DNA from: Herbidospora cretacea | GTDB lineage: Bacteria; Actinomycetota; Actinomycetes; Streptosporangiales; Streptosporangiaceae | DNA: 64,000 nucleotides | Assembly: GCF_001570605.1 (NCBI RefSeq) | Contig: NZ_BBXG01000019.1 | Location: forward strand, 1 to 64,000 | Reading direction: 5' to 3' | In this document: piece after piece, positions 1 to 64,000 of the stretch | Numbering within the stretch: the first letter of the stretch is position 1 | Layout of the letters: the number at the start of each line of letters is the position of its first letter | The notes under the pieces: model-generated | Told to the model about the DNA's origin: nothing | What the model saw: the letters and a program-made list of their open reading frames with translations, nothing else | Databases searched by the model: none | Position numbers and translations under genes: made by a program

Positions 1-204
1 GCGGGGGCTGGTGCGGGGTCCGCTGCGCCGTTCTTCCAGGCCGGGCCAGCCTTCCTGGTGGTAACGGCGGACCCATCGGTGAGCGCATTGGCGTGAGACG
101 CCCAGTTCGGCGGCCACGTGCGCGACAGGTCGGCCGTCGAACACGACACGGCGAACCAGCAGGCATCTGCCGTGAAACGTCAGCCGGGCGTTAGCGTGAC
201 CCAT
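1..204 (-). CDS. IS481-family transposase, N-terminal part (cut by window edge)
   Basis: Reading the minus strand from the ATG at 204 gives 68 residues that run off the left edge. They begin MGHANARLTFHGRCLLVRRV and contain a helix-turn-helix (around RPVAHVAAELGVSRQCAHRW, residues 26-45), followed by a Trp-Val-Arg-Arg stretch and a PGLEERRSGPRTSP-like linker. This is the usual N-terminus of IS481-type DDE transposases in actinomycetes. The catalytic DDE domain lies outside the window, so completeness cannot be judged. The start sits about 106 bp inside the element's right end. Confidence 0.8.
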   Translation of the reverse strand, partial: MGHANARLTFHGRCLLVRRVVFDGRPVAHVAAELGVSRQCAHRWVRRYHQEGWPGLEERRSGPRTSPR

Positions 205-310
205 CAAGACCTCCGTGCGTGGGTGAAGCGGCTAACTCCACTACGCCCGGAGGTCTTCTTCATGATCAATCACCTGCGGCCACGTGTCACCAAGATCTCG
301 GCCAAGTACA
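1..310. mobile_element. Right-hand end of an IS481-family insertion sequence
   Basis: The element carries the transposase fragment at 1-204 and a non-coding stretch to about 310. The outer end read inward begins TGTACTTGGCCGAGATCTTG, fitting the TGT...ACA ends of IS481 elements. It is followed directly by CCTAGA (311-316), which matches the NCTAGN target described for IS481. That CTAG contains the TAG stop of the adjoining TetR gene. The left end is outside the window, so the inverted repeat and target duplication could not be confirmed. Confidence 0.65.
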
Positions 311-311
311 C

Positions 312-875
312 CTAGAGCAGCCCTTCGACCAGCGCCTCGACCACGTCGTCGGCCGGGGTGCCGGGGTCGATCGGGACGGTGAGCCGGTCGAACAGCAGCC
401 CGTCGACGGCGTAGTGGAACAGCGCGATCTCCGCCGCCCCGCCCGGCAGCCCGGCCGCCTCGTTGTAGGCGACGTCGGCGCGGAACCCCTCCAGCAGGAC
501 GCCCCGCATGAGGTCGGCCACCTCGGGCCGCCGCGCCGCCTCCAGCCGCAGCTCGAACCAGGCCAGCGTGACCTCCGGGTGGGCGCTCAACCGGCGCACG
601 ATGTCACGCAGGTGACGGGCGAACGACTCCCGTCCGGGCGGCAGGGCGGCGAGCTCGGCCAGCACCTCCGGCGTCGGGGCGAAGCGTTCGCCGATCCGGG
701 CGACCAGGCCTTCGAGCAGCTCGGCGCGGGAGCGGAAGTAGTTGGACGCGGTGCCGGTCGGCGCGCCGCACTCGGCGTCGACCGCCCGATGGGTCAGCCC
801 CCGCGACCCCTCCCGCGCCAGCACCCTGATGCCGGCGTCGGCCAGCTCCGCCCGTCTCCCCGCGTTCCGCGCCAT
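312..875 (-). CDS. TetR-family transcriptional regulator
   Basis: This 187-residue protein has an N-terminal helix-turn-helix (residues about 25-48, ending ASNYFRSRAELLEGL, the usual TetR helix 3/4 region) and a helical ligand-binding C-terminal half. I chose the ATG at 875 rather than a longer upstream start because MARNAGRRAELADAG is the normal N-terminus for the family. It is divergent from the reductase gene at 954, with an inverted repeat between them, so it probably represses that gene and itself. Its TAG stop coincides with the CTAG next to the IS481 end. Ligand unknown. Confidence 0.85.
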   Translation of the reverse strand: MARNAGRRAELADAGIRVLAREGSRGLTHRAVDAECGAPTGTASNYFRSRAELLEGLVARIGERFAPTPEVLAELAALPPGRESFARHLRDIVRRLSAHPEVTLAWFELRLEAARRPEVADLMRGVLLEGFRADVAYNEAAGLPGGAAEIALFHYAVDGLLFDRLTVPIDPGTPADDVVEALVEGLL

Positions 876-904
876 GGGAAAGAGAGTAGCGCAACCACGA
901 CACA

Positions 905-931
905 TGTAGTAGTTTCGAGTCAATCACTACA
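905..931. promoter_or_regulatory. Inverted repeat, candidate TetR operator
   Basis: TGTAGT (905-910) and ACTACA (926-931) form a perfect 6-bp dyad with a 15-bp spacer. It lies in the 78-bp gap between the TetR gene and the divergent reductase. Position and symmetry suggest an autoregulatory operator; binding is inferred. Confidence 0.5.
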
Positions 932-953
932 GGTGCTGTGGATGGAGAAGCGC

Positions 954-1523
954 ATGCGAGAACTGACCTACTACGTCGCGGTGTCGCTCGACGGCCGGAT
1001 CTCCGGCCCGGCCGACGACTTCTCGGCCTTCCCGGTCGAGGGCGACCACATCGAGATGATCAAGCGGGACTACCGCGACACCCTGCCGGAGGTCGGCCTG
1101 CGGATGCTCGGCCTCACCGCCGACGGATCGCGGTTCGACACCACGCTGATGGGCTGGAACACCTACGCCGCCGGCTTCGCCCACACCCGCGACCCCTACC
1201 CGCACACCCGCCAGTACGTCTTCTCCCGCACCCGCAGCGAGCAGGACGTCCCCGACGGCATCACCCTCACCGGCGAGGACCCGGTGGAGGTGGTCAGACG
1301 CCTCAAGAAGGAGGAGGGCGCCGGCATCTGGCTCTGCGGCGGCGGCCTGCTCGCCAGTGCCCTGATCGACGAGATCGACCGGCTGGTCCTCAAGGTCAAC
1401 CCGGTCGTCCTCCAGGACGGCGTCCCGCTGTTCGCCGCCCCCTACGCCCCCCGCACCTTCCGCCTGGAGCGCACCACGCCCTACGAGTCAGGCGTGGTGG
1501 TCAGCGAATATGTTCACGGCTGA
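954..1523 (+). CDS. Dihydrofolate reductase family (RibD C-terminal-like) protein
   Basis: The 189-residue product begins MRELTYYVAVSLDGRISGP, the typical first strand of the RibD_C/DHFR-like fold. It later shows LMGWNTY and a glycine-rich nucleotide-binding segment LCGGGLLASALI. Members are NADPH-dependent reductases of uncertain substrate. The ATG at 954 has a GGAG Shine-Dalgarno 6 nt upstream, better than the in-frame ATG at 942. Its 3' end overlaps the convergent LCP gene by 10 bp. It is probably controlled by the divergent TetR protein. Confidence 0.85.
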   Translation: MRELTYYVAVSLDGRISGPADDFSAFPVEGDHIEMIKRDYRDTLPEVGLRMLGLTADGSRFDTTLMGWNTYAAGFAHTRDPYPHTRQYVFSRTRSEQDVPDGITLTGEDPVEVVRRLKKEEGAGIWLCGGGLLASALIDEIDRLVLKVNPVVLQDGVPLFAAPYAPRTFRLERTTPYESGVVVSEYVHG

Positions 1524-2995
1524 GGCTTGCAGATGTTCTGGGTCGCCGTGCGGGCCGCCGGGGTGGCCGCCGCCGACGGGGTCGGGGTGGAGGTCGGCAC
1601 GGTGACCTTCTCGACCTTGTTGTGCTTGGTCCCGATGATGACCTCGATGCCCTCGACGTCGGCCTGGCGCATCTCCGCGCCCGGGAGGGCGGCGGCGACG
1701 GTCTTGGCCGAGTCCTCGCGGCCCGCGGCGTAGCGGACGAAGGTGTCGGTGTAGTCGCGGCGGGCGGTGTCGCCGGCCGTCTGGGGGACCAGGAAACCGG
1801 CGGCGAGCAGGGCGTCGCGGGTGCGGGCGCCGAGACCGGTCTGAAGAGTGCCGTTGAGGACGCGGATCTGGATGCGGTTCGGCGGCACCGACAGCGGGGT
1901 CGAGCGGCTCAGCGTCGGGGTGGGCGAGGCCGTGGTCGAGGGCTTGGCCGACGGCGACGGCTTGGCCGGCTTGGCGAGGTCTTCGTCGTTGTCGATGCGG
2001 CGGAACATGTCGGCGGCGGCCGTCTTGTCCCACAGCACCGCCGACTCACCGGTCGGCGTCGTGTAGTTGACGTCGGCGATCGGCACGGTCGCGAACGACA
2101 CGTCGTCGGTCGACACGTCTTTGAGCTGGGTGGCCAGGCCGAGCATGTTGTCGGACAGCTCGCTGTCGACGGTGAGGGTGCGCAGGCTGGAGTTGACCAG
2201 CGCGCTCAGCTTGACCGGGTTGGCGAGCGTGCCGCCGCTGAGGGCCTGCTGGAGCATGGCCGAGATGACCTGCTGCTGGCGGTCGATGCGGTCGAGGTCG
2301 GAGCGGGCGGTGGCCCGGGTCCGGGCGTAGGCGAGGGCGTTGATGCCGTCGAGGTTGTGGGTCCCGGCCGTCAGGACGAGCTTGGTCTTGTCGTCGTTGA
2401 TGGGGACGGGTGTGCAGACCGTGACGCCGCCGATCGAGTCGACCACGTCGATGAAGCCCAGCACGTTGACCTCGACGTAGTGGTTGATCCGCATGCCGGT
2501 GGCGGCCTGCACGGTCCGGACGGCGAGCTTCGCGCCGCCGAACTGGTAGGCGCTGTTGATCTTGTGGGTGCCCTGGCCGGGGATCTCGGTCCACGTGTCA
2601 CGCGGGAGCGAGACCACTGTCACCTTCTTGTGGTCCTCCGACACGTGGACGACCATCATCGTGTCGGTCCGCTGGCCGACCTCGCGGCCGAGGTGGAGCT
2701 GGTTCTGCTGGCGGCGGGACAGGTTGTCGCGCTTGTCGACGCCCACCAGGAGGATGTTCATCGCGCCGCGGGCGGCCGATCCGGCGGTGCCGGCGTCGAC
2801 CGAGGTGATGTGGCCGGACACGTAGTTGGGCAGCGCCCACGCGAAGCCCGAGCCGACCAGGACCAGACCCGACAGGGCGCCGGTCAGCATGATCGACCGC
2901 ATGCTCGCCCGGCGGTGGCGGCGGCCCCGGCGGGGTGCTGCTACTCGGACCCCTCCGTAGGCGTCCCCGCCCACGTGAACACCCGAGTCCTCCAC
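1514..2995 (-). CDS. LytR-CpsA-Psr (LCP) family glycopolymer ligase with LytR_C domain
   Basis: The 493-residue protein has a short basic cytoplasmic N-terminus, one membrane segment (about 33-55) and an extracellular LCP domain (about 77-300). It carries the family's conserved Asp/Arg positions (RTDTMMVVHV, SLPRDTW with R132/D133, INSAY, ALAYARTR, SDLDRIDRQQQ). A Pro/Ser/Thr linker and a C-terminal LytR_C domain (about 375-460, IRVLNGT) follow. LCP proteins transfer lipid-linked glycopolymers to peptidoglycan. I chose the GTG at 2995 because it follows a GGGGGAG ribosome site; longer starts would overlap the divergent gene. The neighbouring teichoic-acid-like cassette is a plausible substrate source. 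Confidence 0.9.
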   Translation of the reverse strand: MEDSGVHVGGDAYGGVRVAAPRRGRRHRRASMRSIMLTGALSGLVLVGSGFAWALPNYVSGHITSVDAGTAGSAARGAMNILLVGVDKRDNLSRRQQNQLHLGREVGQRTDTMMVVHVSEDHKKVTVVSLPRDTWTEIPGQGTHKINSAYQFGGAKLAVRTVQAATGMRINHYVEVNVLGFIDVVDSIGGVTVCTPVPINDDKTKLVLTAGTHNLDGINALAYARTRATARSDLDRIDRQQQVISAMLQQALSGGTLANPVKLSALVNSSLRTLTVDSELSDNMLGLATQLKDVSTDDVSFATVPIADVNYTTPTGESAVLWDKTAAADMFRRIDNDEDLAKPAKPSPSAKPSTTASPTPTLSRSTPLSVPPNRIQIRVLNGTLQTGLGARTRDALLAAGFLVPQTAGDTARRDYTDTFVRYAAGREDSAKTVAAALPGAEMRQADVEGIEVIIGTKHNKVEKVTVPTSTPTPSAAATPAARTATQNICKPQP

Positions 2996-3053
2996 GCGCT
3001 CCCCCTTTGAGGTTGCCGTCCACGCCCCCTCGTACAGTAGCGTGAGCGCAGCC

Positions 3054-4070
3054 ATGAACCCCTTCCTCGACGCGCCCCCCGCGGTCTCCGTCATCATGCC
3101 GGTGCTCAACGAAGAACGGCATCTACGCGAAGCGGTCCAGCAGGTCCTCGACCAGGACTATGCGGGCCCGATCGACGTCGTCCTGGCCGTCGGGCCCTCC
3201 CGTGACCGGACCCAAGAAGTCGCCGAGTCGATCGCCGCGGCCGACTCCCGGGTGACCCTGGTGCCCAACCCGACGGGTCGCACCCCTCATGCGCTCAACG
3301 CCGCGATCAACGCCTCCAAGGGCGAGGTGGTGGCCCGCTGCGACGGCCACGCCATGCTGCCCAGAGACTACGTGCGCACCGCCGTGGAGACCCTCCAGGA
3401 GACCGGCGCCGACAACGTCGGCGGCATCATGGCCGCCGAGGGCGTCTCGCCGTTCGAGAAGGCGGTCGCGCGGGCGATGACCTCGAAGATCGGGGTCGGC
3501 AACGCCGCGTTCCACGTCGGCGGCGAGGGCGGCCCGGCCGACACCGTCTATCTGGGCGTCTTCCGGCGCACCGCCCTTGAGCGGGTCGGCGGCTACGACG
3601 AACACTTCCAGCGCGCGCAGGACTGGGAGATGAACCACCGCATCCGGGAGACCGGCGGCCTGGTGTGGTTCCAGCCGCGCATGCGGGTCTCCTACCGGCC
3701 GCGCGCGACCGTCCGGGCGCTGGCCAGCCAGTACTTCCACTACGGCCGGTGGCGCCGGGTCGTGGCCCGGACCCATTCCGGCACCATCAACCTGCGCTAC
3801 CTCGCGCCGCCGATCGCCGTCACGGCGATCGTGCTCGGGCTCGTCGCCGGGTTCTTCTGGCCGCCCGCCTTCGTCGTGCCGGTGGGCTACGTGCTGGCCA
3901 TCGCCGCCGGTTCGGTGCTGACCGGCAAGGACCTCGAACCGGCCGCGCTGCTGCGCCTCCCGGTCGTCTACGCCACCATGCACCTGTCGTGGGGCACCGG
4001 CTTCATCACCAGCCCGAAGCGGCTGCGCAAGAAGTCCGAGACGGTCGGGTTACAGGACCTGTTTCACTAG
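3054..4070 (+). CDS. Family 2 glycosyltransferase (ExoA-like)
   Basis: The roughly 338-residue protein starts MNPFLDAPPAVSVIMPVLNE. It has a GT-A domain: the VSVIMPVLNEE strand, a DGHA acidic motif near residue 100, and a QDWEMNHRI acceptor motif. Two or three hydrophobic helices follow (about 240-320). This is the membrane-associated ExoA/succinoglycan-type GT2 layout. A TACAGT box at 3033-3038 lies too close to the alternative GTG at 3042, so I favour the ATG at 3054; no good Shine-Dalgarno precedes either. Its 3' end overlaps the convergent polymerase gene by 21 bp. Donor and acceptor are unknown. Confidence 0.85.
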   Translation: MNPFLDAPPAVSVIMPVLNEERHLREAVQQVLDQDYAGPIDVVLAVGPSRDRTQEVAESIAAADSRVTLVPNPTGRTPHALNAAINASKGEVVARCDGHAMLPRDYVRTAVETLQETGADNVGGIMAAEGVSPFEKAVARAMTSKIGVGNAAFHVGGEGGPADTVYLGVFRRTALERVGGYDEHFQRAQDWEMNHRIRETGGLVWFQPRMRVSYRPRATVRALASQYFHYGRWRRVVARTHSGTINLRYLAPPIAVTAIVLGLVAGFFWPPAFVVPVGYVLAIAAGSVLTGKDLEPAALLRLPVVYATMHLSWGTGFITSPKRLRKKSETVGLQDLFH

Positions 4071-5741
4071 CCCCTGCCGGTAGGCCTCGTCGACGGCCGC
4101 GGCGAACCGGGCCATCGGTTCGCCGTCGCCGAGCAGGTAGTCGCGCAGGCCGAGGCGGGCGTCGGCGAGTTCGTCCTCGCCCGGGTCCTTCGAGAGCTGG
4201 GCCAGGATCCCGGGGAGCTCCCGCAGGTCCTTCGACAGCAGGTAGGCGGCCCCGGCCGACGGATAGCGGGCGACGAACTCGGCGCGCTCCCGGTCGGCCA
4301 CGTTGGTGACGACATAGGGCTTGCCCGAGGCCATGAAGTCGGCGACCACACTGGAGATGTCGCTGATGAGCAGGTCGGCGTCGTTGAAGCAGTCGTACAG
4401 GCTCGGGGCCGGGCCCATGACCACCGCGCCCCCGTCGGGGTGTTCGCGGCGCAGCCGGTCGACGATCGCGCCGTGCGCGCGGCGGACCGCCATCGAGCGG
4501 TGCCCGGTCAGCGGGTGGGGCTTGTAGACGACCCTGACCCCCTCGGCGAGCAGCGCGTCGACCAGATGGGGCCCCATCGTGGCCACCGAGCTGTGGAACA
4601 GGTCCTCGGTCCAGCCCTCCCACGTGGGCGCGTAGAGCACCGACCGCGTGCGCGGCCCCTTCTCGCTGATCCCGGCCAGCTGCGGCCGGCCCACTTCGAC
4701 GATCGCCTCGTCGCGCACCCCGACACCGGCCCGCCGGTAGCGGTCGCGACCGGCCGGTCCGGCCACCCAGACCTGGTCATAGACCTTCGTGTACGGATTG
4801 AACGACGCCTCCTTGTCGCTGTCGCCGTGGCCGACGAACACGCTCACCACCCCCGGCACCCGGAGCATGTGGATGTTGTTGCCGACGTTGGAGGCGAACA
4901 GCGCCACCCGGGCGCTGTCGAGCCCGCGGAAGTTCATCATGTCGACGGCCGACGGGATGCACAGCACCGGCAGCGACGTCGGGGCCAGCGCCTTCAGCAG
5001 CGGCCGTTCGCGCAGCACCACGATCGCCCGCCGGGGCAGCGCCTCCAGCACGGGCAGCCACATCGACGCCTGGTAGACGGCGTTGGCCGATCCGGAGAAG
5101 TACAGGATGACCTCGGGGTCGTAGGCCCTGACCCGCTCGTCGACCAGGTGCGCGACCCGCCGCCGGTCGGCCACCGGCGCGGCCCGCCGCAGTCGCAGCC
5201 CGAGCACGGCCGTCACCGCCGCCATGCCCGCGAGCGTCACCGCCGTCCCGGCGTCGGCCGGCCAGGCCACCCCGGTCAGCCCGGAGAGCGCGGCCAGCAC
5301 GACCGGCGGGACGTCGAAGTAGAGCAGCCGGGTGCCGCGCTGGCCGAGCAGCGACTCCGGCGGCGGCTTCGGCAGGGTGACCGCGAGGTTGCGCGACTCG
5401 ACCGGCCGCAGGTGGTGCCACCGGTGCAGGAGCAGCGCCAGCCCGGTCTGGGTCGCGCGCATCGCGTGGAAGACGAACAGCCCGCCCGCCAGCGCCGCGA
5501 ACGGCAGCCCGAGCCGGGCCAGCAGCAGCACCGCCGCCATCTCCCTGGCCAGGAACCGGACCGTCACCCCCAGGTGCACCCGGCTGAGCTGGTCGGCCGC
5601 CGCCTTCGGCAGCGCCAGTTCCGCTGTGTACGACACCAGCACCGCCGCCGCGAACACCCACGGCGCCGGGGCGAGCGCCGCCGCCGCCAGCACCGGATAC
5701 GAGCCCAGCACAACGCCGGTGACCAGGACTTTCTTCCCCAT
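4050..5741 (-). CDS. CDP-glycerol/CDP-ribitol polyol-phosphate transferase (TagB/TagF-like)
   Basis: The 563-residue protein has several N-terminal hydrophobic segments (about 5-185) and then a GT-B-like domain with the family signature. Signature elements are GHGDSDKE (304-311), APTWEGW (371-377), KPHP (407-410) and LLISDISSVVADF (457-469). These resemble the teichoic acid glycerophosphotransferase family (Pfam Glyphos_transf). Such enzymes move glycerol- or ribitol-phosphate from a CDP donor onto a membrane-linked acceptor. The next gene upstream in the operon (9 bp gap) encodes a putative CDP-polyol synthase, which strongly supports a teichoic-acid-like role. Fusion of so many membrane segments to the catalytic domain is less usual than in Bacillus TagF. 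Confidence 0.85.
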   Translation of the reverse strand: MGKKVLVTGVVLGSYPVLAAAALAPAPWVFAAAVLVSYTAELALPKAAADQLSRVHLGVTVRFLAREMAAVLLLARLGLPFAALAGGLFVFHAMRATQTGLALLLHRWHHLRPVESRNLAVTLPKPPPESLLGQRGTRLLYFDVPPVVLAALSGLTGVAWPADAGTAVTLAGMAAVTAVLGLRLRRAAPVADRRRVAHLVDERVRAYDPEVILYFSGSANAVYQASMWLPVLEALPRRAIVVLRERPLLKALAPTSLPVLCIPSAVDMMNFRGLDSARVALFASNVGNNIHMLRVPGVVSVFVGHGDSDKEASFNPYTKVYDQVWVAGPAGRDRYRRAGVGVRDEAIVEVGRPQLAGISEKGPRTRSVLYAPTWEGWTEDLFHSSVATMGPHLVDALLAEGVRVVYKPHPLTGHRSMAVRRAHGAIVDRLRREHPDGGAVVMGPAPSLYDCFNDADLLISDISSVVADFMASGKPYVVTNVADRERAEFVARYPSAGAAYLLSKDLRELPGILAQLSKDPGEDELADARLGLRDYLLGDGEPMARFAAAVDEAYRQGLVKQVL

Positions 5742-5750
5742 AGGGGAGGG

Positions 5751-7145
5751 TTACCCCGTCAGTCGCACATCGATCACCTGTCCGGTCAAAGGCGACACCA
5801 GCACATCGATGCTGGTCTGCGCCACGGCGTACGGAGACAGCAGGGACGTGGGCGGCTCGTCGCCGAACGCGCGCTGCCGCATCGGCGTGGCGGTGCGTTC
5901 GGGGTTCACGCAGTTGACCCGGATGCCGTGGGGCGCCCACTCGTCGGCCAGCGCCTGGGTCAGGTTGACGACGGCGGCCTTGGTGGAGGAGTAGAGGCTG
6001 TAGTCGGCCCGGCCGCGCGTGTAGGAGGAGGAGGTGTAGAGCAGCAGGTGGCCGCGCGACTCGGCGAGGTACTTGAACGCCGCCCTGGCCACGTTGACCG
6101 GGCCCAGGTAGTTGACCCCGACGGCCTCCTCGACGGTCGTGAGGCCGGTGTCGGCCAGCTTGCCCATGTGGAGCACGGCGGCGGTGTTGACGACGTAGTC
6201 GATGCGGCCGGTGGCGGCGTACACCCCGTGAAGGGCCTCGGCCACGGCGGCGGCGTCCTGCACCGGGACCCCGCCGCGGGTGCGGGAGAAGACGTGGGTG
6301 TCGGCGCCGTGCTTGCCCGCGAGCTCGGCGACGTCGGCGCCGATGCCGTAGGAGCCGCCGAAGACGACCACCACCCTGCCGGTGAGGTCGAGGCCGGGCT
6401 GCGGCTCGGGCGGGGTGGCGGCGGCGAGCTGGAACAGCTTGTCGGCGATGTAGACGTCGACCGGGTGGGTCACCTTCATGTTGTGCTCGCTGCCGGGCAC
6501 GATCGAGATCGGCACGTCGGGCCGGTAGCGCAGCATCACGCCGCAGTCGTCGGTGGCGGGCCGCCTGTCGAAGTCGGGGTCGGCCAGGGCGCGCCGGTAG
6601 GCGTCGCGGATCACCGACAGCCGGAAGCACTGCGGGGTCTGCCCGCGCCGCAGCCAGGCGCGGTCGGGGATGTCCCGGATGATCTCGCCGGACGGCCCGG
6701 GGACCGCCACCACCACGGTGTCGCTCGACGGGATCGCGACGTCGACCGCCTGGAACTCCTGGAGCTTCCGCACGCACTCGGCGATGATGCGCGGCTCGAT
6801 CAGGGGCCGCACGGCGTCGTGGAGCAGGACGTCACATTCCTCGTCACCCAGGGCGGAAAGGGCTCGCCAGGTCGACTCGGTCCGGCTCGAACCTCCGTCG
6901 ATCACCTTGCTGACCTTCGTGAAACCGTTACGCTCCACGAGCGCCCGCACCTCGTCGCCGAACCCGGGGGTCATCAGCACGACGACCTCGTCGATGTCGG
7001 GGTGACCGTCGAAGACGGACAGGGTGTGCTCCAGGATGGTCCGGCCAGCGATCTTGAGGAGCTGCTTCGGCGTGTTCAGCCCGACCCGCTGGCCGACGCC
7101 TCCGGCCAGGACGACACCGACCGTGCGCAACCGTGATTCGATCAT
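5751..7145 (-). CDS. Bifunctional IspD-like cytidylyltransferase / short-chain dehydrogenase (CDP-ribitol synthase-like)
   Basis: The 464-residue protein is a fusion. Residues 8-240 form an IspD/TarI-type cytidylyltransferase (VVLAGGVGQRVG, TPKQL, HDAVRPL, ATDD, HPVD). Residues 255-464 form a short-chain dehydrogenase (GGSYGIG at 263-269, serines 372-374, YSSTK with Y385 and K389). The order matches Haemophilus Bcs1/Acs1, which reduce ribulose 5-phosphate and make CDP-ribitol. In Gram-positives this is usually two proteins (TarI and TarJ), and TarJ is not an SDR. The ATG at 7145 follows a GGGGAGG ribosome site. It is the first gene of an operon with the polymerase. CDP-ribitol as product is inferred from the fusion and context. 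Confidence 0.85.
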   Translation of the reverse strand: MIESRLRTVGVVLAGGVGQRVGLNTPKQLLKIAGRTILEHTLSVFDGHPDIDEVVVLMTPGFGDEVRALVERNGFTKVSKVIDGGSSRTESTWRALSALGDEECDVLLHDAVRPLIEPRIIAECVRKLQEFQAVDVAIPSSDTVVVAVPGPSGEIIRDIPDRAWLRRGQTPQCFRLSVIRDAYRRALADPDFDRRPATDDCGVMLRYRPDVPISIVPGSEHNMKVTHPVDVYIADKLFQLAAATPPEPQPGLDLTGRVVVVFGGSYGIGADVAELAGKHGADTHVFSRTRGGVPVQDAAAVAEALHGVYAATGRIDYVVNTAAVLHMGKLADTGLTTVEEAVGVNYLGPVNVARAAFKYLAESRGHLLLYTSSSYTRGRADYSLYSSTKAAVVNLTQALADEWAPHGIRVNCVNPERTATPMRQRAFGDEPPTSLLSPYAVAQTSIDVLVSPLTGQVIDVRLTG

Positions 7146-7238
7146 CTTGATCCTCCCCGCCCGCACCATACCCGCCGGGGTGATTGCCCATTAGTGATCA
7201 CTCGGTTACTTTTCGGGTTACGGCGGGCGTCGAGCGAA

Positions 7239-8669
7239 ATGGGGTCTGACATGCAGGTTCAGCCCGACACGGTCACGCAGACCGTGGCGGTCGTGCTCGC
7301 CAACACCCCTGCGGCCCGGCTGGTCTGCGACGGGGGCACCGTGCTCGGACGGCTCACCGAGCAGCTCACCTCTATTCCGGTCGCGGTCAGAGTGGTCGGG
7401 CGCGCGGGCGGCGACCTCGCCGAGGACCTCAGGGAGATCGCCGTCGTGGCCAGGGCCGGCTCCGCGCCGCTGGCCATCATCTCAGGTGACGTGGTCGCCC
7501 ACACCCAGGCCATCGCCGGACTGCTCGCCTACCCGGGGCGCGGCACCGGCGCGCTGGTCGGCCCCGACGGGCCCGGCCCGAGCCCGGTCCGGGCCGAGGA
7601 CGACCGCGTCGTGGCCGCCGGGAACTCCTTCCACCAGCTCGTCGGGGCCAACGCGACCTTCCGGGGCGTGCTCCAGGTCGGCGCGGCCGATCTGCGCGCG
7701 CTGGCCTCGGTCGCGGCCGAGCTGAGCGACCTGGCCCGCGACGACCTGCTCGGCGGCGCCCGCGACGACGAGGCGGCCGACCTGCTGCTGGCCGGGCTGG
7801 TGCGCTCGGGCGTCCGGGTCGCGGCGGTGCCGCTGGGGCGGCTCCACGCCGAACGGGTGGCCGGGCAGGAGGCCGCCGACGCCGCGTTCGGCCGTCTCGG
7901 CGCGGTCGACGAGGAGCGCGCCCGCCTCGACGCCGCCGTCAAGCAGGACGACGGCTTCTTCGCCACCTACGCCGTCAGCACCTGGTCGCGCCACGTCGTG
8001 AAGGCGGCGGCCTGGCTGCGGCTGACGCCCAACGGGGTGACCGGCATCTCGGTCGGGCTGGCCCTGATGGCCGCGATCTGGTTCTCCAGCGGGACCCGCG
8101 CCGCCCAGCTCGCCGGGGCGGTCGCGCTCTACCTGTCGTTCGTGCTCGACTGCGTCGACGGGCAGCTCGCCCGCTACACCCGGCAGTTCTCCCCGATGGG
8201 GGCCTGGCTCGACGCGACGTTCGACCGGGTCAAGGAGTACGTGGTGTACGTCGGGCTGGCCATCGGCTACTCCGGGGGAGCGGTGGGCGGGCTCACCGGG
8301 CCCGACGGCATCTGGGCCCTGGCGGTCGCCGCGATGCTGCTGCAGGCCGTCCGGCACATGATCGATTTCTCGTACGCCGGTGCGGTCGCCGACGCCGCCA
8401 AGGTGGGTTCGGCCTACCGGACCCCCAGCGGCACTGTGGCGGTGGCCGCCGACGGCGTCGGGCTGGTGCGGCTGGCCGGGAGGTTCGAGAAGGGCGCGGT
8501 CACCCGCTGGGCCAAGAGGATCGTGGTGCTGCCGATCGGCGAGCGCATGGCGCTCATCGCGATCACGGCCGCGTTCTTCAACGCCCACGTCACGTTCGTC
8601 GCCCTGCTGGTCTGGGGCGGCATCGCCGCCCTCTACACGCTCACCGGACGGATCGCGAGGTCATTGTGA
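7239..8669 (+). CDS. Nucleotidyltransferase-like domain fused to CDP-alcohol phosphatidyltransferase
   Basis: The roughly 476-residue protein has two parts. Residues 10-230 resemble a degenerate nucleotidyltransferase (LAIISGDVVAHTQAI near 78-92) without the usual GXGXRL signature. Residues 250-476 are a membrane CDP-alcohol phosphatidyltransferase with an intact motif: D304, D307, G308, A311, R312, G321, D325 and D329 (DCVDGQLAR...GAWLDATFD). The layout recalls IPCT-DIPPS fusions, which make phosphodiester inositol compounds. It probably joins a CDP-activated polyol to a second alcohol or lipid. An alternative start is the ATG at 7251. It is divergent from the IspD-SDR gene and is followed by related genes. 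Confidence 0.8.
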   Translation: MGSDMQVQPDTVTQTVAVVLANTPAARLVCDGGTVLGRLTEQLTSIPVAVRVVGRAGGDLAEDLREIAVVARAGSAPLAIISGDVVAHTQAIAGLLAYPGRGTGALVGPDGPGPSPVRAEDDRVVAAGNSFHQLVGANATFRGVLQVGAADLRALASVAAELSDLARDDLLGGARDDEAADLLLAGLVRSGVRVAAVPLGRLHAERVAGQEAADAAFGRLGAVDEERARLDAAVKQDDGFFATYAVSTWSRHVVKAAAWLRLTPNGVTGISVGLALMAAIWFSSGTRAAQLAGAVALYLSFVLDCVDGQLARYTRQFSPMGAWLDATFDRVKEYVVYVGLAIGYSGGAVGGLTGPDGIWALAVAAMLLQAVRHMIDFSYAGAVADAAKVGSAYRTPSGTVAVAADGVGLVRLAGRFEKGAVTRWAKRIVVLPIGERMALIAITAAFFNAHVTFVALLVWGGIAALYTLTGRIARSL

Positions 8670-8679
8670 GGACACTGCC

Positions 8680-9303
8680 GTGACGACGGTTCACCTTTCG
8701 CCGGTGCCCGCCGGGCACGTGGTCGCCTACCGCGACGACGGCCCGCTCTCCGGCGCGATGGGCACGATGGTCTCCGGCCAGATCCCGCCGCTGCCGCCGG
8801 CCCTGGTGGGCATGGTCGTGACCGGCGTGCTGCTGGTCCTCGGCATCGCCGGCACCGACGGCCCGGCGGTCTTCGCCCCGGCGGTCGCGCTGCTGCTGGC
8901 CGGGCCCGGCTCCTCCCACCGGCACGACGGGCGGCTCGACTGGCTGGTGCCGCCGATCCTGCGCGTCACCGAATACGGCTTCGTGGCCATGGTCGGCTTC
9001 GCCCACGGGGTGCCCCCGGTGATCATCTTCCTGCTGCTCGGCGCTATCCTCTTCCACCATTACGACCTGGTCTACCGGGTCCGCCAGCACGTCTATCCGC
9101 CCGCGTGGCTCGCGGCGGCCGGGCTCGGCTGGGAGGGCCGGATGCTCGTGGTCGCCGCCGGGGCCTGGTTCGACGGCGTCGCGGCGGTGTTCGTGCTGCT
9201 GGCCGTCTACCTGTGGGGGATGTTCGGCTGGGAGAGCCTGACCTGCTGGCTGGCCGCCCCGCGTACCGGGACAGAGGCCGCCAATCTCGGCATCCAAGAT
9301 TAA
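8680..9303 (+). CDS. Membrane protein resembling DUF5941
   Basis: The 207-residue protein starts with GTG at 8680, 10 nt after the preceding stop, with a GAGG upstream. It has about five hydrophobic helices (around 45-75, 105-130, 155-200) and a LFHHYDLVYRVRQ motif. It resembles the DUF5941 region that I recall being fused to the CDP-alcohol phosphotransferase in Streptomyces; here it is a separate gene. A membrane partner or substrate-handling role for the phosphotransferase is likely but unproven. The DUF assignment is from memory of the family and not from a search. Confidence 0.65.
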   Translation: MTTVHLSPVPAGHVVAYRDDGPLSGAMGTMVSGQIPPLPPALVGMVVTGVLLVLGIAGTDGPAVFAPAVALLLAGPGSSHRHDGRLDWLVPPILRVTEYGFVAMVGFAHGVPPVIIFLLLGAILFHHYDLVYRVRQHVYPPAWLAAAGLGWEGRMLVVAAGAWFDGVAAVFVLLAVYLWGMFGWESLTCWLAAPRTGTEAANLGIQD

Positions 9304-9396
9304 TCTGAACATTAGCCCTCAAGCGGATTACACGTTCGGGTCCGGTTGGCAACTAACCTGTGGGGTTACACGCAGTTCGACCCCAAGGAGCGCACG

Positions 9397-10128
9397 TTGC
9401 TGGGAATGGTGCTGGCCGCCGGAGCCGGCCGCCGTCTAAGGCCCTACACCGACACTCTGCCCAAGGCGCTGGTGCCGGTCGACGGGGAGACGACGATCCT
9501 GGACATCGCCCTGGGCAACCTCGCCGCGGTGGACCTCCGCGAGGTCGTGGTGATCGTGGGCTACCAGGCGCAGGCCGTCGTCGACCGCAAGGCGGCCCTT
9601 GAGGAGCGCCACGGGGTGAACCTGACGCTGGTCTTCAACGACAAGGCCGAAGAGTGGAACAACGCCTATTCGCTGTGGTGCGCCCGTGACTACTTCTCCC
9701 ACGGCGTGCTGCTGGTGAACGGCGACACCGTCCACCCCGTCTCGGTCGAGCACACCCTGCTGAACGCCCCCGAGACCAGCGACATCCTGCTCGCGGTCGA
9801 CGACGTGAAGACGCTGGGCGACGAGGAGATGAAAGTCACCCTCGCGGGCGACGACCTCAAGCGCATCACCAAGCTGATGGAGCCCTCCGAGGCCTACGGC
9901 GAGTACATCGGCGCGACCCTCATCCGGCCGGGCGCCGCCGAACGCCTGGCCGACGCGCTGCGTACCACCTTCGAGCGCGACCCCCAGCTCTACTACGAAG
10001 ACGGCTACCAGGAGATGGTCGAGCGCGGCGAGGCCATCCACGTCGCCCCGATCGGAGACGTGCGCTGGGTCGAGGTCGACAACCACGACGACCTCGCCAA
10101 GGCCCGCACCATCGCCACCACCTACTGA
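9397..10128 (+). CDS. NTP-transferase family nucleotidyltransferase (sugar/polyol phosphate type)
   Basis: The 243-residue protein opens LLGMVLAAGAGRRLRPYTD, carrying the GxGxRLxPxT signature, then LPKALVPV, LVNGDTV and a terminal VEVDNHDDL metal-binding segment. This is the LicC/phosphocholine-cytidylyltransferase-like branch of NTP transferases. It would activate a phosphorylated alcohol or sugar as a CDP or other NDP derivative. I chose the TTG at 9397 because AAGGAG lies exactly 6 nt before it; the next ATG (9406) is already inside the signature strand. The following dehydrogenase gene starts 11 bp later, so they are probably co-translated. Confidence 0.8.
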   Translation: MLGMVLAAGAGRRLRPYTDTLPKALVPVDGETTILDIALGNLAAVDLREVVVIVGYQAQAVVDRKAALEERHGVNLTLVFNDKAEEWNNAYSLWCARDYFSHGVLLVNGDTVHPVSVEHTLLNAPETSDILLAVDDVKTLGDEEMKVTLAGDDLKRITKLMEPSEAYGEYIGATLIRPGAAERLADALRTTFERDPQLYYEDGYQEMVERGEAIHVAPIGDVRWVEVDNHDDLAKARTIATTY

Positions 10129-10139
10129 GAGGGGGGCAC

Positions 10140-11198
10140 ATGCCGATCCTGGCGAGGATGCTCCCCGCCCCCATCACGATGGAAGTACGCCGGGGCGCCA
10201 TCGCGCAGCTCGGGTCGCTGCTGTCCGACAGCCGGGTGGCGACCTCCGGCCGGGTCGCGGTGGCCGTCGGCGCGGGCCTCGGCGACCGCATCACCAAGGT
10301 CATCGCCCCCTCCCTCGGCGACGCCGAGGTCTTCCGGGTGCCCGACGGCTCGGTCGACGCGGCCGTCGCCCTCGGCGCCGACCTGCGCAAGGGCGCCTAC
10401 GAGGCGCTGGTGGGCATCGGCGGCGGCCGGACCATCGACGTCACCAAGTACGCCGCCTCGCTGGCCGGGATCCCCATGGTCGCCGTGGCGACCAACCTGG
10501 CCCACGACGGCATCTGCTCGCCGGTGGCCTCCCTCACCCACGAGGGCGGCAAGGGCTCGTTCGGCGTGCCGATGCCGCTGGCCATCATGATCGACCTCGA
10601 CTTCGTCCACGACGCCCCGCAGGCGCTGGTGCGCTCGGGGGTCGGCGACGTGATCAGCAACCTGTCGGCGATCGAGGACTGGCAGCTCGGCAACGCCGAG
10701 CGCGGTGAGCCGATCGACGGGCTGGCCTGCTCGATGGCGCGGACGGCCGCCGAGGCCATCATCGGCAGGCGCGACTCCGTCGAGTCCGACGCGTTCCTGA
10801 CCGTCTTGGCCGAGGCTTTGATTCTTTCCGGCATGTCGATGGTCATCGCCGGGTCAAGCCGGCCGACCAGCGGCGGCGATCATGAAATCATGCATGCCGT
10901 GGACCAGCTCTTCCCCGGGACCTCCAACCACGGTGAGCTGGCCGGGATCGGCGCCGCCTTCTGCTACTACCTGCGGGCGGACGAGGCGCGGTTCGGCCAG
11001 GTCGTCGAGTGCCTGCGCGGGCACGACCTGCCGCTGACCCACGGCGACATCGGCCTGACCGCCGACCAGTTCGTCGAGGCGGTCATGCTGGCCCCGTCGA
11101 CCCGCCCGGGGCGGTTCACCATCCTGGAACACCTGCGCCTGTCCGAGTCCGAGATCCGTGATCGAGTTGAGGGTTATGTCCACGCCGTCGGTCGCTGA
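10140..11198 (+). CDS. sn-Glycerol-1-phosphate dehydrogenase-like (AraM/EgsA family) oxidoreductase
   Basis: The 352-residue protein has the iron-containing-alcohol-dehydrogenase fold of the glycerol-1-phosphate dehydrogenase group. It shows GIGGGRTIDVTKYAA (92-106), a likely metal-binding set of D170, H248 (TSGGDHEIMHA) and H264 (NHGE), and a NAD-binding N-terminal half. Bacterial AraM reduces dihydroxyacetone phosphate to sn-glycerol 1-phosphate; archaeal EgsA does the same for membrane lipids. Between a nucleotidyltransferase and a CDP-alcohol phosphotransferase it probably makes the phosphorylated polyol that is then activated. The exact polyol is not determined by sequence. Confidence 0.82.
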   Translation: MPILARMLPAPITMEVRRGAIAQLGSLLSDSRVATSGRVAVAVGAGLGDRITKVIAPSLGDAEVFRVPDGSVDAAVALGADLRKGAYEALVGIGGGRTIDVTKYAASLAGIPMVAVATNLAHDGICSPVASLTHEGGKGSFGVPMPLAIMIDLDFVHDAPQALVRSGVGDVISNLSAIEDWQLGNAERGEPIDGLACSMARTAAEAIIGRRDSVESDAFLTVLAEALILSGMSMVIAGSSRPTSGGDHEIMHAVDQLFPGTSNHGELAGIGAAFCYYLRADEARFGQVVECLRGHDLPLTHGDIGLTADQFVEAVMLAPSTRPGRFTILEHLRLSESEIRDRVEGYVHAVGR

Positions 11199-11934
11199 GG
11201 TACGCGCCAAGGCGCAGCCCGAGATGACCCTGGAGCGCCGCAACGGTGAACACTGGGCCGGCCTGCTCTACATGCGCAAACTGTCCATCTACGTCACCTG
11301 GGCGCTGGCCCGCACCCCCATCACCCCCAACCAGGTCACCGGTCTGATGATCGTGACCGGGGTGGCCGCGGGCGCGGTGCTGGTGCTGCCGGGGCTGGCC
11401 GCCGCCGTGCTGGCGGCGATCCTGGTGCAGGTCTACCTGCTGCTCGACTGCTCCGACGGCGAGCTCGCCCGGTGGACCGGCCGCACCTCCCTCACCGGGG
11501 TCTACCTCGACCGGGTGGGCCACTACTTCGCCGAGGCCGCCATCCTCATCGGCCTGGGCTTCCGGGCCTCCGAGACGTGGCCCGACTGGTACACCGTGCT
11601 CGGGTTCGCCGCCGCTCTGGGCGCGATCCTGATCAAGTCGGAGACCGACCTGGTCGACGTCGCGCGGGCCCGGTCGGGGCTGGTCGCGGCGACCGAGGTC
11701 TCGGCCACCCAGTTCCAGTCGCGCAAGCTGGCGCTGGCCCGGCGGGCGGCGGCGGCGCTGCGGTTCCACCGGGTGATCCAGGCGGTGGAGCTGTCACTCA
11801 TCGTGGTGGTCGCGGCCGTGCTCGACTTCTGGTTCCCGGCGACGCGCATTCTTGTCGTGGCGTGCGCGATCATTGCCGGTGTGCAACTTATTCTGCACTT
11901 GGTGAGCATTCTCGCCTCACGGCGGCTCGCTTGA
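11176..11934 (+). CDS. CDP-alcohol phosphatidyltransferase family protein with variant active-site motif
   Basis: The 252-residue polytopic membrane protein carries D91, D94, G95, A98, R99, G108 and D112 of the CDP-alcohol phosphotransferase motif (DCSDGELARW...GVYLDRVGHY). The final Asp of the D-x3-D pair is replaced by His116. The enzyme would displace CMP from a CDP-alcohol. It overlaps the end of the dehydrogenase gene by 23 bp, so the two are tightly coupled. I chose the ATG at 11176, which follows a GAGGG; a GTG at 11158 is possible. A related intact enzyme lies at 7239. Confidence 0.8.
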   Translation: MSTPSVAEVRAKAQPEMTLERRNGEHWAGLLYMRKLSIYVTWALARTPITPNQVTGLMIVTGVAAGAVLVLPGLAAAVLAAILVQVYLLLDCSDGELARWTGRTSLTGVYLDRVGHYFAEAAILIGLGFRASETWPDWYTVLGFAAALGAILIKSETDLVDVARARSGLVAATEVSATQFQSRKLALARRAAAALRFHRVIQAVELSLIVVVAAVLDFWFPATRILVVACAIIAGVQLILHLVSILASRRLA

Positions 11935-12083
11935 GTTTTGCGGCGATCTCTCTTCTCCGGACACTTCGTGTTTGGTGGGTGTTCGCCGCTGGTTCCGATA
12001 CGCTTAGTCCGGATTTGCCCGCCCAAAAAGACTCGGTGATCATGAAATCGTGTGTCTCCCACCTCGCGCCGGGGCGATGACGC

Positions 12084-12965
12084 ATGAAGATTTCCTGTGT
12101 CATTCTCACGATGGGTAACCGCATCCCGGAGCTCGACCGCGCCGTCGAGTCGGCGTTGACGCAGGTTGACGGGGATATCGAGGTCGTCGTGGTCGGCAAC
12201 GGCGTCGACGTGCCGCCGCTGGGCGTGGCCCCGCCGCCCGGCTCCTCCGCCGTGGTGAAGACCGTGCGCCTCGACCACAACGTCGGCATCCCCGAAGGAC
12301 GCAACCGGGGGACGCAGGAGTGCTCGGGCGACGTCGTGCTGTTCCTCGACGACGACGGCTGGTACGCCAACGACAAGGTCGCCTCCCACGTCCGCGAGCG
12401 CTTCGCGGCCGAGCCCGACCTGGCCGTCATCTCCTTCCGGGTGATGGACCCCGACGGCGGGGTCGTGCAGCGCCGCCACGTGCCCCGGCTGCGGGCCGGC
12501 GACCCCGAGCGGAGCTCGCCCGTCACGACCTTCCTGGGCGGCGCCTGCGCCATCAGGCGGTCGGCGTTCCTCCAGGTCGGCGGCCTGCCGGAGAAGTTCT
12601 TCTACGCCCACGAGGAGACCGACCTGGCCTGGCGGCTGCTCGGCGAGGGCTACCGGATCGAATACGACGCCGAGACGGTCATGTTCCACCCGCTCGTGCT
12701 GCCGACCCGCCACGCCGACTTCTACCGGCTCAACGCACGCAACCGCGTCTGGCTGGCCCGGCGCAACCTGCCGTGGCCGCTGGTGCTGCTCTACCTCGGC
12801 AACTGGATGCTGCTGACGCTGCTGCGCGACCGCTCGCCGTTCGCGCTGCGCGCCTGGTTCCGCGGCTTCGCCGAGGGCTGGCGCGAGTCGGCGGGCGAAC
12901 GCCGCCCGATGGCGTGGCGGACGGCCTGGCACATGCTCATGCTCGGCCGCCCCCCGATCGTCTAG
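12084..12965 (+). CDS. Family 2 glycosyltransferase
   Basis: The 293-residue GT-A enzyme starts MKISCVILTMGNR. It has LDHNVGIPEGRNRG and the metal-binding LFLDDDGW (about 90-97), then GGACAIRRSAFLQVGG and EETDLAWRL acceptor-site motifs. This resembles rhamnosyl- or galactofuranosyl-type transferases. The C-terminus has one hydrophobic segment (WPLVLLYLGNWMLLTLL). It follows a 149-bp gap that may hold its own promoter (TACGCT near 11999) and ends immediately against the convergent acetoacetate-decarboxylase-like gene. Substrate unknown. Confidence 0.85.
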   Translation: MKISCVILTMGNRIPELDRAVESALTQVDGDIEVVVVGNGVDVPPLGVAPPPGSSAVVKTVRLDHNVGIPEGRNRGTQECSGDVVLFLDDDGWYANDKVASHVRERFAAEPDLAVISFRVMDPDGGVVQRRHVPRLRAGDPERSSPVTTFLGGACAIRRSAFLQVGGLPEKFFYAHEETDLAWRLLGEGYRIEYDAETVMFHPLVLPTRHADFYRLNARNRVWLARRNLPWPLVLLYLGNWMLLTLLRDRSPFALRAWFRGFAEGWRESAGERRPMAWRTAWHMLMLGRPPIV

Positions 12966-13694
12966 CTAGAACGCCTCTCCGAAGCTCATGGCGACGTGGG
13001 CGGCGGTCATCGACCCCAGCGCGCGCTTGGGCAGCCCGAGTTCGCTGAGCTCCTTGGCGATCGGGTGGTTGCCCAGCCGGATCAGCGCGCCGCCCGGCCG
13101 GGCCCGCACCCCGCTCGCCTTCACGCTCCAGCCGGTGCGCCGGGTCGCGCCGTCGCGCTGCGCGAACGCCTCCAGCGCCGGCAGCCCCGCGTTCGGCACC
13201 GGCACGCCGGGGCGGAGCAGGATGTCGAGCACGAGCCGCCCGTCCTTGCGCAGCACGCAGCGCTTGTAGGGCGTGCTCTGCCGGACGTCGATGTCGGCCA
13301 GTTCCTTCGGGAAGCCCCAGATCACCCGGCCCGCCTCCAGCGTGAACGTCTGGTCGACCGGCAGCCAGTGGACGAACGCGGCCGACCCGCTGGCCCTGAT
13401 GTCGAGCACCCCCGCCCGCGCCGACCGGCGGGGCGGCGGCCCGGCCTCCGGAGGACGGACCCAGAAGACGACCCCGAACTCGTGGTAGGACCCCAGGTCG
13501 GAGTCCTTGTAGTCGGCGAAGAGGAGCGTGCACAGCGCCTTGCCCGGGAGGATCTCGGTCACGTCGAGGCCCGAGTAGGCGATGACCGCCCGAGCCGCGT
13601 CGGCCCGGACGAGATAGGTCGCCGCGCCCGCCGTCGCGTCCCTGACCTCCACCGGAAGGTCCACCCGGCGGCCCTGGATGAGATGGCTAGCCAT
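12966..13694 (-). CDS. Acetoacetate decarboxylase (ADC) family protein
   Basis: The 242-residue protein fits the ADC beta-barrel family: SGLDVTEILPGKALCTLLFADY, a YHEFGVVFWVRP strand and the lysine-containing VIWGFPKELADI segment. In true acetoacetate decarboxylase a lysine in this area forms a Schiff base. Many actinobacterial relatives have unknown substrates, so decarboxylase activity is not assured. Its stop codon abuts that of the preceding glycosyltransferase (TCTAGCTAGA). Nothing in the context fixes a pathway. Confidence 0.75.
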   Translation of the reverse strand: MASHLIQGRRVDLPVEVRDATAGAATYLVRADAARAVIAYSGLDVTEILPGKALCTLLFADYKDSDLGSYHEFGVVFWVRPPEAGPPPRRSARAGVLDIRASGSAAFVHWLPVDQTFTLEAGRVIWGFPKELADIDVRQSTPYKRCVLRKDGRLVLDILLRPGVPVPNAGLPALEAFAQRDGATRRTGWSVKASGVRARPGGALIRLGNHPIAKELSELGLPKRALGSMTAAHVAMSFGEAF

Positions 13695-13733
13695 AACCCC
13701 AGTACATCAACGCGGGCCCCGGAACGTACAGAC

Positions 13734-14852
13734 TCACACCGCTACGGCGCGGTGCCCGCCGCGGACCGTCACCCGGCCGCGGGCCGAGGCCCAGTTCTCC
13801 AGCAGGCCGACGAACTCCGGCGCCCGGTCGGGCCAGTGGAAGGAGGCGCGCGCCTCGGCGTGGCCCTCGGCCGACAGCTTCGCGCGGTGCGCCGGGTCGT
13901 CGCGGAGCGCCAGCACCGCCCGGTAGGCGGCCTGCACGTCGCCGAACGGCACGACCGTGCCGCAGCCCTTCATGGCCTCGACGGCCCTGGGCAGCGGCGT
14001 CGTGATCACCGGCACGCCCTGGGCCATGTACTCGATCACCTTGGTCGGCGTGGAGTCGCGGTAGTTCGGCACGTCGTGCAGGAGCGACAGGCCCGCCAGG
14101 GCGCCCTGGGTCATCCGCAGGGCGTGCCGGTTGGGGACGTATCCGAACCAGTCGAGCAGACCGGTCCGCTGCGCGTCGCGGAGCATCGGGCGCACCTCGG
14201 CGTCGGCCGGGCCGATGAGGTCGATCCTGATCCCGTGGGGGCGCAGCAGCCTCGCCAGCTCGATCATCTCGGCCGCGCCGCGCGCCTCGGAGATGTGGCC
14301 GACGTACACGACCCGGGACTCGCCCGGAGGGGGTGGGGCGACCTCGGAGACGTAGGTGTGGTTGGGCACCACCGGGTGGTCCTGGGTGAACCGCTCGCGG
14401 TAGGACTCCTCGGCCAGGATCAGGTGCAGGCGGCGCTCCGCGCGGGCCTCGACGTTCCGCAGCAGCGGCGGGAGCGTGGTGCGGGCCCAGTCCGGCAGGT
14501 ACGGCTTGGCGTCGAGGGCGGCGACGGTGTCCTCGTGCACGTCCCACACCGTCACCGGACGCCGCCTCGGCAGCGCCAGCAGCAGCTCGATGTCGTGGAC
14601 CAGCAGAAGGTCGGCGTCGGCGCAGCCCCGCTTCAGCGCGCTCCGCGCCGCCCGCAGCGCCTTGGCCCGGCGCAGGCCGACGGCGCGCGGCACGTCGATC
14701 GCCCGGATGCCCGGCTGCGGGGTCACGTTGCAGTGGGTGAACGGCGCCACGTACGTGACCTCATGGCCCGCGTCGAGCAGCGCCCGGATCTGGCGGTGCA
14801 TGATCCGGGCGTCCTCCGGATGGTGGACGACCGTGCCGACACATACCTTCAT
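13734..14852 (-). CDS. Family 4 (GT-B) glycosyltransferase
   Basis: The 372-residue protein begins MKVCVGTVVHHPEDARIMHR and has two Rossmann-like halves. The C-terminal nucleotide-sugar site is recognisable as VVYVGHISEARGAAEMIEL, LIGPAD and TKVIEYMAQGVPVITT (family E-x7-E region, with one Glu). No signal or transmembrane segment is evident, so it acts at the cytoplasmic face. It lies 39 bp downstream of nothing shared: the ADC gene follows it on the same strand and may be co-transcribed. Donor unknown. Confidence 0.85.
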   Translation of the reverse strand: MKVCVGTVVHHPEDARIMHRQIRALLDAGHEVTYVAPFTHCNVTPQPGIRAIDVPRAVGLRRAKALRAARSALKRGCADADLLLVHDIELLLALPRRRPVTVWDVHEDTVAALDAKPYLPDWARTTLPPLLRNVEARAERRLHLILAEESYRERFTQDHPVVPNHTYVSEVAPPPPGESRVVYVGHISEARGAAEMIELARLLRPHGIRIDLIGPADAEVRPMLRDAQRTGLLDWFGYVPNRHALRMTQGALAGLSLLHDVPNYRDSTPTKVIEYMAQGVPVITTPLPRAVEAMKGCGTVVPFGDVQAAYRAVLALRDDPAHRAKLSAEGHAEARASFHWPDRAPEFVGLLENWASARGRVTVRGGHRAVAV

Positions 14853-14912
14853 GCAGCGAGGCTGACCGGCAGGTCCGACATGCCCGGATGCGGGGCGTTA
14901 ACCGCAGCCGAA

Positions 14913-17141
14913 CTACGGCTGAACTTCCGACTGCGGCTTCCGGTAGAGCCAGGTCAGGCGCGGTTCCAGCACCCACCTGAAGACGGCCCTGGTGACCGGC
15001 AGGCAGAGGATGATGGCCAGCACGAACGAGCTCACGATGATCGCCAGGGTGCCGAGCGGGCCCTCCAGCCACGACAGCTTCAGCAGCCCGAAGTCCTTGA
15101 GGATCAGGATCGGGATGCCGTGGAGGAGGTAGGCGTACAGGGTCCGGGTGCCGAGGTCGCTGAACCAGGTCTCCCGCTTGGGGATGATCGACAGGATCGC
15201 GAAGCACAGCGCCAGCACGCCGGTCATCCAGGCCAGGCGGAAGCCGAGGGCGTACAGCCACTCCTGGTTGAGGTCGGCGTAGCTGTACCGGTTGTAGAAG
15301 ACCTTCAGGCCGAGGTCGGGCGCGAGCACGACCGCCGCGGCGGTCCAGGCCGCCAGGACGAAGGCGCTGATCATCCGCACCCACGACTTCTGCAGCCACT
15401 CGAAGTGGTGCGGCTGCAGGATCATGCCCAGCACGAAGAACGGCAGCAGGCCGAAGAACCGGTCCATGCTGAAGTCCTGTTCGAGCTGCGAGAAGCCCGA
15501 GATCAGATAGACCGCGACCGCCACCGGGAACGGCCAGCGCAGCCGCCTCCACACCGGCACGGTGATCCGCCACAGCAGCAGCGCGACCAGATACCAGTTC
15601 ATCCACGCCGGGTCGGTGATGGTCAGCGACCACTTGCCGCCGAGGCCCCACCGCAGCGCGGCGTAGCCGAGCTCCACGACCACATACGGGATGAGGATCG
15701 TGTCGACGAGCTTGTTGACCTTGCCCTTGGAGTCCCAGAAGTTCCGCGACAGGTAGCCGCTGATCATGACGAACAGCGGCATGTGGAACGCGAACGCCCA
15801 GATGTACCCGGCCTTGTTCGCCGGGTCGGCGTTGATCGTGTCGCGGAGGGCGTGGCTGGAGATGACCAGGGCGATCAGGACGAACTTGACGTTGTCGAGG
15901 TGGTGCGAGCGCGGCTTCTTGGCCGGCCGGGCCTCCTCCTCCGACCCCTGCGCCGGGGGCGCCGACATCGGCGGGTTGGCCGCCCAGGCGGGGAGCGGCA
16001 TGGAGGGGGACTCGGGGAAACCGCCCGTGTGCTGGGCGCCGACGGCGGCGAAGCTGTCGGTCTGGAAGTTCTCGAACCCGGGCGGCTGGGTGGGCAGCGG
16101 AGCCGACGGCGGGTCGTAGGGGGAGCGGCGGCGCTGCCACGGGCTCCAGTCGGCGGGAGCCTCGGGTGCGTTCGGACCGCCCGAAGGCGCCGCGCCGGGG
16201 GGAGCGGCGGCGTGCGGAATCCGGGGACCCGCGGGAGCGCCGGGCTGCGGGCCGGGCGTGTGCGGGATGCGCTGGCCCGCCGGGGAACCGGGCTGCTGCC
16301 CCCGGGCCTCGGCCGGCGCGCCACCGCCGAAGTAGTCGAACCCCTCGCCGGGACCCTCGTCGGCCGAAGGGCGGCGGTCCCGCGGCTTGCGCTGCGGCAA
16401 CGGCTCGGCCGACTGGGTGTGGGGGGCGGCGAGCGGACCGGTGCCGGAGTAGGGGGCGGGCGCGGACAACGGGCCGGATCCGGGGAAGGACCCGGGCTGC
16501 CCGGCGTCGGGGAAGGGATGGCCTCCGGTCGCGCTGCCGGGGAACGGATTGCCGCCGGTCGTGCTACCCGGGAAGGGGTGGCCGCCGGTCGCGTTACCGG
16601 GGGAGGGATTGCCGCCGGTCGTGCTGCCGGGGAAGGGGTGGCTTTCCGTCGTGCCGGGGAAAGGGTTTGCCCCTGTCGCCGTGCCCGGGAAGGGGTTTGC
16701 CGCCGCTCCGGTGCCCGGGAAAGGGGCGGGCTGTCCTGCGCCGGGGAAGGAGCCGGGGCCTTCTCCCAGACCGCTACCGGGGAAGGGGCCGGGCTGGCCC
16801 GCGCCAGGGTGTCCCGGGCGGTTCTGACCGGGGGCCGTGGCGCCGGGACCGTCTAAGTCGCCGGGGAAGGGGGACGGCTGGCCCGGCGGGGCGAAGGAGT
16901 CGGCGAGCCGGCCGCCTGAGGCGTAGGGGTTCGGCGGGAGGTGCTGCGGGCCGGTCGAGTGGGTTCCGTGGTGCCCGGGGGAGGTCTGCTGGTCGACCGG
17001 CTGGCCGGGGGCCAGGGGGTCGGCGCGGGGGATGGCCGGGAGATCGATGTGGGTGTCGTCGGTGATCCGGCCCATCACTCCAGTGGGTGCGTCCTCAGCG
17101 TCCGGATTCGGAACCGGGGGGCGGTTTCGGATGTCGCTCAC
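14913..17141 (-). CDS. Acyltransferase-3 (fucose O-acetylase-like) membrane protein with long repetitive N-terminal tail
   Basis: The 742-residue protein has about 405 residues of low-complexity Pro/Gly/Ser/Phe sequence built from PFPGS(T/A)TGG(N/H)-like decapeptides. A roughly 320-residue acyltransferase-3 domain follows (HHLDNVKFVLIALVISSHAL, FAFHMPLFVMISGYLSR, about ten membrane helices). Such proteins O-acylate glycans during export. The tail should be cytoplasmic and disordered, and could scaffold or interact with other envelope proteins. It lies downstream of the LCP gene at 17349 on the same strand but behind a terminator-like hairpin. Its exact substrate is unknown. Confidence 0.85.
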   Translation of the reverse strand: MSDIRNRPPVPNPDAEDAPTGVMGRITDDTHIDLPAIPRADPLAPGQPVDQQTSPGHHGTHSTGPQHLPPNPYASGGRLADSFAPPGQPSPFPGDLDGPGATAPGQNRPGHPGAGQPGPFPGSGLGEGPGSFPGAGQPAPFPGTGAAANPFPGTATGANPFPGTTESHPFPGSTTGGNPSPGNATGGHPFPGSTTGGNPFPGSATGGHPFPDAGQPGSFPGSGPLSAPAPYSGTGPLAAPHTQSAEPLPQRKPRDRRPSADEGPGEGFDYFGGGAPAEARGQQPGSPAGQRIPHTPGPQPGAPAGPRIPHAAAPPGAAPSGGPNAPEAPADWSPWQRRRSPYDPPSAPLPTQPPGFENFQTDSFAAVGAQHTGGFPESPSMPLPAWAANPPMSAPPAQGSEEEARPAKKPRSHHLDNVKFVLIALVISSHALRDTINADPANKAGYIWAFAFHMPLFVMISGYLSRNFWDSKGKVNKLVDTILIPYVVVELGYAALRWGLGGKWSLTITDPAWMNWYLVALLLWRITVPVWRRLRWPFPVAVAVYLISGFSQLEQDFSMDRFFGLLPFFVLGMILQPHHFEWLQKSWVRMISAFVLAAWTAAAVVLAPDLGLKVFYNRYSYADLNQEWLYALGFRLAWMTGVLALCFAILSIIPKRETWFSDLGTRTLYAYLLHGIPILILKDFGLLKLSWLEGPLGTLAIIVSSFVLAIILCLPVTRAVFRWVLEPRLTWLYRKPQSEVQP
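16480..16810. repeat. In-frame tandem repeats of about 30 bp
   Basis: Within the acyltransferase gene, imperfect 30-bp units on the minus strand encode PFPGSTTGGN/PFPGSATGGH decapeptides, with more diverged PFPG units on either side. Copies differ at scattered positions and keep the frame. Such arrays can change copy number by recombination. Confidence 0.75.
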
Positions 17142-17224
17142 GTGTCACTCACGGAAGAACGCTCAGCTATCTGTCAGAGGGCGGAAACAGACAAGGCCTG
17201 ACAACACCCCCATGGTGGTTAAAA

Positions 17225-17247
17225 GGGGTGCCCAGGCCGGACACCCC
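17225..17247 (-). terminator. Intrinsic terminator downstream of LCP gene
   Basis: GGGGTG (17225-17230) pairs with CACCCC (17242-17247). On the minus strand the hairpin is followed by CTTTTAA, a short U-tract. It lies about 100 bp past the LCP stop and 84 bp before the acyltransferase start, so it would separate the two transcripts. Confidence 0.6.
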
Positions 17248-17278
17248 ACCTTAACGTTCTTGTCGCCGGGATGTCGCA

Positions 17279-17318
17279 GGAGGGCGGAATCTCCAGGAAA
17301 TCCCAGATTCCACCCTCC
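17279..17318 (-). terminator. Strong hairpin just after the LCP stop codon
   Basis: GGAGGGCGGAATCT (17279-17292) pairs with AGATTCCACCCTCC (17305-17318), 14 pairs with one wobble and a 12-nt loop. It begins 31 nt past the LCP stop. There is no U-tract, as is common for actinomycete terminators; it may instead protect the mRNA 3' end. Confidence 0.55.
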
Positions 17319-17348
17319 GGCAACGGAAAACCCCGTCGAACAGGGGCG

Positions 17349-19295
17349 TCAGGTCGCGCAGATGTCGGTGTTCGCGTCCACCGTCGACTCGTCCTCGGCC
17401 GCCGACAACGGGACCTTGACGCCGCCGAAGTCCTTGCCGATGACCAGCTGGATGACCGGGCCGACGGCCTTCTTCGGCCCGCCCGGCGGCGGGGTGGCCG
17501 CGGTGAACGGCTTGGTGTTGGCCACCGGCAGCAGCGTCGTCGACGGGTCGATCGGCTTCAGCAGGGACGCGATGAGCATCTTCGACCCCTCCCAGCCCTC
17601 GCCCTTGTAGGCGACCGAGCTGGTCTCCTGGTCGCTGCCGTCGGCCTTGCGGCCGTCGCCGATCTGGGTGACCCGGAAGCCCTGCGCGGTCAGCGCCTCG
17701 GCGACCTCGCTGGCCTTGCCGGTGGTGTTGGTGCCGTTCACGACCTGGACCCGGACCTGCGCGGGCTCGGTCGGCTTCGGCGCGGGCGGAGCCGACGGCT
17801 TGGCCTCGCCGCCGCCCTCGCTCGATCCGCCCTCGGCCTGCGGGACGGCCGACGGGGGCGGGCTCGGTGCGGCCGTGGCGACCTCGCTGTCGGTGCGGAT
17901 GGCCGCGAACAGGTTGTCGGCCTGCGGCTGCTTCCACTGCACCCGGTCGGGGTCGGCCACGTAGGCCTCCCAGGGGACCGTGATGGCCTTGAAGCCCTTG
18001 GCGGTCAGCTTCTGGGCGCTGCGCGCGATCTGGATCAGCGTCTCGGTGTTGAGCTGGTCGTCCATCTCGACCGAGCCGGTCGCGGCGCCGACGAACTCGG
18101 CGAGCTTCGGCAGGTCGCTGATCAGGTCGCTGCTGGTGGCCTTCTTCACGACCTGCGAGATGAAGACCTGCTGGCGCTTGATGCGCTCGATGTCGCTGCC
18201 GTTGCCGATCTTGCGGATGCGGACGTAGCCGAGCGCGGCCTCACCCTTCACGACCTGGCGGCCGGCCGGGAGGGTGAGCTTGGAGGCGCGGTCGTTCACG
18301 GCCTGGGGCAGGCAGATCTCGATGCCGCCGAGCGCGTTGACGATGTTCTTGAACCCGGTGAAGTCGACCTTGAGGTAGTGGTCGATGCGGATCTGGGTGA
18401 GCGACTCGATCGTGCGGATCGTGCACACGATGCCGCCCAGGTTGAACGCCGAGTTGATCATGCCGAGCTGGGCCGGCATCGCCTGCTTGGTCTGCACGTT
18501 CTCGCACGACGGGATCTGCACCATCGAGTCACGCGGGAAGCTGATCAGCCGCGCCTGGTCGCGCTGCGGCGAGACGTGGAGCAGCATGATCGTGTCGGTG
18601 CGCTCGCTGTGGTCCTCGCGGGCGGCCTTCTGGCCGTAGCGGGCGTTGTCGCCCTGCCGGGTGTCGGAGCCGACCAGCAGCACGTTGATCGCGCCGGTCT
18701 GGTTCTCCGGACGGTCGGCGCCCAGGGCGTCGTTGACGTTGACCTGGCGGATGTTGCCGAGCGTGCGGCGGTAGACGGTGTAGGCGGTGAGGCTGCCGGC
18801 GACCATCACGGTCGTGAGCACGACGCTGATCCAGCCGAGCGCGCCCAGGCCGGGCTTCTTCCCCCGGCCGCCGCCTCCGGCCTTCGGGGCCTTCTGCGGC
18901 CCGCCGGGCGGAGCGGGCGGAGGGCCGCCGACCGACGCCGCGAGCGGCGGCCCGGGCGGCGAGGACATGGCGGCGGCCGGGACGTGGTGCTGAGGCGGGA
19001 CGGGGACGTCGCCCTCGTCGTCCTCCTCGTCGTTCTTGCGGCGCTTCAGCCAGCGGAACCGGCGCGGCTCCTCGTCGTCGTCGTCCCAGCGGTCGCCGAC
19101 GCCCCAGCGGTGTTCGTCGAAGTCGGGGTCGCCCGCGGTCTCGCGCTGGCGGGAGGCCTGCTCCGGATACATGGGCGGCGGCTCGAAGGCAGGCTGCTGC
19201 TGGGGGCCGCCACCGGGGTCGGCGGCGCCGAAGGACCACGCACCGCTGCCCCAACCTGGCTGGTCGCCGGAGGGGACGTTCCGGTGGTCGCTCAT
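17349..19295 (-). CDS. LytR-CpsA-Psr family ligase with acidic cytoplasmic tail and LytR_C domain
   Basis: The 648-residue protein has a long cytoplasmic N-terminus (1-148) rich in Pro, Gly and Asp/Glu (DDDDEE near 71-76, EEDDEGD near 90), then one membrane helix (about 152-172). The extracellular LCP domain follows (about 200-400: NVLLVGSDTRQGD, RTDTIMLLH, SFPRDSM, INSAFNLGG, ALGYVRIRK, SDIERIKRQQ). A C-terminal LytR_C domain (VQVVNGTNTTGKASEVAEAL) ends it. LCP enzymes attach glycopolymers to peptidoglycan. The ATG at 19295 follows a GGAG 5-6 nt upstream. It is the second LCP gene of the window and is followed by two hairpins. Confidence 0.9.
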   Translation of the reverse strand: MSDHRNVPSGDQPGWGSGAWSFGAADPGGGPQQQPAFEPPPMYPEQASRQRETAGDPDFDEHRWGVGDRWDDDDEEPRRFRWLKRRKNDEEDDEGDVPVPPQHHVPAAAMSSPPGPPLAASVGGPPPAPPGGPQKAPKAGGGGRGKKPGLGALGWISVVLTTVMVAGSLTAYTVYRRTLGNIRQVNVNDALGADRPENQTGAINVLLVGSDTRQGDNARYGQKAAREDHSERTDTIMLLHVSPQRDQARLISFPRDSMVQIPSCENVQTKQAMPAQLGMINSAFNLGGIVCTIRTIESLTQIRIDHYLKVDFTGFKNIVNALGGIEICLPQAVNDRASKLTLPAGRQVVKGEAALGYVRIRKIGNGSDIERIKRQQVFISQVVKKATSSDLISDLPKLAEFVGAATGSVEMDDQLNTETLIQIARSAQKLTAKGFKAITVPWEAYVADPDRVQWKQPQADNLFAAIRTDSEVATAAPSPPPSAVPQAEGGSSEGGGEAKPSAPPAPKPTEPAQVRVQVVNGTNTTGKASEVAEALTAQGFRVTQIGDGRKADGSDQETSSVAYKGEGWEGSKMLIASLLKPIDPSTTLLPVANTKPFTAATPPPGGPKKAVGPVIQLVIGKDFGGVKVPLSAAEDESTVDANTDICAT

Positions 19296-19471
19296 ACCGT
19301 CTCCTCGACTGAAAACGCGTCGAAGGCGGGGGCGTCGTGAATGTTTCGCTCGCTCATTGCGCCTTCGAGATTAGGTCACGATGCGGTCGCCCGGCCCAGC
19401 GATCTCTTATTTGGGCTGGCGGACAGCATACTCATTTAGGGACATTTCACGGTATGCGGTTGTGCTGAGCT

Positions 19472-20854
19472 TTACTTGCATTTCACTGACGTCGCAGATG
19501 AGAGGGCCAGCGCGGCGGCCAGGAACGCCAGGGGGGCGGCGGGCAGAACATACCGGTAGTCGAAGACCGCCGTGGCGGCCGGGACCACCAGGAGCGCCCA
19601 CGCGACCGCCCACGGAATGAGGACGTCCGAACGGCGCACCGCGATGACCGGACAGAGCAGAACGAGCAGGAGCAGCGGCCCCGGTAGTGCCAGCACACTC
19701 TGGTAGTTACGGAGCCAGCCCGCCACAGGTTCGATGACTTGCGTTGATATAGGGCCGTTTTCATAGCGGCGGGCGAGTTCGATCCCAAGCGTGTCCCGGG
19801 TCTGCGGCTCGGCCGGGACCGCCTGCGGGAACTCGTAGGCGGCGTACACCTCGGCGTTGGGGTAGACCGGCCGGCCCGGCTCGAACGCCCTGACCAGATC
19901 CCGCGCGACCACGGCCAGGTAGTCGCCCGGCTGCCTGGTGATGGCGAGCACCGCGAACCGCTGCGCCAGGGCGTCGTTGGCCGCTGTGAACGTCTCTCCC
20001 GGCAGCCTGACCAGGGGAGACGTCTCGTCCCACACGTAGTCCTGGGCGGGCGGCCTCGGGTCGCGGTCGTCGCAGAGCACGGCGAGGTCGGCGGGCGGCT
20101 TCATGACCTGACATTCGGCGAAGGGCATGACGCGGACGTAAAGGAAGGCCCCGTTCGCGCCCACGAGTCCCACCCGGTCGTGGGTGGCGTGGAACCACGC
20201 CGCGTAGGCCACGACCGGCACCAGCGCCCCGACGGCGAAGATCCCCGCGAGCCTGCGGGCGCGCCATCCGTACAGGACCAGGAAGACGACGATCAGCGGC
20301 AGGCCGACGGTCCGGGTGACCGTGGCCGCCGCCAGCAGCAGCCCGATCCCCAGCGCCCGGCGCCAGGTCGGCGGCCGCAGCGCCAGGACGGTGGCCGCGA
20401 CGACGAGGAACAGGAAGAGCGTGTCGGAGACGAGCAGGTGTTCGAGCTGGATCTGGTACGCGTCGAGCAGCACCACCGCCGCCGCGACCACCCCGAGGAC
20501 CTTCCGCCGGATCGCGCCGTAGACCATCGCCGCGACCGCGAGCCCCATCAGGTGCTGGACGACCACCACCAGCCCGAAACTGTGGAAGGGCTCGAACAAC
20601 CGCAGGAAGAACGAATACCCGGCCGGCCGCACGAGATCGGGCCGCGGCCGGATGGCCGTCACGACATAGGTGTAGGTGTCCGGAAACCAGAGCGCGGGCT
20701 GATACCCGATCACCGCCAGCCCCCGCAGCGCCGCCCCGAGCAGGAACACCCCGGCGAACCACCGGTTCTCCCGCACCCAGGCGAGCCCCCGGTCCAGCCG
20801 CGACGGCACCGCTCGCGTCGCCTGGCGCTCCGCGCTCACATCCTCAGCGGTCAC
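19472..20854 (-). CDS. Polytopic GT-C type glycosyltransferase (ArnT/GT39-like)
   Basis: The roughly 460-residue membrane protein has about ten hydrophobic helices. An acidic motif in the first outside loop (LWFPDTYTYV) is typical of polyprenyl-phosphate-sugar-dependent GT-C enzymes. A long extracytoplasmic loop (about 230-370) precedes the last helices. I placed the start at the GTG at 20854 (VTAEDVSAER), because upstream sequence is low-complexity and reaches into the promoter of the divergent gene; the Shine-Dalgarno there is weak. The roughly 176-bp gap on its 3' side towards the LCP gene is relatively AT-rich and holds no gene that I can see. Confidence 0.75.
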   Translation of the reverse strand: MTAEDVSAERQATRAVPSRLDRGLAWVRENRWFAGVFLLGAALRGLAVIGYQPALWFPDTYTYVVTAIRPRPDLVRPAGYSFFLRLFEPFHSFGLVVVVQHLMGLAVAAMVYGAIRRKVLGVVAAAVVLLDAYQIQLEHLLVSDTLFLFLVVAATVLALRPPTWRRALGIGLLLAAATVTRTVGLPLIVVFLVLYGWRARRLAGIFAVGALVPVVAYAAWFHATHDRVGLVGANGAFLYVRVMPFAECQVMKPPADLAVLCDDRDPRPPAQDYVWDETSPLVRLPGETFTAANDALAQRFAVLAITRQPGDYLAVVARDLVRAFEPGRPVYPNAEVYAAYEFPQAVPAEPQTRDTLGIELARRYENGPISTQVIEPVAGWLRNYQSVLALPGPLLLLVLLCPVIAVRRSDVLIPWAVAWALLVVPAATAVFDYRYVLPAAPLAFLAAALALSSATSVKCK

Positions 20855-21035
20855 GCGACCGACCCGACGCCGGGCGGCTGGCGGAGGAGGCGGCCGTGCT
20901 GTCCCGTCCCGGTGAGAACAGCCGACGCTCGGCGGCCCGCCGACGGCGGTGACTTGCGGGGTGGGCGATGGGCGGTCATCGGGCTCCAGGTCAGGGCCGG
21001 TCGTAGGGGCGCGTCGCCCGGCCACGGTACACCGC

Positions 21036-21041
21036 TAGGCT
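21036..21041 (+). promoter_or_regulatory. Minus-10 box of a probable leaderless promoter
   Basis: TAGGCT is followed after 7 nt by the codon ATT (21049), at the distance expected if the first A is both transcription start and start codon. The same box and spacing precede GTG at 52057. No clear minus-35 was recognised. Confidence 0.45.
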
Positions 21042-21048
21042 CTGGCCC

Positions 21049-22881
21049 ATTCGCGCGCTGAGGATCGACCTGTCACCGGGACGGCTGCTGGCCGTCGGGT
21101 CGGCGCTGCCCGCGCTCGCCCTGTCGGGCTGGCTGCTGGCGGGGCTGGCGCTGGTGTTCCTCGGCTGGTTCGGGATCTGGCAGATGGTCCTGCTGGGGGT
21201 CCCGGCGGCGGCGCTGTTCGCGTGGGCGGGGTGGCCCCGCGACGCCGTCGAGGCGAACTGGGCGCAGGCGGGGGCGGTGTTCCTGGTCGCCGTCGCGTCG
21301 GGGGTGTTCAACACCGTCTACGCCTCGCAGCAGTACATCGTCCGGCGCGACCCGGCGACCTACGAGCAGTACGCCATCTGGCTGCAGAGACACGGCGGGC
21401 TGCCCATCCCCGAGAACGCCGCGGCCTTCGGCGGAGGCGACGCGGCGCTCCGGTTCGCCAGCATGGGGTTCTACGCCCACGACGGCGCGGTCGTGCCGCA
21501 GTTCATGCCGGGCGCGCCGATCCTCTACGCCTCCGGGTTCACCCCGGCGATCCTCGGCGCGCTGGCGGTGCTGACCGTCGGGGGAGTGACCGCCCGGCTC
21601 GCCGGGGCGCGGCACGCGTGGATCGGGGCGCTGGCGTTCGCGGTGGCGCTGCCGATCCTCTACACCTCGCGGACCACGTTCAGCGAGATCCCGTCGCTGG
21701 TCCTGCTGTTCGGCGGGATCGCCCTGGTGCTGGCCGGGCGGCGGATGTTCGTGGCCGGGCTGGTGTTCGGGCTGGCGCTGCTGGTCCGGATCGACGGGCT
21801 GCGGGACATCCTGCCCGTGCTGGTCTTCGGGATGGTCGCGGAGCGGAAACTGCTGGCGGGGGTGGTCGCCGGGGGCGGGGTCGGGTTCGGCGCGGGGTTC
21901 GTGCTGTCGCGGCCCTACTTCGACTACCTGAGCGGCTCGCTGCTGCCGCTGCTGGCGATCTGCGCGGTCGTGCTGGTGGTGGCGCCGTTCGTGAAACGGG
22001 TCCCGCGCCGGCTGCCCGGCGTGGCGGCGGCGGGAGTGGTGCTCGGGGTGCTGGCCTTCGCGGTCAGGCCGCTGGTGGAGACGGTGCGGCGGCCGGTGAC
22101 CAATCCCGACGACGAGCTCACCGCCCAGCTCATCGCGGCGGTGCAGAAGGCCAACGGGCTGCCGGTCGACCGCACACGTCTCTATTACGAGGACTCGCTC
22201 TACTGGGTCGTCTGGTACGTCGGCCTGCCCGCCCTCCTGCTCGCGGTCTTCGGCGCGTTCACGCTGGCGCGGAAGATGGAGCGGCCGTGGCTGCTGCCGA
22301 CGGCGATCATCCTGTGGACCACCGTGACCACGCTCTACCGCCCGGCCATCACGGCCGACCATCCGTTCGCCGCGCGCAGGCTGGTCCCGGTGATCATCCC
22401 CGGGCTGGTCCTGCTGGCGGCGTGGGGGGCCAGGAAGCTCCCCCTGTGGGCGGCCGCCGGGCTGCTGGTCGTCCCGCCCGTGATCACCTCGATCGGCACC
22501 GCGTTCACCCCGATCGAGCGGGGGGAACTGGCCGCCGTACAGGGGATGTGCGACGCGATCCCGGAGGGCTCGACGGTGCTGATCGTCGAGCGGGTCACCG
22601 GCGACCGGCTCACCCAGGTGGTCAGAGGGCAGTGTGGCTTCCCGACGGCCAGAGTCGCCTACCCCGAGGGGAAGGACGTGCCCCTCGAAGCCGATGTGCG
22701 CAGGATCATCGCGAAAACGCGTGATCCGGTGCTGCTCGCGGCCGAACCCGGGCAGCTCACCGCCTATGGGACACCCCGGCAGGTCATGGCGCTGCGGACC
22801 CGGCAGGACGAGCGTTCTCTGGTCGAAGCCCCTGACGGCACGTGGTCGCTGAGCGTCGACGTCTGGCTCGCCGTGCCGTGA
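21049..22881 (+). CDS. Large polytopic membrane protein, possible GT-C glycosyltransferase; probable ATT start
   Basis: The product is about 610 residues with ten or more hydrophobic helices and a soluble C-terminal region (VLIVERVTGDRL, VLLAAEPGQLTAYG). It has the appearance of a GT-C glycosyltransferase: an early loop with RRDPATYEQYAIW, like the D-containing motif of this class. The reading frame is open from a stop at 21004. The segment before the first GTG (21154) encodes a convincing first helix (IDLSPGRLLAVGSALPALAL), so 21154 is too late. No ATG, GTG or TTG lies in that segment; ATT at 21049 is best placed relative to the promoter. Substrate unknown. Confidence 0.7.
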   Translation: MRALRIDLSPGRLLAVGSALPALALSGWLLAGLALVFLGWFGIWQMVLLGVPAAALFAWAGWPRDAVEANWAQAGAVFLVAVASGVFNTVYASQQYIVRRDPATYEQYAIWLQRHGGLPIPENAAAFGGGDAALRFASMGFYAHDGAVVPQFMPGAPILYASGFTPAILGALAVLTVGGVTARLAGARHAWIGALAFAVALPILYTSRTTFSEIPSLVLLFGGIALVLAGRRMFVAGLVFGLALLVRIDGLRDILPVLVFGMVAERKLLAGVVAGGGVGFGAGFVLSRPYFDYLSGSLLPLLAICAVVLVVAPFVKRVPRRLPGVAAAGVVLGVLAFAVRPLVETVRRPVTNPDDELTAQLIAAVQKANGLPVDRTRLYYEDSLYWVVWYVGLPALLLAVFGAFTLARKMERPWLLPTAIILWTTVTTLYRPAITADHPFAARRLVPVIIPGLVLLAAWGARKLPLWAAAGLLVVPPVITSIGTAFTPIERGELAAVQGMCDAIPEGSTVLIVERVTGDRLTQVVRGQCGFPTARVAYPEGKDVPLEADVRRIIAKTRDPVLLAAEPGQLTAYGTPRQVMALRTRQDERSLVEAPDGTWSLSVDVWLAVP

Positions 22882-22950
22882 TGTGCGGTCGGCGTGCGAC
22901 TGGGCAGAGTACCCTCTTCCGACGTGGACATGCCCCCGGAGAGTGGACCA

Positions 22951-23850
22951 GTGGTGAGCGAGAATCCCTACGTCACGATCGTGCTGCCCTGCTACAACGA
23001 GCAGGACCATGTGATCGACGAGGTCGAGCGGATCAGCGCCGCCATGGACTCCTCGGGCTACACCTACGAGCTGGTCGCCGTCGACGACTGCTCGACCGAC
23101 GACACGCTGGAGCGGCTCCGCGAGGCCGCGCCCCGGTTCCCGAACATGCGCATCCGCGCCTTCCACCGCAACGGCGGGTCGGGCACGGTCCGGCGCATCG
23201 GCTCGCAGGAGGCGCGCGGTGAGATCGTCGTCTGGACCGACGCCGACCTGACCTACCCCAACGAGCGCATCCCCGAGCTGGTCCAGATCCTCGAGAAGGA
23301 CCCGACGATCGACCAGGTCGTCGGGGCCCGCACCACCGAGGAGGGCTCCCACAAGCTGCTGCGGGTGCCGGCCAAGTTCGTGATCAGGAAGGTGGCCGAG
23401 CGGCTGGCCGGGCAGAAGATCCCCGACCTCAACTCGGGCCTGCGGGCGTTCCGCAAGTCGGTCGCCAAGCCCTATCTGCGGCTGCTGCCGCCCGGGTTCT
23501 CGTGTGTCACGACGATCACGCTGGCGTTCCTGTCGAACCAGCACGACGTCTACTACCTGCCGATCGACTACGCCAAGCGGGCCGGGAAGTCGAAGTTCAG
23601 CTTCTTCGGCGACGCCTACCGCTACATCCTGCAGGTGCTGCGGATGATCATGTACTTCAACCCGTTGAAAGTGCTCATGCCGCCCGCCCTGTGGCTGGTC
23701 GGGATCGGCCTGGTCAAGGGCGCCTACGACGTCGTCAACTACGGCTTCTACCTGACCAGCAACGCCATCGTGATCTTCCTGTCGGGCATGCTGATCGGCT
23801 CCGTCGCGCTGCTGGCCGACCTGATCGTGCGGTCGCGCGGCAACGAGTGA
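22951..23850 (+). CDS. Family 2 glycosyltransferase (polyprenyl-phosphate sugar synthase-like)
   Basis: The roughly 299-residue protein opens VVSENPYVTIVLPCYNEQDH. It has the DDCSTDDT and TDADLTYP (DXD) motifs of dolichyl-phosphate-mannose-synthase-like GT2 enzymes, a DLNSGLRAFRK acceptor-site segment and two C-terminal membrane helices (about 235-290). It would make a lipid-linked sugar that GT-C enzymes such as the upstream gene could use. The GTG at 22951 has GGAGAG at 22938-22943, 7 nt away. A leaderless alternative is GTG at 22924 behind TACCCT (22910-22915). Confidence 0.85.
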   Translation: MVSENPYVTIVLPCYNEQDHVIDEVERISAAMDSSGYTYELVAVDDCSTDDTLERLREAAPRFPNMRIRAFHRNGGSGTVRRIGSQEARGEIVVWTDADLTYPNERIPELVQILEKDPTIDQVVGARTTEEGSHKLLRVPAKFVIRKVAERLAGQKIPDLNSGLRAFRKSVAKPYLRLLPPGFSCVTTITLAFLSNQHDVYYLPIDYAKRAGKSKFSFFGDAYRYILQVLRMIMYFNPLKVLMPPALWLVGIGLVKGAYDVVNYGFYLTSNAIVIFLSGMLIGSVALLADLIVRSRGNE

Positions 23851-24908
23851 TGAGAGTCGTCATCGTCGGGCCGACCTTCCCCTACAAGGGAGGCGGGGCC
23901 CAGCACACCACCGAACTCGCCCACCGGCTCGCGCGGGCCGGCCACGACGTCGTGATCGAGTCGTGGCTGGCGCAGTATCCGTCGTTCCTCTATCCGGGCG
24001 TGCAGACCATCGACACCCCCGAGGGCGAGCCGTTCCCGGACACCCGGCGGATCCTCGACTGGCGCCGCCCCGACGGGTGGGTCGCCTGCGGCCGCCGCTC
24101 GCGCGACGCCGACCTGGTGATCCTGACGGTCCTGTCACCCGTGCAGGTCCCGCCCTATCTGGGGATCCTGCACGGCCTGCGCAGGCGGACCCGGGTGATC
24201 GCGCTCTGCCATAACGTGCTGCCCCACGAGACCAAGCCCTACGACAAGCCACTGATGAAGGCGCTGCTCAAGAGGGTCGACGGCGTGCTGGTCCACTCGG
24301 AGGCGCAGGGGACGCTGGCGCGGGAGCTCGGCCAGCCGTTCGTCAAGGTCGCGCCCCTGCCACCCCATCTGCCCTCGATCGGGCTCTCCTCCGAGGGCGC
24401 TCTCAGCAGGCGGTTGCTGTTCTTCGGCATCGTCCGCCCCTACAAGGGCCTCGACCTGCTGCTGCGGGCGCTGGCCCAGGTCCCGGACGTGCGGCTGACC
24501 GTGGCCGGGGAGTTCTGGGGCGGCACCGAGACCACGATGGCGCTGATCCACGAGCTCGGCCTGGCCGACCGGGTGGAGCTGCGCCCCGGTTACGTCCCGG
24601 CCGGCGACGTGCCGAAGCTGTTCGCCGAGGCCGACGCCCTCGTGCTGCCCTACCGTTCGGCGACCGCCTCCCAGAACGTCTGGCTCGGCCACGAACACGG
24701 TGTCCCGGTCATCGCCACCCGGGTCGGCGCGCTGGCCGACAATGTGACCGACGATGTCGACGGCCTGCTGGTCGAACCCGGCTCCGCCGACGCCCTCGCC
24801 GCCGCCCTGCGCCGGTTCTACGAACCCGGCACCCCCGAACGCCTCCGGGCCGGGGTCAAGGCGGTCGACCCCGAGCCGTACTGGTCCGCCTACCTGGCCG
24901 CGCTCTGA
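23850..24908 (+). CDS. Family 4 (GT-B) glycosyltransferase
   Basis: The 352-residue protein begins MRVVIVGPTFPYKGGGAQHT with the glycine-rich N-terminal loop of GT4 enzymes. The C-terminal half shows LLFFGIVRPYKGLDLLLRAL, LTVAGEFWG and EADALVLPYRSATASQ. Its ATG shares one base with the TGA of the preceding GT2 gene, and a methyltransferase gene follows 26 bp later, so the genes form an operon. It acts on cytosolic acceptors with an NDP-sugar; which one is unknown. Confidence 0.87.
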   Translation: MRVVIVGPTFPYKGGGAQHTTELAHRLARAGHDVVIESWLAQYPSFLYPGVQTIDTPEGEPFPDTRRILDWRRPDGWVACGRRSRDADLVILTVLSPVQVPPYLGILHGLRRRTRVIALCHNVLPHETKPYDKPLMKALLKRVDGVLVHSEAQGTLARELGQPFVKVAPLPPHLPSIGLSSEGALSRRLLFFGIVRPYKGLDLLLRALAQVPDVRLTVAGEFWGGTETTMALIHELGLADRVELRPGYVPAGDVPKLFAEADALVLPYRSATASQNVWLGHEHGVPVIATRVGALADNVTDDVDGLLVEPGSADALAAALRRFYEPGTPERLRAGVKAVDPEPYWSAYLAAL

Positions 24909-24934
24909 CACTTCAGCACGAGGGAAGGACGCCC

Positions 24935-25795
24935 GTGGGCACCGAACGCGCCGCGCAACTGGAGTACTCCGAGTTCCAGTCGGCGATGCTGGACGAGGCC
25001 AAACGCCGCCGCAAGGCCGCCAAGATCATCGCCGTGCTGGCCCACTTCCTCGGTCGGGCCGAGCGCCCGCTCGAAGGCCTGACCGTGGCCGACATCGGCT
25101 GCTCGGCGGGCTTCATCGCCGACGAGCTCGCCCTGGCCGGGGCCCGGCACACGTTCGGGATCGACATCGACGTGCCGGGCCTGCGCAAGGCCTCGGCCCG
25201 GTTCGGCGAGCGGGTGGCGTTCGTGTGCGGCGACGGGACCCGGCTGCCGTTCCCCGACGGCTCGGTCGACGTCCTGGTCTTCAACCACATCTACGAGCAC
25301 GTCGTCGACCCCGACGCGGTGATCGCCGACATGCACCGGGTGCTGTCCGACGACGGCGTCCTCTACCTGGGCCTGGGCAACAAGCTGGGGATCATGGAAC
25401 CCCACTATAAGCTCCCGTTCCTGTCCTACCTGCCGCCCCGCGCCGCCGACCGCTACGTCCGGGCCTTCGGCCGGGCCGACAACTACTACGAACGCTTCCG
25501 CACGCGCGGCGGCCTGCGCCGCATGCTCGACGACTTCCACGTGTGGGACTACACCTTCCCCGTCCTGGCCACCCCGGAGGCCTTCGCCGGCGGCGAGCTG
25601 TTCGCCGGGGCGGCGGGCAAGGCCGCGAAGGCCACCCTGGAGAAGACGCCCCGCCCCGCGCTGCGCGCGCTCCTGCCGATCGTGCCCACCTATATCTGGG
25701 TCGCGACCAAGACCCCGCGCCGCCCGGCGGGCATCATGCTGCCGCAGCCGCCCGAGGCGGTCCTGACCCGCAGGCAGGCAGCTCCGGCGTCGTGA
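24935..25795 (+). CDS. Class I SAM-dependent methyltransferase
   Basis: The 286-residue protein has motif I VADIGCSAGFIADEL (about 51-65), an acidic motif II (GIDIDVPGL) and the post-I FPDGSVDVLVFNHIYEHV segment of Methyltransf_11 enzymes. The GTG start at 24935 follows GGGAAGGA. It lies within a glycosyltransferase operon and overlaps the next gene by 4 bp (GTGA), so a glycan or lipid-linked intermediate is a plausible substrate. The C-terminal 50 residues are basic and proline-rich. Confidence 0.85.
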   Translation: MGTERAAQLEYSEFQSAMLDEAKRRRKAAKIIAVLAHFLGRAERPLEGLTVADIGCSAGFIADELALAGARHTFGIDIDVPGLRKASARFGERVAFVCGDGTRLPFPDGSVDVLVFNHIYEHVVDPDAVIADMHRVLSDDGVLYLGLGNKLGIMEPHYKLPFLSYLPPRAADRYVRAFGRADNYYERFRTRGGLRRMLDDFHVWDYTFPVLATPEAFAGGELFAGAAGKAAKATLEKTPRPALRALLPIVPTYIWVATKTPRRPAGIMLPQPPEAVLTRRQAAPAS

Positions 25796-26952
25796 CAAAG
25801 GCTGATGAATCCGGCGTGGAAGAGGACGGGCAGGCAGGCACTGGCGCTTCGCGCGGCGACGACGTAGGGAGCCGCTCCGGCGGGCCGGCAGGTCCTGCCG
25901 ATGAGCGAAGTTCCGGTGGGCCTGGTCGCGCGGCCGGTTCTGGCGGCTCTGGTCACGCGGCCGCTTCTGGTCACGCGGCCGGTTCTGGTCGCGTGGCCGG
26001 TTCTGGTCGCGTGGCCGAGGAAGTGGTCGCGCCGCCTCGGAAGTCGCTGGTGAAGCGGGTCGTCAGGTTCGGGTTCCTGGCGGTGGCCCTGGGGTTCGGG
26101 GTCTGGGCGGTGGTCTCCCAGTGGGAGGCGATCAGCGACGGGCTGAGCCGGCTCTCGTGGCCGCTGCTCGGGTTGTCGCTGGTCGCGGTCATCGTGGCGT
26201 TGCTGGCCGGGATGCTCATGTGGCGGGCGCTGCTGGCCGACCTCGGGTCGCCGCTGCGGCTGGCCGACGCGTCGAAGATCTTCTTCATCGGGCAGCTCGG
26301 GAAGTACATCCCCGGCTCGGTCTGGCCGGTGCTGGCGCAGATGGAGATGGGCAAGGACCACGGCATCCCGCGGGCCAGGAGCGCGGCGGCCTTCTTCCTG
26401 ACCTACCCGATCTATCTCGCGACCGGCCTGCTGGTCGCCGTCGCGACCCTGCCCGCCTTCGCCGGTGACTCGGTGGCCGGGTATGCCTGGCTGCTGCTCC
26501 TGCTGCCGGTCCTCGCTGTCGGGCTTCATCCGAAGGTCGTCAACGGGGTGCTCAATCTGGGGTTCAGGCTGCTCGGGCGGCCTCCGCTGGAGCGGCCTCT
26601 CACGGCGAGGGGGGTGCTGACCTCCACGGGGTGGGCCTTCGCGGGGTGGGTGGCCTACGGCGTGCAGCTCGCGGTGATCGTGCACGGGCTGGGGGCGACC
26701 GGGCCGCGCGCGGTGGTCCTCAGTTTCGGGGCGTTCGCGCTCGCCTGGTGTCTCGGGTTCGTCTTCGTGCTGGCCCCGGCGGGGGCGGGGGTGCGGGAGG
26801 TCGCCATGGTGGCGGCGCTGGCCCCGGTGCTCGACCAGGGGTCGGCGATCGCCGCCGCGCTGGTGTCGCGGGTGGTGGTCTCCGTGGGTGATCTGGTCTG
26901 TGCGGCGTTTGCGGGTTGGCGTGCGAGCAAAACGGAAAAAACCGTGGAATAG
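25792..26952 (+). CDS. Flippase-like/lysylphosphatidylglycerol synthase TM family membrane protein
   Basis: The 386-residue protein has an 80-residue low-complexity N-terminus rich in Gly, Ser and Ala, with AGSGRVAGSGRVA repeats. About eight membrane helices follow, in the LPG_synthase_TM/UPF0104 pattern (LADASKIFFIGQLGKYIPGSVWPV is the diagnostic region; also FVLAPAGAGVREVAM). Members include glycolipid flippase-like proteins. The GTG start overlaps the methyltransferase stop. In this glycosyltransferase operon, a role in moving a lipid-linked sugar across the membrane is plausible. The repeat is encoded by near-identical 18-bp units around 25960-26015. Confidence 0.82.
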   Translation: MTKADESGVEEDGQAGTGASRGDDVGSRSGGPAGPADERSSGGPGRAAGSGGSGHAAASGHAAGSGRVAGSGRVAEEVVAPPRKSLVKRVVRFGFLAVALGFGVWAVVSQWEAISDGLSRLSWPLLGLSLVAVIVALLAGMLMWRALLADLGSPLRLADASKIFFIGQLGKYIPGSVWPVLAQMEMGKDHGIPRARSAAAFFLTYPIYLATGLLVAVATLPAFAGDSVAGYAWLLLLLPVLAVGLHPKVVNGVLNLGFRLLGRPPLERPLTARGVLTSTGWAFAGWVAYGVQLAVIVHGLGATGPRAVVLSFGAFALAWCLGFVFVLAPAGAGVREVAMVAALAPVLDQGSAIAAALVSRVVVSVGDLVCAAFAGWRASKTEKTVE

Positions 26953-27103
26953 CTACGGAATCCGTTCCTGGAACGTGGCCGCTCGTGTGATTTCGCTCAC
27001 GATTGGCGTTCCAGGCGGCCTACAGTTAAGGACACAGGCGAAGGAATCGGGGCCTTCCGTCACGAACTTCCTTCGCCGCGCTGTGCTGAGGGGAGCGACC
27101 ACG

Positions 27104-28231
27104 TTGAAACCCCGAGTGCTCGTCGACGCCGCGGCCGTACCGGCCGACAGAGGCGCCCTGATCCGCTACGTCGACGGACTGCTGGCGGCCCTCGACCAGC
27201 AGGGCGCCGATCTCGTCATCGTCTGCCAGCGGGCCGACGCCGAACGGTACGCCCATCTCGCGCCCGGCGCGAAGATCGTGCCCGGCCCCCACGCCATCGC
27301 CAACCGGGGCGCCCGGCTCGTCTGGGAGCAGACCGGGGTGCCGCTGCTGGCCCAGCAGGTCGGCGCCGACGTGATCCACGCGCCCTTCTACTCGGTGCCG
27401 CTGCGCTCGGAGGTGCCGAGCGTGGTCACCATCCACGACGTCGCCTGCTTCACCGAGGCCGACCAGTACGAATCCGACCGCGCCGCCTTCTTCCGCTCGG
27501 CCACCAAGACCGCCGCGCGGGCCGCCCGCCGGGTGATCACGCCGTCGAAGGCGACCCGGGACGAGCTCATCCGGGTCGTCGGCGCCGCCCCCACCCGGAT
27601 CGACGTCGCCTACCACGGCGTCGACCTCGACCTGTTCCACCCGCCGGCCGAGGCCGAGGTCCGCCGGGTGACCAGCCGCCTGGGCCTGCACGGCCGCCCT
27701 TACGTCGCTTTCGTCGGCCCGGCCGAGCCGCGCAAGAACGCGCCCAACCTGATCAGGGGCTTCGCCAAGGCGGTCGAGGGCATGGACGAGCCGCCCGCGC
27801 TGGTCATCGCCGGGCCGGCCGAGAGCGGTCGTGAGGTCGAGGCGGCCATGCGGTCGCTGCCCGAGGGCGTCACGGTCGTGCGGACCGGCTATCTGCCCTT
27901 CGCCGATCTCGCCGGGTTCTACGGCGGCGCGCTGGTGGCGGCGTTCCCGTCCCGGTGTGAGGGGTTCGGGATGCCGGTGCTGGAGGCGATGGCGTGCGGC
28001 ACACCGGTTCTGACGACCCGGCGCACCTCTCTTCCCGAAGTGGGCGGGGACGCGGTGGCGTACACCGAACCTGATTCGAGGAGCATCGGGGTGGCGCTGC
28101 GGACCCTTCTCGACTCACCCGGGCGACGCGTGGAACTGGGTGCCGCGGGGCTGGCCAGAAGCCGGGAATTCACGTGGAAGATGTCCGCTCACGCACATCT
28201 GGTGTCCTATCAGCGTGCGACGGAACATTGA
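27104..28231 (+). CDS. Family 4 glycosyltransferase (mannosyltransferase-like)
   Basis: The 375-residue GT-B enzyme starts at the TTG at 27104 (LKPRVLVDAAAVPADRGALI), which follows an AGGGGAG site; GTG at 27083 is an alternative. Motifs are VVTIHDVACF, ITPSKATRDELIRVVG, VAYHGVD, FVGPAEPRKN and the E-x7-E motif FPSRCEGFGMPVLEAMACG. This is the common mannosyl/rhamnosyl GT4 layout. Its 151-bp upstream gap contains TACAGT (27021-27026), a possible minus-10. A nucleotidyltransferase follows 15 bp later, but from its own apparent promoter. Confidence 0.87.
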   Translation: MKPRVLVDAAAVPADRGALIRYVDGLLAALDQQGADLVIVCQRADAERYAHLAPGAKIVPGPHAIANRGARLVWEQTGVPLLAQQVGADVIHAPFYSVPLRSEVPSVVTIHDVACFTEADQYESDRAAFFRSATKTAARAARRVITPSKATRDELIRVVGAAPTRIDVAYHGVDLDLFHPPAEAEVRRVTSRLGLHGRPYVAFVGPAEPRKNAPNLIRGFAKAVEGMDEPPALVIAGPAESGREVEAAMRSLPEGVTVVRTGYLPFADLAGFYGGALVAAFPSRCEGFGMPVLEAMACGTPVLTTRRTSLPEVGGDAVAYTEPDSRSIGVALRTLLDSPGRRVELGAAGLARSREFTWKMSAHAHLVSYQRATEH

Positions 28232-28233
28232 GT

Positions 28234-28239
28234 TAGCCT
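28234..28239 (+). promoter_or_regulatory. Minus-10 box of a leaderless promoter
   Basis: TAGCCT is followed after exactly 7 nt by the GTG at 28247. That is the spacing of leaderless actinobacterial transcripts. No Shine-Dalgarno precedes the GTG. Confidence 0.55.
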
Positions 28240-28246
28240 CGCCCAT

Positions 28247-29350
28247 GTGACGGAGCCTTCTTTGCCCCAGCCCGGCCAGCTTGAGGCGATTCTCCTGGTG
28301 GGAGGGCAGGGCACGCGGCTGCGTCCGCTGACCCTGTTCACCCCGAAGCCGCTGCTTCCCACGGCGGGGGTGCCCTTCCTCGCCCACCAGCTCGCCAAGG
28401 CGCGGGCCTGCGGGGTGACCCGGATCGTCTTCGCGACCTCCTACAAGGCCGAGATGTTCGCCGAGGCGTTCGGCGACGGGTCGGCGTTCGGGCTGGAGAT
28501 CGTCTACATGACCGAGGAGACCCCGCTCGGCACCGGCGGCGCGATCCGCAACGCCGCCGAGGGACTGACCGTCGCGCCCGACGCGCCGGTGCTGGTGCTC
28601 AACGGCGACATCCTCTCGGGCCACGACATCTCCGCCCAGGTCGCCTGCCACGTCCAGGGCGGCGCCGCCGTCACGCTCCACCTCACCGAGGTCGACGACC
28701 CCTCGCGGTTCGGCTGCGTGCCGACCGACGACCACGGCCGGGTGACGGCCTTCCTGGAGAAGACCCCCAACCCCGTGACCAACCGGATCAACGCCGGCTG
28801 CTACGTCTTCACCCGGTCGGTCATCGACACGATCCCGTTCGGCGAGGTCGTCTCGGTCGAACGGCAGACCTTCCCGGGCCTCATCGAGGCGGGCCGGACG
28901 GTGCTCGGCTTCGCCGACTCGACCTATTGGCTGGATGTGGGCACTCCGGCGGCCTTCGTCCAGGGTTCCTCCGATCTCGTACGCGGCCTGCTCGCCTCCC
29001 CCGCCCTCCCCGGCGCGCCCGGAGAGGCGCTGGTGCTCGACGGCGCGACCGTTTCGCCCGAAGCCAAGATCACCGGCGGTTCGGTGATCGGGGCGGGGGC
29101 CTCCGTGGGGGCCGGGGCGACCGTGCGGGGTAGCGTGGTGGCCGAAGACGCCCAGATCGCGGCCGGTGCGACGGTGGTCGACTCGGTGGTCGGCGCCGGG
29201 GCGTCCATCGCCGAGGGGGCCGTGGTGCGGGAGTCGGTGATCGGCGACAGGGCGTCCATCGGGGCGCGCAACGAACTGACGGCGGGAGCCCGGGTCTGGC
29301 CCGGCGTCGACCTGCCGGAATGCGCGGTGAGATTCTCAAGCGATGGCTGA
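28247..29350 (+). CDS. Sugar-1-phosphate nucleotidyltransferase (GDP-mannose pyrophosphorylase-like)
   Basis: The 367-residue protein has the nucleotidyltransferase domain (AILLVGGQGTRLRPLT at 14-29, then TPKPLLPTAGVPF, LNGDILSG) and a C-terminal left-handed beta-helix of hexapeptide repeats (IGAGASVGAGATV). This two-domain form matches mannose-1-phosphate guanylyltransferases, but glucose-1-phosphate enzymes look similar. The GTG start has no Shine-Dalgarno and lies 7 nt after a TAGCCT box. The next gene overlaps its stop. It could use mannose-1-phosphate from the phosphomannomutase-like enzyme at 44406. Confidence 0.82.
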   Translation: MTEPSLPQPGQLEAILLVGGQGTRLRPLTLFTPKPLLPTAGVPFLAHQLAKARACGVTRIVFATSYKAEMFAEAFGDGSAFGLEIVYMTEETPLGTGGAIRNAAEGLTVAPDAPVLVLNGDILSGHDISAQVACHVQGGAAVTLHLTEVDDPSRFGCVPTDDHGRVTAFLEKTPNPVTNRINAGCYVFTRSVIDTIPFGEVVSVERQTFPGLIEAGRTVLGFADSTYWLDVGTPAAFVQGSSDLVRGLLASPALPGAPGEALVLDGATVSPEAKITGGSVIGAGASVGAGATVRGSVVAEDAQIAAGATVVDSVVGAGASIAEGAVVRESVIGDRASIGARNELTAGARVWPGVDLPECAVRFSSDG

Positions 29351-30273
29351 TGCCCGAACGTAGCTGGCGGCCCGGCGGCCCCCTGAACCTGGGGCTCACG
29401 CTGGCGCCCCACCGGCACGGCTCCGGTGACCCCGTCTGGCAGACCACTCCCGACGGGGCCCTCTGGCGCGCCTGCCGCACGCCCGAAGGCCCGGGAACGC
29501 TCAGGATCTCCGTCGTCGCAGGTCAGGTCCATGGCCTGGCTTGGGGGCCGGGCGCCGAATGGCTTCTCGACACGATGCCCGACCTGCTGGGCGCCGGCGA
29601 CCCCGCCGAGGAGTTCGGCGCGCTGCTCGACGCGATGGGCGACGACCCCGTCGCCGGATTCCTCAAGGCCCTGCACGTGCGCGCCGCGGGGCTGCGGATC
29701 GGCCGGGCCGGGCGGGTCTTCGAGGCGCTGGTGCCCGCCGTGCTGGAGCAGAAGGTGGTGGGCCGGGAGGCGTTCCGGGCGTGGCGCTGGCTGGTCCGCA
29801 AATACGGCGACCCCGCTCCGGGCCCCGGCCCCGAAGGGCTGAGGGTGCCGCCGTCGCCCGACACCTGGCGGCTCGTGCCGTCGTGGGACTGGCACCGGGC
29901 GGGTGCGGAGGCCGTACGGGCCAGGACGATTGTCAACGCGGCCCGCCACGAGGGAAAGCTGGAGACGGCGAGCACCACGTGGGAGGCCGACCGCCTGCTC
30001 AGGGCCCTGCCCGGCATCGGCGTCTGGACCTCCGCCGAGATCCGCCAGCGGGCCTGGGGCGACGCCGACGCCCCCAGCGTGGGCGACTTCCACATCCCCG
30101 GCCTGGTCGGCTACGCCTTCACCGGCGAGAAGACCGACGACGAGGGCATGCTCCGCCTCCTGGAACCCTTCGCCGGCCACCGCCACCGGGTGGTCCGCCT
30201 GATCGAGATGAGCGGCCGCCGTCCCCCGGGCCGGGGCCCGCGCATGGCTCCCCGCGACTACCGATCTTTCTGA
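29350..30273 (+). CDS. DNA-3-methyladenine glycosylase-like (HhH-GPD) protein
   Basis: The roughly 307-residue protein carries a helix-hairpin-helix region ([21 protein letters not shown]) and a following acidic [12 protein letters not shown] segment with the likely catalytic Asp, as in AlkA-type base-excision glycosylases. The motif [18 protein letters not shown] is the usual pre-HhH helix. ATG at 29350 overlaps the TGA of the preceding gene by one base, so it is translationally coupled. Such proteins remove alkylated bases. Its place between sugar-nucleotide and F420 genes gives no functional clue. Confidence 0.82.
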
Positions 30274-30279
30274 TCAACG

Positions 30280-30285
30280 TAATGT
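30280..30285 (+). promoter_or_regulatory. Minus-10 box of a leaderless fbiC promoter
   Basis: TAATGT lies exactly 7 nt before the ATG of fbiC at 30293. The 20-bp gap after the glycosylase stop holds no Shine-Dalgarno, so leaderless transcription is the simplest reading. Confidence 0.5.
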
Positions 30286-30292
30286 GCAGGGT

Positions 30293-32827
30293 ATGACGGC
30301 AGGAATGCGACGGGCGCTGGCACGCGCACGCGACGGCAAGACGATCGACGTGGCCGAGGCGGCCATCCTCCTGGAGGCCCGCGGCGCCGACCTCGACACC
30401 TTGCTCGACCACGCCTCCCGCATCCGCGACGCGGGCCTGGCGGCGGCGGGCCGCCCCGGTGTGATCACCTACAGCCGGAAGGTCTTCATCCCGCTGACCC
30501 GCCTGTGCCGCGACCGCTGCGGCTACTGCACCTTCGCCACCGCCCCCGCGAAGCTGCCGAGCCCGTTCCTGTCGCCCGACGAGGTGCTGGCCATCGCCCG
30601 CGAGGGCGCTTCGATGGGCTGCAAGGAGGCGCTGTTCACCCTGGGAGACCGGCCCGAGGACCGCTGGCCGGTCGCGCGAGAGTGGCTCGACGCCCATGGC
30701 TACGACGACACGCTCTCCTACGTACGCGCCATGGCGATCCGCGTGCTGGAGGAGACCGGCCTGCTGCCCCACCTCAACCCGGGGGTGCTGACCTGGCGTG
30801 ACTTCCAGCGGCTCAAGCCGGTCGCGCCGTCGATGGGCATGATGCTGGAGACCACCTCGACGGCCCTGTTCACCGAGAAGGGCGGGGCCCACTACGGCTC
30901 GCCCGACAAGGCCCCGGCCGTCCGCCTGCGCGTCCTCGAAGACGCCGGGCGCTCCAACGTGCCGTTCACGACCGGCATCCTGATCGGGATCGGCGAGACG
31001 ATCCTCGACCGGGCCGAGTCGATCTTCGCCATCCGGCGGGTGGCCCGCGAATACGGCGGCATCCAGGAGGTGATCGTCCAGAACTTCCGCGCCAAGCCCG
31101 ACACGGCGATGCGCGGCATGCCCGACGCCGACCTCCAGGAACTGGCCGCCACGATCGCGGTGACCCGCCTGGTGCTGGGCCCGCGCATGCGCGTGCAGGC
31201 CCCGCCCAACCTGATCGGCGACGAACACGGCCTGATGATCCGGGCCGGCATCGACGACTGGGGCGGGGTGTCCCCCCTGACCCCCGACCACGTGAACCCG
31301 GAACGTCCCTGGCCGCACATCGACGACCTCGCTTCACGAACGGCTGTGTCCGGCTTCGACCTGCGGGAACGCCTGACGATCTACCCCGAGTACGTCCGCG
31401 CCGGCGAACCCTGGCTCGACCCCCGCCTGCTGACCCACGTCTCCGCGCTGGCCGCCGACGACGGCATGGCCCTCGACGTGAATCCGTCAGGCCATCCCTG
31501 GCAGGAGCCTGACGGCGGCTTCGCCGCGTCGGGCCGCGTCGATCTGCACACCGAGGTCGACGTGTCCGGCCGGACCAACGACCGCCGCGACGACTTCGAC
31601 GACGTCTACGGCGACTGGGACGCCCTTCGCGACCGCCTCCCCACGGCGGTGTCCATCACCGGCGACGGCGCCGAGGCCCTCCGCCAGGCCGCCCGCGACC
31701 CCCTGGCCCTGACCGACGCCCAGGCCGAGGCCCTGCTGAGCCTGACCGGTGACGCCCTCGACGAACTGTGCGCCCTGGCCGACGGCCTCCGGCGCGAGGT
31801 CAACGGCGACGACGTGACCTACGTCGTCAACCGGAACATCAACTTCACCAACGTCTGCTACACCGGCTGCCGCTTCTGCGCCTTCGCCCAGCGCCGCACC
31901 GACGCCGACGCCTACACCCTCAGCCTCGACCAGGTCGCCGACCGCGCCGAGGAGGCCTGGGCGGCCGGCGCGACCGAGGTCTGCATGCAGGGCGGCATCC
32001 ATCCCGACCTGCCCGGCACCGCCTACTTCGACATCGCCCGCGCGGTCAAGGCGCGGGTCCCGGACATCCACGTCCACGCCTTCTCCCCGATGGAGGTCAT
32101 CAACGGCGCCAGCCGCACCAACCTGTCCATCGAGGACTGGCTGACAGGAGCCCGCGAGGCGGGCGTCGACTCGCTCCCCGGCACGGCCGCCGAGATCCTC
32201 GACGACGACGTCCGCTGGGTGCTGACCAAGGGCAAGCTCCCCACCCGCGAGTGGGTCGACGTCATCACCACGGCCCACCGGGTGGGCATCCCCACGACCT
32301 CCACGATGATGTACGGCCACGTCGACAACCACGCCCACTGGATCAAGCACATCCGCCTGATCCGCCGTCTCCAGGAGGAGACCGGGGGCTTCAGCGAGTT
32401 CGTCCTGCTCCCGTTCGTCCACCACAGCGCCCCCATCTACCTGGCGGGGATCGCCCGCCCCGGCCCCACCGCCGACGAGAACCGCGCCGTCCACGCGGTG
32501 TCCCGGCTGCTGCTGCACGGCGCCATCCACAACATCCAGTGCTCCTGGGTGAAACTCCAGGACGACCTGTGCCGCCAGGTCCTGGCCGGTGGAGTCAACG
32601 ACATCGGCGGGACCCTGATGGAGGAGACCATCTCGCGGATGGCGGGGTCGGAGAACGGGTCGTACAAGACCATCTCCGAGCTCCGCCGGATGGTCGAGCT
32701 CAGCGGACGGCCCCTGCGGCAGCGCACGACCGAATACGGCACCCCGTCCCCGGAGCGCCAGGCAGCGGCGGCGGCGAGCGACGGGGTGTGCGCGAGCGTG
32801 CGACGGGTGCTGCCCGTGGTGAACTGA
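30293..32827 (+). CDS. fbiC: FO synthase (CofG/CofH fusion), F420 biosynthesis
   Basis: The 844-residue protein is the actinobacterial fusion of two radical-SAM enzymes that build the 7,8-didemethyl-8-hydroxy-5-deazariboflavin ring (FO) from a pyrimidine intermediate and tyrosine. The CofG half has the cluster motif with C72, C76 and C79 ([12 protein letters not shown]). The CofH half has C522, C526 and C529 ([11 protein letters not shown]). Both domains are complete. The ATG at 30293 is 7 nt after a TAATGT box. fbiA and fbiB lie 2 kb away on the opposite strand, separated by a WD40 gene. Confidence 0.95.
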
Positions 32828-32883
32828 GTCGCGAAGTGGTTACGAACCGTGTCCTGCCGGACGGATGACCCGAAACTGATCGG

Positions 32884-34916
32884 GTGGCAGGGCGGTGGTG
32901 GCGGTGGATGGTGGCCGGAGCGGCCATGGGTGTGGCCGCCGTGGGCCTGGGTTTCCTGCTGCGCTCGTGGGAACTGGGCGACCTGGCGGATCTCGCCCAG
33001 CTCGTGTCGTTGATCGGCCTGGTTCCCGTGATCGCCGGGATCGCCGATCTGGTCCGGAGCCACCGCTTCGGACGGCGGCTGACGCCCGAAGCGGTGGCGC
33101 TCTCGATGAGCTGGTCCGGACGATCGGTGAGGCGTCCGACCGGGTCGAGCAGTCGATGGTCCGCCAGGACGCGCTGGGGGCCGGGCTGCTGGAGATGCGC
33201 GAGCGGCTCGCCGAGGCGACCGCCCGCCTGACGGCCGAACGGCAGACGCTGCGTGACGACCTGTCGGCCCGGGAGCGGTTGGTGGCGGCCGACGATCAGG
33301 AGCGCAGGCGGCTGAAGGCCGAGGTCGAGCGGCTGCGCGAGGATCTGGAGTCGACCCGGCGGCGCTTGGAGGACACCGAACGACTGCACGTGGAGATTCA
33401 GCGACGGCTGGACGAGTCCGAGCGCCAGCGCGCGGAAGCGGAACGGCTGCGCATCCGCGCTGATGAGCAGGCGGCGGACGCGCGGCGGCAACTGGCCGAG
33501 CTGGCGGGTCAGCGCGGGAACAAGACGCCGCCTGCCGATGAGCTGGTGCCGTTCATCACCGTGCGGGAGCTGATGGGGGAAGAGGACCAGCAGGTCGCCG
33601 AGGAGATCCTGCGGCGGGTCGACACCGTGCTGCGGCACGAGGCGGCCGCCCTCGGAGAGGTGAGCGACCACCTCGCCATGAGCCAGGAGATGGCCGGTCA
33701 TCCCCCGGCCATCGACCGACCGGACAGAACCGGCCCGGCGGGGCGGGCCGGTTGGAGGAATCGGGACGGTGCGGCGATGATGCTGGGCCTCTCGGCCCTG
33801 GTCACGTTCCTGATCGTGGTGCCGTTGGGGTGGAGTCAGCTCGGGGAATCGGAAGTTCCGACGCCCTCGCCGTCATTCTCGCCCTCACCCTCTTCGGCGG
33901 CCCGGCCGGTGGGCTCGGACTGGACTCCCCGCAACTTCGCCTTCGGCCGGCAGATCGGACATCCGCTCCAAGGTCACAACAGCGATGTCCTGGCGGTGGC
34001 GTTCGGAGAGGTCGACGGCGTTCCGGTCGCCGTGTCCGGCGGAAGTGACTACAAGGTGCGGGTATGGGATCTGACCAGCGGAAAGCCATATGGCCAGGCC
34101 ATGACCGGCCATACCGGAGATGTCTGGTCCGTGGCGGTCGGGCAGGTGGGCGAGGTTCCCGTGGTCGTGTCCGGCGGGGAAGACGGAACGGTGCGGGTGT
34201 GGGGTCTGGCCAGTGGGCGGCAGCGTGGTGAACCTCTGAAGGGCCATAGCGGCCCGGTCTACGCGGTGGCGTCCGGCGAGATCGACGACGTTCCGGTGGC
34301 TGTGTCCGGAGGAGCCGACGGCACGGTGCGGGTGTGGGATCTGGTCACCGGCCGGCAACGCGGTCTCCCGCTGAAAGGTCATACCGGTGTTGTCAGGGCG
34401 GTGGCATTCGGATACGTGGACGCCACTCCGGTCGGAGTGTCCGCCGGGGGTGACCACACGATGCGGATGTGGGATCTGGCCAGCGGCAAGCAGCGCGGTA
34501 GGACGGCGAAGGCCCCCGCGGGTGATGTCCTGGCGCTGGCGGCCGGGCAGAAGACTTACCGGAGCTTCGGGCAGCCGGCTTCCGAATCGTTCGCGGTGTC
34601 CGGCGGGGTCGACGGCACGGTGCGCGAGTGGAACCTCTTCAACGGTGAGAAGCATGGTTTCACCCGGGGAGGCGGTCGCGACGGGGTGAGTGCGGTGGCG
34701 GTGGGGGAGATCGACTCGGATTCGGTCGCGGTGTCCGGTGGAGAAGACGGCACGGTGCGGGTGTGGGACATGGACGCCGGGCAACAGCGTGGCCCCCACT
34801 TGGAAGGCCACACTGATGAGATCACCGCGGTGGCGTTCGGCGAGCTGGACGGCGTTCCGGTCGCCCTGTCCGCCGGGCTGGACAACACCGTCCGGGTCTG
34901 GAGCCTGAAGTCCTGA
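32884..34916 (+). CDS. WD40 repeat membrane protein with coiled coil; apparent frameshift near 33100
   Basis: The protein starts at GTG 32884 (MAGRWWRWMVAGAAMGVAAV) with two hydrophobic segments. At 33100-33104 (CTCTC) the coding signal shifts frame and continues as LDELVRTIGEASDRVEQ. A roughly 130-residue Glu/Arg-rich coiled coil, a membrane helix (ALVTFLIVVPLGWSQL), a Pro/Ser linker and seven WD40 blades follow, each with a VSGGxDGTVRVWD core. Seven blades make one complete propeller. A 1-nt backward slip or a 2-nt insertion would join the halves. Without that, the second part might start at ATG 33156. It sits between fbiC and fbiB; whether the break is real, programmed or an assembly error cannot be told. 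Confidence 0.7.
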
Positions 34917-34920
34917 CGGA

Positions 34921-36198
34921 TCACCGCGTCACGTAGAAGTCCTCCGCCGACCTCGGCGCCCGGTCCCTCGGCGGCTCGGCCGCGTGCCCGATCGCCACCG
35001 CCCCCATCGGGTCCCAGTTGTCCGGCAGCCCCAGCACCTCACGCACCACCGGCCGGCAGAACATCGTCGACGACACCCACGCCGACCCCAGCCCCTCCAC
35101 CGCCAGCTGCACGAGGAAGTTCTGCACCCCCGCTCCCGTCGCGACCACGAACATCTCGCGCTCCGACGCGTTGCGCCGGTCGTCCCGGTAGGTGTGCGAC
35201 CCGTCCATGACCAGGCACGGCACCGCCAGATACGGCGCGTCGCGCAGTACGTCGCCCCGCCGGATCCGCTTGGCGATCGACTCCTCGCTGAACCCGTCGC
35301 CGCGCAGGTCGGCGATCCACGCCTCCCGCATCGCGTCGACCAGCTCCACCCGGGCGGCCGCCGTCTCCAGGAGGACGAAGCGCCACGGCGTCGTGTGGTG
35401 CGGCGCGGGCGCCGAGATGGCCGCCGCCACGGCGCGCCGGACGGCCTCCCCGTCGACCGGCGCGCCGGAGAACCTCCGGATGGTCCGCCGGGCGAAGACC
35501 ACGTCGGCCGAGCCGAAGCGGAACATGTCCTGGTCGGCGGGGCGGATCAGGGCCGCGCCCCCGGGACCGTCGTCGTCGCCGACCAGGTGGCCCAGCCCGG
35601 ACACCACGGCCACCGGCACGCCCGACAGCTTGCCCTTGACCAGTTCCGCCGCCGCCGCGATCTCGTCGATCAGCGCCGTCACGGTCGCGTTCAGCGGGTT
35701 GCCGTAGGTGTCGGTGGTGCCGCGCAGGTCCTCCAGCGGCTGCACGCCCGACGCGCCCAGGGCCACGTCGGTCAGCCCGTGACGCCACGGCCGCCCGAAC
35801 GTGTCGGAGACGATCACGCCGACGCGCACCCCGGCCACGTCGCGCAGACGCCGCCGGATCGCCGACGCCGACGCGTCGGGGTCCTCGGGCAGCAGCAGCA
35901 CGGTCCCGGGCGCGGTGTTGGACGCGTCCACCCCGGCCGCCGCCATCACGAAGCCGTGGCGGGTCTGGGCGATCACCGTCTCGCCCCGCCGGGCCACCAC
36001 CCGGGCCGTCTCGGCCGCGATGGCCGCCGAGCGGTCGTCGCCGCGCACGACCCGGCCCTCGGCCTTGCTGACGATCTTCGAGGTCACCACGACCACGTCG
36101 CCGTCGGCCAGGCCGGGGGCGGCCTTGGCGATCAGAGCGGCGATGTCGTCGCCGAAGCCGATCTCGGGCAGTCCCGGCACCCCGCTGACGGTGATCAC
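34921..36198 (-). CDS. fbiB: Coenzyme F420:L-glutamate ligase / FMN oxidoreductase fusion
   Basis: The 425-residue protein joins a CofE-type gamma-glutamyl ligase (about 1-240: [38 protein letters not shown]) to a nitroreductase-fold FMN domain (about 245-425: [44 protein letters not shown]). The first adds glutamates to F420-0. The second reduces dehydro-F420 in mycobacterial FbiB. The GTG start overlaps the fbiA stop (GTGA). The convergent WD40 gene ends 4 bp from its stop. Confidence 0.93.
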
Positions 36199-37133
36199 GC
36201 GGACACCTTCCCCGCCAGGTCGAGGGCCGCCGCGGCCAGGTCCCGGGTCGCCTCGGGCGAGGACATCAGCAGCGGGCGCGCCTCCACCGCCACGCCCTCC
36301 AGCGAGGTCGCGGCGTCCTCCTCGGCGACCAGCCAGCCGTCGAGCAGGTCGGCCCCGTAGAACTCCAGCACGCCCTGCGCCGAGGTCTCCACGCCGATCG
36401 CGGTCAGGCAGGCGTCGGCCATGCCGCGCACCGGCGCGCCGCCGATGATGGGGGACACGCCGACCACGGTCTTCGCCGCCACCGCCTCGCGGATGCCGGG
36501 GATCTGGAGGATCGTCCCGATGCTCACCACCGGGTTGGACGGCGGCAGGATCACCACGTCGGCCTCCTCGACTGCCTCCAGCACACCCGGTGCGGGAGTG
36601 GCCGAACCGGCCCCGACCAGAGCGAACTCCTGCGCGGGCTCCGACGCGCGCATGCGCACCCACCACTCCTGGAAGTGGACGGCCCGCCGGGCGTGCTCCT
36701 CGCCGACCACCACATGGGTCTCCACCTGGTCGTCGGTCATCGGGATCAGCCGCACACCGGGCTGCCAGCGGTGGCACAGCGCCTCGGTCACCGCCGACAG
36801 CGGATAGCCCGCCGCGAGCATCTGCGAGCGCACGATGTGGGTGGCGAAGTCACGGTCGCCCAGGCCGAACCACTGGGGCTCCATCCCGTAGGCCGCGAGT
36901 TCCTCTTTCACGGTGAACGTTTCAGCCGCGCGGCCCCAGCCCTGCTCCTCGTTGATGCCGCCGCCCAGCGTGTACATCACGGTGTCGAGGTCGGGGCATA
37001 CTCGGAGGCCGAAAAGCGTGATGTCGTCACCGGTGTTGCCGATGACGGTGATGGTGGAGTCCGGAGCCGCCGCCTTGAGGCCGCGGAGGAACCGGGCGCC
37101 GCCGATTCCGCCCGCCAGGGACACGATGCGCAT
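36195..37133 (-). CDS. fbiA: 2-Phospho-L-lactate/phosphoenolpyruvyl transferase, F420 biosynthesis
   Basis: The 312-residue protein begins [19 protein letters not shown]. It shows [44 protein letters not shown] and [13 protein letters not shown] of CofD/FbiA. It attaches the phospholactyl or phosphoenolpyruvyl unit to FO. It is first in an operon with fbiB (4-bp overlap). It is divergent from the gene at 37248 across a 114-bp gap. Length is normal for the family. Confidence 0.94.
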
Positions 37134-37247
37134 GCCTGACAGTCTGGCATTGCGTGGGAATCGTGAGATTGATGGGTCGCCGGGCATCCATGTCAGGCAT
37201 ATGCAAAACTCAGTTCCCATAAGCCGCATGAAAACCTGGGGGTAACT

Positions 37248-38633
37248 GTGGTGAAGCTTGACCCGGCGAGGCTCCGTGAGCCCGCCGCGTGGCTGCTGCT
37301 CGCAGCCGCGGCGATGACGGTTCTCGTCGCGGTGTTCCGGCTCTTCTTCAGCGGTTCGTCGTCGGCCGGCGGAACGACGGAGTTCGGCATGCGCGCGATC
37401 TCCGCGCTGTCCACGCTCACCTCCCCGGTCAACGTCGCCCTCGCCGTCGGCGCGGTCCTCCTCTGCACGAAGCTCGGCGCGCCCACCCCCAAGAGCCGCC
37501 TCGTCACCCTGGGCGCCGCGGGCACCCTCGCCCTGGCCGCGCTCGTCGGCGCGATCAGCCTGCTCGGCGTCCTGTTCAACGACCTCGGCTTCGGCGACAA
37601 GCTCCGCTACCTGCTGCCGGGGGTGCCCACCCTGGCGCTGACCGGGCTGGCCCTGCTCTACCTGCTGACGATGGTGTCCCCGGGGGCGGCGGGCGCGGCC
37701 AAGCCGAAGAAGTCGCGGCGGCTCGCGGCGGTCCCGGCGGTCATCCCCTTCCCGCAGACGGGCGACGCGCCTCCCGTCCAGAGCTATCCGGCGGAGCCGG
37801 ACTACGCGCCCTACCCGCAGGGCCCGGTCTTCGACCAGAACGGCTACGCGGGTCAGCAGGTGGTCGAGGAGCAGCCGCTCCCGCCGGTGGCCCCGATCGC
37901 CCCCGTCGTCCCGCCCGCCTCGCAGGGGGAGCGCTACTCCTACCCCGAGCCGGTCTACAACGACGACGCCCCGGCGACCTGGGAGTCCTCCCCGTTCTCC
38001 GGCTTCTCGGGCCCGCAGTTCGCCCGCCAGGCCTACGAGCCCCCGGTCATCGAGACGCCCTTCGACAGCTCGGTCCGCGAGGTCTCCCGCGCGGCGTCCC
38101 GGGAGACGCCGCAGGAGGCGGCCTACGAAACCCCGGCCTACGAAACCCCGGCCTACGAGCCGCCGCTCGTCGTCGAGGCCGGTTACGAAAGTTCCGTCCG
38201 TGATTCGGTCTACGGAGCCCCGGCCCGCGAGACGACCTATGAGTCCGCCCGCCGCGACTCGGGGTACGACGCCCCCGCGCCGCCCGTCTACGGCGCCCCC
38301 TACGAGCCCGGCTACGAGGGCGACATAAGGGAGCAGCAGCTCGCGCAGGCCTACCAGCAGGCGCAGAGCTACCAGCAGCAGCCGGCCGCCCACCGCCAGA
38401 GCAACCCCTTCGGCTACTCCCAGGCCGCGCATCTCCAGCAGCCGGTCCAGCCGCAGCGCTACCAGGGCGACCCGCTCAGCGACCCCCTCCGGGCCGAGGA
38501 CATGATCGATCCGATCGACCCGGTCGCCATCTACCGCCCGGCAAAAACCGGGGAAGGTCTTCCTGCCGATCCGGCATCTACAGATTCGGACGTGACCGCT
38601 CATTGGTACAGTCCGGACCGCCGGGATCGCTGA
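37248..38633 (+). CDS. Four-helix membrane protein with long Tyr/Pro/Gln-rich tail
   Basis: The 461-residue protein has four hydrophobic helices within residues 10-160 and then about 300 residues of low-complexity sequence rich in Pro, Tyr, Glu and Gln. The tail contains an ETPAYETPAYEPP repeat and poly-Gln-like QQAQSYQQQP. I do not recognise a family. Similar tailed membrane proteins often lie next to fbiA and whiB in actinomycetes, to my recollection. GTG at 37248 follows GGGGGTAACT. Membrane-topology logic places the tail in the cytoplasm. Confidence 0.75.
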   Translation: MVKLDPARLREPAAWLLLAAAAMTVLVAVFRLFFSGSSSAGGTTEFGMRAISALSTLTSPVNVALAVGAVLLCTKLGAPTPKSRLVTLGAAGTLALAALVGAISLLGVLFNDLGFGDKLRYLLPGVPTLALTGLALLYLLTMVSPGAAGAAKPKKSRRLAAVPAVIPFPQTGDAPPVQSYPAEPDYAPYPQGPVFDQNGYAGQQVVEEQPLPPVAPIAPVVPPASQGERYSYPEPVYNDDAPATWESSPFSGFSGPQFARQAYEPPVIETPFDSSVREVSRAASRETPQEAAYETPAYETPAYEPPLVVEAGYESSVRDSVYGAPARETTYESARRDSGYDAPAPPVYGAPYEPGYEGDIREQQLAQAYQQAQSYQQQPAAHRQSNPFGYSQAAHLQQPVQPQRYQGDPLSDPLRAEDMIDPIDPVAIYRPAKTGEGLPADPASTDSDVTAHWYSPDRRDR

Positions 38634-38686
38634 GATCACCTGAGGGCCGACAAGACCAGCCCTTTCCCCCGGTATCCCCATGGCGC

Positions 38687-38716
38687 TTGACGGGGCACGA
38701 CTTACACGCGTGTAAT
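38687..38716 (+). promoter_or_regulatory. whiB promoter with perfect palindrome over the minus-10
   Basis: TTGACG (38687-38692) is followed after 18 bp by TGTAAT (38711-38716). The perfect 14-bp palindrome TTACACGCGTGTAA (38702-38715) spans the spacer and most of the minus-10. That arrangement suggests a repressor site. Half-sites TTACAC/GTGTAA fit the BldD half-site pattern TNACNC/GNGTNA, with one extra centre base. Confidence 0.5.
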
Positions 38717-38775
38717 TACAGCCATGTTGTTACGCCTTCTCCGAGGTGGGTAAGGGGAGGGCGTCCATAGGGGGG

Positions 38776-38796
38776 CACCAACTTTCGGGGTTGGTG
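38776..38796 (+). other. Hairpin in the whiB leader
   Basis: CACCAAC (38776-38782) and GTTGGTG (38790-38796) form a 7-bp stem with a 7-nt loop, in the roughly 100-nt untranslated leader. It ends 14 nt before the GGGAGG ribosome site (38811-38816). Confidence 0.4.
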
Positions 38797-38822
38797 ACGG
38801 GCGGGCGACAGGGAGGTGTGCC

Positions 38823-39080
38823 GTGACCGAGCTGGTCATCGCACAGGCGCTCGACGGTGAAGATCTGGGTTGGCAGGAGCGGGCATTGTGCGCTCAGACC
38901 GACCCGGAGGCGTTCTTTCCAGAAAAGGGCGGCTCCACCCGAGAGGCGAAGAAGGTGTGCCGTGCGTGTGAAGTGCGCGCGGAGTGCCTGGAGTACGCAT
39001 TGGAACACGACGAACGATTCGGCATCTGGGGCGGTCTGTCGGAGCGCGAGCGCCGACGCATGAAGCGCCAGGCCGTTTGA
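38823..39080 (+). CDS. whiB: WhiB-family iron-sulfur developmental regulator
   Basis: The 85-residue protein has the four cluster-binding cysteines C23, C46, C49 and C55, the GIWGG turn (67-71) and a basic C-terminus. Sequence such as WQERALCAQTDPEAFFPEKG and ECLEYALEHDERFGIWGG matches Streptomyces WhiB / mycobacterial WhmD (WhiB2) rather than other Wbl types. WhiB works with WhiA to switch on sporulation septation genes. It starts at GTG after GGGAGG. Upstream lie a promoter palindrome and a leader hairpin; downstream a strong terminator. Its neighbours here (fbiA/B, glycosyltransferase, DUF5719, phosphomannomutase) match the order I recall from Streptomyces. Confidence 0.95.
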   Translation: MTELVIAQALDGEDLGWQERALCAQTDPEAFFPEKGGSTREAKKVCRACEVRAECLEYALEHDERFGIWGGLSERERRRMKRQAV

Positions 39081-39094
39081 GGATAAGCACTCGC

Positions 39095-39130
39095 GACAAG
39101 CGGAGGTCACAGTTGTGGCCTCCGCTTGTC
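39095..39130 (+). terminator. Strong terminator hairpin after whiB
   Basis: GACAAGCGGAGGTCAC (39095-39110) pairs with GTGGCCTCCGCTTGTC (39115-39130), a 16-bp stem with one wobble and a 4-nt loop, followed by ATTTG. It begins 15 nt after the stop of whiB. Confidence 0.8.
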
Positions 39131-39203
39131 ATTTGGGTCAGGGGCCGGTGCGGCGTGCCGTAGTGTTGGCGCGCAAAAGCCGCACATACCCCCAAGGATC
39201 CCC

Positions 39204-41990
39204 GTGCACTCGGTCACCGCGATCGTGGTCGCCCATGATGGCTCCCGCTGGCTCCGGGACACTCTCCGGGCGGTGCTGGCGCAGACCCGGCCGATCGACC
39301 GGGGCGTAGGGGTCGACAACGGCAGCCGCGACGGCAGCGGCGCGCTGCTGGGCGAGGCGTTCGGCAAGCACAGCGTGGTCCAGATGCCGCGCAGCAGCGG
39401 CTTCGCCGAGGCGGTCCACGAGGTCGTCCGGCGGCTTCCGGAGGCGCCCGGCCAGACCGAGTGGCTGTGGGTGATCCACGACGACTGCGCGCCCGACCCC
39501 CGGGCGCTGGAGCTCCTGCTTCACGCCGCCGACGAATATCCCGAGACCGGCATCCTCGGTCCGAAACTCCGTGACTGGCTCGACCGGAAGCTGCTGCTGG
39601 AGGTCGGTGTCACCGTCGCCCGCTCGGGACGCAGGGAGACCGGGCTGGAGGCCCGCGAATACGACCAGGGCCAGCACGACGCCGAACCCCGAGGGGTGCG
39701 CGACGTGCTGGCGGTGTCCACGGCCGGGATGCTGATCCGCCGCGACGTCTGGGACGAGCTCGGCGGCCTCGACGCCAAGCTCCCCCTGTTCCGCGACGAC
39801 CTCGACTTCTGCTGGCGGGCGCGGGCGGCCGGGCACCGGGTCCTCGCGGTCACCGGCGCGGTGGCCTGGCACGCCGAGGCGTCGTCCAAGCGGCGACGCC
39901 GGATCGCGGCCAGCGACGACCACCCCCGGCGGCTGGCCCGGCGCTACTCGCTGTTCGTGCTGATGGCGAACCTGCCGTTCTGGACCATGCTCTGGTCGAT
40001 GGCCCGCAACACGGTCGGGTCGCTGATCCGGACCGTGCTGTTCCTGGTGGCCAAGCAGCCCGCCCACGCCGTCGACGAGCTCGCCGCGATCGGCTCGGTG
40101 CTGGTCCACCCGCTGCGCCTCCACCGGGCCAGGAAGGCGCGCAAACGCAGCCGGGCCGGATACGCGCTGGTCAAGCCCATGTTCAGCCCGCCGATCCTGG
40201 CGTTCCGGCGCGCCTGGGAGATGGTGCAGAACCAGCTCTCCGGCGGCGGGCCGATGGACTCGGCGGGGCGGCACCACGCCGTCCAGCTGCCGGGGGCCGA
40301 AGAGGGCGACGAGCTGCTCAACGACGACGACGGGTTCCTGCGGCGGACCTTCGCCAGTCCGGGCGTGCGGCTGTTCGTGCTGCTCACGGCGGTCGCCATC
40401 GCGGCCGAACGCGACCTGCTGGCCGGCGGGACGCCCGGTGGGTTCCTGGGCGGCGGGGCGCTGGTGCCGGTCGCCGGGGGAGCCTCCGACCTGTGGGCGT
40501 TCTACACCGGCGAGTGGGCGCCGCCCTACGTCGCGGTGCTGGCGGCGCTGTCGACGATCACGTTCGGCAAGACCTGGCTGGCGGTGTCGATCCTGCTGCT
40601 GGGCTGCGTGCCGCTGTCGGGGCTGAGCGCCTACCTGGCGACGAGGAGCTTCGTCGGCTACCGGCCCGCGCGGGTGTGGCTGGCGGCCACCTACGCGCTG
40701 CTCCCGGTGGCGACCGGCGTGGTGGCGTCCGGCCGGATCGGGTCGGCGGTGGTGTTCATCCTGCTCCCGGTCTACGCCTCGCTGGCGACGAAGGTGCTGG
40801 CCGACACCCGCAAGCCCGCCCGCCGCGCCGCCTGGGGGCTCGGCCTGCTGCTGGCGGTGGGAACCGCGTTCGCGCCGATCCTGTACGTGTTCGTCGCCGT
40901 CCTCGGCCTGCTGGCCGCCGTGTCGTTCGGGGGAGTGCGCCGGGGGGTCGGCGGGAACCTCCTCATCGCGCTGGGCACCCCGCTGCTGCTGCTCGGGCCC
41001 TGGCTGGCCACGATCGTCGAAGACCCGGTCCGCATCCTGCGGGAGGCCGGGCTGCCGATGACGTCGGCCCCGACGCTCGCGCCGGAGGCGCTGCTCACCC
41101 TCAACCCCGGCGGGCCGGGCGCGCCGCCGATCTGGGTCACCGCCGGGCTGCTGGTGGTCGCGCTGGGAGCGCTCCTGCTCCGCCGCCACCAGTTCATCGT
41201 GGCGGTCGGGTGGGGCGTGGCGATCGTCGGCGTGCTGGCGGCGACCGTGGTCAGCCGCCTGTCGACCTGGCCGGGGGTGCCGCTGGCGTTCGCGGCGACC
41301 GGGCTGCTGGTCTCGACCGCGCTGGCCGCCCCCCGGATCGCCGAGTTCCGCCAGGCCGGCGGGTTCCGGCGGGCCGGGGCGTTCCTGGTCGTGCTGGTCG
41401 CCTTCGCCACCCCGGTCGCCGCCGCCACCTTGTGGATCATGAACGAGGCGGGCGGCCCGCTCCGGCGCGACGTCCGGTCGCCGCTCCCGGCGATCGCCGA
41501 GGCCAACTCCAAACCGGGTGAGGGGACGCTGCTCATCCGTACCGCCGAGACGGGCCTCACCTACACGGTCCTGCACGGGCGCACCCCCGTGATCGGGGAG
41601 TCCGAACGGGCCGCCTACGGCTCCGAGTTCACCGACGCGGTGGCCGGGCTGGCCTCCGGGCGGGGCGGCAGCGACGCGGCGAAGCTGGCCGCCCAGGGGG
41701 TCGCGTTCGTCAGCGTGCCCGGCCCCGTCGACCCGACGATCAGACGGGCCCTCGACTCCGACCCGGCCATCGCCCGGGTCACCCTCACGGACCGGGCCGG
41801 ACTCTGGCGGATGACCGGCAGGGTCACCCCCGCGCCGGTCCCCGCCGACGGCGCGTGGCACCGCTATTGGCTGTACGGTCAGGGCGCCCTCGTCGTGGTC
41901 GTGCTGATCCTGGCCGCGCCGGGAGCGCGTCCGGCCGAAGCGGAGACGCCCGAGGAGATCCCGGCCGGCCGAGAGCGGGTGGCGGTGTGA
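39204..41990 (+). CDS. Large bidomain glycosyltransferase: cytoplasmic GT2 plus polytopic membrane region
   Basis: The 928-residue protein has an N-terminal GT2 domain (HSVTAIVVAHDGSRW; HDDCAP as the DXD region near residue 95; GMLIRRDVW; FRDDLDFCWRARAAG). About a dozen membrane helices follow (roughly 400-770), then an outside C-terminal domain and one last helix. Similar large proteins, some fused to GlfT-like domains, occur beside whiB in actinomycetes. GTG at 39204 has AAGGA 6 nt upstream. It overlaps the next gene by 4 bp. It probably builds a surface polysaccharide; donor unknown. Confidence 0.85.
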   Translation: MHSVTAIVVAHDGSRWLRDTLRAVLAQTRPIDRGVGVDNGSRDGSGALLGEAFGKHSVVQMPRSSGFAEAVHEVVRRLPEAPGQTEWLWVIHDDCAPDPRALELLLHAADEYPETGILGPKLRDWLDRKLLLEVGVTVARSGRRETGLEAREYDQGQHDAEPRGVRDVLAVSTAGMLIRRDVWDELGGLDAKLPLFRDDLDFCWRARAAGHRVLAVTGAVAWHAEASSKRRRRIAASDDHPRRLARRYSLFVLMANLPFWTMLWSMARNTVGSLIRTVLFLVAKQPAHAVDELAAIGSVLVHPLRLHRARKARKRSRAGYALVKPMFSPPILAFRRAWEMVQNQLSGGGPMDSAGRHHAVQLPGAEEGDELLNDDDGFLRRTFASPGVRLFVLLTAVAIAAERDLLAGGTPGGFLGGGALVPVAGGASDLWAFYTGEWAPPYVAVLAALSTITFGKTWLAVSILLLGCVPLSGLSAYLATRSFVGYRPARVWLAATYALLPVATGVVASGRIGSAVVFILLPVYASLATKVLADTRKPARRAAWGLGLLLAVGTAFAPILYVFVAVLGLLAAVSFGGVRRGVGGNLLIALGTPLLLLGPWLATIVEDPVRILREAGLPMTSAPTLAPEALLTLNPGGPGAPPIWVTAGLLVVALGALLLRRHQFIVAVGWGVAIVGVLAATVVSRLSTWPGVPLAFAATGLLVSTALAAPRIAEFRQAGGFRRAGAFLVVLVAFATPVAAATLWIMNEAGGPLRRDVRSPLPAIAEANSKPGEGTLLIRTAETGLTYTVLHGRTPVIGESERAAYGSEFTDAVAGLASGRGGSDAAKLAAQGVAFVSVPGPVDPTIRRALDSDPAIARVTLTDRAGLWRMTGRVTPAPVPADGAWHRYWLYGQGALVVVVLILAAPGARPAEAETPEEIPAGRERVAV

Positions 41991-43405
41991 GACGGCTCAT
42001 CGAGAACCGGTTCGGCATGCTGGCGCTGGTGCTGATCGCGCTGGCCGCCGTCTACGGCGTCGCCTTCGCCAGCCGCCCCGCCCCCGTCGCCCCCGTGAGG
42101 GCCGAACCGGTGAGGGCGCCGATCGCGTCGGTGTCCACGGTCTGCCCCGACCCCGGCGGCGCGATGGTCACCGCCGTCACCCCGCCGAACGTCGGCGGCG
42201 CCGGCCAGACCTTCATCGACGACGGCGACGACCCGTTCACCATGGACGAGCCCGGCAAGCTCTGGCAGAAGACCATGCCTGCCGGCACCGACCCGATCAG
42301 GGTCCACGCCACCGGCGCGATGGCCTCCGGCCTGGAGGCCGCCCAGACCAGGCGCGCCCTGTCGGGCGAGGCGCGGGGCCTTGCGGGGGTGCGCTGCGTC
42401 GACCCGGGCGCCGCCGCCTGGTTCGTCGGACCCGGCCCGGCGGCCGGGGAGCTCAAGCTCCACCTGGCCAACGTCGAGTCGGCCCCGGCCGACGTGGCGC
42501 TGGTCGTCTACTCGGGCGAGGGCCAGGTCATCGCCGACCGGGCCAGCGGCCTGATCCTCAAGCCGGGCGAGCACCGCACCGTCGACCTCAAGACCGTCGC
42601 CCCGTCGCCGCTGGTCATGGCGCTGAACGTGTCGACCGGCCGAGGCCGGGTCGCCGCCGCCGTCGAGGCGGCCACGCCCGAGGGCGTCGACTGGCTCCCG
42701 CAGACCACCGAACCCGCCAGGCGCGTCGTGGTGCCGGGCGTGCCGGGCAGCGCCGGACGCCGCGAGCTCTACGTCGCCGCCCCCGGCGACCAGGACGCCA
42801 TCGTCCAGATCAAGGCCGTGCTGAAAGACGGCTCCTACGCCCTGGAGAACCGCGAGGACGTCGAGGTGCCCGCCGGTTCGGTCGCCACCCTCGACCTGTC
42901 GACCGGGGTGACCGGCCAGCCCGCCGCGATCGTGCTGACCTCGGACGTCCCCGTGGTCGGCGGCCTGAAGATCATCGGTACCGGGAGCAGGACCGACGTC
43001 GCCTACACCGCCGGGGCGCCCTCGATCGACCTGGGCAGCGTCGTCGCCGACGCCCGCTCGACCAAGGCCGTCACCTCGCGCCTGATCCTCAGCGCGCCCG
43101 ACAAGGCCGCCGACGTCACCGTGACGCTGCTGCCGCGCGAGGGGGACGCGCCGGAGCCGATCGAGGTGGCGATCCCGGCGCAACGTACCAAGGAGATCAT
43201 CCTGAAGGGCTCGGCCAAGGGCTTCAGCGTGGTCGTCACGCCCAAGGCCGGCTCGGGGCCCGTCTACGGCGGCCGGGTGATGGAGGAGCGCGTGTCCGGC
43301 GGCCAGCTCGTCACCGCGCAGCCGCTCGCCGTGGCCCGCACGTGGACGCTCGTGCCCAAGGCCACCGAGGCGCCCTCGGTGATCCTGCCGCCCTACTCGT
43401 CGTAG
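41987..43405 (+). CDS. DUF5719-like secreted or membrane-anchored protein
   Basis: The 472-residue protein starts at a GTG overlapping the previous stop (GTGTGA). It has an N-terminal membrane helix or signal anchor (FGMLALVLIALAAVYGVAFA, residues about 8-27) and a beta-rich extracellular region of repeated strand modules (ELKLHLANVESAPADVAL, TDVPVVGGLKI-like). It matches the DUF5719 family by appearance and position after a GT2 gene; function is unknown. Coupling to the glycosyltransferase suggests a partner in glycan export or assembly. Its last 13 bp overlap the convergent zincin-like gene. Confidence 0.72.
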   Translation: MRRLIENRFGMLALVLIALAAVYGVAFASRPAPVAPVRAEPVRAPIASVSTVCPDPGGAMVTAVTPPNVGGAGQTFIDDGDDPFTMDEPGKLWQKTMPAGTDPIRVHATGAMASGLEAAQTRRALSGEARGLAGVRCVDPGAAAWFVGPGPAAGELKLHLANVESAPADVALVVYSGEGQVIADRASGLILKPGEHRTVDLKTVAPSPLVMALNVSTGRGRVAAAVEAATPEGVDWLPQTTEPARRVVVPGVPGSAGRRELYVAAPGDQDAIVQIKAVLKDGSYALENREDVEVPAGSVATLDLSTGVTGQPAAIVLTSDVPVVGGLKIIGTGSRTDVAYTAGAPSIDLGSVVADARSTKAVTSRLILSAPDKAADVTVTLLPREGDAPEPIEVAIPAQRTKEIILKGSAKGFSVVVTPKAGSGPVYGGRVMEERVSGGQLVTAQPLAVARTWTLVPKATEAPSVILPPYSS

Positions 43406-43818
43406 CCGGGGTCGACCTGTTCGGGGGTCAGCCCCAGCAGCGTGGAGACCTGCTCGACGACGACGGTGTGGACCAGCGCGGCCAGGCTCTCGCGGTCGCG
43501 GGCGCGGGCCTCCAGCGGGCGGCGGTAGACCACGACCATGGCCGCCTCGCCGCGCACCGCCGGTTCGGCCCGGCCGAACGGGATCGGGTCGGAGGTCAGC
43601 CGCGCCGGGCCGTCGATGAGCTCGGCGACCGGGGGCACCTCCTCGACGCCGAAGTCGACCGACGCGAGCTCCTTGGACCAGCGCACGCGCAGCCGGTCGA
43701 CGGCGTCGAGCACGAGGTCGTCGAACCGCTCGCCACGCGACTTGGCGATCGGCACGTGGGAGGGCGCCAGCGGCCCCCGCATGCCCCGCCCGTGGCGGTC
43801 CCGCCGTCGAGGAGTCAT
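43393..43818 (-). CDS. Metallopeptidase-like (zincin-1 fold) protein lacking HExxH
   Basis: The 141-residue protein resembles the small zincin-like family (Pfam Zincin_1), with a basic N-terminus and GERFDDLVLDAVDRL. At the place where active members have HExxH it reads LVHTVVVEQVSTLLGL: the second Glu is absent from the motif and there is no second His. Metal-dependent peptidase activity is therefore unlikely. It is divergent from DUF3499 across 174 bp, in which ACGGCCG/CGGCCGT (near 43876-43894) forms a hairpin. Confidence 0.7.
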   Translation of the reverse strand: MTPRRRDRHGRGMRGPLAPSHVPIAKSRGERFDDLVLDAVDRLRVRWSKELASVDFGVEEVPPVAELIDGPARLTSDPIPFGRAEPAVRGEAAMVVVYRRPLEARARDRESLAALVHTVVVEQVSTLLGLTPEQVDPGYDE

Positions 43819-43980
43819 CAGATCAGCTTAGAGGTCCGCGCTGTGTTCGATTGAGGCAGATTCAGGGCGCGAGCCACGGCCGTCCTTCGGCCGTCCGCGT
43901 CTCGCTTCATGGTCTGTCCGGATTGTGGCGACACGCTCGTTAAGAGGGGCGGGGTGGTGGCAATGTGCGGGCCAACCGGA

Positions 43981-43986
43981 TACGGT
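43981..43986 (+). promoter_or_regulatory. Minus-10 box of a leaderless promoter
   Basis: TACGGT lies 6 nt before the GTG of the DUF3499 gene (43993), which has no Shine-Dalgarno. The pair fits leaderless transcription. Confidence 0.5.
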
Positions 43987-43992
43987 CCCTCC

Positions 43993-44349
43993 GTGAGCCC
44001 CGTCCGCAGCTGTTCCCGTACCGCCTGCAGGCAGCCTGCCGTCTTCACACTCACGTACGTTTACGCCGACTCGACCGCCGTTCTTGGCCCCCTGGCGACG
44101 TACGTCGAGCCGCACTGCTATGACCTGTGCGCGGAGCACGCCGAGCGGCTCACCGCGCCCCGAGGCTGGGAGGTCGTCCGGCTGCCCTACGAGCCCGGCG
44201 CGCCCTCCGGCGACGACCTCGAGGCCCTGGCCAACGCCGTCCGCGAGGCCGCCCGCCCGGCGCCCGCCCCGGGTGAGCCGACCGGCCAGGCGGTGGAAGT
44301 CGGCCGCCGTGGCCACCTCCGGGTCCTCAAGTCCAATCGCGACCGCTGA
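43993..44349 (+). CDS. DUF3499 family protein
   Basis: The 118-residue protein starts VSPVRSCSRTACRQPAVFTL and continues with YVYADSTAVLGPLATYVEPH and YDLCAEHAERL, the conserved core of DUF3499. Cysteines at about 7, 12, 44 and 48 with His in between suggest a zinc ribbon-like fold. Function is unknown. The GTG at 43993 follows a TACGGT box at leaderless spacing, and the 5' extension back to 43909 is not conserved in appearance. It precedes the phosphomannomutase operon, as in other actinobacteria. Confidence 0.82.
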   Translation: MSPVRSCSRTACRQPAVFTLTYVYADSTAVLGPLATYVEPHCYDLCAEHAERLTAPRGWEVVRLPYEPGAPSGDDLEALANAVREAARPAPAPGEPTGQAVEVGRRGHLRVLKSNRDR

Positions 44350-44363
44350 AGGCGCGCGCCCAC

Positions 44364-44369
44364 TAGGCT
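44364..44369 (+). promoter_or_regulatory. Candidate promoter for the phosphomannomutase operon
   Basis: TAGGCT lies 37 nt before the TTG start at 44406, predicting a leader of about 30 nt that contains the GGGGCGG ribosome site. No clear minus-35 is seen. Confidence 0.35.
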
Positions 44370-44405
44370 GCGAATCCTAGGGATCTGCGACATATAGGGG
44401 CGGAA

Positions 44406-45758
44406 TTGGGCGACCTCGCCAAGATCTTCAAGGCGTATGACGTACGCGGTGTCGTGCCGGACGAGTTCGACGAGGAGATCGCCGAGGCCGTGGGTGCGGC
44501 CTTCGCGGAGGTGGTCGGGGCCGATCGCATCGTGATCGCCCATGACATGCGGGAGTCCTCCGGCCCGCTGGCGGCGGCCTTCGCACGCGGCGCGACCTCC
44601 CGGGGCGCCGATGTGATCAACGCCGGGCTGGGCTCCACCGACCTGCTCTACTACGCCAGCGGCAGCCTCGGCCTGCCGGGCGTCATGTTCACCGCCAGCC
44701 ACAACCCGGCGCAGTACAACGGCATGAAGATGTGCCGGGCCGGGGCGGTCCCCATCGGCTCGGAGACGGGCATGGCCGAGATCCGCGACCGCGCGGCCGG
44801 TCTGCTCGGCGTGCCGACCCAGGACCCGACCGGTTCGGTCACCCACCAGGACCTCCTGAGCGGCTACGCCGCCCACCTGAGGTTGCTCGTCGACCTGTCG
44901 GCCATCCGGCCCCTGAAGGTGGTCGTCGACGCCGGCAACGGCATGGGCGGCCACACCGTGCCCGAGGTGTTCGCCGGGCTGCCGATCGACCTCGTGCCGC
45001 TCTACTTCGAGCTCGACGGCTCGTTCCCCAACCACGAGGCCAACCCGATCGAGCCCGAGAACCTCAGGGACCTGCAGAAAGCGGTGGTCGACCACGGCGC
45101 CGACGTCGGCATCGCCTTCGACGGCGACGCCGACCGCTGCTGGGTGATCGACGAGAGGGGCGCCTCGGTCTCGCCGTCGACGATCACCGCGCTGGTGGCC
45201 GCCCGCGAGCTGGCCAAGAACCCCGGGGCCACGATCATCCACAACCTGATCACCTCGCGCGGCGTCCCCGAGATCATCAAGGAGAACGGCGGGGTGCCGG
45301 TCCGCACCCGCGTCGGCCACTCGTTCATCAAGGCCGAGATGGCCAAGGCGGGCGCCGTCTTCGGCGGCGAACACTCGGCCCACTACTACTTCCGCGACTT
45401 CTGGTACGCCGACTCGGGCATGCTGGCCGCCCTCCACGTGCTGGCCGCCCTCGGCGAGCAGCGGCGCCCGCTTTCCGAGGTGCTGTCGGCCTACGCGCGC
45501 TACAGCGCGTCCGGCGAGATCAACAGCACCGTGGCCGACCAGGCCGCCGCGACCGCCAAGGTCCGCGCGGTCTTCGGGTCCCGCGAGGGTGTTACCTTCG
45601 ATGAGCTGGACGGCCTGACCGTCACCGGTCCGACCTGGTGGTTCAACCTGCGCCCGTCCAACACCGAACCGCTGCTCCGGCTCAACGCCGAGGGCGACGA
45701 CGAGGTGACCATGGCTGGTGTGCGCGACGACGTACTGAGAGAGGTTCGAGGGATTTGA
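44406..45758 (+). CDS. manB: Phosphomannomutase/phosphoglucomutase
   Basis: The 450-residue enzyme has the phosphoserine loop [11 protein letters not shown] with S98, the metal loop DGDADRC (D239, D241, D243), the sugar-binding loop [12 protein letters not shown] and the phosphate loop [11 protein letters not shown]. It interconverts hexose 6- and 1-phosphates and supplies mannose-1-phosphate for GDP-mannose. The TTG start follows GGGGCGG. The next two genes overlap in turn (Trm112-like, isomerase), forming an operon. manB is the name used in Streptomyces for this locus; specificity for mannose is inferred. Confidence 0.88.
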
Positions 45759-45922
45759 AGATCGACGACTGGCTGCTGGAGATCCTGGCCTGCCCGGCGT
45801 GCAAGTCCCCGCTCCGGGCCGAGGCCGGCGAGCTGGCCTGCACCTCCGAGAGCTGCGGCCTGGTCTACCCGGTCCGCGACGACATTCCCGTGCTGCTGGT
45901 CGACGAGGCACGGAAGGCATGA
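45755..45922 (+). CDS. Trm112-family small zinc-ribbon protein
   Basis: The 55-residue protein starts at a TTG overlapping the phosphomannomutase stop. It has C13, C16, C29 and C34 in the pattern [10 protein letters not shown]...LACTSESCG, then [16 protein letters not shown], the hallmark C-terminus of the family. Trm112 proteins bind and activate methyltransferases in eukaryotes; bacterial partners are less clear. It overlaps the isomerase gene by 4 bp (ATGA). Confidence 0.88.
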
Positions 45923-47028
45923 TCTGGGAGCCTGAGCTGCTCGACGACCAGGGCCACCTGGTCGCGGCCGATCCCTCGGGCATGCTTCCGGCGGTCGCCT
46001 CGGCGGCCGCCCAGATCCGCACCGGCCGCCGGCTGGCCGCCGAGGCGGGCGTGGGGGCGGTGGCCGCCGACGGGCGTCCGCGGGCGATCGTGACGCTCGG
46101 CATGGGCGTCAGCGGCGTCGCCGGGGAGATCCTCACGGCCGTCTGCGGCAACGGCGCGCCGATCCCCGTCACGACCGCGAGCGGTCACCGGCTGCCCGGC
46201 TGGATCGGCGCCAACGACCTGGTGTTCGCCGTGTCCGCCTCCGGGGCCACCGAGGAAACCCTCGGCCTGGCCTGGGAGGCGTCCCGGCGCGGCTGCCGCC
46301 TGGTCGGGGTCGGCCGTCCCGGCTCGCCCCTCCAGTCGCTCTGCACCCAGCGGGGGGCGCCGTTCGTCCCCGTCGAGGCCGCGTCGGGGCACGCCCGCGC
46401 GGCGCTGTGGGCGCTGACGGTCCCGCTCATCGTGGCGGCGTCGTCGCTGGGCCTGGCCGACGTCGCCGAGCCGGTGTACGAATCCGCCGCCGCCCTGCTC
46501 GAAGACCTGGCCCACCGGTGCCGCCCGTCGAGCGAGACGTTCATCAACCCCGGCAAGACGCTGGCCATGGAGCTGGCCGAGTCGGTGCCGATGGTGTGGG
46601 GCTCCTCCGCCCTGCCGATCGTGGCCGCCCACCGGCTGGTCCACCAGCTCTACGAGAACGCCAAATACCCGGCGATCTTCGGCGAGTTGCCCGAGGCGGC
46701 CCACAACCAGGTGGCCGCGTTCGACGGCCCGCTCGCCGAGCGCGACATCTTCGCCGACACGCAGGGCCGTCAGCTGCGGCTGTTCGTGCTCCGCGACACC
46801 GAGGAGGACGAGCGCGAGACCAGCACCCGCGGCACCACGGTCCGGCTGGCCGAAAACCGCGACGTGCGGGTGTCCGAACTGATGGCCGAGGGGCGTCATC
46901 CGCTTGAACGGCTGGCGACGCTGATCGGGCTGGCCGACTTCGCCAGCGTCTATCTGGCACTTGGTTATGGAATCGATCCCACTCCGGTGAGCGCGGTCCG
47001 GGAGTTGAAGGCCAGAATTGCCCGTTAG
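45919..47028 (+). CDS. SIS-domain phosphosugar isomerase (bifunctional PGI/PMI type)
   Basis: The 369-residue protein has a SIS fold ([33 protein letters not shown]) and a C-terminal bact-PGI_C-like region ([39 protein letters not shown] with the catalytic Glu/His). This is the archaeal/actinobacterial bifunctional phosphoglucose/phosphomannose isomerase architecture, feeding mannose-6-phosphate to the mutase encoded upstream. The ATG overlaps the Trm112-like stop. Some homologues are annotated only as SIS-domain proteins. Confidence 0.83.
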
Positions 47029-47061
47029 GATCTTCTGGCCGAAAACTGAGGGAGTGTCATC

Positions 47062-47991
47062 GTGAGCGCCAGTGGCGGAACGAAGGCGATCGTCGCGGCA
47101 TTGGTCGCCAACCTGTCGATCGCCGTGGCGAAATTCGTCGCCTTCCTGTTCACCGGATCGTCGTCCATGATCGCCGAGTCGGTCCACTCCGTGGCCGACT
47201 CGGGGAACCAGGCGCTGCTGCTGCTGGGCGGCAAGCGGGCGGCCCGTGAACGCACCGAGCAGCACCCTTTCGGCTACGGCCGTGAGCGCTACTTCTACTC
47301 GTTCGTGGTGGCGGTCGTGCTGTTCACGATCGGCGCGCTGTTCTCGATCTACGAGGGCGTCCACAAGCTCCAGCACCCCGAGGACCTGAGCTCCCCACAG
47401 TGGGCGTTCGGCGTGCTGATCTTCGCGATCATCGCGGAGGCCTTCTCGTTCCGGACCGCGATCAAGGAGTCGCTGCCGCACAAGGGCAACCTGACCTGGT
47501 GGCAGTTCATCCGCCGGTCGAAGTCGCCCGAGCTGCCGGTCATCGTGCTCGAAGACCTGGGCGCGCTGCTGGGCCTGATCTTCGCCCTGTTCGGCGTCAC
47601 CATGGCCGTCGTCACCGGCAACGGCATCTGGGACGGCGTCGGCACCGTCATGATCGGTGTCCTGCTGGGGGCCATCGCGATCATCCTGGCCATCGAGACC
47701 AAGTCGCTGCTCATCGGTGAGAGCGCCGGCCCCGAGGTCGACGCGCAGATCCGGAAGGCCCTGGAGAGCGCGCCCGAGGTGACCGGGGTCATCCACATGC
47801 GCACCCTCCACGTCGGCCCCGAGGAGCTCCTGGTCGCCGCCAAGATCGCGGTCGAGCACGACGACACCGCCGCCGAGGTCGCCCGGGGCATCGACGAGGC
47901 CGAGCAGCGCATCCGCGAGGCCGTCCCGATCGCCCGGATCATCTACCTCGAACCGGACATCCAGACCTCAGCGCCCGCGAAGCAGCCGTAG
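47062..47991 (+). CDS. Cation diffusion facilitator family transporter
   Basis: The 309-residue protein has six hydrophobic helices and a cytoplasmic C-terminal domain. Helix 2 carries the HxxxD metal site ([11 protein letters not shown]42, D46). The partner site in helix 5 reads [10 protein letters not shown], with Glu in place of His, a feature of the ZnT9/SLC30A9 branch. It exports or moves divalent metals. The GTG at 47062 has GGGAG 8-9 nt upstream. A TAGGAT box overlapping the isomerase stop may be its minus-10. Its last 24 bp overlap the convergent MerR gene. Confidence 0.87.
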
Positions 47992-48300
47992 CGCCTTCTC
48001 CTTCTCGAAGTCCAGCGCCCTGCGGGGCGCCTGGATGCGCCCGATCCGCACGCCCAGGTCTCTGACGGCCTGGGCGACGGCCGGTTCCGACAGCGCCCGC
48101 AGCGCGAAGGCGAGTTCGCCGGGCGAGACGTCGAACCGCTTCTCCAGCTCCATCGCCTTGGTCACGGCGGCGAGCTCCTCCTCGCCGAACCGGCGGTGGG
48201 AGCCGAGATCGCGTACCGGCGGGAGAAGCCCGAGAGCCTCCCGATATCGCAGCATTCGTGGCGACATGCCCAACTTGGCGGCGGCCTCTGTGATGCGCAT
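47968..48300 (-). CDS. MerR-family transcriptional regulator
   Basis: The 110-residue protein has the winged helix-turn-helix ([21 protein letters not shown]) and [13 protein letters not shown] coiled-coil dimer helix and a short C-terminus follow, without the metal-binding cysteines of metal-sensing MerR proteins. The ligand is unknown. It is convergent with, and overlaps by 24 bp, the cation facilitator gene, and is divergent from ahcY. Its 5' flank has a TAAGAAT box close to the ATG, again short. Confidence 0.85.
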
Positions 48301-48394
48301 GAGCCCATTCTTACATTCTTGTGTCAGGATCGGCGCTCGTAGGCGGTGTTCGGCCCTACAGTGGCAGAGACGCTACGAGAGGGGACACCCCAAG

Positions 48395-49825
<1,431 letters not shown>

Positions 49826-49827
49826 TC

Positions 49828-51060
49828 ATGGATGCCGTTCTGGCCGAGGCCGGTGAGCGCCGCATCGGGTGGGCCTCGCGCGCCATGCCGGTGCTCACCG
49901 CGATCGGCGCGGGGTTCGGCGGCGACCGTCCGCTCGACGGGCTGAAGGTCGCCGCCTGCCTCCACGTCACGGCCGAGACGGCGGTGCTCATGGGGGCGCT
50001 GAAGGCGGGCGGCGCGGAGATCGCGCTGGCCGCCTCCAACCCGCTCTCGACGCAGGACGACGTCGCCGCCGCCCTGGCCGACTACGGCATCGCCGTGCAC
50101 GCCAGGGCGGGGGTCGACCGCGACACCTACTACCGGCACATCCACCGGGCCCTGGACATCGGGCCCGACATCGTCCTCGACGACGGCTGCGACCTGGTCA
50201 ACATCCTGCACACCGAACGCTCCGACATGGTCGTCAAGGGCGGCTGCGAGGAGACCACGACCGGGATCATCCGGCTGCGCCAGATGGCCGCCGAGGGGGC
50301 GCTGAAGTTCCCGATGGTGGCCGTCAACGACACCCGGACGAAGCGGATGTTCGACAACCGCTACGGCACCGGCCAGTCGACGATGGACGGCATCATGCGC
50401 GCCACCAACGCGCTGCTGGCCGGCCGGACCGTCGTGGTGGCCGGGTTCGGCTACTGCGGCCGGGGCGTGGCCGAGCGGGCCAAGGGCCTGGGCGCGCGGG
50501 TCGTGGTGACCGAGATCGACCCGGTGAAGGCGCTCGACGCCTCGCTCCACGGCTACGGCGTGGCCACGATGGCCGAGGCGGCCGAGATCGGCGACGTGTT
50601 CGTGACGGTCACCGGCAACCGCGATGTGATCAGGGCCGAACACCTGGCGGTCATGAAGGACGGCGCGATCCTGGCCAACGCGGGCCATTTCGACGTCGAG
50701 ATCGACGTGCGCGCCCTGGAGTCGATGGCCGAGGAGGTCCACTACCAGGTGCGGCCCAACACCGACGAGTTCGTGGTGAACGGCCGGCGGCTGCTGCTGC
50801 TGGCCGAGGGGCGGCTGGTGAACCTGGCGGCGGCCGAGGGCCATCCGGCGGCGGTGATGGACATGTCGTTCTCGGCCCAGGCGCTCGCGGTGGCGTGGCT
50901 GGCGGCCGAGCACGCCTCACTCAAGCCGGGCGTCTACGACGTGCCCGACGGGATCGACGCGCGGGTGGCGGGGCTGAAGCTGGCGGCAGCGGGGATCGCC
51001 ATAGATGGGCTTACTTCCGACCAAGAGGCATATCTTCACTCTTGGCGCACAGGATCGTGA
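49828..51060 (+). CDS. S-adenosylhomocysteine hydrolase paralogue (short archaeal/Thermotoga type)
   Basis: The 410-residue protein starts 2 bp after ahcY. It keeps the EETTTG, ND and FDN catalytic segments and the NAD site GFGYCGRGVAERA. But the catalytic loop reads TRTKRMFDNRYGTGQSTMDG, with Thr where the long form has Cys. It lacks the internal insert and the KPxHYRY tail. That matches the Thermotoga/archaeal branch, some members of which hydrolyse S-inosylhomocysteine. Two subtypes encoded side by side suggests different substrates or conditions. It is followed by the gap at 51061-51253. Confidence 0.85.
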   Translation: MDAVLAEAGERRIGWASRAMPVLTAIGAGFGGDRPLDGLKVAACLHVTAETAVLMGALKAGGAEIALAASNPLSTQDDVAAALADYGIAVHARAGVDRDTYYRHIHRALDIGPDIVLDDGCDLVNILHTERSDMVVKGGCEETTTGIIRLRQMAAEGALKFPMVAVNDTRTKRMFDNRYGTGQSTMDGIMRATNALLAGRTVVVAGFGYCGRGVAERAKGLGARVVVTEIDPVKALDASLHGYGVATMAEAAEIGDVFVTVTGNRDVIRAEHLAVMKDGAILANAGHFDVEIDVRALESMAEEVHYQVRPNTDEFVVNGRRLLLLAEGRLVNLAAAEGHPAAVMDMSFSAQALAVAWLAAEHASLKPGVYDVPDGIDARVAGLKLAAAGIAIDGLTSDQEAYLHSWRTGS

Positions 51061-51127
51061 CAATTTCCGTACAAACGGATGTATTACCCCATGGCTACCC
51101 CGGGGTTGTCGTACTACGGTCATAGCA

Positions 51128-51161
51128 CTCGGCTCGTTCAAGGCCAGTCACCTGAGCCGAG
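51128..51161. other. Hairpin in the gap after the SAHH pair
   Basis: CTCGGCTC (51128-51135) pairs with GAGCCGAG (51154-51161), 8 bp with an 18-nt loop. It directly precedes the longer inverted repeat. Confidence 0.4.
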
Positions 51162-51166
51162 ATGAC

Positions 51167-51218
51167 GGGCGGGTACGACCGGTTCGCCTCTCCCTCTGCG
51201 CTCCGGACGTACCCGCCC
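51167..51218. terminator. Likely bidirectional terminator
   Basis: GGGCGGGTACG (51167-51177) pairs perfectly with CGTACCCGCCC (51208-51218) around a 30-nt loop. It lies between the convergent SAHH and RDD genes, where a bidirectional terminator is expected. No U-tract is visible. The rest of this 193-bp gap shows GCAGGC/GCCTGC (51228-51248) and no recognised gene. Confidence 0.5.
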
Positions 51219-51253
51219 AACCCCACTGCAGGCGTGCCCCATGCCTGCGTTCG

Positions 51254-52030
51254 TCACAACTGCCCCTGGCGTCCACCGCTAAACCTCGCGATGTCGCGGC
51301 GGCGGCGTTCGGCGAGCACGGCGGCCAGGTAGGCGTAGGGCGGAACCCCTGGTGGCGGCGGCGGTTGCACCCGCGCCGAGACCTGAGAGGCGATCCGGTA
51401 ACCCATCTGCTCGGCGGCGACCGGCGACAGCTGCGGCAGCCGGGTCAGGTACTGCCGCGCCACGTTGGCCAGGTCGTCGGTGAGGCCGGTCAGCTCCAGC
51501 GTGGCCGCCCAGGCGGCGAGCTGCGGCGGCATCTCGGGCGGCGGCCCGGAGTCCTTCGGCGCGCGTTCGGAGATGACGACGGTCCCGCCGAACAGGTCGC
51601 CCAGGCGCTTGCCCTTCTGGTTGACCAGCGAGCAGATCACCGCCGGCGCGCCGCTCAGCATGAAGATCTCGACGACCGCCGTCAGGCCGCGGAAGAACGC
51701 CTGCCGGAACCGCTCGGGGCCGCCGTCGTCGGCGACCACCCGCAGGCCGAGGGCCATCTTGCCGAGGCTGCGCCCGCGCGACAGGGTCTCGAACGTCACC
51801 GGATATCCGACCACGATCGCGACGACCGAGACGATGACCAGCGCGGTGGCCAGCGACTCGTCGATGTCACCGGTCGCGAACGCGATCAGCAGCAGCGCCC
51901 CCACCAGCAGCACGATCTGCACGACCAGGTCGAGCAGGAACGCGACCACCCGGATCGGCAGCTGCGCCAGCGGCACGTCGAGCGCCACGGCGTCACCGGT
52001 CACGACGTCAGGGCGCGGCACTTCGGACAT
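51254..52030 (-). CDS. RDD-family membrane protein
   Basis: The 258-residue protein has three or four hydrophobic helices in an RDD domain (PIRVVAFLLDLVVQIVLL, RGRSLGKMALGLRVV, FFRGLTAVVEIF) and a cytoplasmic C-terminus with PPPPPGVPPYAYLAA. Function unknown; RDD proteins are thought to act in transport or stress at the membrane. The ATG at 52030 is 6 nt after a TAGGGT box, so it is probably leaderless. It is divergent from the SpoIIM-like gene with only 26 bp between starts. Confidence 0.85.
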   Translation of the reverse strand: MSEVPRPDVVTGDAVALDVPLAQLPIRVVAFLLDLVVQIVLLVGALLLIAFATGDIDESLATALVIVSVVAIVVGYPVTFETLSRGRSLGKMALGLRVVADDGGPERFRQAFFRGLTAVVEIFMLSGAPAVICSLVNQKGKRLGDLFGGTVVISERAPKDSGPPPEMPPQLAAWAATLELTGLTDDLANVARQYLTRLPQLSPVAAEQMGYRIASQVSARVQPPPPPGVPPYAYLAAVLAERRRRDIARFSGGRQGQL

Positions 52031-52036
52031 GTCCCG

Positions 52037-52049
52037 ACCCTACTAGGCT
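52037..52049. promoter_or_regulatory. Back-to-back minus-10 boxes of a divergent leaderless promoter pair
   Basis: On the minus strand TAGGGT (complement of 52037-52042) is 6 nt from the RDD ATG. On the plus strand TAGGCT (52044-52049) is 7 nt from the GTG at 52057. The two boxes are separated by a single base, so RNA polymerase can probably use only one at a time. Confidence 0.55.
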
Positions 52050-52056
52050 CGCGATC

Positions 52057-53049
52057 GTGGACATCGACGCCTTCAGAGCCGCCCACCAGCCGACCTGGGA
52101 CCGGCTCGACGACCTGGTGAAGCGGCGGCGGAGGCTGACCGGCCCCGAGGTCGACGAACTGGTCGAGCTCTACCAGCGGGTGTCCACCCACCTATCGATC
52201 GTCCGCTCGGCCTCCCGCGACGGCGTGCTGACCGGCCGGCTGTCCGCCCTGGTCGCCCGGTCGCGGACCGCCGTCACCGGCGCCCACGCGCCCGCCTGGC
52301 GGGAGTTCCTCCGGTTCTGGACGGTCTCGTTCCCGGTGGTCTGCTACCGGTCGTGGCGCTGGTGGCTGGGCGCGGCCGTGGCCTCGGCGGTCGTCGCGGT
52401 GGCGGTCGGGATCTGGGTGGGCGCCAACCCCGACGTGCGGGCCGCGATGGGCACGCCCGAGGAGATCAGGCAGCTCGTTGAGCACGACTTCGCCGACTAC
52501 TACAGCGAGAACCCGGCCGGGTCGTTCGCCACGCACGTGTGGGTGAACAACGCGTGGGTGGCGGCCCAGTGCGTCGCCTCGTCGGTGATCGGAGGCGTGC
52601 TGATCCCGTACATCCTCTTCCAGAACGCCGCCAACGTCGGGCTGCTCGGCGGGATCATGATCGACTCGGGCCGGGGCGAGGTGTTCTTCGGCCTGATCAC
52701 CCCCCACGGCCTGCTGGAGCTCACGGCGGTGTTCCTGGCCGCCGGGGCGGGCATGCGGGTCGGCTGGTCGCTGATCGCGCCGGGCCCGCGCCCGCGCGCG
52801 CAGGTGCTCGCCGAACAGGGGCGCGCGGTGGTCGCGGTGGTGCTCGGGCTCGCCGTCGTACTGCTGATCTCGGGCCTCATCGAGGCCCTCGTCACGCCTT
52901 CGCCGCTGCCGACCTGGGCCCGCATCGCCATCGGCGCCACCGCCGAGATCCTCTTCCTGCTGTACGTCGTCCACTACGGCCGCCGGGCCGCCAGAGCCGG
53001 CGAGACGGGCGACATCGCCGACGCCCCTGATTTCGTGCCCACGGCTTAG
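52057..53049 (+). CDS. SpoIIM-like (DUF95) integral membrane protein
   Basis: The 330-residue protein opens MDIDAFRAAHQPTWDRLDDL. It has a roughly 90-residue cytoplasmic helical region and about six membrane helices, the conserved GGVLIPYILFQNAANVGLLGG and TPHGLLELTAVFLAAGAG motifs of stage II sporulation protein M-like proteins. Actinobacterial members usually sit beside the RDD/DUF58/MoxR block; their role is unknown. GTG at 52057 is 7 nt after TAGGCT, so probably leaderless. Its TAG stop lies at the very end of the left IS982 remnant. Confidence 0.85.
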   Translation: MDIDAFRAAHQPTWDRLDDLVKRRRRLTGPEVDELVELYQRVSTHLSIVRSASRDGVLTGRLSALVARSRTAVTGAHAPAWREFLRFWTVSFPVVCYRSWRWWLGAAVASAVVAVAVGIWVGANPDVRAAMGTPEEIRQLVEHDFADYYSENPAGSFATHVWVNNAWVAAQCVASSVIGGVLIPYILFQNAANVGLLGGIMIDSGRGEVFFGLITPHGLLELTAVFLAAGAGMRVGWSLIAPGPRPRAQVLAEQGRAVVAVVLGLAVVLLISGLIEALVTPSPLPTWARIAIGATAEILFLLYVVHYGRRAARAGETGDIADAPDFVPTA

Positions 53050-53545
53050 ATGATGGATTCCAAGCCCTTGGCGTGAGGTCAGTGGTCGTAAGCGGTCGGG
53101 GGTCGTTTCACCGGCTGGCCGGAATGAACCTTGTGCCAGATCCCGGCGGTGATGGCGAGGACGCGGACGATCACGCGGATGACGACGTCGGGGATTGTCC
53201 GCCCGCCGTGGCGTTCCAGGTCCAGCTGAGCTTTGATGTGGTGTATCGATTCGATGGTCTGGCGTAAGGGCTTGATCAGGGCGCTTCCGCGGGCTTGCGC
53301 AGCAGGGTCAGTCCCTGGCTTGCCAGGGCGGTCTCGAAGTCGCGGCCGAGTACTGCATGTCGGCCAGGATGGTCCGGCCGGGATGGCGGGCCACCGATTC
53401 GCGCTCGGCGGCTTTGGCACTGGTGAGGGGGAAGGCGACGGGCGCTCCACCGGGGGTGCAGAGGTGGTGGAGGCGCAGGCCCCAGAAGAAGCGGCTATGG
53501 GAGGAGCAGTAGCCGAATTCGGCCAGCCGGCCACGGCGCTGCCGT
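53050..53545 (-). mobile_element. Degenerate IS982-family copy, left
   Basis: The copy starts TGATGGATTCCAAGCCCTTG right after TAGA and is clearly homologous to the right copy at 58303. On the minus strand it keeps the transposase C-terminus (LERHGGRTIPDV, GQPVKRPPTAYDH) and a shifted piece resembling LAEFGYCSSHSRFFWG. The N-terminal half and other end are missing; 53546-53700 is more AT-rich and holds no gene that I can identify. Confidence 0.8.
53079..53545 (-). pseudogene. IS982-family transposase fragment
   Basis: The last 70 or so codons read LIKPLRQTIESIHHIKAQLD then LERHGGRTIPDV and TAYDH, the familiar IS982 C-terminus. Earlier sequence is frameshifted with an internal stop, and the catalytic region is incomplete, so it is not functional. 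Confidence 0.8.
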
Positions 53546-53714
53546 CACCCGGGAATCGGCTTCACGAACCTGCGGCTGTTTGCCCGCCCTGGATTCGGCG
53601 TGAAACCCACATATTTATCGCGGGGCCGAAAGAATTCACCATTGCTCAAATGGGGTATCTTGTGGCGTCATGTGATTAATTGGGGCTCGGGGCCGGGCAA
53701 GGGCGGGAGCGTCG

Positions 53715-53747
53715 ATGTATTCGCAGGCCACTGATCCGCTGACATGA
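53715..53747 (+). CDS. Ten-codon leader ORF overlapping the protease-NTPase gene
   Basis: ATG at 53715 encodes MYSQATDPLT. Its TGA (53745-53747) overlaps the ATG of the large gene (53744) in an ATGA pair. It is preceded by GGGCGGGAG (53701-53709), a good ribosome site 5 nt away, whereas the large gene has no Shine-Dalgarno of its own. This suggests coupled translation. No conserved peptide function is known. Confidence 0.5.
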   Translation: MYSQATDPLT

Positions 53748-56700
53748 CCTCTGGCCCCTTGGTGGACTCGTGGATCGCCGCGGTTCACCTGACGGAACAC
53801 GACCGCGAACCCGTGGGATCCGCCGTCGTCATCGACAATCGCCGCGCCCTGACCGCGGGTCACGTCGTGGTCCACCACCACAAGGTGGTCGAGGAATTGT
53901 GGCTGGCCTTTCCCAAGGCGGACACCGGCCAATATCAGCGCCGCCGCGCCCGAATAAAGTTACCCGCCGATCACCGGACCGCCGACCTCGCGTTTCTGGT
54001 CATGGACGAGGACGTCCCTCCAGGCGTGCAGCCCGCCCAGCTTCGATTACCGCGCCCCGCCGACCTGGTCGGCAGGCAGTGGTGGGCCTTCGGTTTCCCG
54101 CTGTCCGACCCCCTCGGCGACGTTACGAGCGGCGAGGTGGACGCCTCGCTCGGATACGGCTGGATCCGGCTGACCACCACGTCTCCCTATCCGTTGGCGC
54201 GCGGCTACAGCGGGAGCGGACTCTGGTCACCCGACTACGCCGCCGTGGTCGCGATCGTCGGGCAGGCGCACCACGAGGGCGGAGGCCGGGCTGTCACTCT
54301 CTACGAGGCCGACCTCTGGTTTCCCGAGGAGAAGCTGCGGTCCCTGATCGAGAAGTGGTCGGCGGAGCAGGCCGATCCGGAGGCTCTCGCCTCGTGGGGC
54401 TGGAGCCTCGACACCGACCCTGAGGGAACCCGTCACTGGCGGCCGCGGGCCCGTGGCGTCACCGTGGACAGCGAGCGCGGATACCGGTTCCGGGGCCGGA
54501 CTGCCGCGCTGGGCCGGATCGTCGACTGGCTGACCCGCGTCCAGCCCGACCGCCGTGCGCTCGTCGTCACCGGTTCACCGGGCGTCGGCAAGTCGGCTGT
54601 GCTCGGCCGGATCGTCACGACGGCCGACGCGGCGGTCCGGGCAGAACTGCCCGCCGACGACCAGAGCGTACGGGCGCCGATCGCCTCCATCGCCTGCGCG
54701 ATCCACGCCAAGGGCAAGACCGCGCTCGACGTGGCCCGAGAGATAGCGCGGGCGGCCTCGGCGGCCCTGCCGGAAAGCGTCGAGGACCTGGAGACGGCGC
54801 TGCTCGCGGTCCTGCCGGAACGCAGCCGGCGGTTCAACGTCGTCATCGACGCTCTCGACGAGGCCACGTCCCCGACCGAGACCCGGACGATCATCACCCA
54901 TGTAGTGCTCCCGATCGTGGAGACGTGCGCCGAACTCGGTGCGCAGGTGATCATCGCCACCCGTCGCAGAGACGACGGCGGCAACCTCCTCAGCGTGTTC
55001 GGCGGCGCGTCGTCCGTCGTGGACCTGGACGAGCCGCTCTACTTCGCCCGCGAGGACCTGACCGAGTACGCCATGGCCACCCTGCAGCTCATCGGTGACG
55101 AGCGGGCCGGTAACCCCTACGCGGAGGATGAGGTGGCGCGTCCGGTCGCGGAAGGGATCGCCGCACGCTCCGACCGGAACTTCCTGATCGCCGGGCTGGT
55201 GGCCCGCACCCACGGGATGCACGACCTCCAGGCGATCGACCCGGCATCGCTGTCGTTCACGGCGACGGTCGAGGAGGCGCTGCGAACCTACATCAGGCGA
55301 CTTCCGGACGTGGGCAGAATCCCGGCCTCCACGGTCCTGGCGGCGCTGGCCTTCGCCGACTCACCCGGCTTCGATCTCGACCTGTGGATCCTCGCGATCC
55401 AGACCCTTGACGGCGTGACCACCACCGCCGGGCAACTGGCGCGGTTCGCCCGATCGTCCGCCGCCAACTTCCTGGTGGAGTCGACGACAGGAGACCAGGG
55501 CGGGGTCTACCGGCTGTTTCACCAGGCCCTCAACGACGCCCTGCTCGCCGTCCGTGCCCGCGTCTCCACCCGCGCCGAGGACGAGCGCATGCTCGCCCGC
55601 GCCTTCCTCGCCCGGGCCCATCGGGTGTCTTGGGAGAAGGCCCCGCCTTACCTGCTGCGATCACTCGCGGGTCACGCGGCCCGCGGCGGCGTTCTCGAGG
55701 AATTGGTGGCCGATGAGAAGTATCCCTTGTACGCAGACCTGCTGCGGTTCAGCTCACACGCGGTCAGTGCCGCGTCCGCGGACGTGCACACGAGGCGACG
55801 GCTCATCCAGCTCACTCCGCTGGCCTTCGACGCGCCGCCCGCCGTGCGCGCCGCGCTGTTCACGGTGACCTCGGCGATGGCCGACCTCGATTTGGAGGTG
55901 CCCAGCCCGTCGGACTCGGTGCCCTATCGGGCCGTCTGGGCCTCCGCGACGCCGCGCGCCGACCAGGCGATCTTGTACGGCCACACCGGCAGGGTCACCG
56001 GTGTCTGTTCCTTCGTCCTGAACGGTCGAGTCCTGCTTGCCACCACCAGCGCCGACCAGACGGTCAGGATCTGGGACCCGGCCACCGGGCAGGAGGAGAA
56101 CGTCCTTACCGGCCACACAGCGAGAGTGAACGGCATCTGCGCGTTCGGCCGAGGCGATCACGTCAGACTGGCCACGACCGGTGAGGATCGCACCGTGCGC
56201 GTGTGGGACCCGGCCACGGGTCAGGCTCTGCACACCCTGATGGGACACACCGAGAGGGTGAGTGGCATCTGCGCGCACCCGCGCGCTTCGTCCAGCTATC
56301 TGGCCACGGCCAGCGATCTGCGAGTCGTGAAGACCGATCTGCTGGCCACGACGAGCGATGACGGGACCATCCGGGGGTGGGATCCCGATACAGGCGAGGC
56401 CATGTACGTCCTGCACGGTCACAAGGGACCTGTCACCGCCGTCTGCGCGTTCGAGGAGAACCGGCGGGTGATGCTGGCGACCACCGGCCGTGACGGCACA
56501 GTCCGGATCTGGGACACGGTCACGGGACGGCGTGTCCGCCTGCTGGCCGACCATGCGTTCCGCCCCGCCGCCCTCTGCGCCTTCAACCTCAAAGGTCGTC
56601 TCACCGTCGCCGTGGCCGACGTTGGCGGGATTCGCATCAGCGATTCCACGTCGAACAGGGCGAAATATGTCCTCAAGGGACACCGCAGCGGTGTCACTCA

Positions 56701-57925
56701 CGTCTCCGTGTTCTTCTCGGGAGATCGGTTCCTGCTGATCAGCGCAGGAGAGGACCAGACCCTACGCGTGTGGAATCCGCTCACCAGGGAAACCCAGCGA
56801 ACATTGACGGGACACACCGGCGAGGTCACCGGCGCCTGCGCGTTCTCCCTCGGGAACCGGCTGCTGCTCGCCACCACCAGCGCCGACCAGACGATCAGGA
56901 TCTGGGACCCGGCCGTGGGCCGGTCTCCGAAGGGAGTCGTGCGGCACCAGGGCCGCGTGAACGCGGTGCGCGGGCTCGACTTCCGCAAGCGCACCTACAT
57001 CCTGACGACCAGCGACGATGGGACAGTACGCGCCTGGGAGAGCGTCACCGGAGGTCACTTCCAGACGATGAAAGGCCATCTCGGCCGGGTGAACGCGGTC
57101 TGCAGCGTGACCGTGCGCGGCGAGATCCGCGTCGCGACGACCGGGGACGACGGGCTGATCAGGCTTTGGGACCCGAAGACGGGATACCTCCACACGGGTT
57201 TCATCGGGCACACGGGGACCGTCTCGACGCTCTGCACCGTCGACATCGATGGCAAGGTCATGCTTGCCTCCGGTGGTGACGACCGGGCGATCCGGATCTG
57301 GGACCCCTCGACCGGGCGGGTCCACCGTAAGCTCTATCGTCGGCCGAACGCCTTCTTCTCCGCCATGGCCCGATTCGTGTTCAGAAGGCCTGTCCTGGAC
57401 GCGTACCTTCACGGGATCCGGGCCATCTGCGAGGTCCGTCACGTGGACGGGGCCTGGCTCGCCACCACAGCCGACGAGGGCACGATCCTGCTCTGGGACC
57501 TGCGGACGAGCCGATACCGGGAGATCCCCATCGACAAGGTCGGCAACGCCGTCGACATGTGTGCGTTCACCCTGGACGAGGACCCGTACCTCGCCGTCGC
57601 CAGCACCAGACCGGATGTCGCCATCGTCGATCTGCGGACCGGGCGCCCACGGGGCGCGCTGACCGGGCACTCCGACGACGTGGTCGGGGTCTGCGCCTTC
57701 GACTTCGGTGGCCGGGTCCTGCTGGCCACCGCGAGCCGCGACCGTACGGCCCGGATCTGGAACGCCGTGACCGGTACGTGTGAGATGACGATTCCCGTGC
57801 ACGACCCCGCGACCAGTTGCGCGTGGATCGACGGGGCGCTGGCCGTGGGGCTGGACACGGGCGTGCTCGTGATCCGACTCAATCCCGGACTGGCCGGGGG
57901 CACTAACTGGGAGGGCGGATCATGA
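53744..57925 (+). CDS. Trypsin-like protease / STAND NTPase / WD40 multidomain protein
   Basis: The 1393-residue protein has three parts. Residues 1-200: trypsin-like protease with H40 (LTAGHVV), D81 (TADLAFLV) and S156 (GYSGSGLW) as a complete-looking triad. Residues about 250-560: STAND-type P-loop NTPase with Walker A GSPGVGKS (277-284) and Walker B VVIDALDE. Residues about 745-1390: fourteen WD40 blades, two seven-bladed propellers. There is no signal peptide, so it acts in the cytosol. The layout matches NLR-like conflict proteins: sensor propellers, switch NTPase, protease effector. A Trypco1-like gene overlaps its stop. Blades 1 and 7 share a 45-nt near-identical stretch. Flanked by IS982 remnants. 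Confidence 0.88.
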   Translation: MTSGPLVDSWIAAVHLTEHDREPVGSAVVIDNRRALTAGHVVVHHHKVVEELWLAFPKADTGQYQRRRARIKLPADHRTADLAFLVMDEDVPPGVQPAQLRLPRPADLVGRQWWAFGFPLSDPLGDVTSGEVDASLGYGWIRLTTTSPYPLARGYSGSGLWSPDYAAVVAIVGQAHHEGGGRAVTLYEADLWFPEEKLRSLIEKWSAEQADPEALASWGWSLDTDPEGTRHWRPRARGVTVDSERGYRFRGRTAALGRIVDWLTRVQPDRRALVVTGSPGVGKSAVLGRIVTTADAAVRAELPADDQSVRAPIASIACAIHAKGKTALDVAREIARAASAALPESVEDLETALLAVLPERSRRFNVVIDALDEATSPTETRTIITHVVLPIVETCAELGAQVIIATRRRDDGGNLLSVFGGASSVVDLDEPLYFAREDLTEYAMATLQLIGDERAGNPYAEDEVARPVAEGIAARSDRNFLIAGLVARTHGMHDLQAIDPASLSFTATVEEALRTYIRRLPDVGRIPASTVLAALAFADSPGFDLDLWILAIQTLDGVTTTAGQLARFARSSAANFLVESTTGDQGGVYRLFHQALNDALLAVRARVSTRAEDERMLARAFLARAHRVSWEKAPPYLLRSLAGHAARGGVLEELVADEKYPLYADLLRFSSHAVSAASADVHTRRRLIQLTPLAFDAPPAVRAALFTVTSAMADLDLEVPSPSDSVPYRAVWASATPRADQAILYGHTGRVTGVCSFVLNGRVLLATTSADQTVRIWDPATGQEENVLTGHTARVNGICAFGRGDHVRLATTGEDRTVRVWDPATGQALHTLMGHTERVSGICAHPRASSSYLATASDLRVVKTDLLATTSDDGTIRGWDPDTGEAMYVLHGHKGPVTAVCAFEENRRVMLATTGRDGTVRIWDTVTGRRVRLLADHAFRPAALCAFNLKGRLTVAVADVGGIRISDSTSNRAKYVLKGHRSGVTHVSVFFSGDRFLLISAGEDQTLRVWNPLTRETQRTLTGHTGEVTGACAFSLGNRLLLATTSADQTIRIWDPAVGRSPKGVVRHQGRVNAVRGLDFRKRTYILTTSDDGTVRAWESVTGGHFQTMKGHLGRVNAVCSVTVRGEIRVATTGDDGLIRLWDPKTGYLHTGFIGHTGTVSTLCTVDIDGKVMLASGGDDRAIRIWDPSTGRVHRKLYRRPNAFFSAMARFVFRRPVLDAYLHGIRAICEVRHVDGAWLATTADEGTILLWDLRTSRYREIPIDKVGNAVDMCAFTLDEDPYLAVASTRPDVAIVDLRTGRPRGALTGHSDDVVGVCAFDFGGRVLLATASRDRTARIWNAVTGTCEMTIPVHDPATSCAWIDGALAVGLDTGVLVIRLNPGLAGGTNWEGGS

Positions 57926-58302
57926 CCCATGTCGTCAGGTACGAGATCGACGAGAACACGACGGTCGGGTTCGAGGTCGCCCCGATCCCCGGCTATCACG
58001 CCGCGGGGGCGGGGGAGATCGCCGGTCCCATCCGCCAAGCCGTGGAACCGGCGATCCGGGCCGCGCGCGCGGTCCTCGACAAGGCCAAGGAAGCGCGGCC
58101 GGACGAGATCTCGCTGAAGTTCGGCATCAAGGTCAGTGGCACGACGAACTGGCTGGTCGCCAAGGCCGCGACGGAGGGGAACTTCGAGATCACGATGGTC
58201 TGGAAGGCACGGCCCGACGGCGCGGGCACGGCTGGCCCGCCCGGCGAGGAGGGTGACGACGCCTCAGCCAACGAAGACGACGAGGGCGACGACCCGGCCT
58301 AG
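57922..58302 (+). CDS. Small protein resembling trypsin-co-occurring domain 1 (Trypco1, CU044_2847 family)
   Basis: The 126-residue protein starts MTHVVRYEIDENTTVGFEVA. It has an IRQAVEPAIRAARAVLDKAKEARPDEISLKFGIKVSG helix-strand core and a terminal acidic tail (GDDASANEDDEGDDPA). The core resembles the Trypco1 family, which sits next to trypsin-like proteases in actinobacterial conflict systems. The ATG overlaps the large gene's stop by 4 bp (ATGA). The TAG stop lies at the end of the right IS982 copy. A regulator, adaptor or substrate role for the protease is the reasonable guess. Confidence 0.75.
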   Translation: MTHVVRYEIDENTTVGFEVAPIPGYHAAGAGEIAGPIRQAVEPAIRAARAVLDKAKEARPDEISLKFGIKVSGTTNWLVAKAATEGNFEITMVWKARPDGAGTAGPPGEEGDDASANEDDEGDDPA

Positions 58303-58875
58303 ATGATTGATTCCCAGCCGTTGGCGTGATGTTAGCGGTCGTAGGCGAGCAGGGACCGTTCACTGGCTGGCCGGCGTGGTCGTTGTGCCCGATCACGGCG
58401 GTGAGGGCGAGGAGGCGGACGATCACCCGGACGGCGACGCCGGGGATGGTCCGCCCGCCGTGACGCTCCATGTCCAGCTGAACTTTGAGGTCTGGCTGAT
58501 CGATTCGACGGTCCGACGTAAGGGCTTGATCAGCGCTGTTCCGGTTCGTGGGGGTTCGCCTTCGCCGGTGAGGGCGAAGACGACCGGACACTCCGCCGGG
58601 GGCGCAGGGCAGGTGGAGGCGTAGCCCTCAGAAGAAGCGGCTGTGGGAGGAGCAGTAACCGTATTCGGCCCGGCCGGTCAGGGCGCTGTGGGTGGCGGTC
58701 TGGCGGGAGCGTCCGCATTCGACAGGGTGGAGTCGGCCCACCCATATGTCGTCGTTCCACAGGGTGGTGTCGTAGGCCAGGACGCAGATCATGTGCAGGA
58801 CCAGTGGTGAGGCACCACAGGCGCCCTCGCCCACTACGCCAGCGATTCCCGAGCTAAGCCCTTGCAATCAATCAT
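58303..58875 (-). mobile_element. Degenerate IS982-family copy, right, with both ends
   Basis: The left end reads ATGATTGATTCCCAGCC and the right end, inverted, ATGATTGATTGCAAGGG, both flanked by CTAG. The copy is about 0.57 kb, short for an IS982 (about 1 kb), and keeps VECGRSRQ and AEYGYCSSHSRFF transposase pieces plus the LERHGGRTIPGV tail region in broken frames. It has the same orientation as the left copy. Confidence 0.82.
58330..58860 (-). pseudogene. IS982-family transposase remnant
   Basis: Reading the minus strand, LHPVECGRSRQTATHSALTG and AEYGYCSSHSRFF precede a frameshift and a deleted middle. The C-terminal piece MERHGGRTIPGVAVRVIVRL then appears in another frame. Not functional. 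Confidence 0.78.
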
Positions 58876-60203
58876 CTAGAGCCGACCGGCCGCCTTCAGG
58901 TTCAGGTAGGCGTCGGCCAGCGCCGGGGCCAGGTCGTCCGGCAGGGCGTCGACGACCTCGACGCCGTGACGGCGCAGCCGCGCGGTCACCTGGCGGCGCT
59001 CCACGCCCTGGCGTTCGGCCGCCGCCGCGTCGAAGACCTCCTCGGGGCCGTCGCGCCCGGCGGCCAGCGCGGCCACCCGGGGGTCGGCCACCGCCGCCAG
59101 CAGCACCAGATGCCTCGACGACAGCTGCGGCAGCACCGGGATCAGGCCCTCGTCCAGCGCGGTCGCGTTGAGGTCGGTCAGCACGACCACCAGGCTGCGC
59201 CGCCGGAGCCGGGACAGCACGGCGGCCACCATCCCGTGGGCGTCGGCCTCCACGAGCTCGGGCTGGAGCGGGGCCATCGCGGTGACCAGGGCGGGCAGCA
59301 GGTCGCCCCGGCCGCCGCCGCTGACCTGGGCCCGGACCGCCCGGTCGTAGGCGAGGAAGTCGACCCGGTCGCCCGCTCGCGCGCACAGGGCGGCCAGCAG
59401 CAGGGCGGCGTCCATGCCCCAGTCGAGCCGGGGCCAGCCGCTCGGGTCGCCGGAGGCGGGGTCGACGCCGACCCGCCCGGCCGAGGTGCGGCCGGTGTCG
59501 AGGACGATCAGCACCCGCCGGTCGCGCTCGGGCCGCCAGGTCCGCACGACGACGTCGGCCCGGCGCGCGGTGGCCCGCCAGTCGATCGACCGCACGTCGT
59601 CGCCGACGACGTACTCGCGCAGCGAGTCGAACTCGGTGCCCTGGCCGCGGATCTGGACGGGGTTGAGCCCGTCGATGGCCCGCAGCCGCGCCAGCTTGGC
59701 CGGGAGGTGACGCCGCGACAGGAACGGCGGCAGCACCCGAACCCGCCCCTCGACCCGGTGGGAGCCCTGCCGGGCGGCCACCCCGAGGGGCCCCAGCGCC
59801 CGGACGGTCACCCCGGCGGCCGTGAAGTCGCCCCTGCGGAGCGGCCGCAGCGTCGTGGCCACCCGGCGTCGTTCACCGGGCGGGATGTCCACCTCGTGCT
59901 CCCTGGGGGCCGGACGGGTGCTCGGCGGCCAGGCGTCCCGCAGCAGGCCACGCACCCGCCGCCCGCCCGGATTGGCCACCAGCAGGGTGACCTCGGCGGC
60001 CTCCCCGAGGCGTACCCGAAGATCGTCGGACCGCTCGAACCGCAGCACCCGCACGCTCCCCGCCAGCGCCAGGTCGACCGCGATCACCAGCACGATCACC
60101 GCGACGACCAGCCAGAACGCGACCGCGGCGAGGTCGGCGGGCGCCGCGAGCACCAGCAGCGCCCCGGCCACCGCGAGCAGCGCGGCCCGCCCGGTCAGCG
60201 CCA

Positions 60204-60204
<1 letters not shown>
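58876..60204 (-). CDS. DUF58 family protein
   Basis: The 442-residue protein has two N-terminal membrane helices (LLAVAGALLVLAAPADLAAV and next) and a beta-rich linker. The DUF58/von Willebrand-like core follows (GQGTEFDSLREYVVGDDVRSIDW, RADVVVRTWRPERDRRVLIVLD). DUF58 proteins are conserved partners of MoxR ATPases. The ATG overlaps the MoxR stop (TGATG). Its TAG stop lies inside the CTAG bordering the right IS982 remnant, and the C-terminus (AYLNLKAAGRL) looks intact. Confidence 0.9.
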
Positions 60205-61162
<958 letters not shown>

Positions 61163-61166
<4 letters not shown>

Positions 61167-62266
61167 GAGTCTCGTACCTGCCTTTCGATCGTGTCGAGGT
61201 CGCGCGCGAGCGCGACCAGCGCGGCGTCACCGGAGGGGGTGCCGCCGAAGAGGACCTGGCGGACCTGCCCGCCATCCTGCCCGGTCCGGGCGGCGGCCGC
61301 CGTGACGATCTCGTCGTCGCCGGCCGTCGCGGTCAGCCCCAGCCGGGGCGTCAGCCGGGCCAGCGCGGCCTGCCGCAGGGCGAGCGCGGCCCGGTCGTGG
61401 GCGGCGCGGGCGCGGTAGAGGCGGCCCCGGCCCTCGACGGTCTCGGCGGCCCGGACGACCACCGGCAGCCGCTCCTCGACCACCGGCCCGAGACGGCGTC
61501 CCCGCCACAGGGCGGTGAGCAGCACCGCCACGACCAGCGCCCAGACGAACCAGCCGACGTTGGCCGGGATCAGCTCGCTCAGCGGCTTCGCGCCGCCGTC
61601 GGGCACCCCGAGCGGAGAGCGCGGGGCGAACCAGGTGACCCTCTGGTGGGTGCCCGCCAGGTTCATCGCCAGCGCGGCGTTGCCGTTCTCCACCAGTTTT
61701 CCGTTGGTCATGAACGTTCCCGACCCGACGAGGGTGACCTCGCCGGACACCGAGACCGTGCCGCCGTAGCAGGTCGCGCCGCCGAACGACCAGCCGCCGG
61801 TGACGGCGTCGCCGGCCAGCACGGCCGCGTCCAGGTCGCAGCCGGGGTCGCGGACCGTCTCGGCGGCACCGGGCCGGGCGGTCACCCCGGGCGCCAGCGC
61901 CCGCAGCACCGGCGGGGTCGGCGCGATCAGCAGCCGCGCCCCCGGCCGCGCCGCGAGCTCGGCCAGCTTCGCCGGGTCGGCCAGGAACTCGGGCCGGGCC
62001 ACCACCAGCAGCGAGCCCTCGGCCCGCGCGATGGCGTCGTCGAACGTCGTCACCTGGGTCACCGTGACGCCCTGGCCGCGCAGCAGCTCGGCCAGCGCGC
62101 GGGCACCGGCGGGGGAGGTCGCCTCGATGTCGAGCCGCCCGCCGTTGCGGACCCCGCTGACCAGCACGATCAGCACCGCCACGACCACGATCAGGCCGGC
62201 CGCGCCGAGCACGCCGCGCCACGACCGCCACCGCTCGGTGATCGTCGGGGTGGTGGACGTCGTCAC
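61163..62266 (-). CDS. DUF4350 family membrane protein
   Basis: The 367-residue protein has an N-terminal membrane helix (LGAAGLIVVVAVLIVLVSGV), an extracellular Rossmann-like region (LLRGQGVTVTQVTTFDDAIA, LLVVARPEFL) and a second helix (IPANVGWFVWALVVAVLLTAL). A basic cytoplasmic C-terminus ends it. This matches DUF4350, always found in this operon. The GTG at 62266 overlaps the preceding DUF4129 stop by 4 bp. Role unknown; likely a membrane partner of MoxR/DUF58. Confidence 0.87.
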
Positions 62267-62874
62267 AGGGCCGCCTTCTCCCGCCGGACCGCCTCGTCGA
62301 GGCCGGTCAGCTCGGCGTAGGCCTCCGGGGTGCCCGGACGTTCGCCGTAGGTGACGTCGGCGAACGTCCGGGCACCCTGGTCCAGATCGGCCGCGAGCGC
62401 CGGCAGGGCCCGGCCCGCCTCGGCGGCCAGTTCGGCGGCCGTACGCCCCGGCATCGGTTCCACGATCGTGCGCTCCTCCAGCTCACGGGCGACGGCCCGG
62501 AGGCGCTCCCGGACCGCCTGGGCCCACTCTCCGGCGGCGGCGTGGCGCTCGGCCAGGGTCCGGTGTTCGCCGGCCGACAGCCGGGTCTCGCCGAACAGGC
62601 CGCCGCCCCCGGGCCGCCGGGTGGCCGAGGCCTTCCGGGCCGCCCGGATCAGCGCCACCGCGACGACCGCCAGGACCAGCACGAGCACCAGCAGGGTCAG
62701 CCAGCCCCCGGGCACGCCCTGGGCGCGGGCGATCAGCTCGGTGATGAGCTCCCAGATCCGGTCGAGCACCTGGTCGAGCCACGACGGCTTCGGATAGGCC
62801 GGATCGGAGAGCTCGCGCAGGGCGGCCTCCTGAGCGGCCTCGCGGCCGATCTCGACCGGGACGTCCAGGACCAT
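62263..62874 (-). CDS. DUF4129 family membrane protein
   Basis: The 203-residue protein has one central membrane helix (WLTLLVLVLVLAVVAVALIRA, about 58-78). A C-terminal cytoplasmic region carries AGEWAQAVRERLRAVARELEERTIVEPMPGRTA and the AEAGRAL-type helices of DUF4129, sometimes fused to transglutaminase domains elsewhere. Function unknown. It lies between DUF4350 and the Pro-rich membrane protein, with overlap to the first and a 3-bp gap to the second. Confidence 0.85.
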   Translation of the reverse strand: MVLDVPVEIGREAAQEAALRELSDPAYPKPSWLDQVLDRIWELITELIARAQGVPGGWLTLLVLVLVLAVVAVALIRAARKASATRRPGGGGLFGETRLSAGEHRTLAERHAAAGEWAQAVRERLRAVARELEERTIVEPMPGRTAAELAAEAGRALPALAADLDQGARTFADVTYGERPGTPEAYAELTGLDEAVRREKAAL

Positions 62875-62877
62875 GGA

Positions 62878-64000
62878 TCAGGGCCAGGGGTTGCGCTGGC
62901 GCCACAGGTTCTCGTGGCCGGTGCCCGGAGCGCCCTGCTGACGCTCCACCGCCTCGGTCTGGAGGACCAGGTCGAACGCTTCGGCGCGCATGCGGCGGTC
63001 GGCGTACAGGAGAGTGGTGACCCCGGCGCTGAACGGGTTGGTGATGGTGCCGGCGATGATCGCGCCGATGCCGCCGAGGACGGCGGTGATGTAGAACCGC
63101 GTGTCGTCGAACGTGGCGGTCGGGTCGCCGAGCGAGCCGAAGATCGAGAACGGCGCCGAGACCGCCGTGGCGACCAGCCCGGCCACGACCGAGGTCAGCA
63201 GCAGGATCCCGAAGACCCGCCAGAAGTCACCCTTGACCAGCCGGAACGACCGGCTCATCGCCGCGCCGACCCCGATGCCCTCCAGCACGATCGCCGAACT
63301 GGCCAGGCTCAGCTTGGTGTAGAGGAACACCGCCAGGCAGACGCCGCCGACGAACAGGATCAGCCCCAGCACGACCGTCGCGCCGAACGGCAGGCCGGCG
63401 GCGGTCAGCAGGAGCAGCAGCCCCATCGGCACCAGGAAGACGCCGAAGACGATCGCCGACTGGAGCAGCGCCAGCCCGATCAGCGGCAGCACCCGGCCCT
63501 TGGCCATGTCCCACGCCGCGCCGATCGAGATCTTCTCGCCGAAGACGGCCCGCCCGACGATCCCGGTGAGCATGCCGGTCAGCACGACCAGGGCGATGGT
63601 GGTGACGACCGCGCCCAGCAGTGTGCCGCCCAGGAAGGAGAGGGCGGGGCCGAGGATGAGCTCGGGGTTGTCCCGGGCCGTGTCCTCGCTGAGCACCGCC
63701 GCGTCGGCGAAGGCGCCCAGCAGGGGCAGCTGGATCGCCAGCGTGACGATCTCGGCGACGGTCACCACCAGCGCCGAGAGCCCGAGCGTCGCCTTCGGGT
63801 TGGCCCGGATGAACGACACCGCGCCGTTGTAGAGGTCGCCGATCTGCAACGGCCGCAGCGGGATGACCCCCGGCTTGAGCACCGGGGCGCCGTAGTAGCC
63901 GCCGCCGGGCGGCGGCGGGTAGTAGCCGCCGTGCTGGGGCGGCGGGGGCGGCGGGTAGGAGCCGGGGTCGTTGGGTGCGGCCCAGGGACCGGGCGCGCCG
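62878..64000 (-). CDS. Polytopic membrane protein with proline/tyrosine-rich N-terminus (5' end outside window)
   Basis: At least 373 codons are visible; the start is beyond 64000. Residues towards the edge are low-complexity Pro/Gly/Tyr (QHGGYYPPPPGGGYYGAPVL). Then come a region resembling glycerophosphoryl-diester-phosphodiesterase membrane-domain proteins (IPLRPLQIGDLYNGAVSFIR) and about six hydrophobic helices. It heads the visible part of the DUF4129-DUF4350-MoxR-DUF58 operon. Its function is not known. Confidence 0.8.
   Translation of the reverse strand, partial: GAPGPWAAPNDPGSYPPPPPPQHGGYYPPPPGGGYYGAPVLKPGVIPLRPLQIGDLYNGAVSFIRANPKATLGLSALVVTVAEIVTLAIQLPLLGAFADAAVLSEDTARDNPELILGPALSFLGGTLLGAVVTTIALVVLTGMLTGIVGRAVFGEKISIGAAWDMAKGRVLPLIGLALLQSAIVFGVFLVPMGLLLLLTAAGLPFGATVVLGLILFVGGVCLAVFLYTKLSLASSAIVLEGIGVGAAMSRSFRLVKGDFWRVFGILLLTSVVAGLVATAVSAPFSIFGSLGDPTATFDDTRFYITAVLGGIGAIIAGTITNPFSAGVTTLLYADRRMRAEAFDLVLQTEAVERQQGAPGTGHENLWRQRNPWP

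Follow-up and report, generated by a model that had tools for sequence, protein, structure and literature searches.

The window, a 64,000-nucleotide stretch of a contig (NZ_BBXG01000019.1) from the soil-type actinomycete Herbidospora cretacea, carries two overlapping genes on the forward strand. The first (53744..57925, +) encodes a protein of 1393 aa, in which profile matches and structure models delimited a trypsin-fold protease domain (residues 1-205; 53744..54358, +), a STAND-type NTPase part (residues 216-740; 54389..55963, +) and a WD40 region (residues 746-1393; 55979..57922, +), the last being the fastest-diverging part. The second gene (57922..58302, +) overlaps the first by 4 bp (ATGA) and encodes a partner protein of 126 aa, Trypco1. 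Its identity was assigned by matches to PF19493 (64.3 bits, cut-off 24.6, E 1.7e-17) and NF041216 and by a beta2-alpha-beta2 structure model, and the trypsin-like peptidase gene expected alongside PF19493 is present at this locus. No match to a sigma-70-type promoter was obtained in 52900-59000, and no Rfam family reached its gathering score in the window.

The protease domain combines a trypsin (PA clan) fold with an H-D-S triad (H40, D81, S156), whose residues were invariant in 45 trypsins chosen for lying at or near Trypco1. With this intact triad, it is predicted to be a catalytically competent trypsin-like peptidase. The model of residues 1-740 reached a pLDDT of 84.5 and a pTM of 0.86, with residues 216-247 poorly predicted, and trypsins filled its fold list over residues 1-200. 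After the protease, the model shows strands and helices in a P-loop fold-like order and then mostly helices, with the WD40 region C-terminal to them. The NTPase part matched AAA_16 and NPHP3_N (Pfam) above cut-off and contains Walker A (277-284), Walker B (about 367-374) and H593; the Walker motifs were near-invariant in the alignment of relatives. A Walker A/B P-loop NTPase, helical parts and C-terminal repeats follow one another in a single chain, as in the STAND layout. We use the wording STAND-type and name no STAND family because the STAND-specific models all fell below cut-off (nSTAND1 24.1 bits against 27.1, NACHT 16.6 against 26.7, NB-ARC 10.7 against 23.5). When the WD40 part was compared with PDB sequences, the top matches included Apaf-1 chains. 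Neither protein had a Pfam match to a CARD domain or a lytic effector; bacterial CARDs often escape sequence-based detection.

A preliminary description of this DNA had proposed the trypsin triad, a STAND-type P-loop NTPase, fourteen WD40 blades, a small overlapping gene resembling Trypco1 and an NLR-like arrangement of effector, switch and sensor in one chain. Fold, profile and conservation confirmed the triad, and the two Pfam matches, the conserved Walker motifs and a confident model bore out the NTPase. About 14 blades were found, the small protein did match Trypco1, and domains and fold agreed with the NLR-like layout.

Insertion site and distribution of homologues

The two genes are the only ones recognized between two DDE-transposase IS remnants of the same orientation. 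The left remnant (53050..53541) is truncated and 82-84% identical to the right one (58303..58875), which has the inverted ends ATGATTGATT...AATCAATCAT and CTAG on both sides. The whole insertion spans 5.8 kb (53050..58875) and sits at a CTAG that holds the SpoIIM stop codon. It was absent from 6/6 congeners (L034-L039), in which the flanks aligned on both sides at 90-94% identity. Five of the six have the exact empty site: the tail of the next gene comes immediately after the SpoIIM stop, with CTAG where the two meet. The proposal of an insert in a core region was upheld by this neighborhood comparison. In the sixth congener (L038, genome G003), about 90 bp of different sequence take the place of the bare CTAG, and this genome also contains several relatives of the IS.

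No further copy of the IS was found in the host genome beyond the two remnants, except for a 24-bp match. IS-related copies occurred in 20/150 genomes of the order, host included, and the two copies examined encode a 304-aa DDE_Tnp_1 transposase. The insert ends in TTAG on the left and CTAG on the right, consistent with a short duplicated target in which one letter has changed. Either a composite-transposon move or an IS insertion with later recombination would give this picture. GC3 was 86% in the protease gene vs 96% in SpoIIM. Both remnants start directly after a YTAG holding a stop codon (53046-53049, SpoIIM; 58299-58302, Trypco1). It looks as if the IS were directed to YTAG, a target that may frequently coincide with stop codons where genomic GC content is high. 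A tblastn search of 50,697 phage records at E 0.01 gave no Trypco1 match that would point to a phage origin.

Full-length homologues of the protease-STAND protein were sporadic. They were found in 3/394 genomes of the class and 20/345 genomes of the order (host included in both, two of the 20 in two pieces) and in 9/392 Streptomyces genomes. One lies on a 233-kb linear plasmid of Streptomyces coeruleorubidus, where the gene just upstream is annotated as CU044_2847 family. At E 0.001, no homologue of the protease-STAND part was found in any of the six congeners. Trypco1 is present elsewhere in the genome of four of these congeners and is in general common in the order (110/200 genomes). A scan of named genomes gave at least 80 loci, at least 23 of them with the protease-STAND architecture (L143-L164, L169). 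On the Streptomyces aureus contig of L169, a homologue (L134, around 10600-11000) has its frame broken within near-identical tandem WD40 blades, by recombination between blades or by an assembly error.

The sensor diverged faster than the rest of the protein. Identity to the nearest relative (L255) was 73% in the protease, 77% in the STAND part and 47% in the WD40 region, and the means over 27 relatives were 45%, 54% and 34%, respectively, with three of these relatives aligned with little or no WD40. Such divergence would fit a recognition surface under pressure, and relaxed constraint would look alike.

Trypco1 and the intact catalytic triad

Trypco1 adjoins the protease gene in all 44 clade members with an intact H-D-S triad and in none of the 4 with a broken triad (48 assessable members, window included). 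The triad was scored from the alignment and Trypco1 with a separate model. Among the first 42 assessable members, 38 had H-D-S, and in every one of these Trypco1 lay no more than 131 bp from the protease frame, on the opposite strand in L291 and on the same strand in the other 37. Six further Streptomyces members were all H-D-S with Trypco1 upstream. The triads are broken in Paractinoplanes pyxinae (S-D-V), two Asanoa species (Q-D-A and P-D-A) and G689 (R-E-R), and Trypco1 was not found in the 4.2 to 8 kb of upstream sequence searched near these four genes. A lax search near the P. pyxinae gene and both Asanoa genes also found none. The broken-triad frames remain open across 1299-1590 aa, and these four members (L156, L163, L164, L289) are candidate pseudoprotease NLR-like proteins. 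The preliminary description had named homologues in a housekeeping role without the partner gene as evidence against a defence module; the homologues instead proved sporadic, and the partner-less ones are exactly those with a broken triad.

Several checks were applied to these counts. Duplicates of the same proteins (L257 = L143, L283 = L160, L286 = L152, L316 = L146) were dropped beforehand. L155 was dropped at a contig edge (intact triad, Trypco1 not seen in the 22 bp upstream), and L294, which has Trypco1 and an intact triad, was dropped as 31% identical and outside the clade. The initial route to some active members was Trypco1 or an active-trypsin model, and a search of the order genomes that used neither found them again. 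In the subset from a scan with patterns that cover no catalytic residue and no Trypco1, Trypco1 accompanied 19/19 intact vs 0/3 broken triads among the matches listed. The association had an exact p of 5e-6, counting sequences rather than events. In terms of events, a tree of 40 rows required three changes, which branches with good support make unavoidable: P. pyxinae groups with an intact protein of P. ovalisporus, seven intact members form the sister group of the two Asanoa proteins, and four intact members that of G689. The genomes of the four broken-triad members contain six other Trypco1 genes of other subfamilies, five of them beside another trypsin. These six scored 39-48 bits on the clade Trypco1 model; the clade partners, part of the set from which it was built, reached 141-150 and other Trypco1 at most 64.

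The pairing also persisted through rearrangement. Trypco1 lies upstream in 41/44 clade members, downstream in the window and L290, and downstream and inverted in L291, and each of these three downstream cases is nested in the tree among relatives with upstream Trypco1. In L291 (8912-9292), Trypco1 is convergent with the protease gene on the opposite strand and still adjacent. Over 35 members, Trypco1 and protease distances correlated beyond the share explained by the STAND part (partial r 0.31, 0/2000 permutations as high). Comparative genomics shows Trypco1 to be a dedicated partner of the predicted catalytically active protease within the clade.

A tight partnership is also favored by 60 loci fetched from Trypco1 matches: in 40 of them, model search placed a same-strand trypsin ORF no more than 200 bp away. 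At L045, L055, L056, L058, L059, L062, L071, L074, L077, L082-L084 and L100, the model found no trypsin ORF within 2 kb of Trypco1; at seven of these, a trypsin lies 4.4-7.4 kb away in the same direction. Outside the clade, the trypsin-Trypco1 link is loose. A wider sample took 60 loci with trypsin-model matches of 85 bits or more. It is tilted towards Trypco1 absence because loci already fetched for their Trypco1 were excluded. In this sample, Trypco1 was adjacent on the same strand in 32 loci, farther off or on the other strand only in 11 and absent in 17. The triad was H-D-S in 59/60, and 16 of these 59 active trypsins had no Trypco1 detected nearby. The sole broken triad (L243, H-D-G) also had no Trypco1. 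Among trypsin-STAND loci outside the clade, Trypco1 was present at L141, L167 and L294 and was not detected at L137, L170 and L249, whose triads are intact. Substitution by Trypco2 was considered and found unsupported: 80 small same-strand ORFs at the 17 loci lacking Trypco1 matched neither Trypco1 nor Trypco2.

The STAND part also occurs with another protease. These relatives (L165-L222, mostly from actinomycetes) share a homologous STAND part (25-45% identity over shorter stretches, for the most part 27-36%), and many have WD40-like repeats by a crude motif count. They differ in the N-terminus, which is caspase-like in place of the trypsin seen here. Among the matches listed, a caspase H and C were present in 48/53 of the trypsin-less N-termini and a Peptidase_C14 match in 22/53. 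Trypco1 lay beside 0/54 of the trypsin-less relatives listed (within flanks of at most 8 kb, shorter where a contig ended), trypsin absence being judged by the trypsin model. L220 (no ORF match) and L167, L169 and L170 (which have a trypsin) were left out of the 54, and L197 was additionally left out of the 53 N-termini. It follows that one STAND chassis takes either protease and that Trypco1 follows the trypsin only. Since Trypco1 is retained with intact triads, rearrangements included, is missing with broken triads and was not found beside the trypsin-less STAND relatives, it probably acts on or through the active protease.

Relation to known systems and proposed mechanism

The pairing of trypsin with Trypco1 and NLR-like conflict roles have already been proposed: in the text drawn on here, Kaur et al. 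2020 (PMC7159879) named Trypco1 and Trypco2 as neighbors of VMAP trypsins and described the trypsins in vWA effector position as nearly all inactive. Their VMAP ternary systems, enriched in multicellular bacteria, share with our locus a trypsin-like protease, a neighboring Trypco1 gene and a predicted conflict role. Here, however, one chain joins the protease to WD40 propellers and a STAND-type NTPase whose Walker motifs are intact, and no MoxR, vWA or VMAP that could make up the ternary unit was recognized inside the insert. A catalysis-linked loss of Trypco1, as seen here, was not found in the portions of PMC7159879 cited. The excerpts used of PMC7159879 and PMC10907252 give Trypco1 a predicted or adapter role only, and the open-access text searched contained nothing that connects Trypco1 with the active site being intact. 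PMC8195603, in the text available, includes trypsin in the range of effectors carried by STAND proteins whose sensors are of other kinds, and "Trypco" is absent from its main text.

Two further bacterial systems are comparable. AVAST type 1 Avs1b carries a trypsin-like protease at the N-terminus of a STAND protein (PMC12799240, in part). Avs1b was the sole defence-library match, weak and confined to the protease part (18.1 and 16.2 bits), and the 16.2 bits stand against a cut-off of 1500. The module also differs in its WD40 sensor and Trypco1, and no MBL-fold nuclease gene was recognized in the insert. CARD-NLR systems and LypABC likewise use trypsin-like peptidases with an NLR-like ATPase, and the excerpts of PMC13236601 report that the trypsin-like peptidase activity is required in the CARD-NLR-like system, lysis depending on it. 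As described there, the parts are on separate genes with CARD and TPR-like repeats, whereas here they form one WD40 chain. In its logic, the module resembles the Apaf-1 apoptosome, in which a STAND switch and a WD40 sensor feed a protease; here the same chain includes the protease, which has a trypsin fold. We know of no counterpart of Trypco1 in the apoptosome.

The protease-STAND-WD40 protein with Trypco1 is, with good confidence, an NLR-like conflict module with a putative role in anti-phage defence. In the mechanism we propose, the WD40 propellers would sense a trigger, such as a phage protein or some other non-self or stress protein inside the cell. The STAND NTPase would serve as the off/on switch and, as in its family, would oligomerize when activated, clustering and switching on the N-terminal protease. 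The activated protease would cleave cell proteins and stop the infected cell, and Trypco1 would keep it silent until the switch fires. This whole explanation, a mobile NLR/Apaf-1-like module with a STAND-switched trypsin and Trypco1 as its dedicated inhibitor or gate, we regard as evenly balanced between right and wrong. That Trypco1 is an inhibitor or gate rather than a substrate or maturation factor falls slightly short of an even chance. We prefer it because Trypco1 is small, better conserved than the protease, usually encoded first and was never seen missing beside an intact clade protease.

A substrate role would fit the data almost as well: the activated protease would cut Trypco1, and the fragment would harm the cell. 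This predicts the loss of Trypco1 upon protease death equally well, and it has a precedent in the available text of PMC12799240, where a separate, typically upstream partner is cut by a defence-fused protease, Avs1b activating the gated Avs1a nuclease by cutting it. Yet Trypco1 is only about 100-130 aa across members, with no recognized effector fold, and is more conserved than the protease (mean pairwise identity over 35 members 57% vs 45%), and the 11 members inspected differ in the length and sequence of its C-terminal tail. Overall, we consider a substrate role unlikely.

A folding, maturation or recruitment factor for the protease domain would agree with the term adapter domain used in the cited part of PMC10907252, and its loss with a dead protease is expected if only the active form needs it. 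A pure adapter of the STAND oligomer, however, should persist in the broken-triad proteins with their long open frames and should serve the caspase-type relatives too, where none was found among those listed. We judge this role distinctly improbable. The same low probability applies to the module being a regulator of signal transduction or development instead of defence, which is compatible with any role of Trypco1. STAND proteins also function as regulators, and Trypco1 is common in the order; the sporadic presence, mobile setting, plasmid copy and fast-diverging sensor argue against it. A MoxR-vWA type system formed with the neighboring core MoxR and DUF4350 genes was rejected as extremely improbable: the MoxR ORF (60204-61166) exceeds the bpMoxR cut-off of 27 with 39.5 bits, but it scores 216.5 bits as an ordinary AAA_3, and the flanks (52000 to about 60380) occur insert-free in 6/6 congeners.

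Herein, our comparison links Trypco1, within the clade, to the intact active site of its protease. We tentatively propose, at somewhat less than even confidence, that Trypco1 is a dedicated inhibitor or gate of protease-armed NLR-like proteins, wholly dependent on catalysis for its role and dropped three times on conversion to pseudo-enzymes, which left a pseudoprotease class that keeps switch and sensor. The natural broken-triad proteins without Trypco1 point to a catalysis-dependent role and offer a ready experimental contrast. The use of one STAND chassis for either a caspase-like or a trypsin-like protease provides a clean bacterial parallel to apoptosome logic, and, with Trypco1 following the trypsin only, it predicts which proteases need a dedicated partner.
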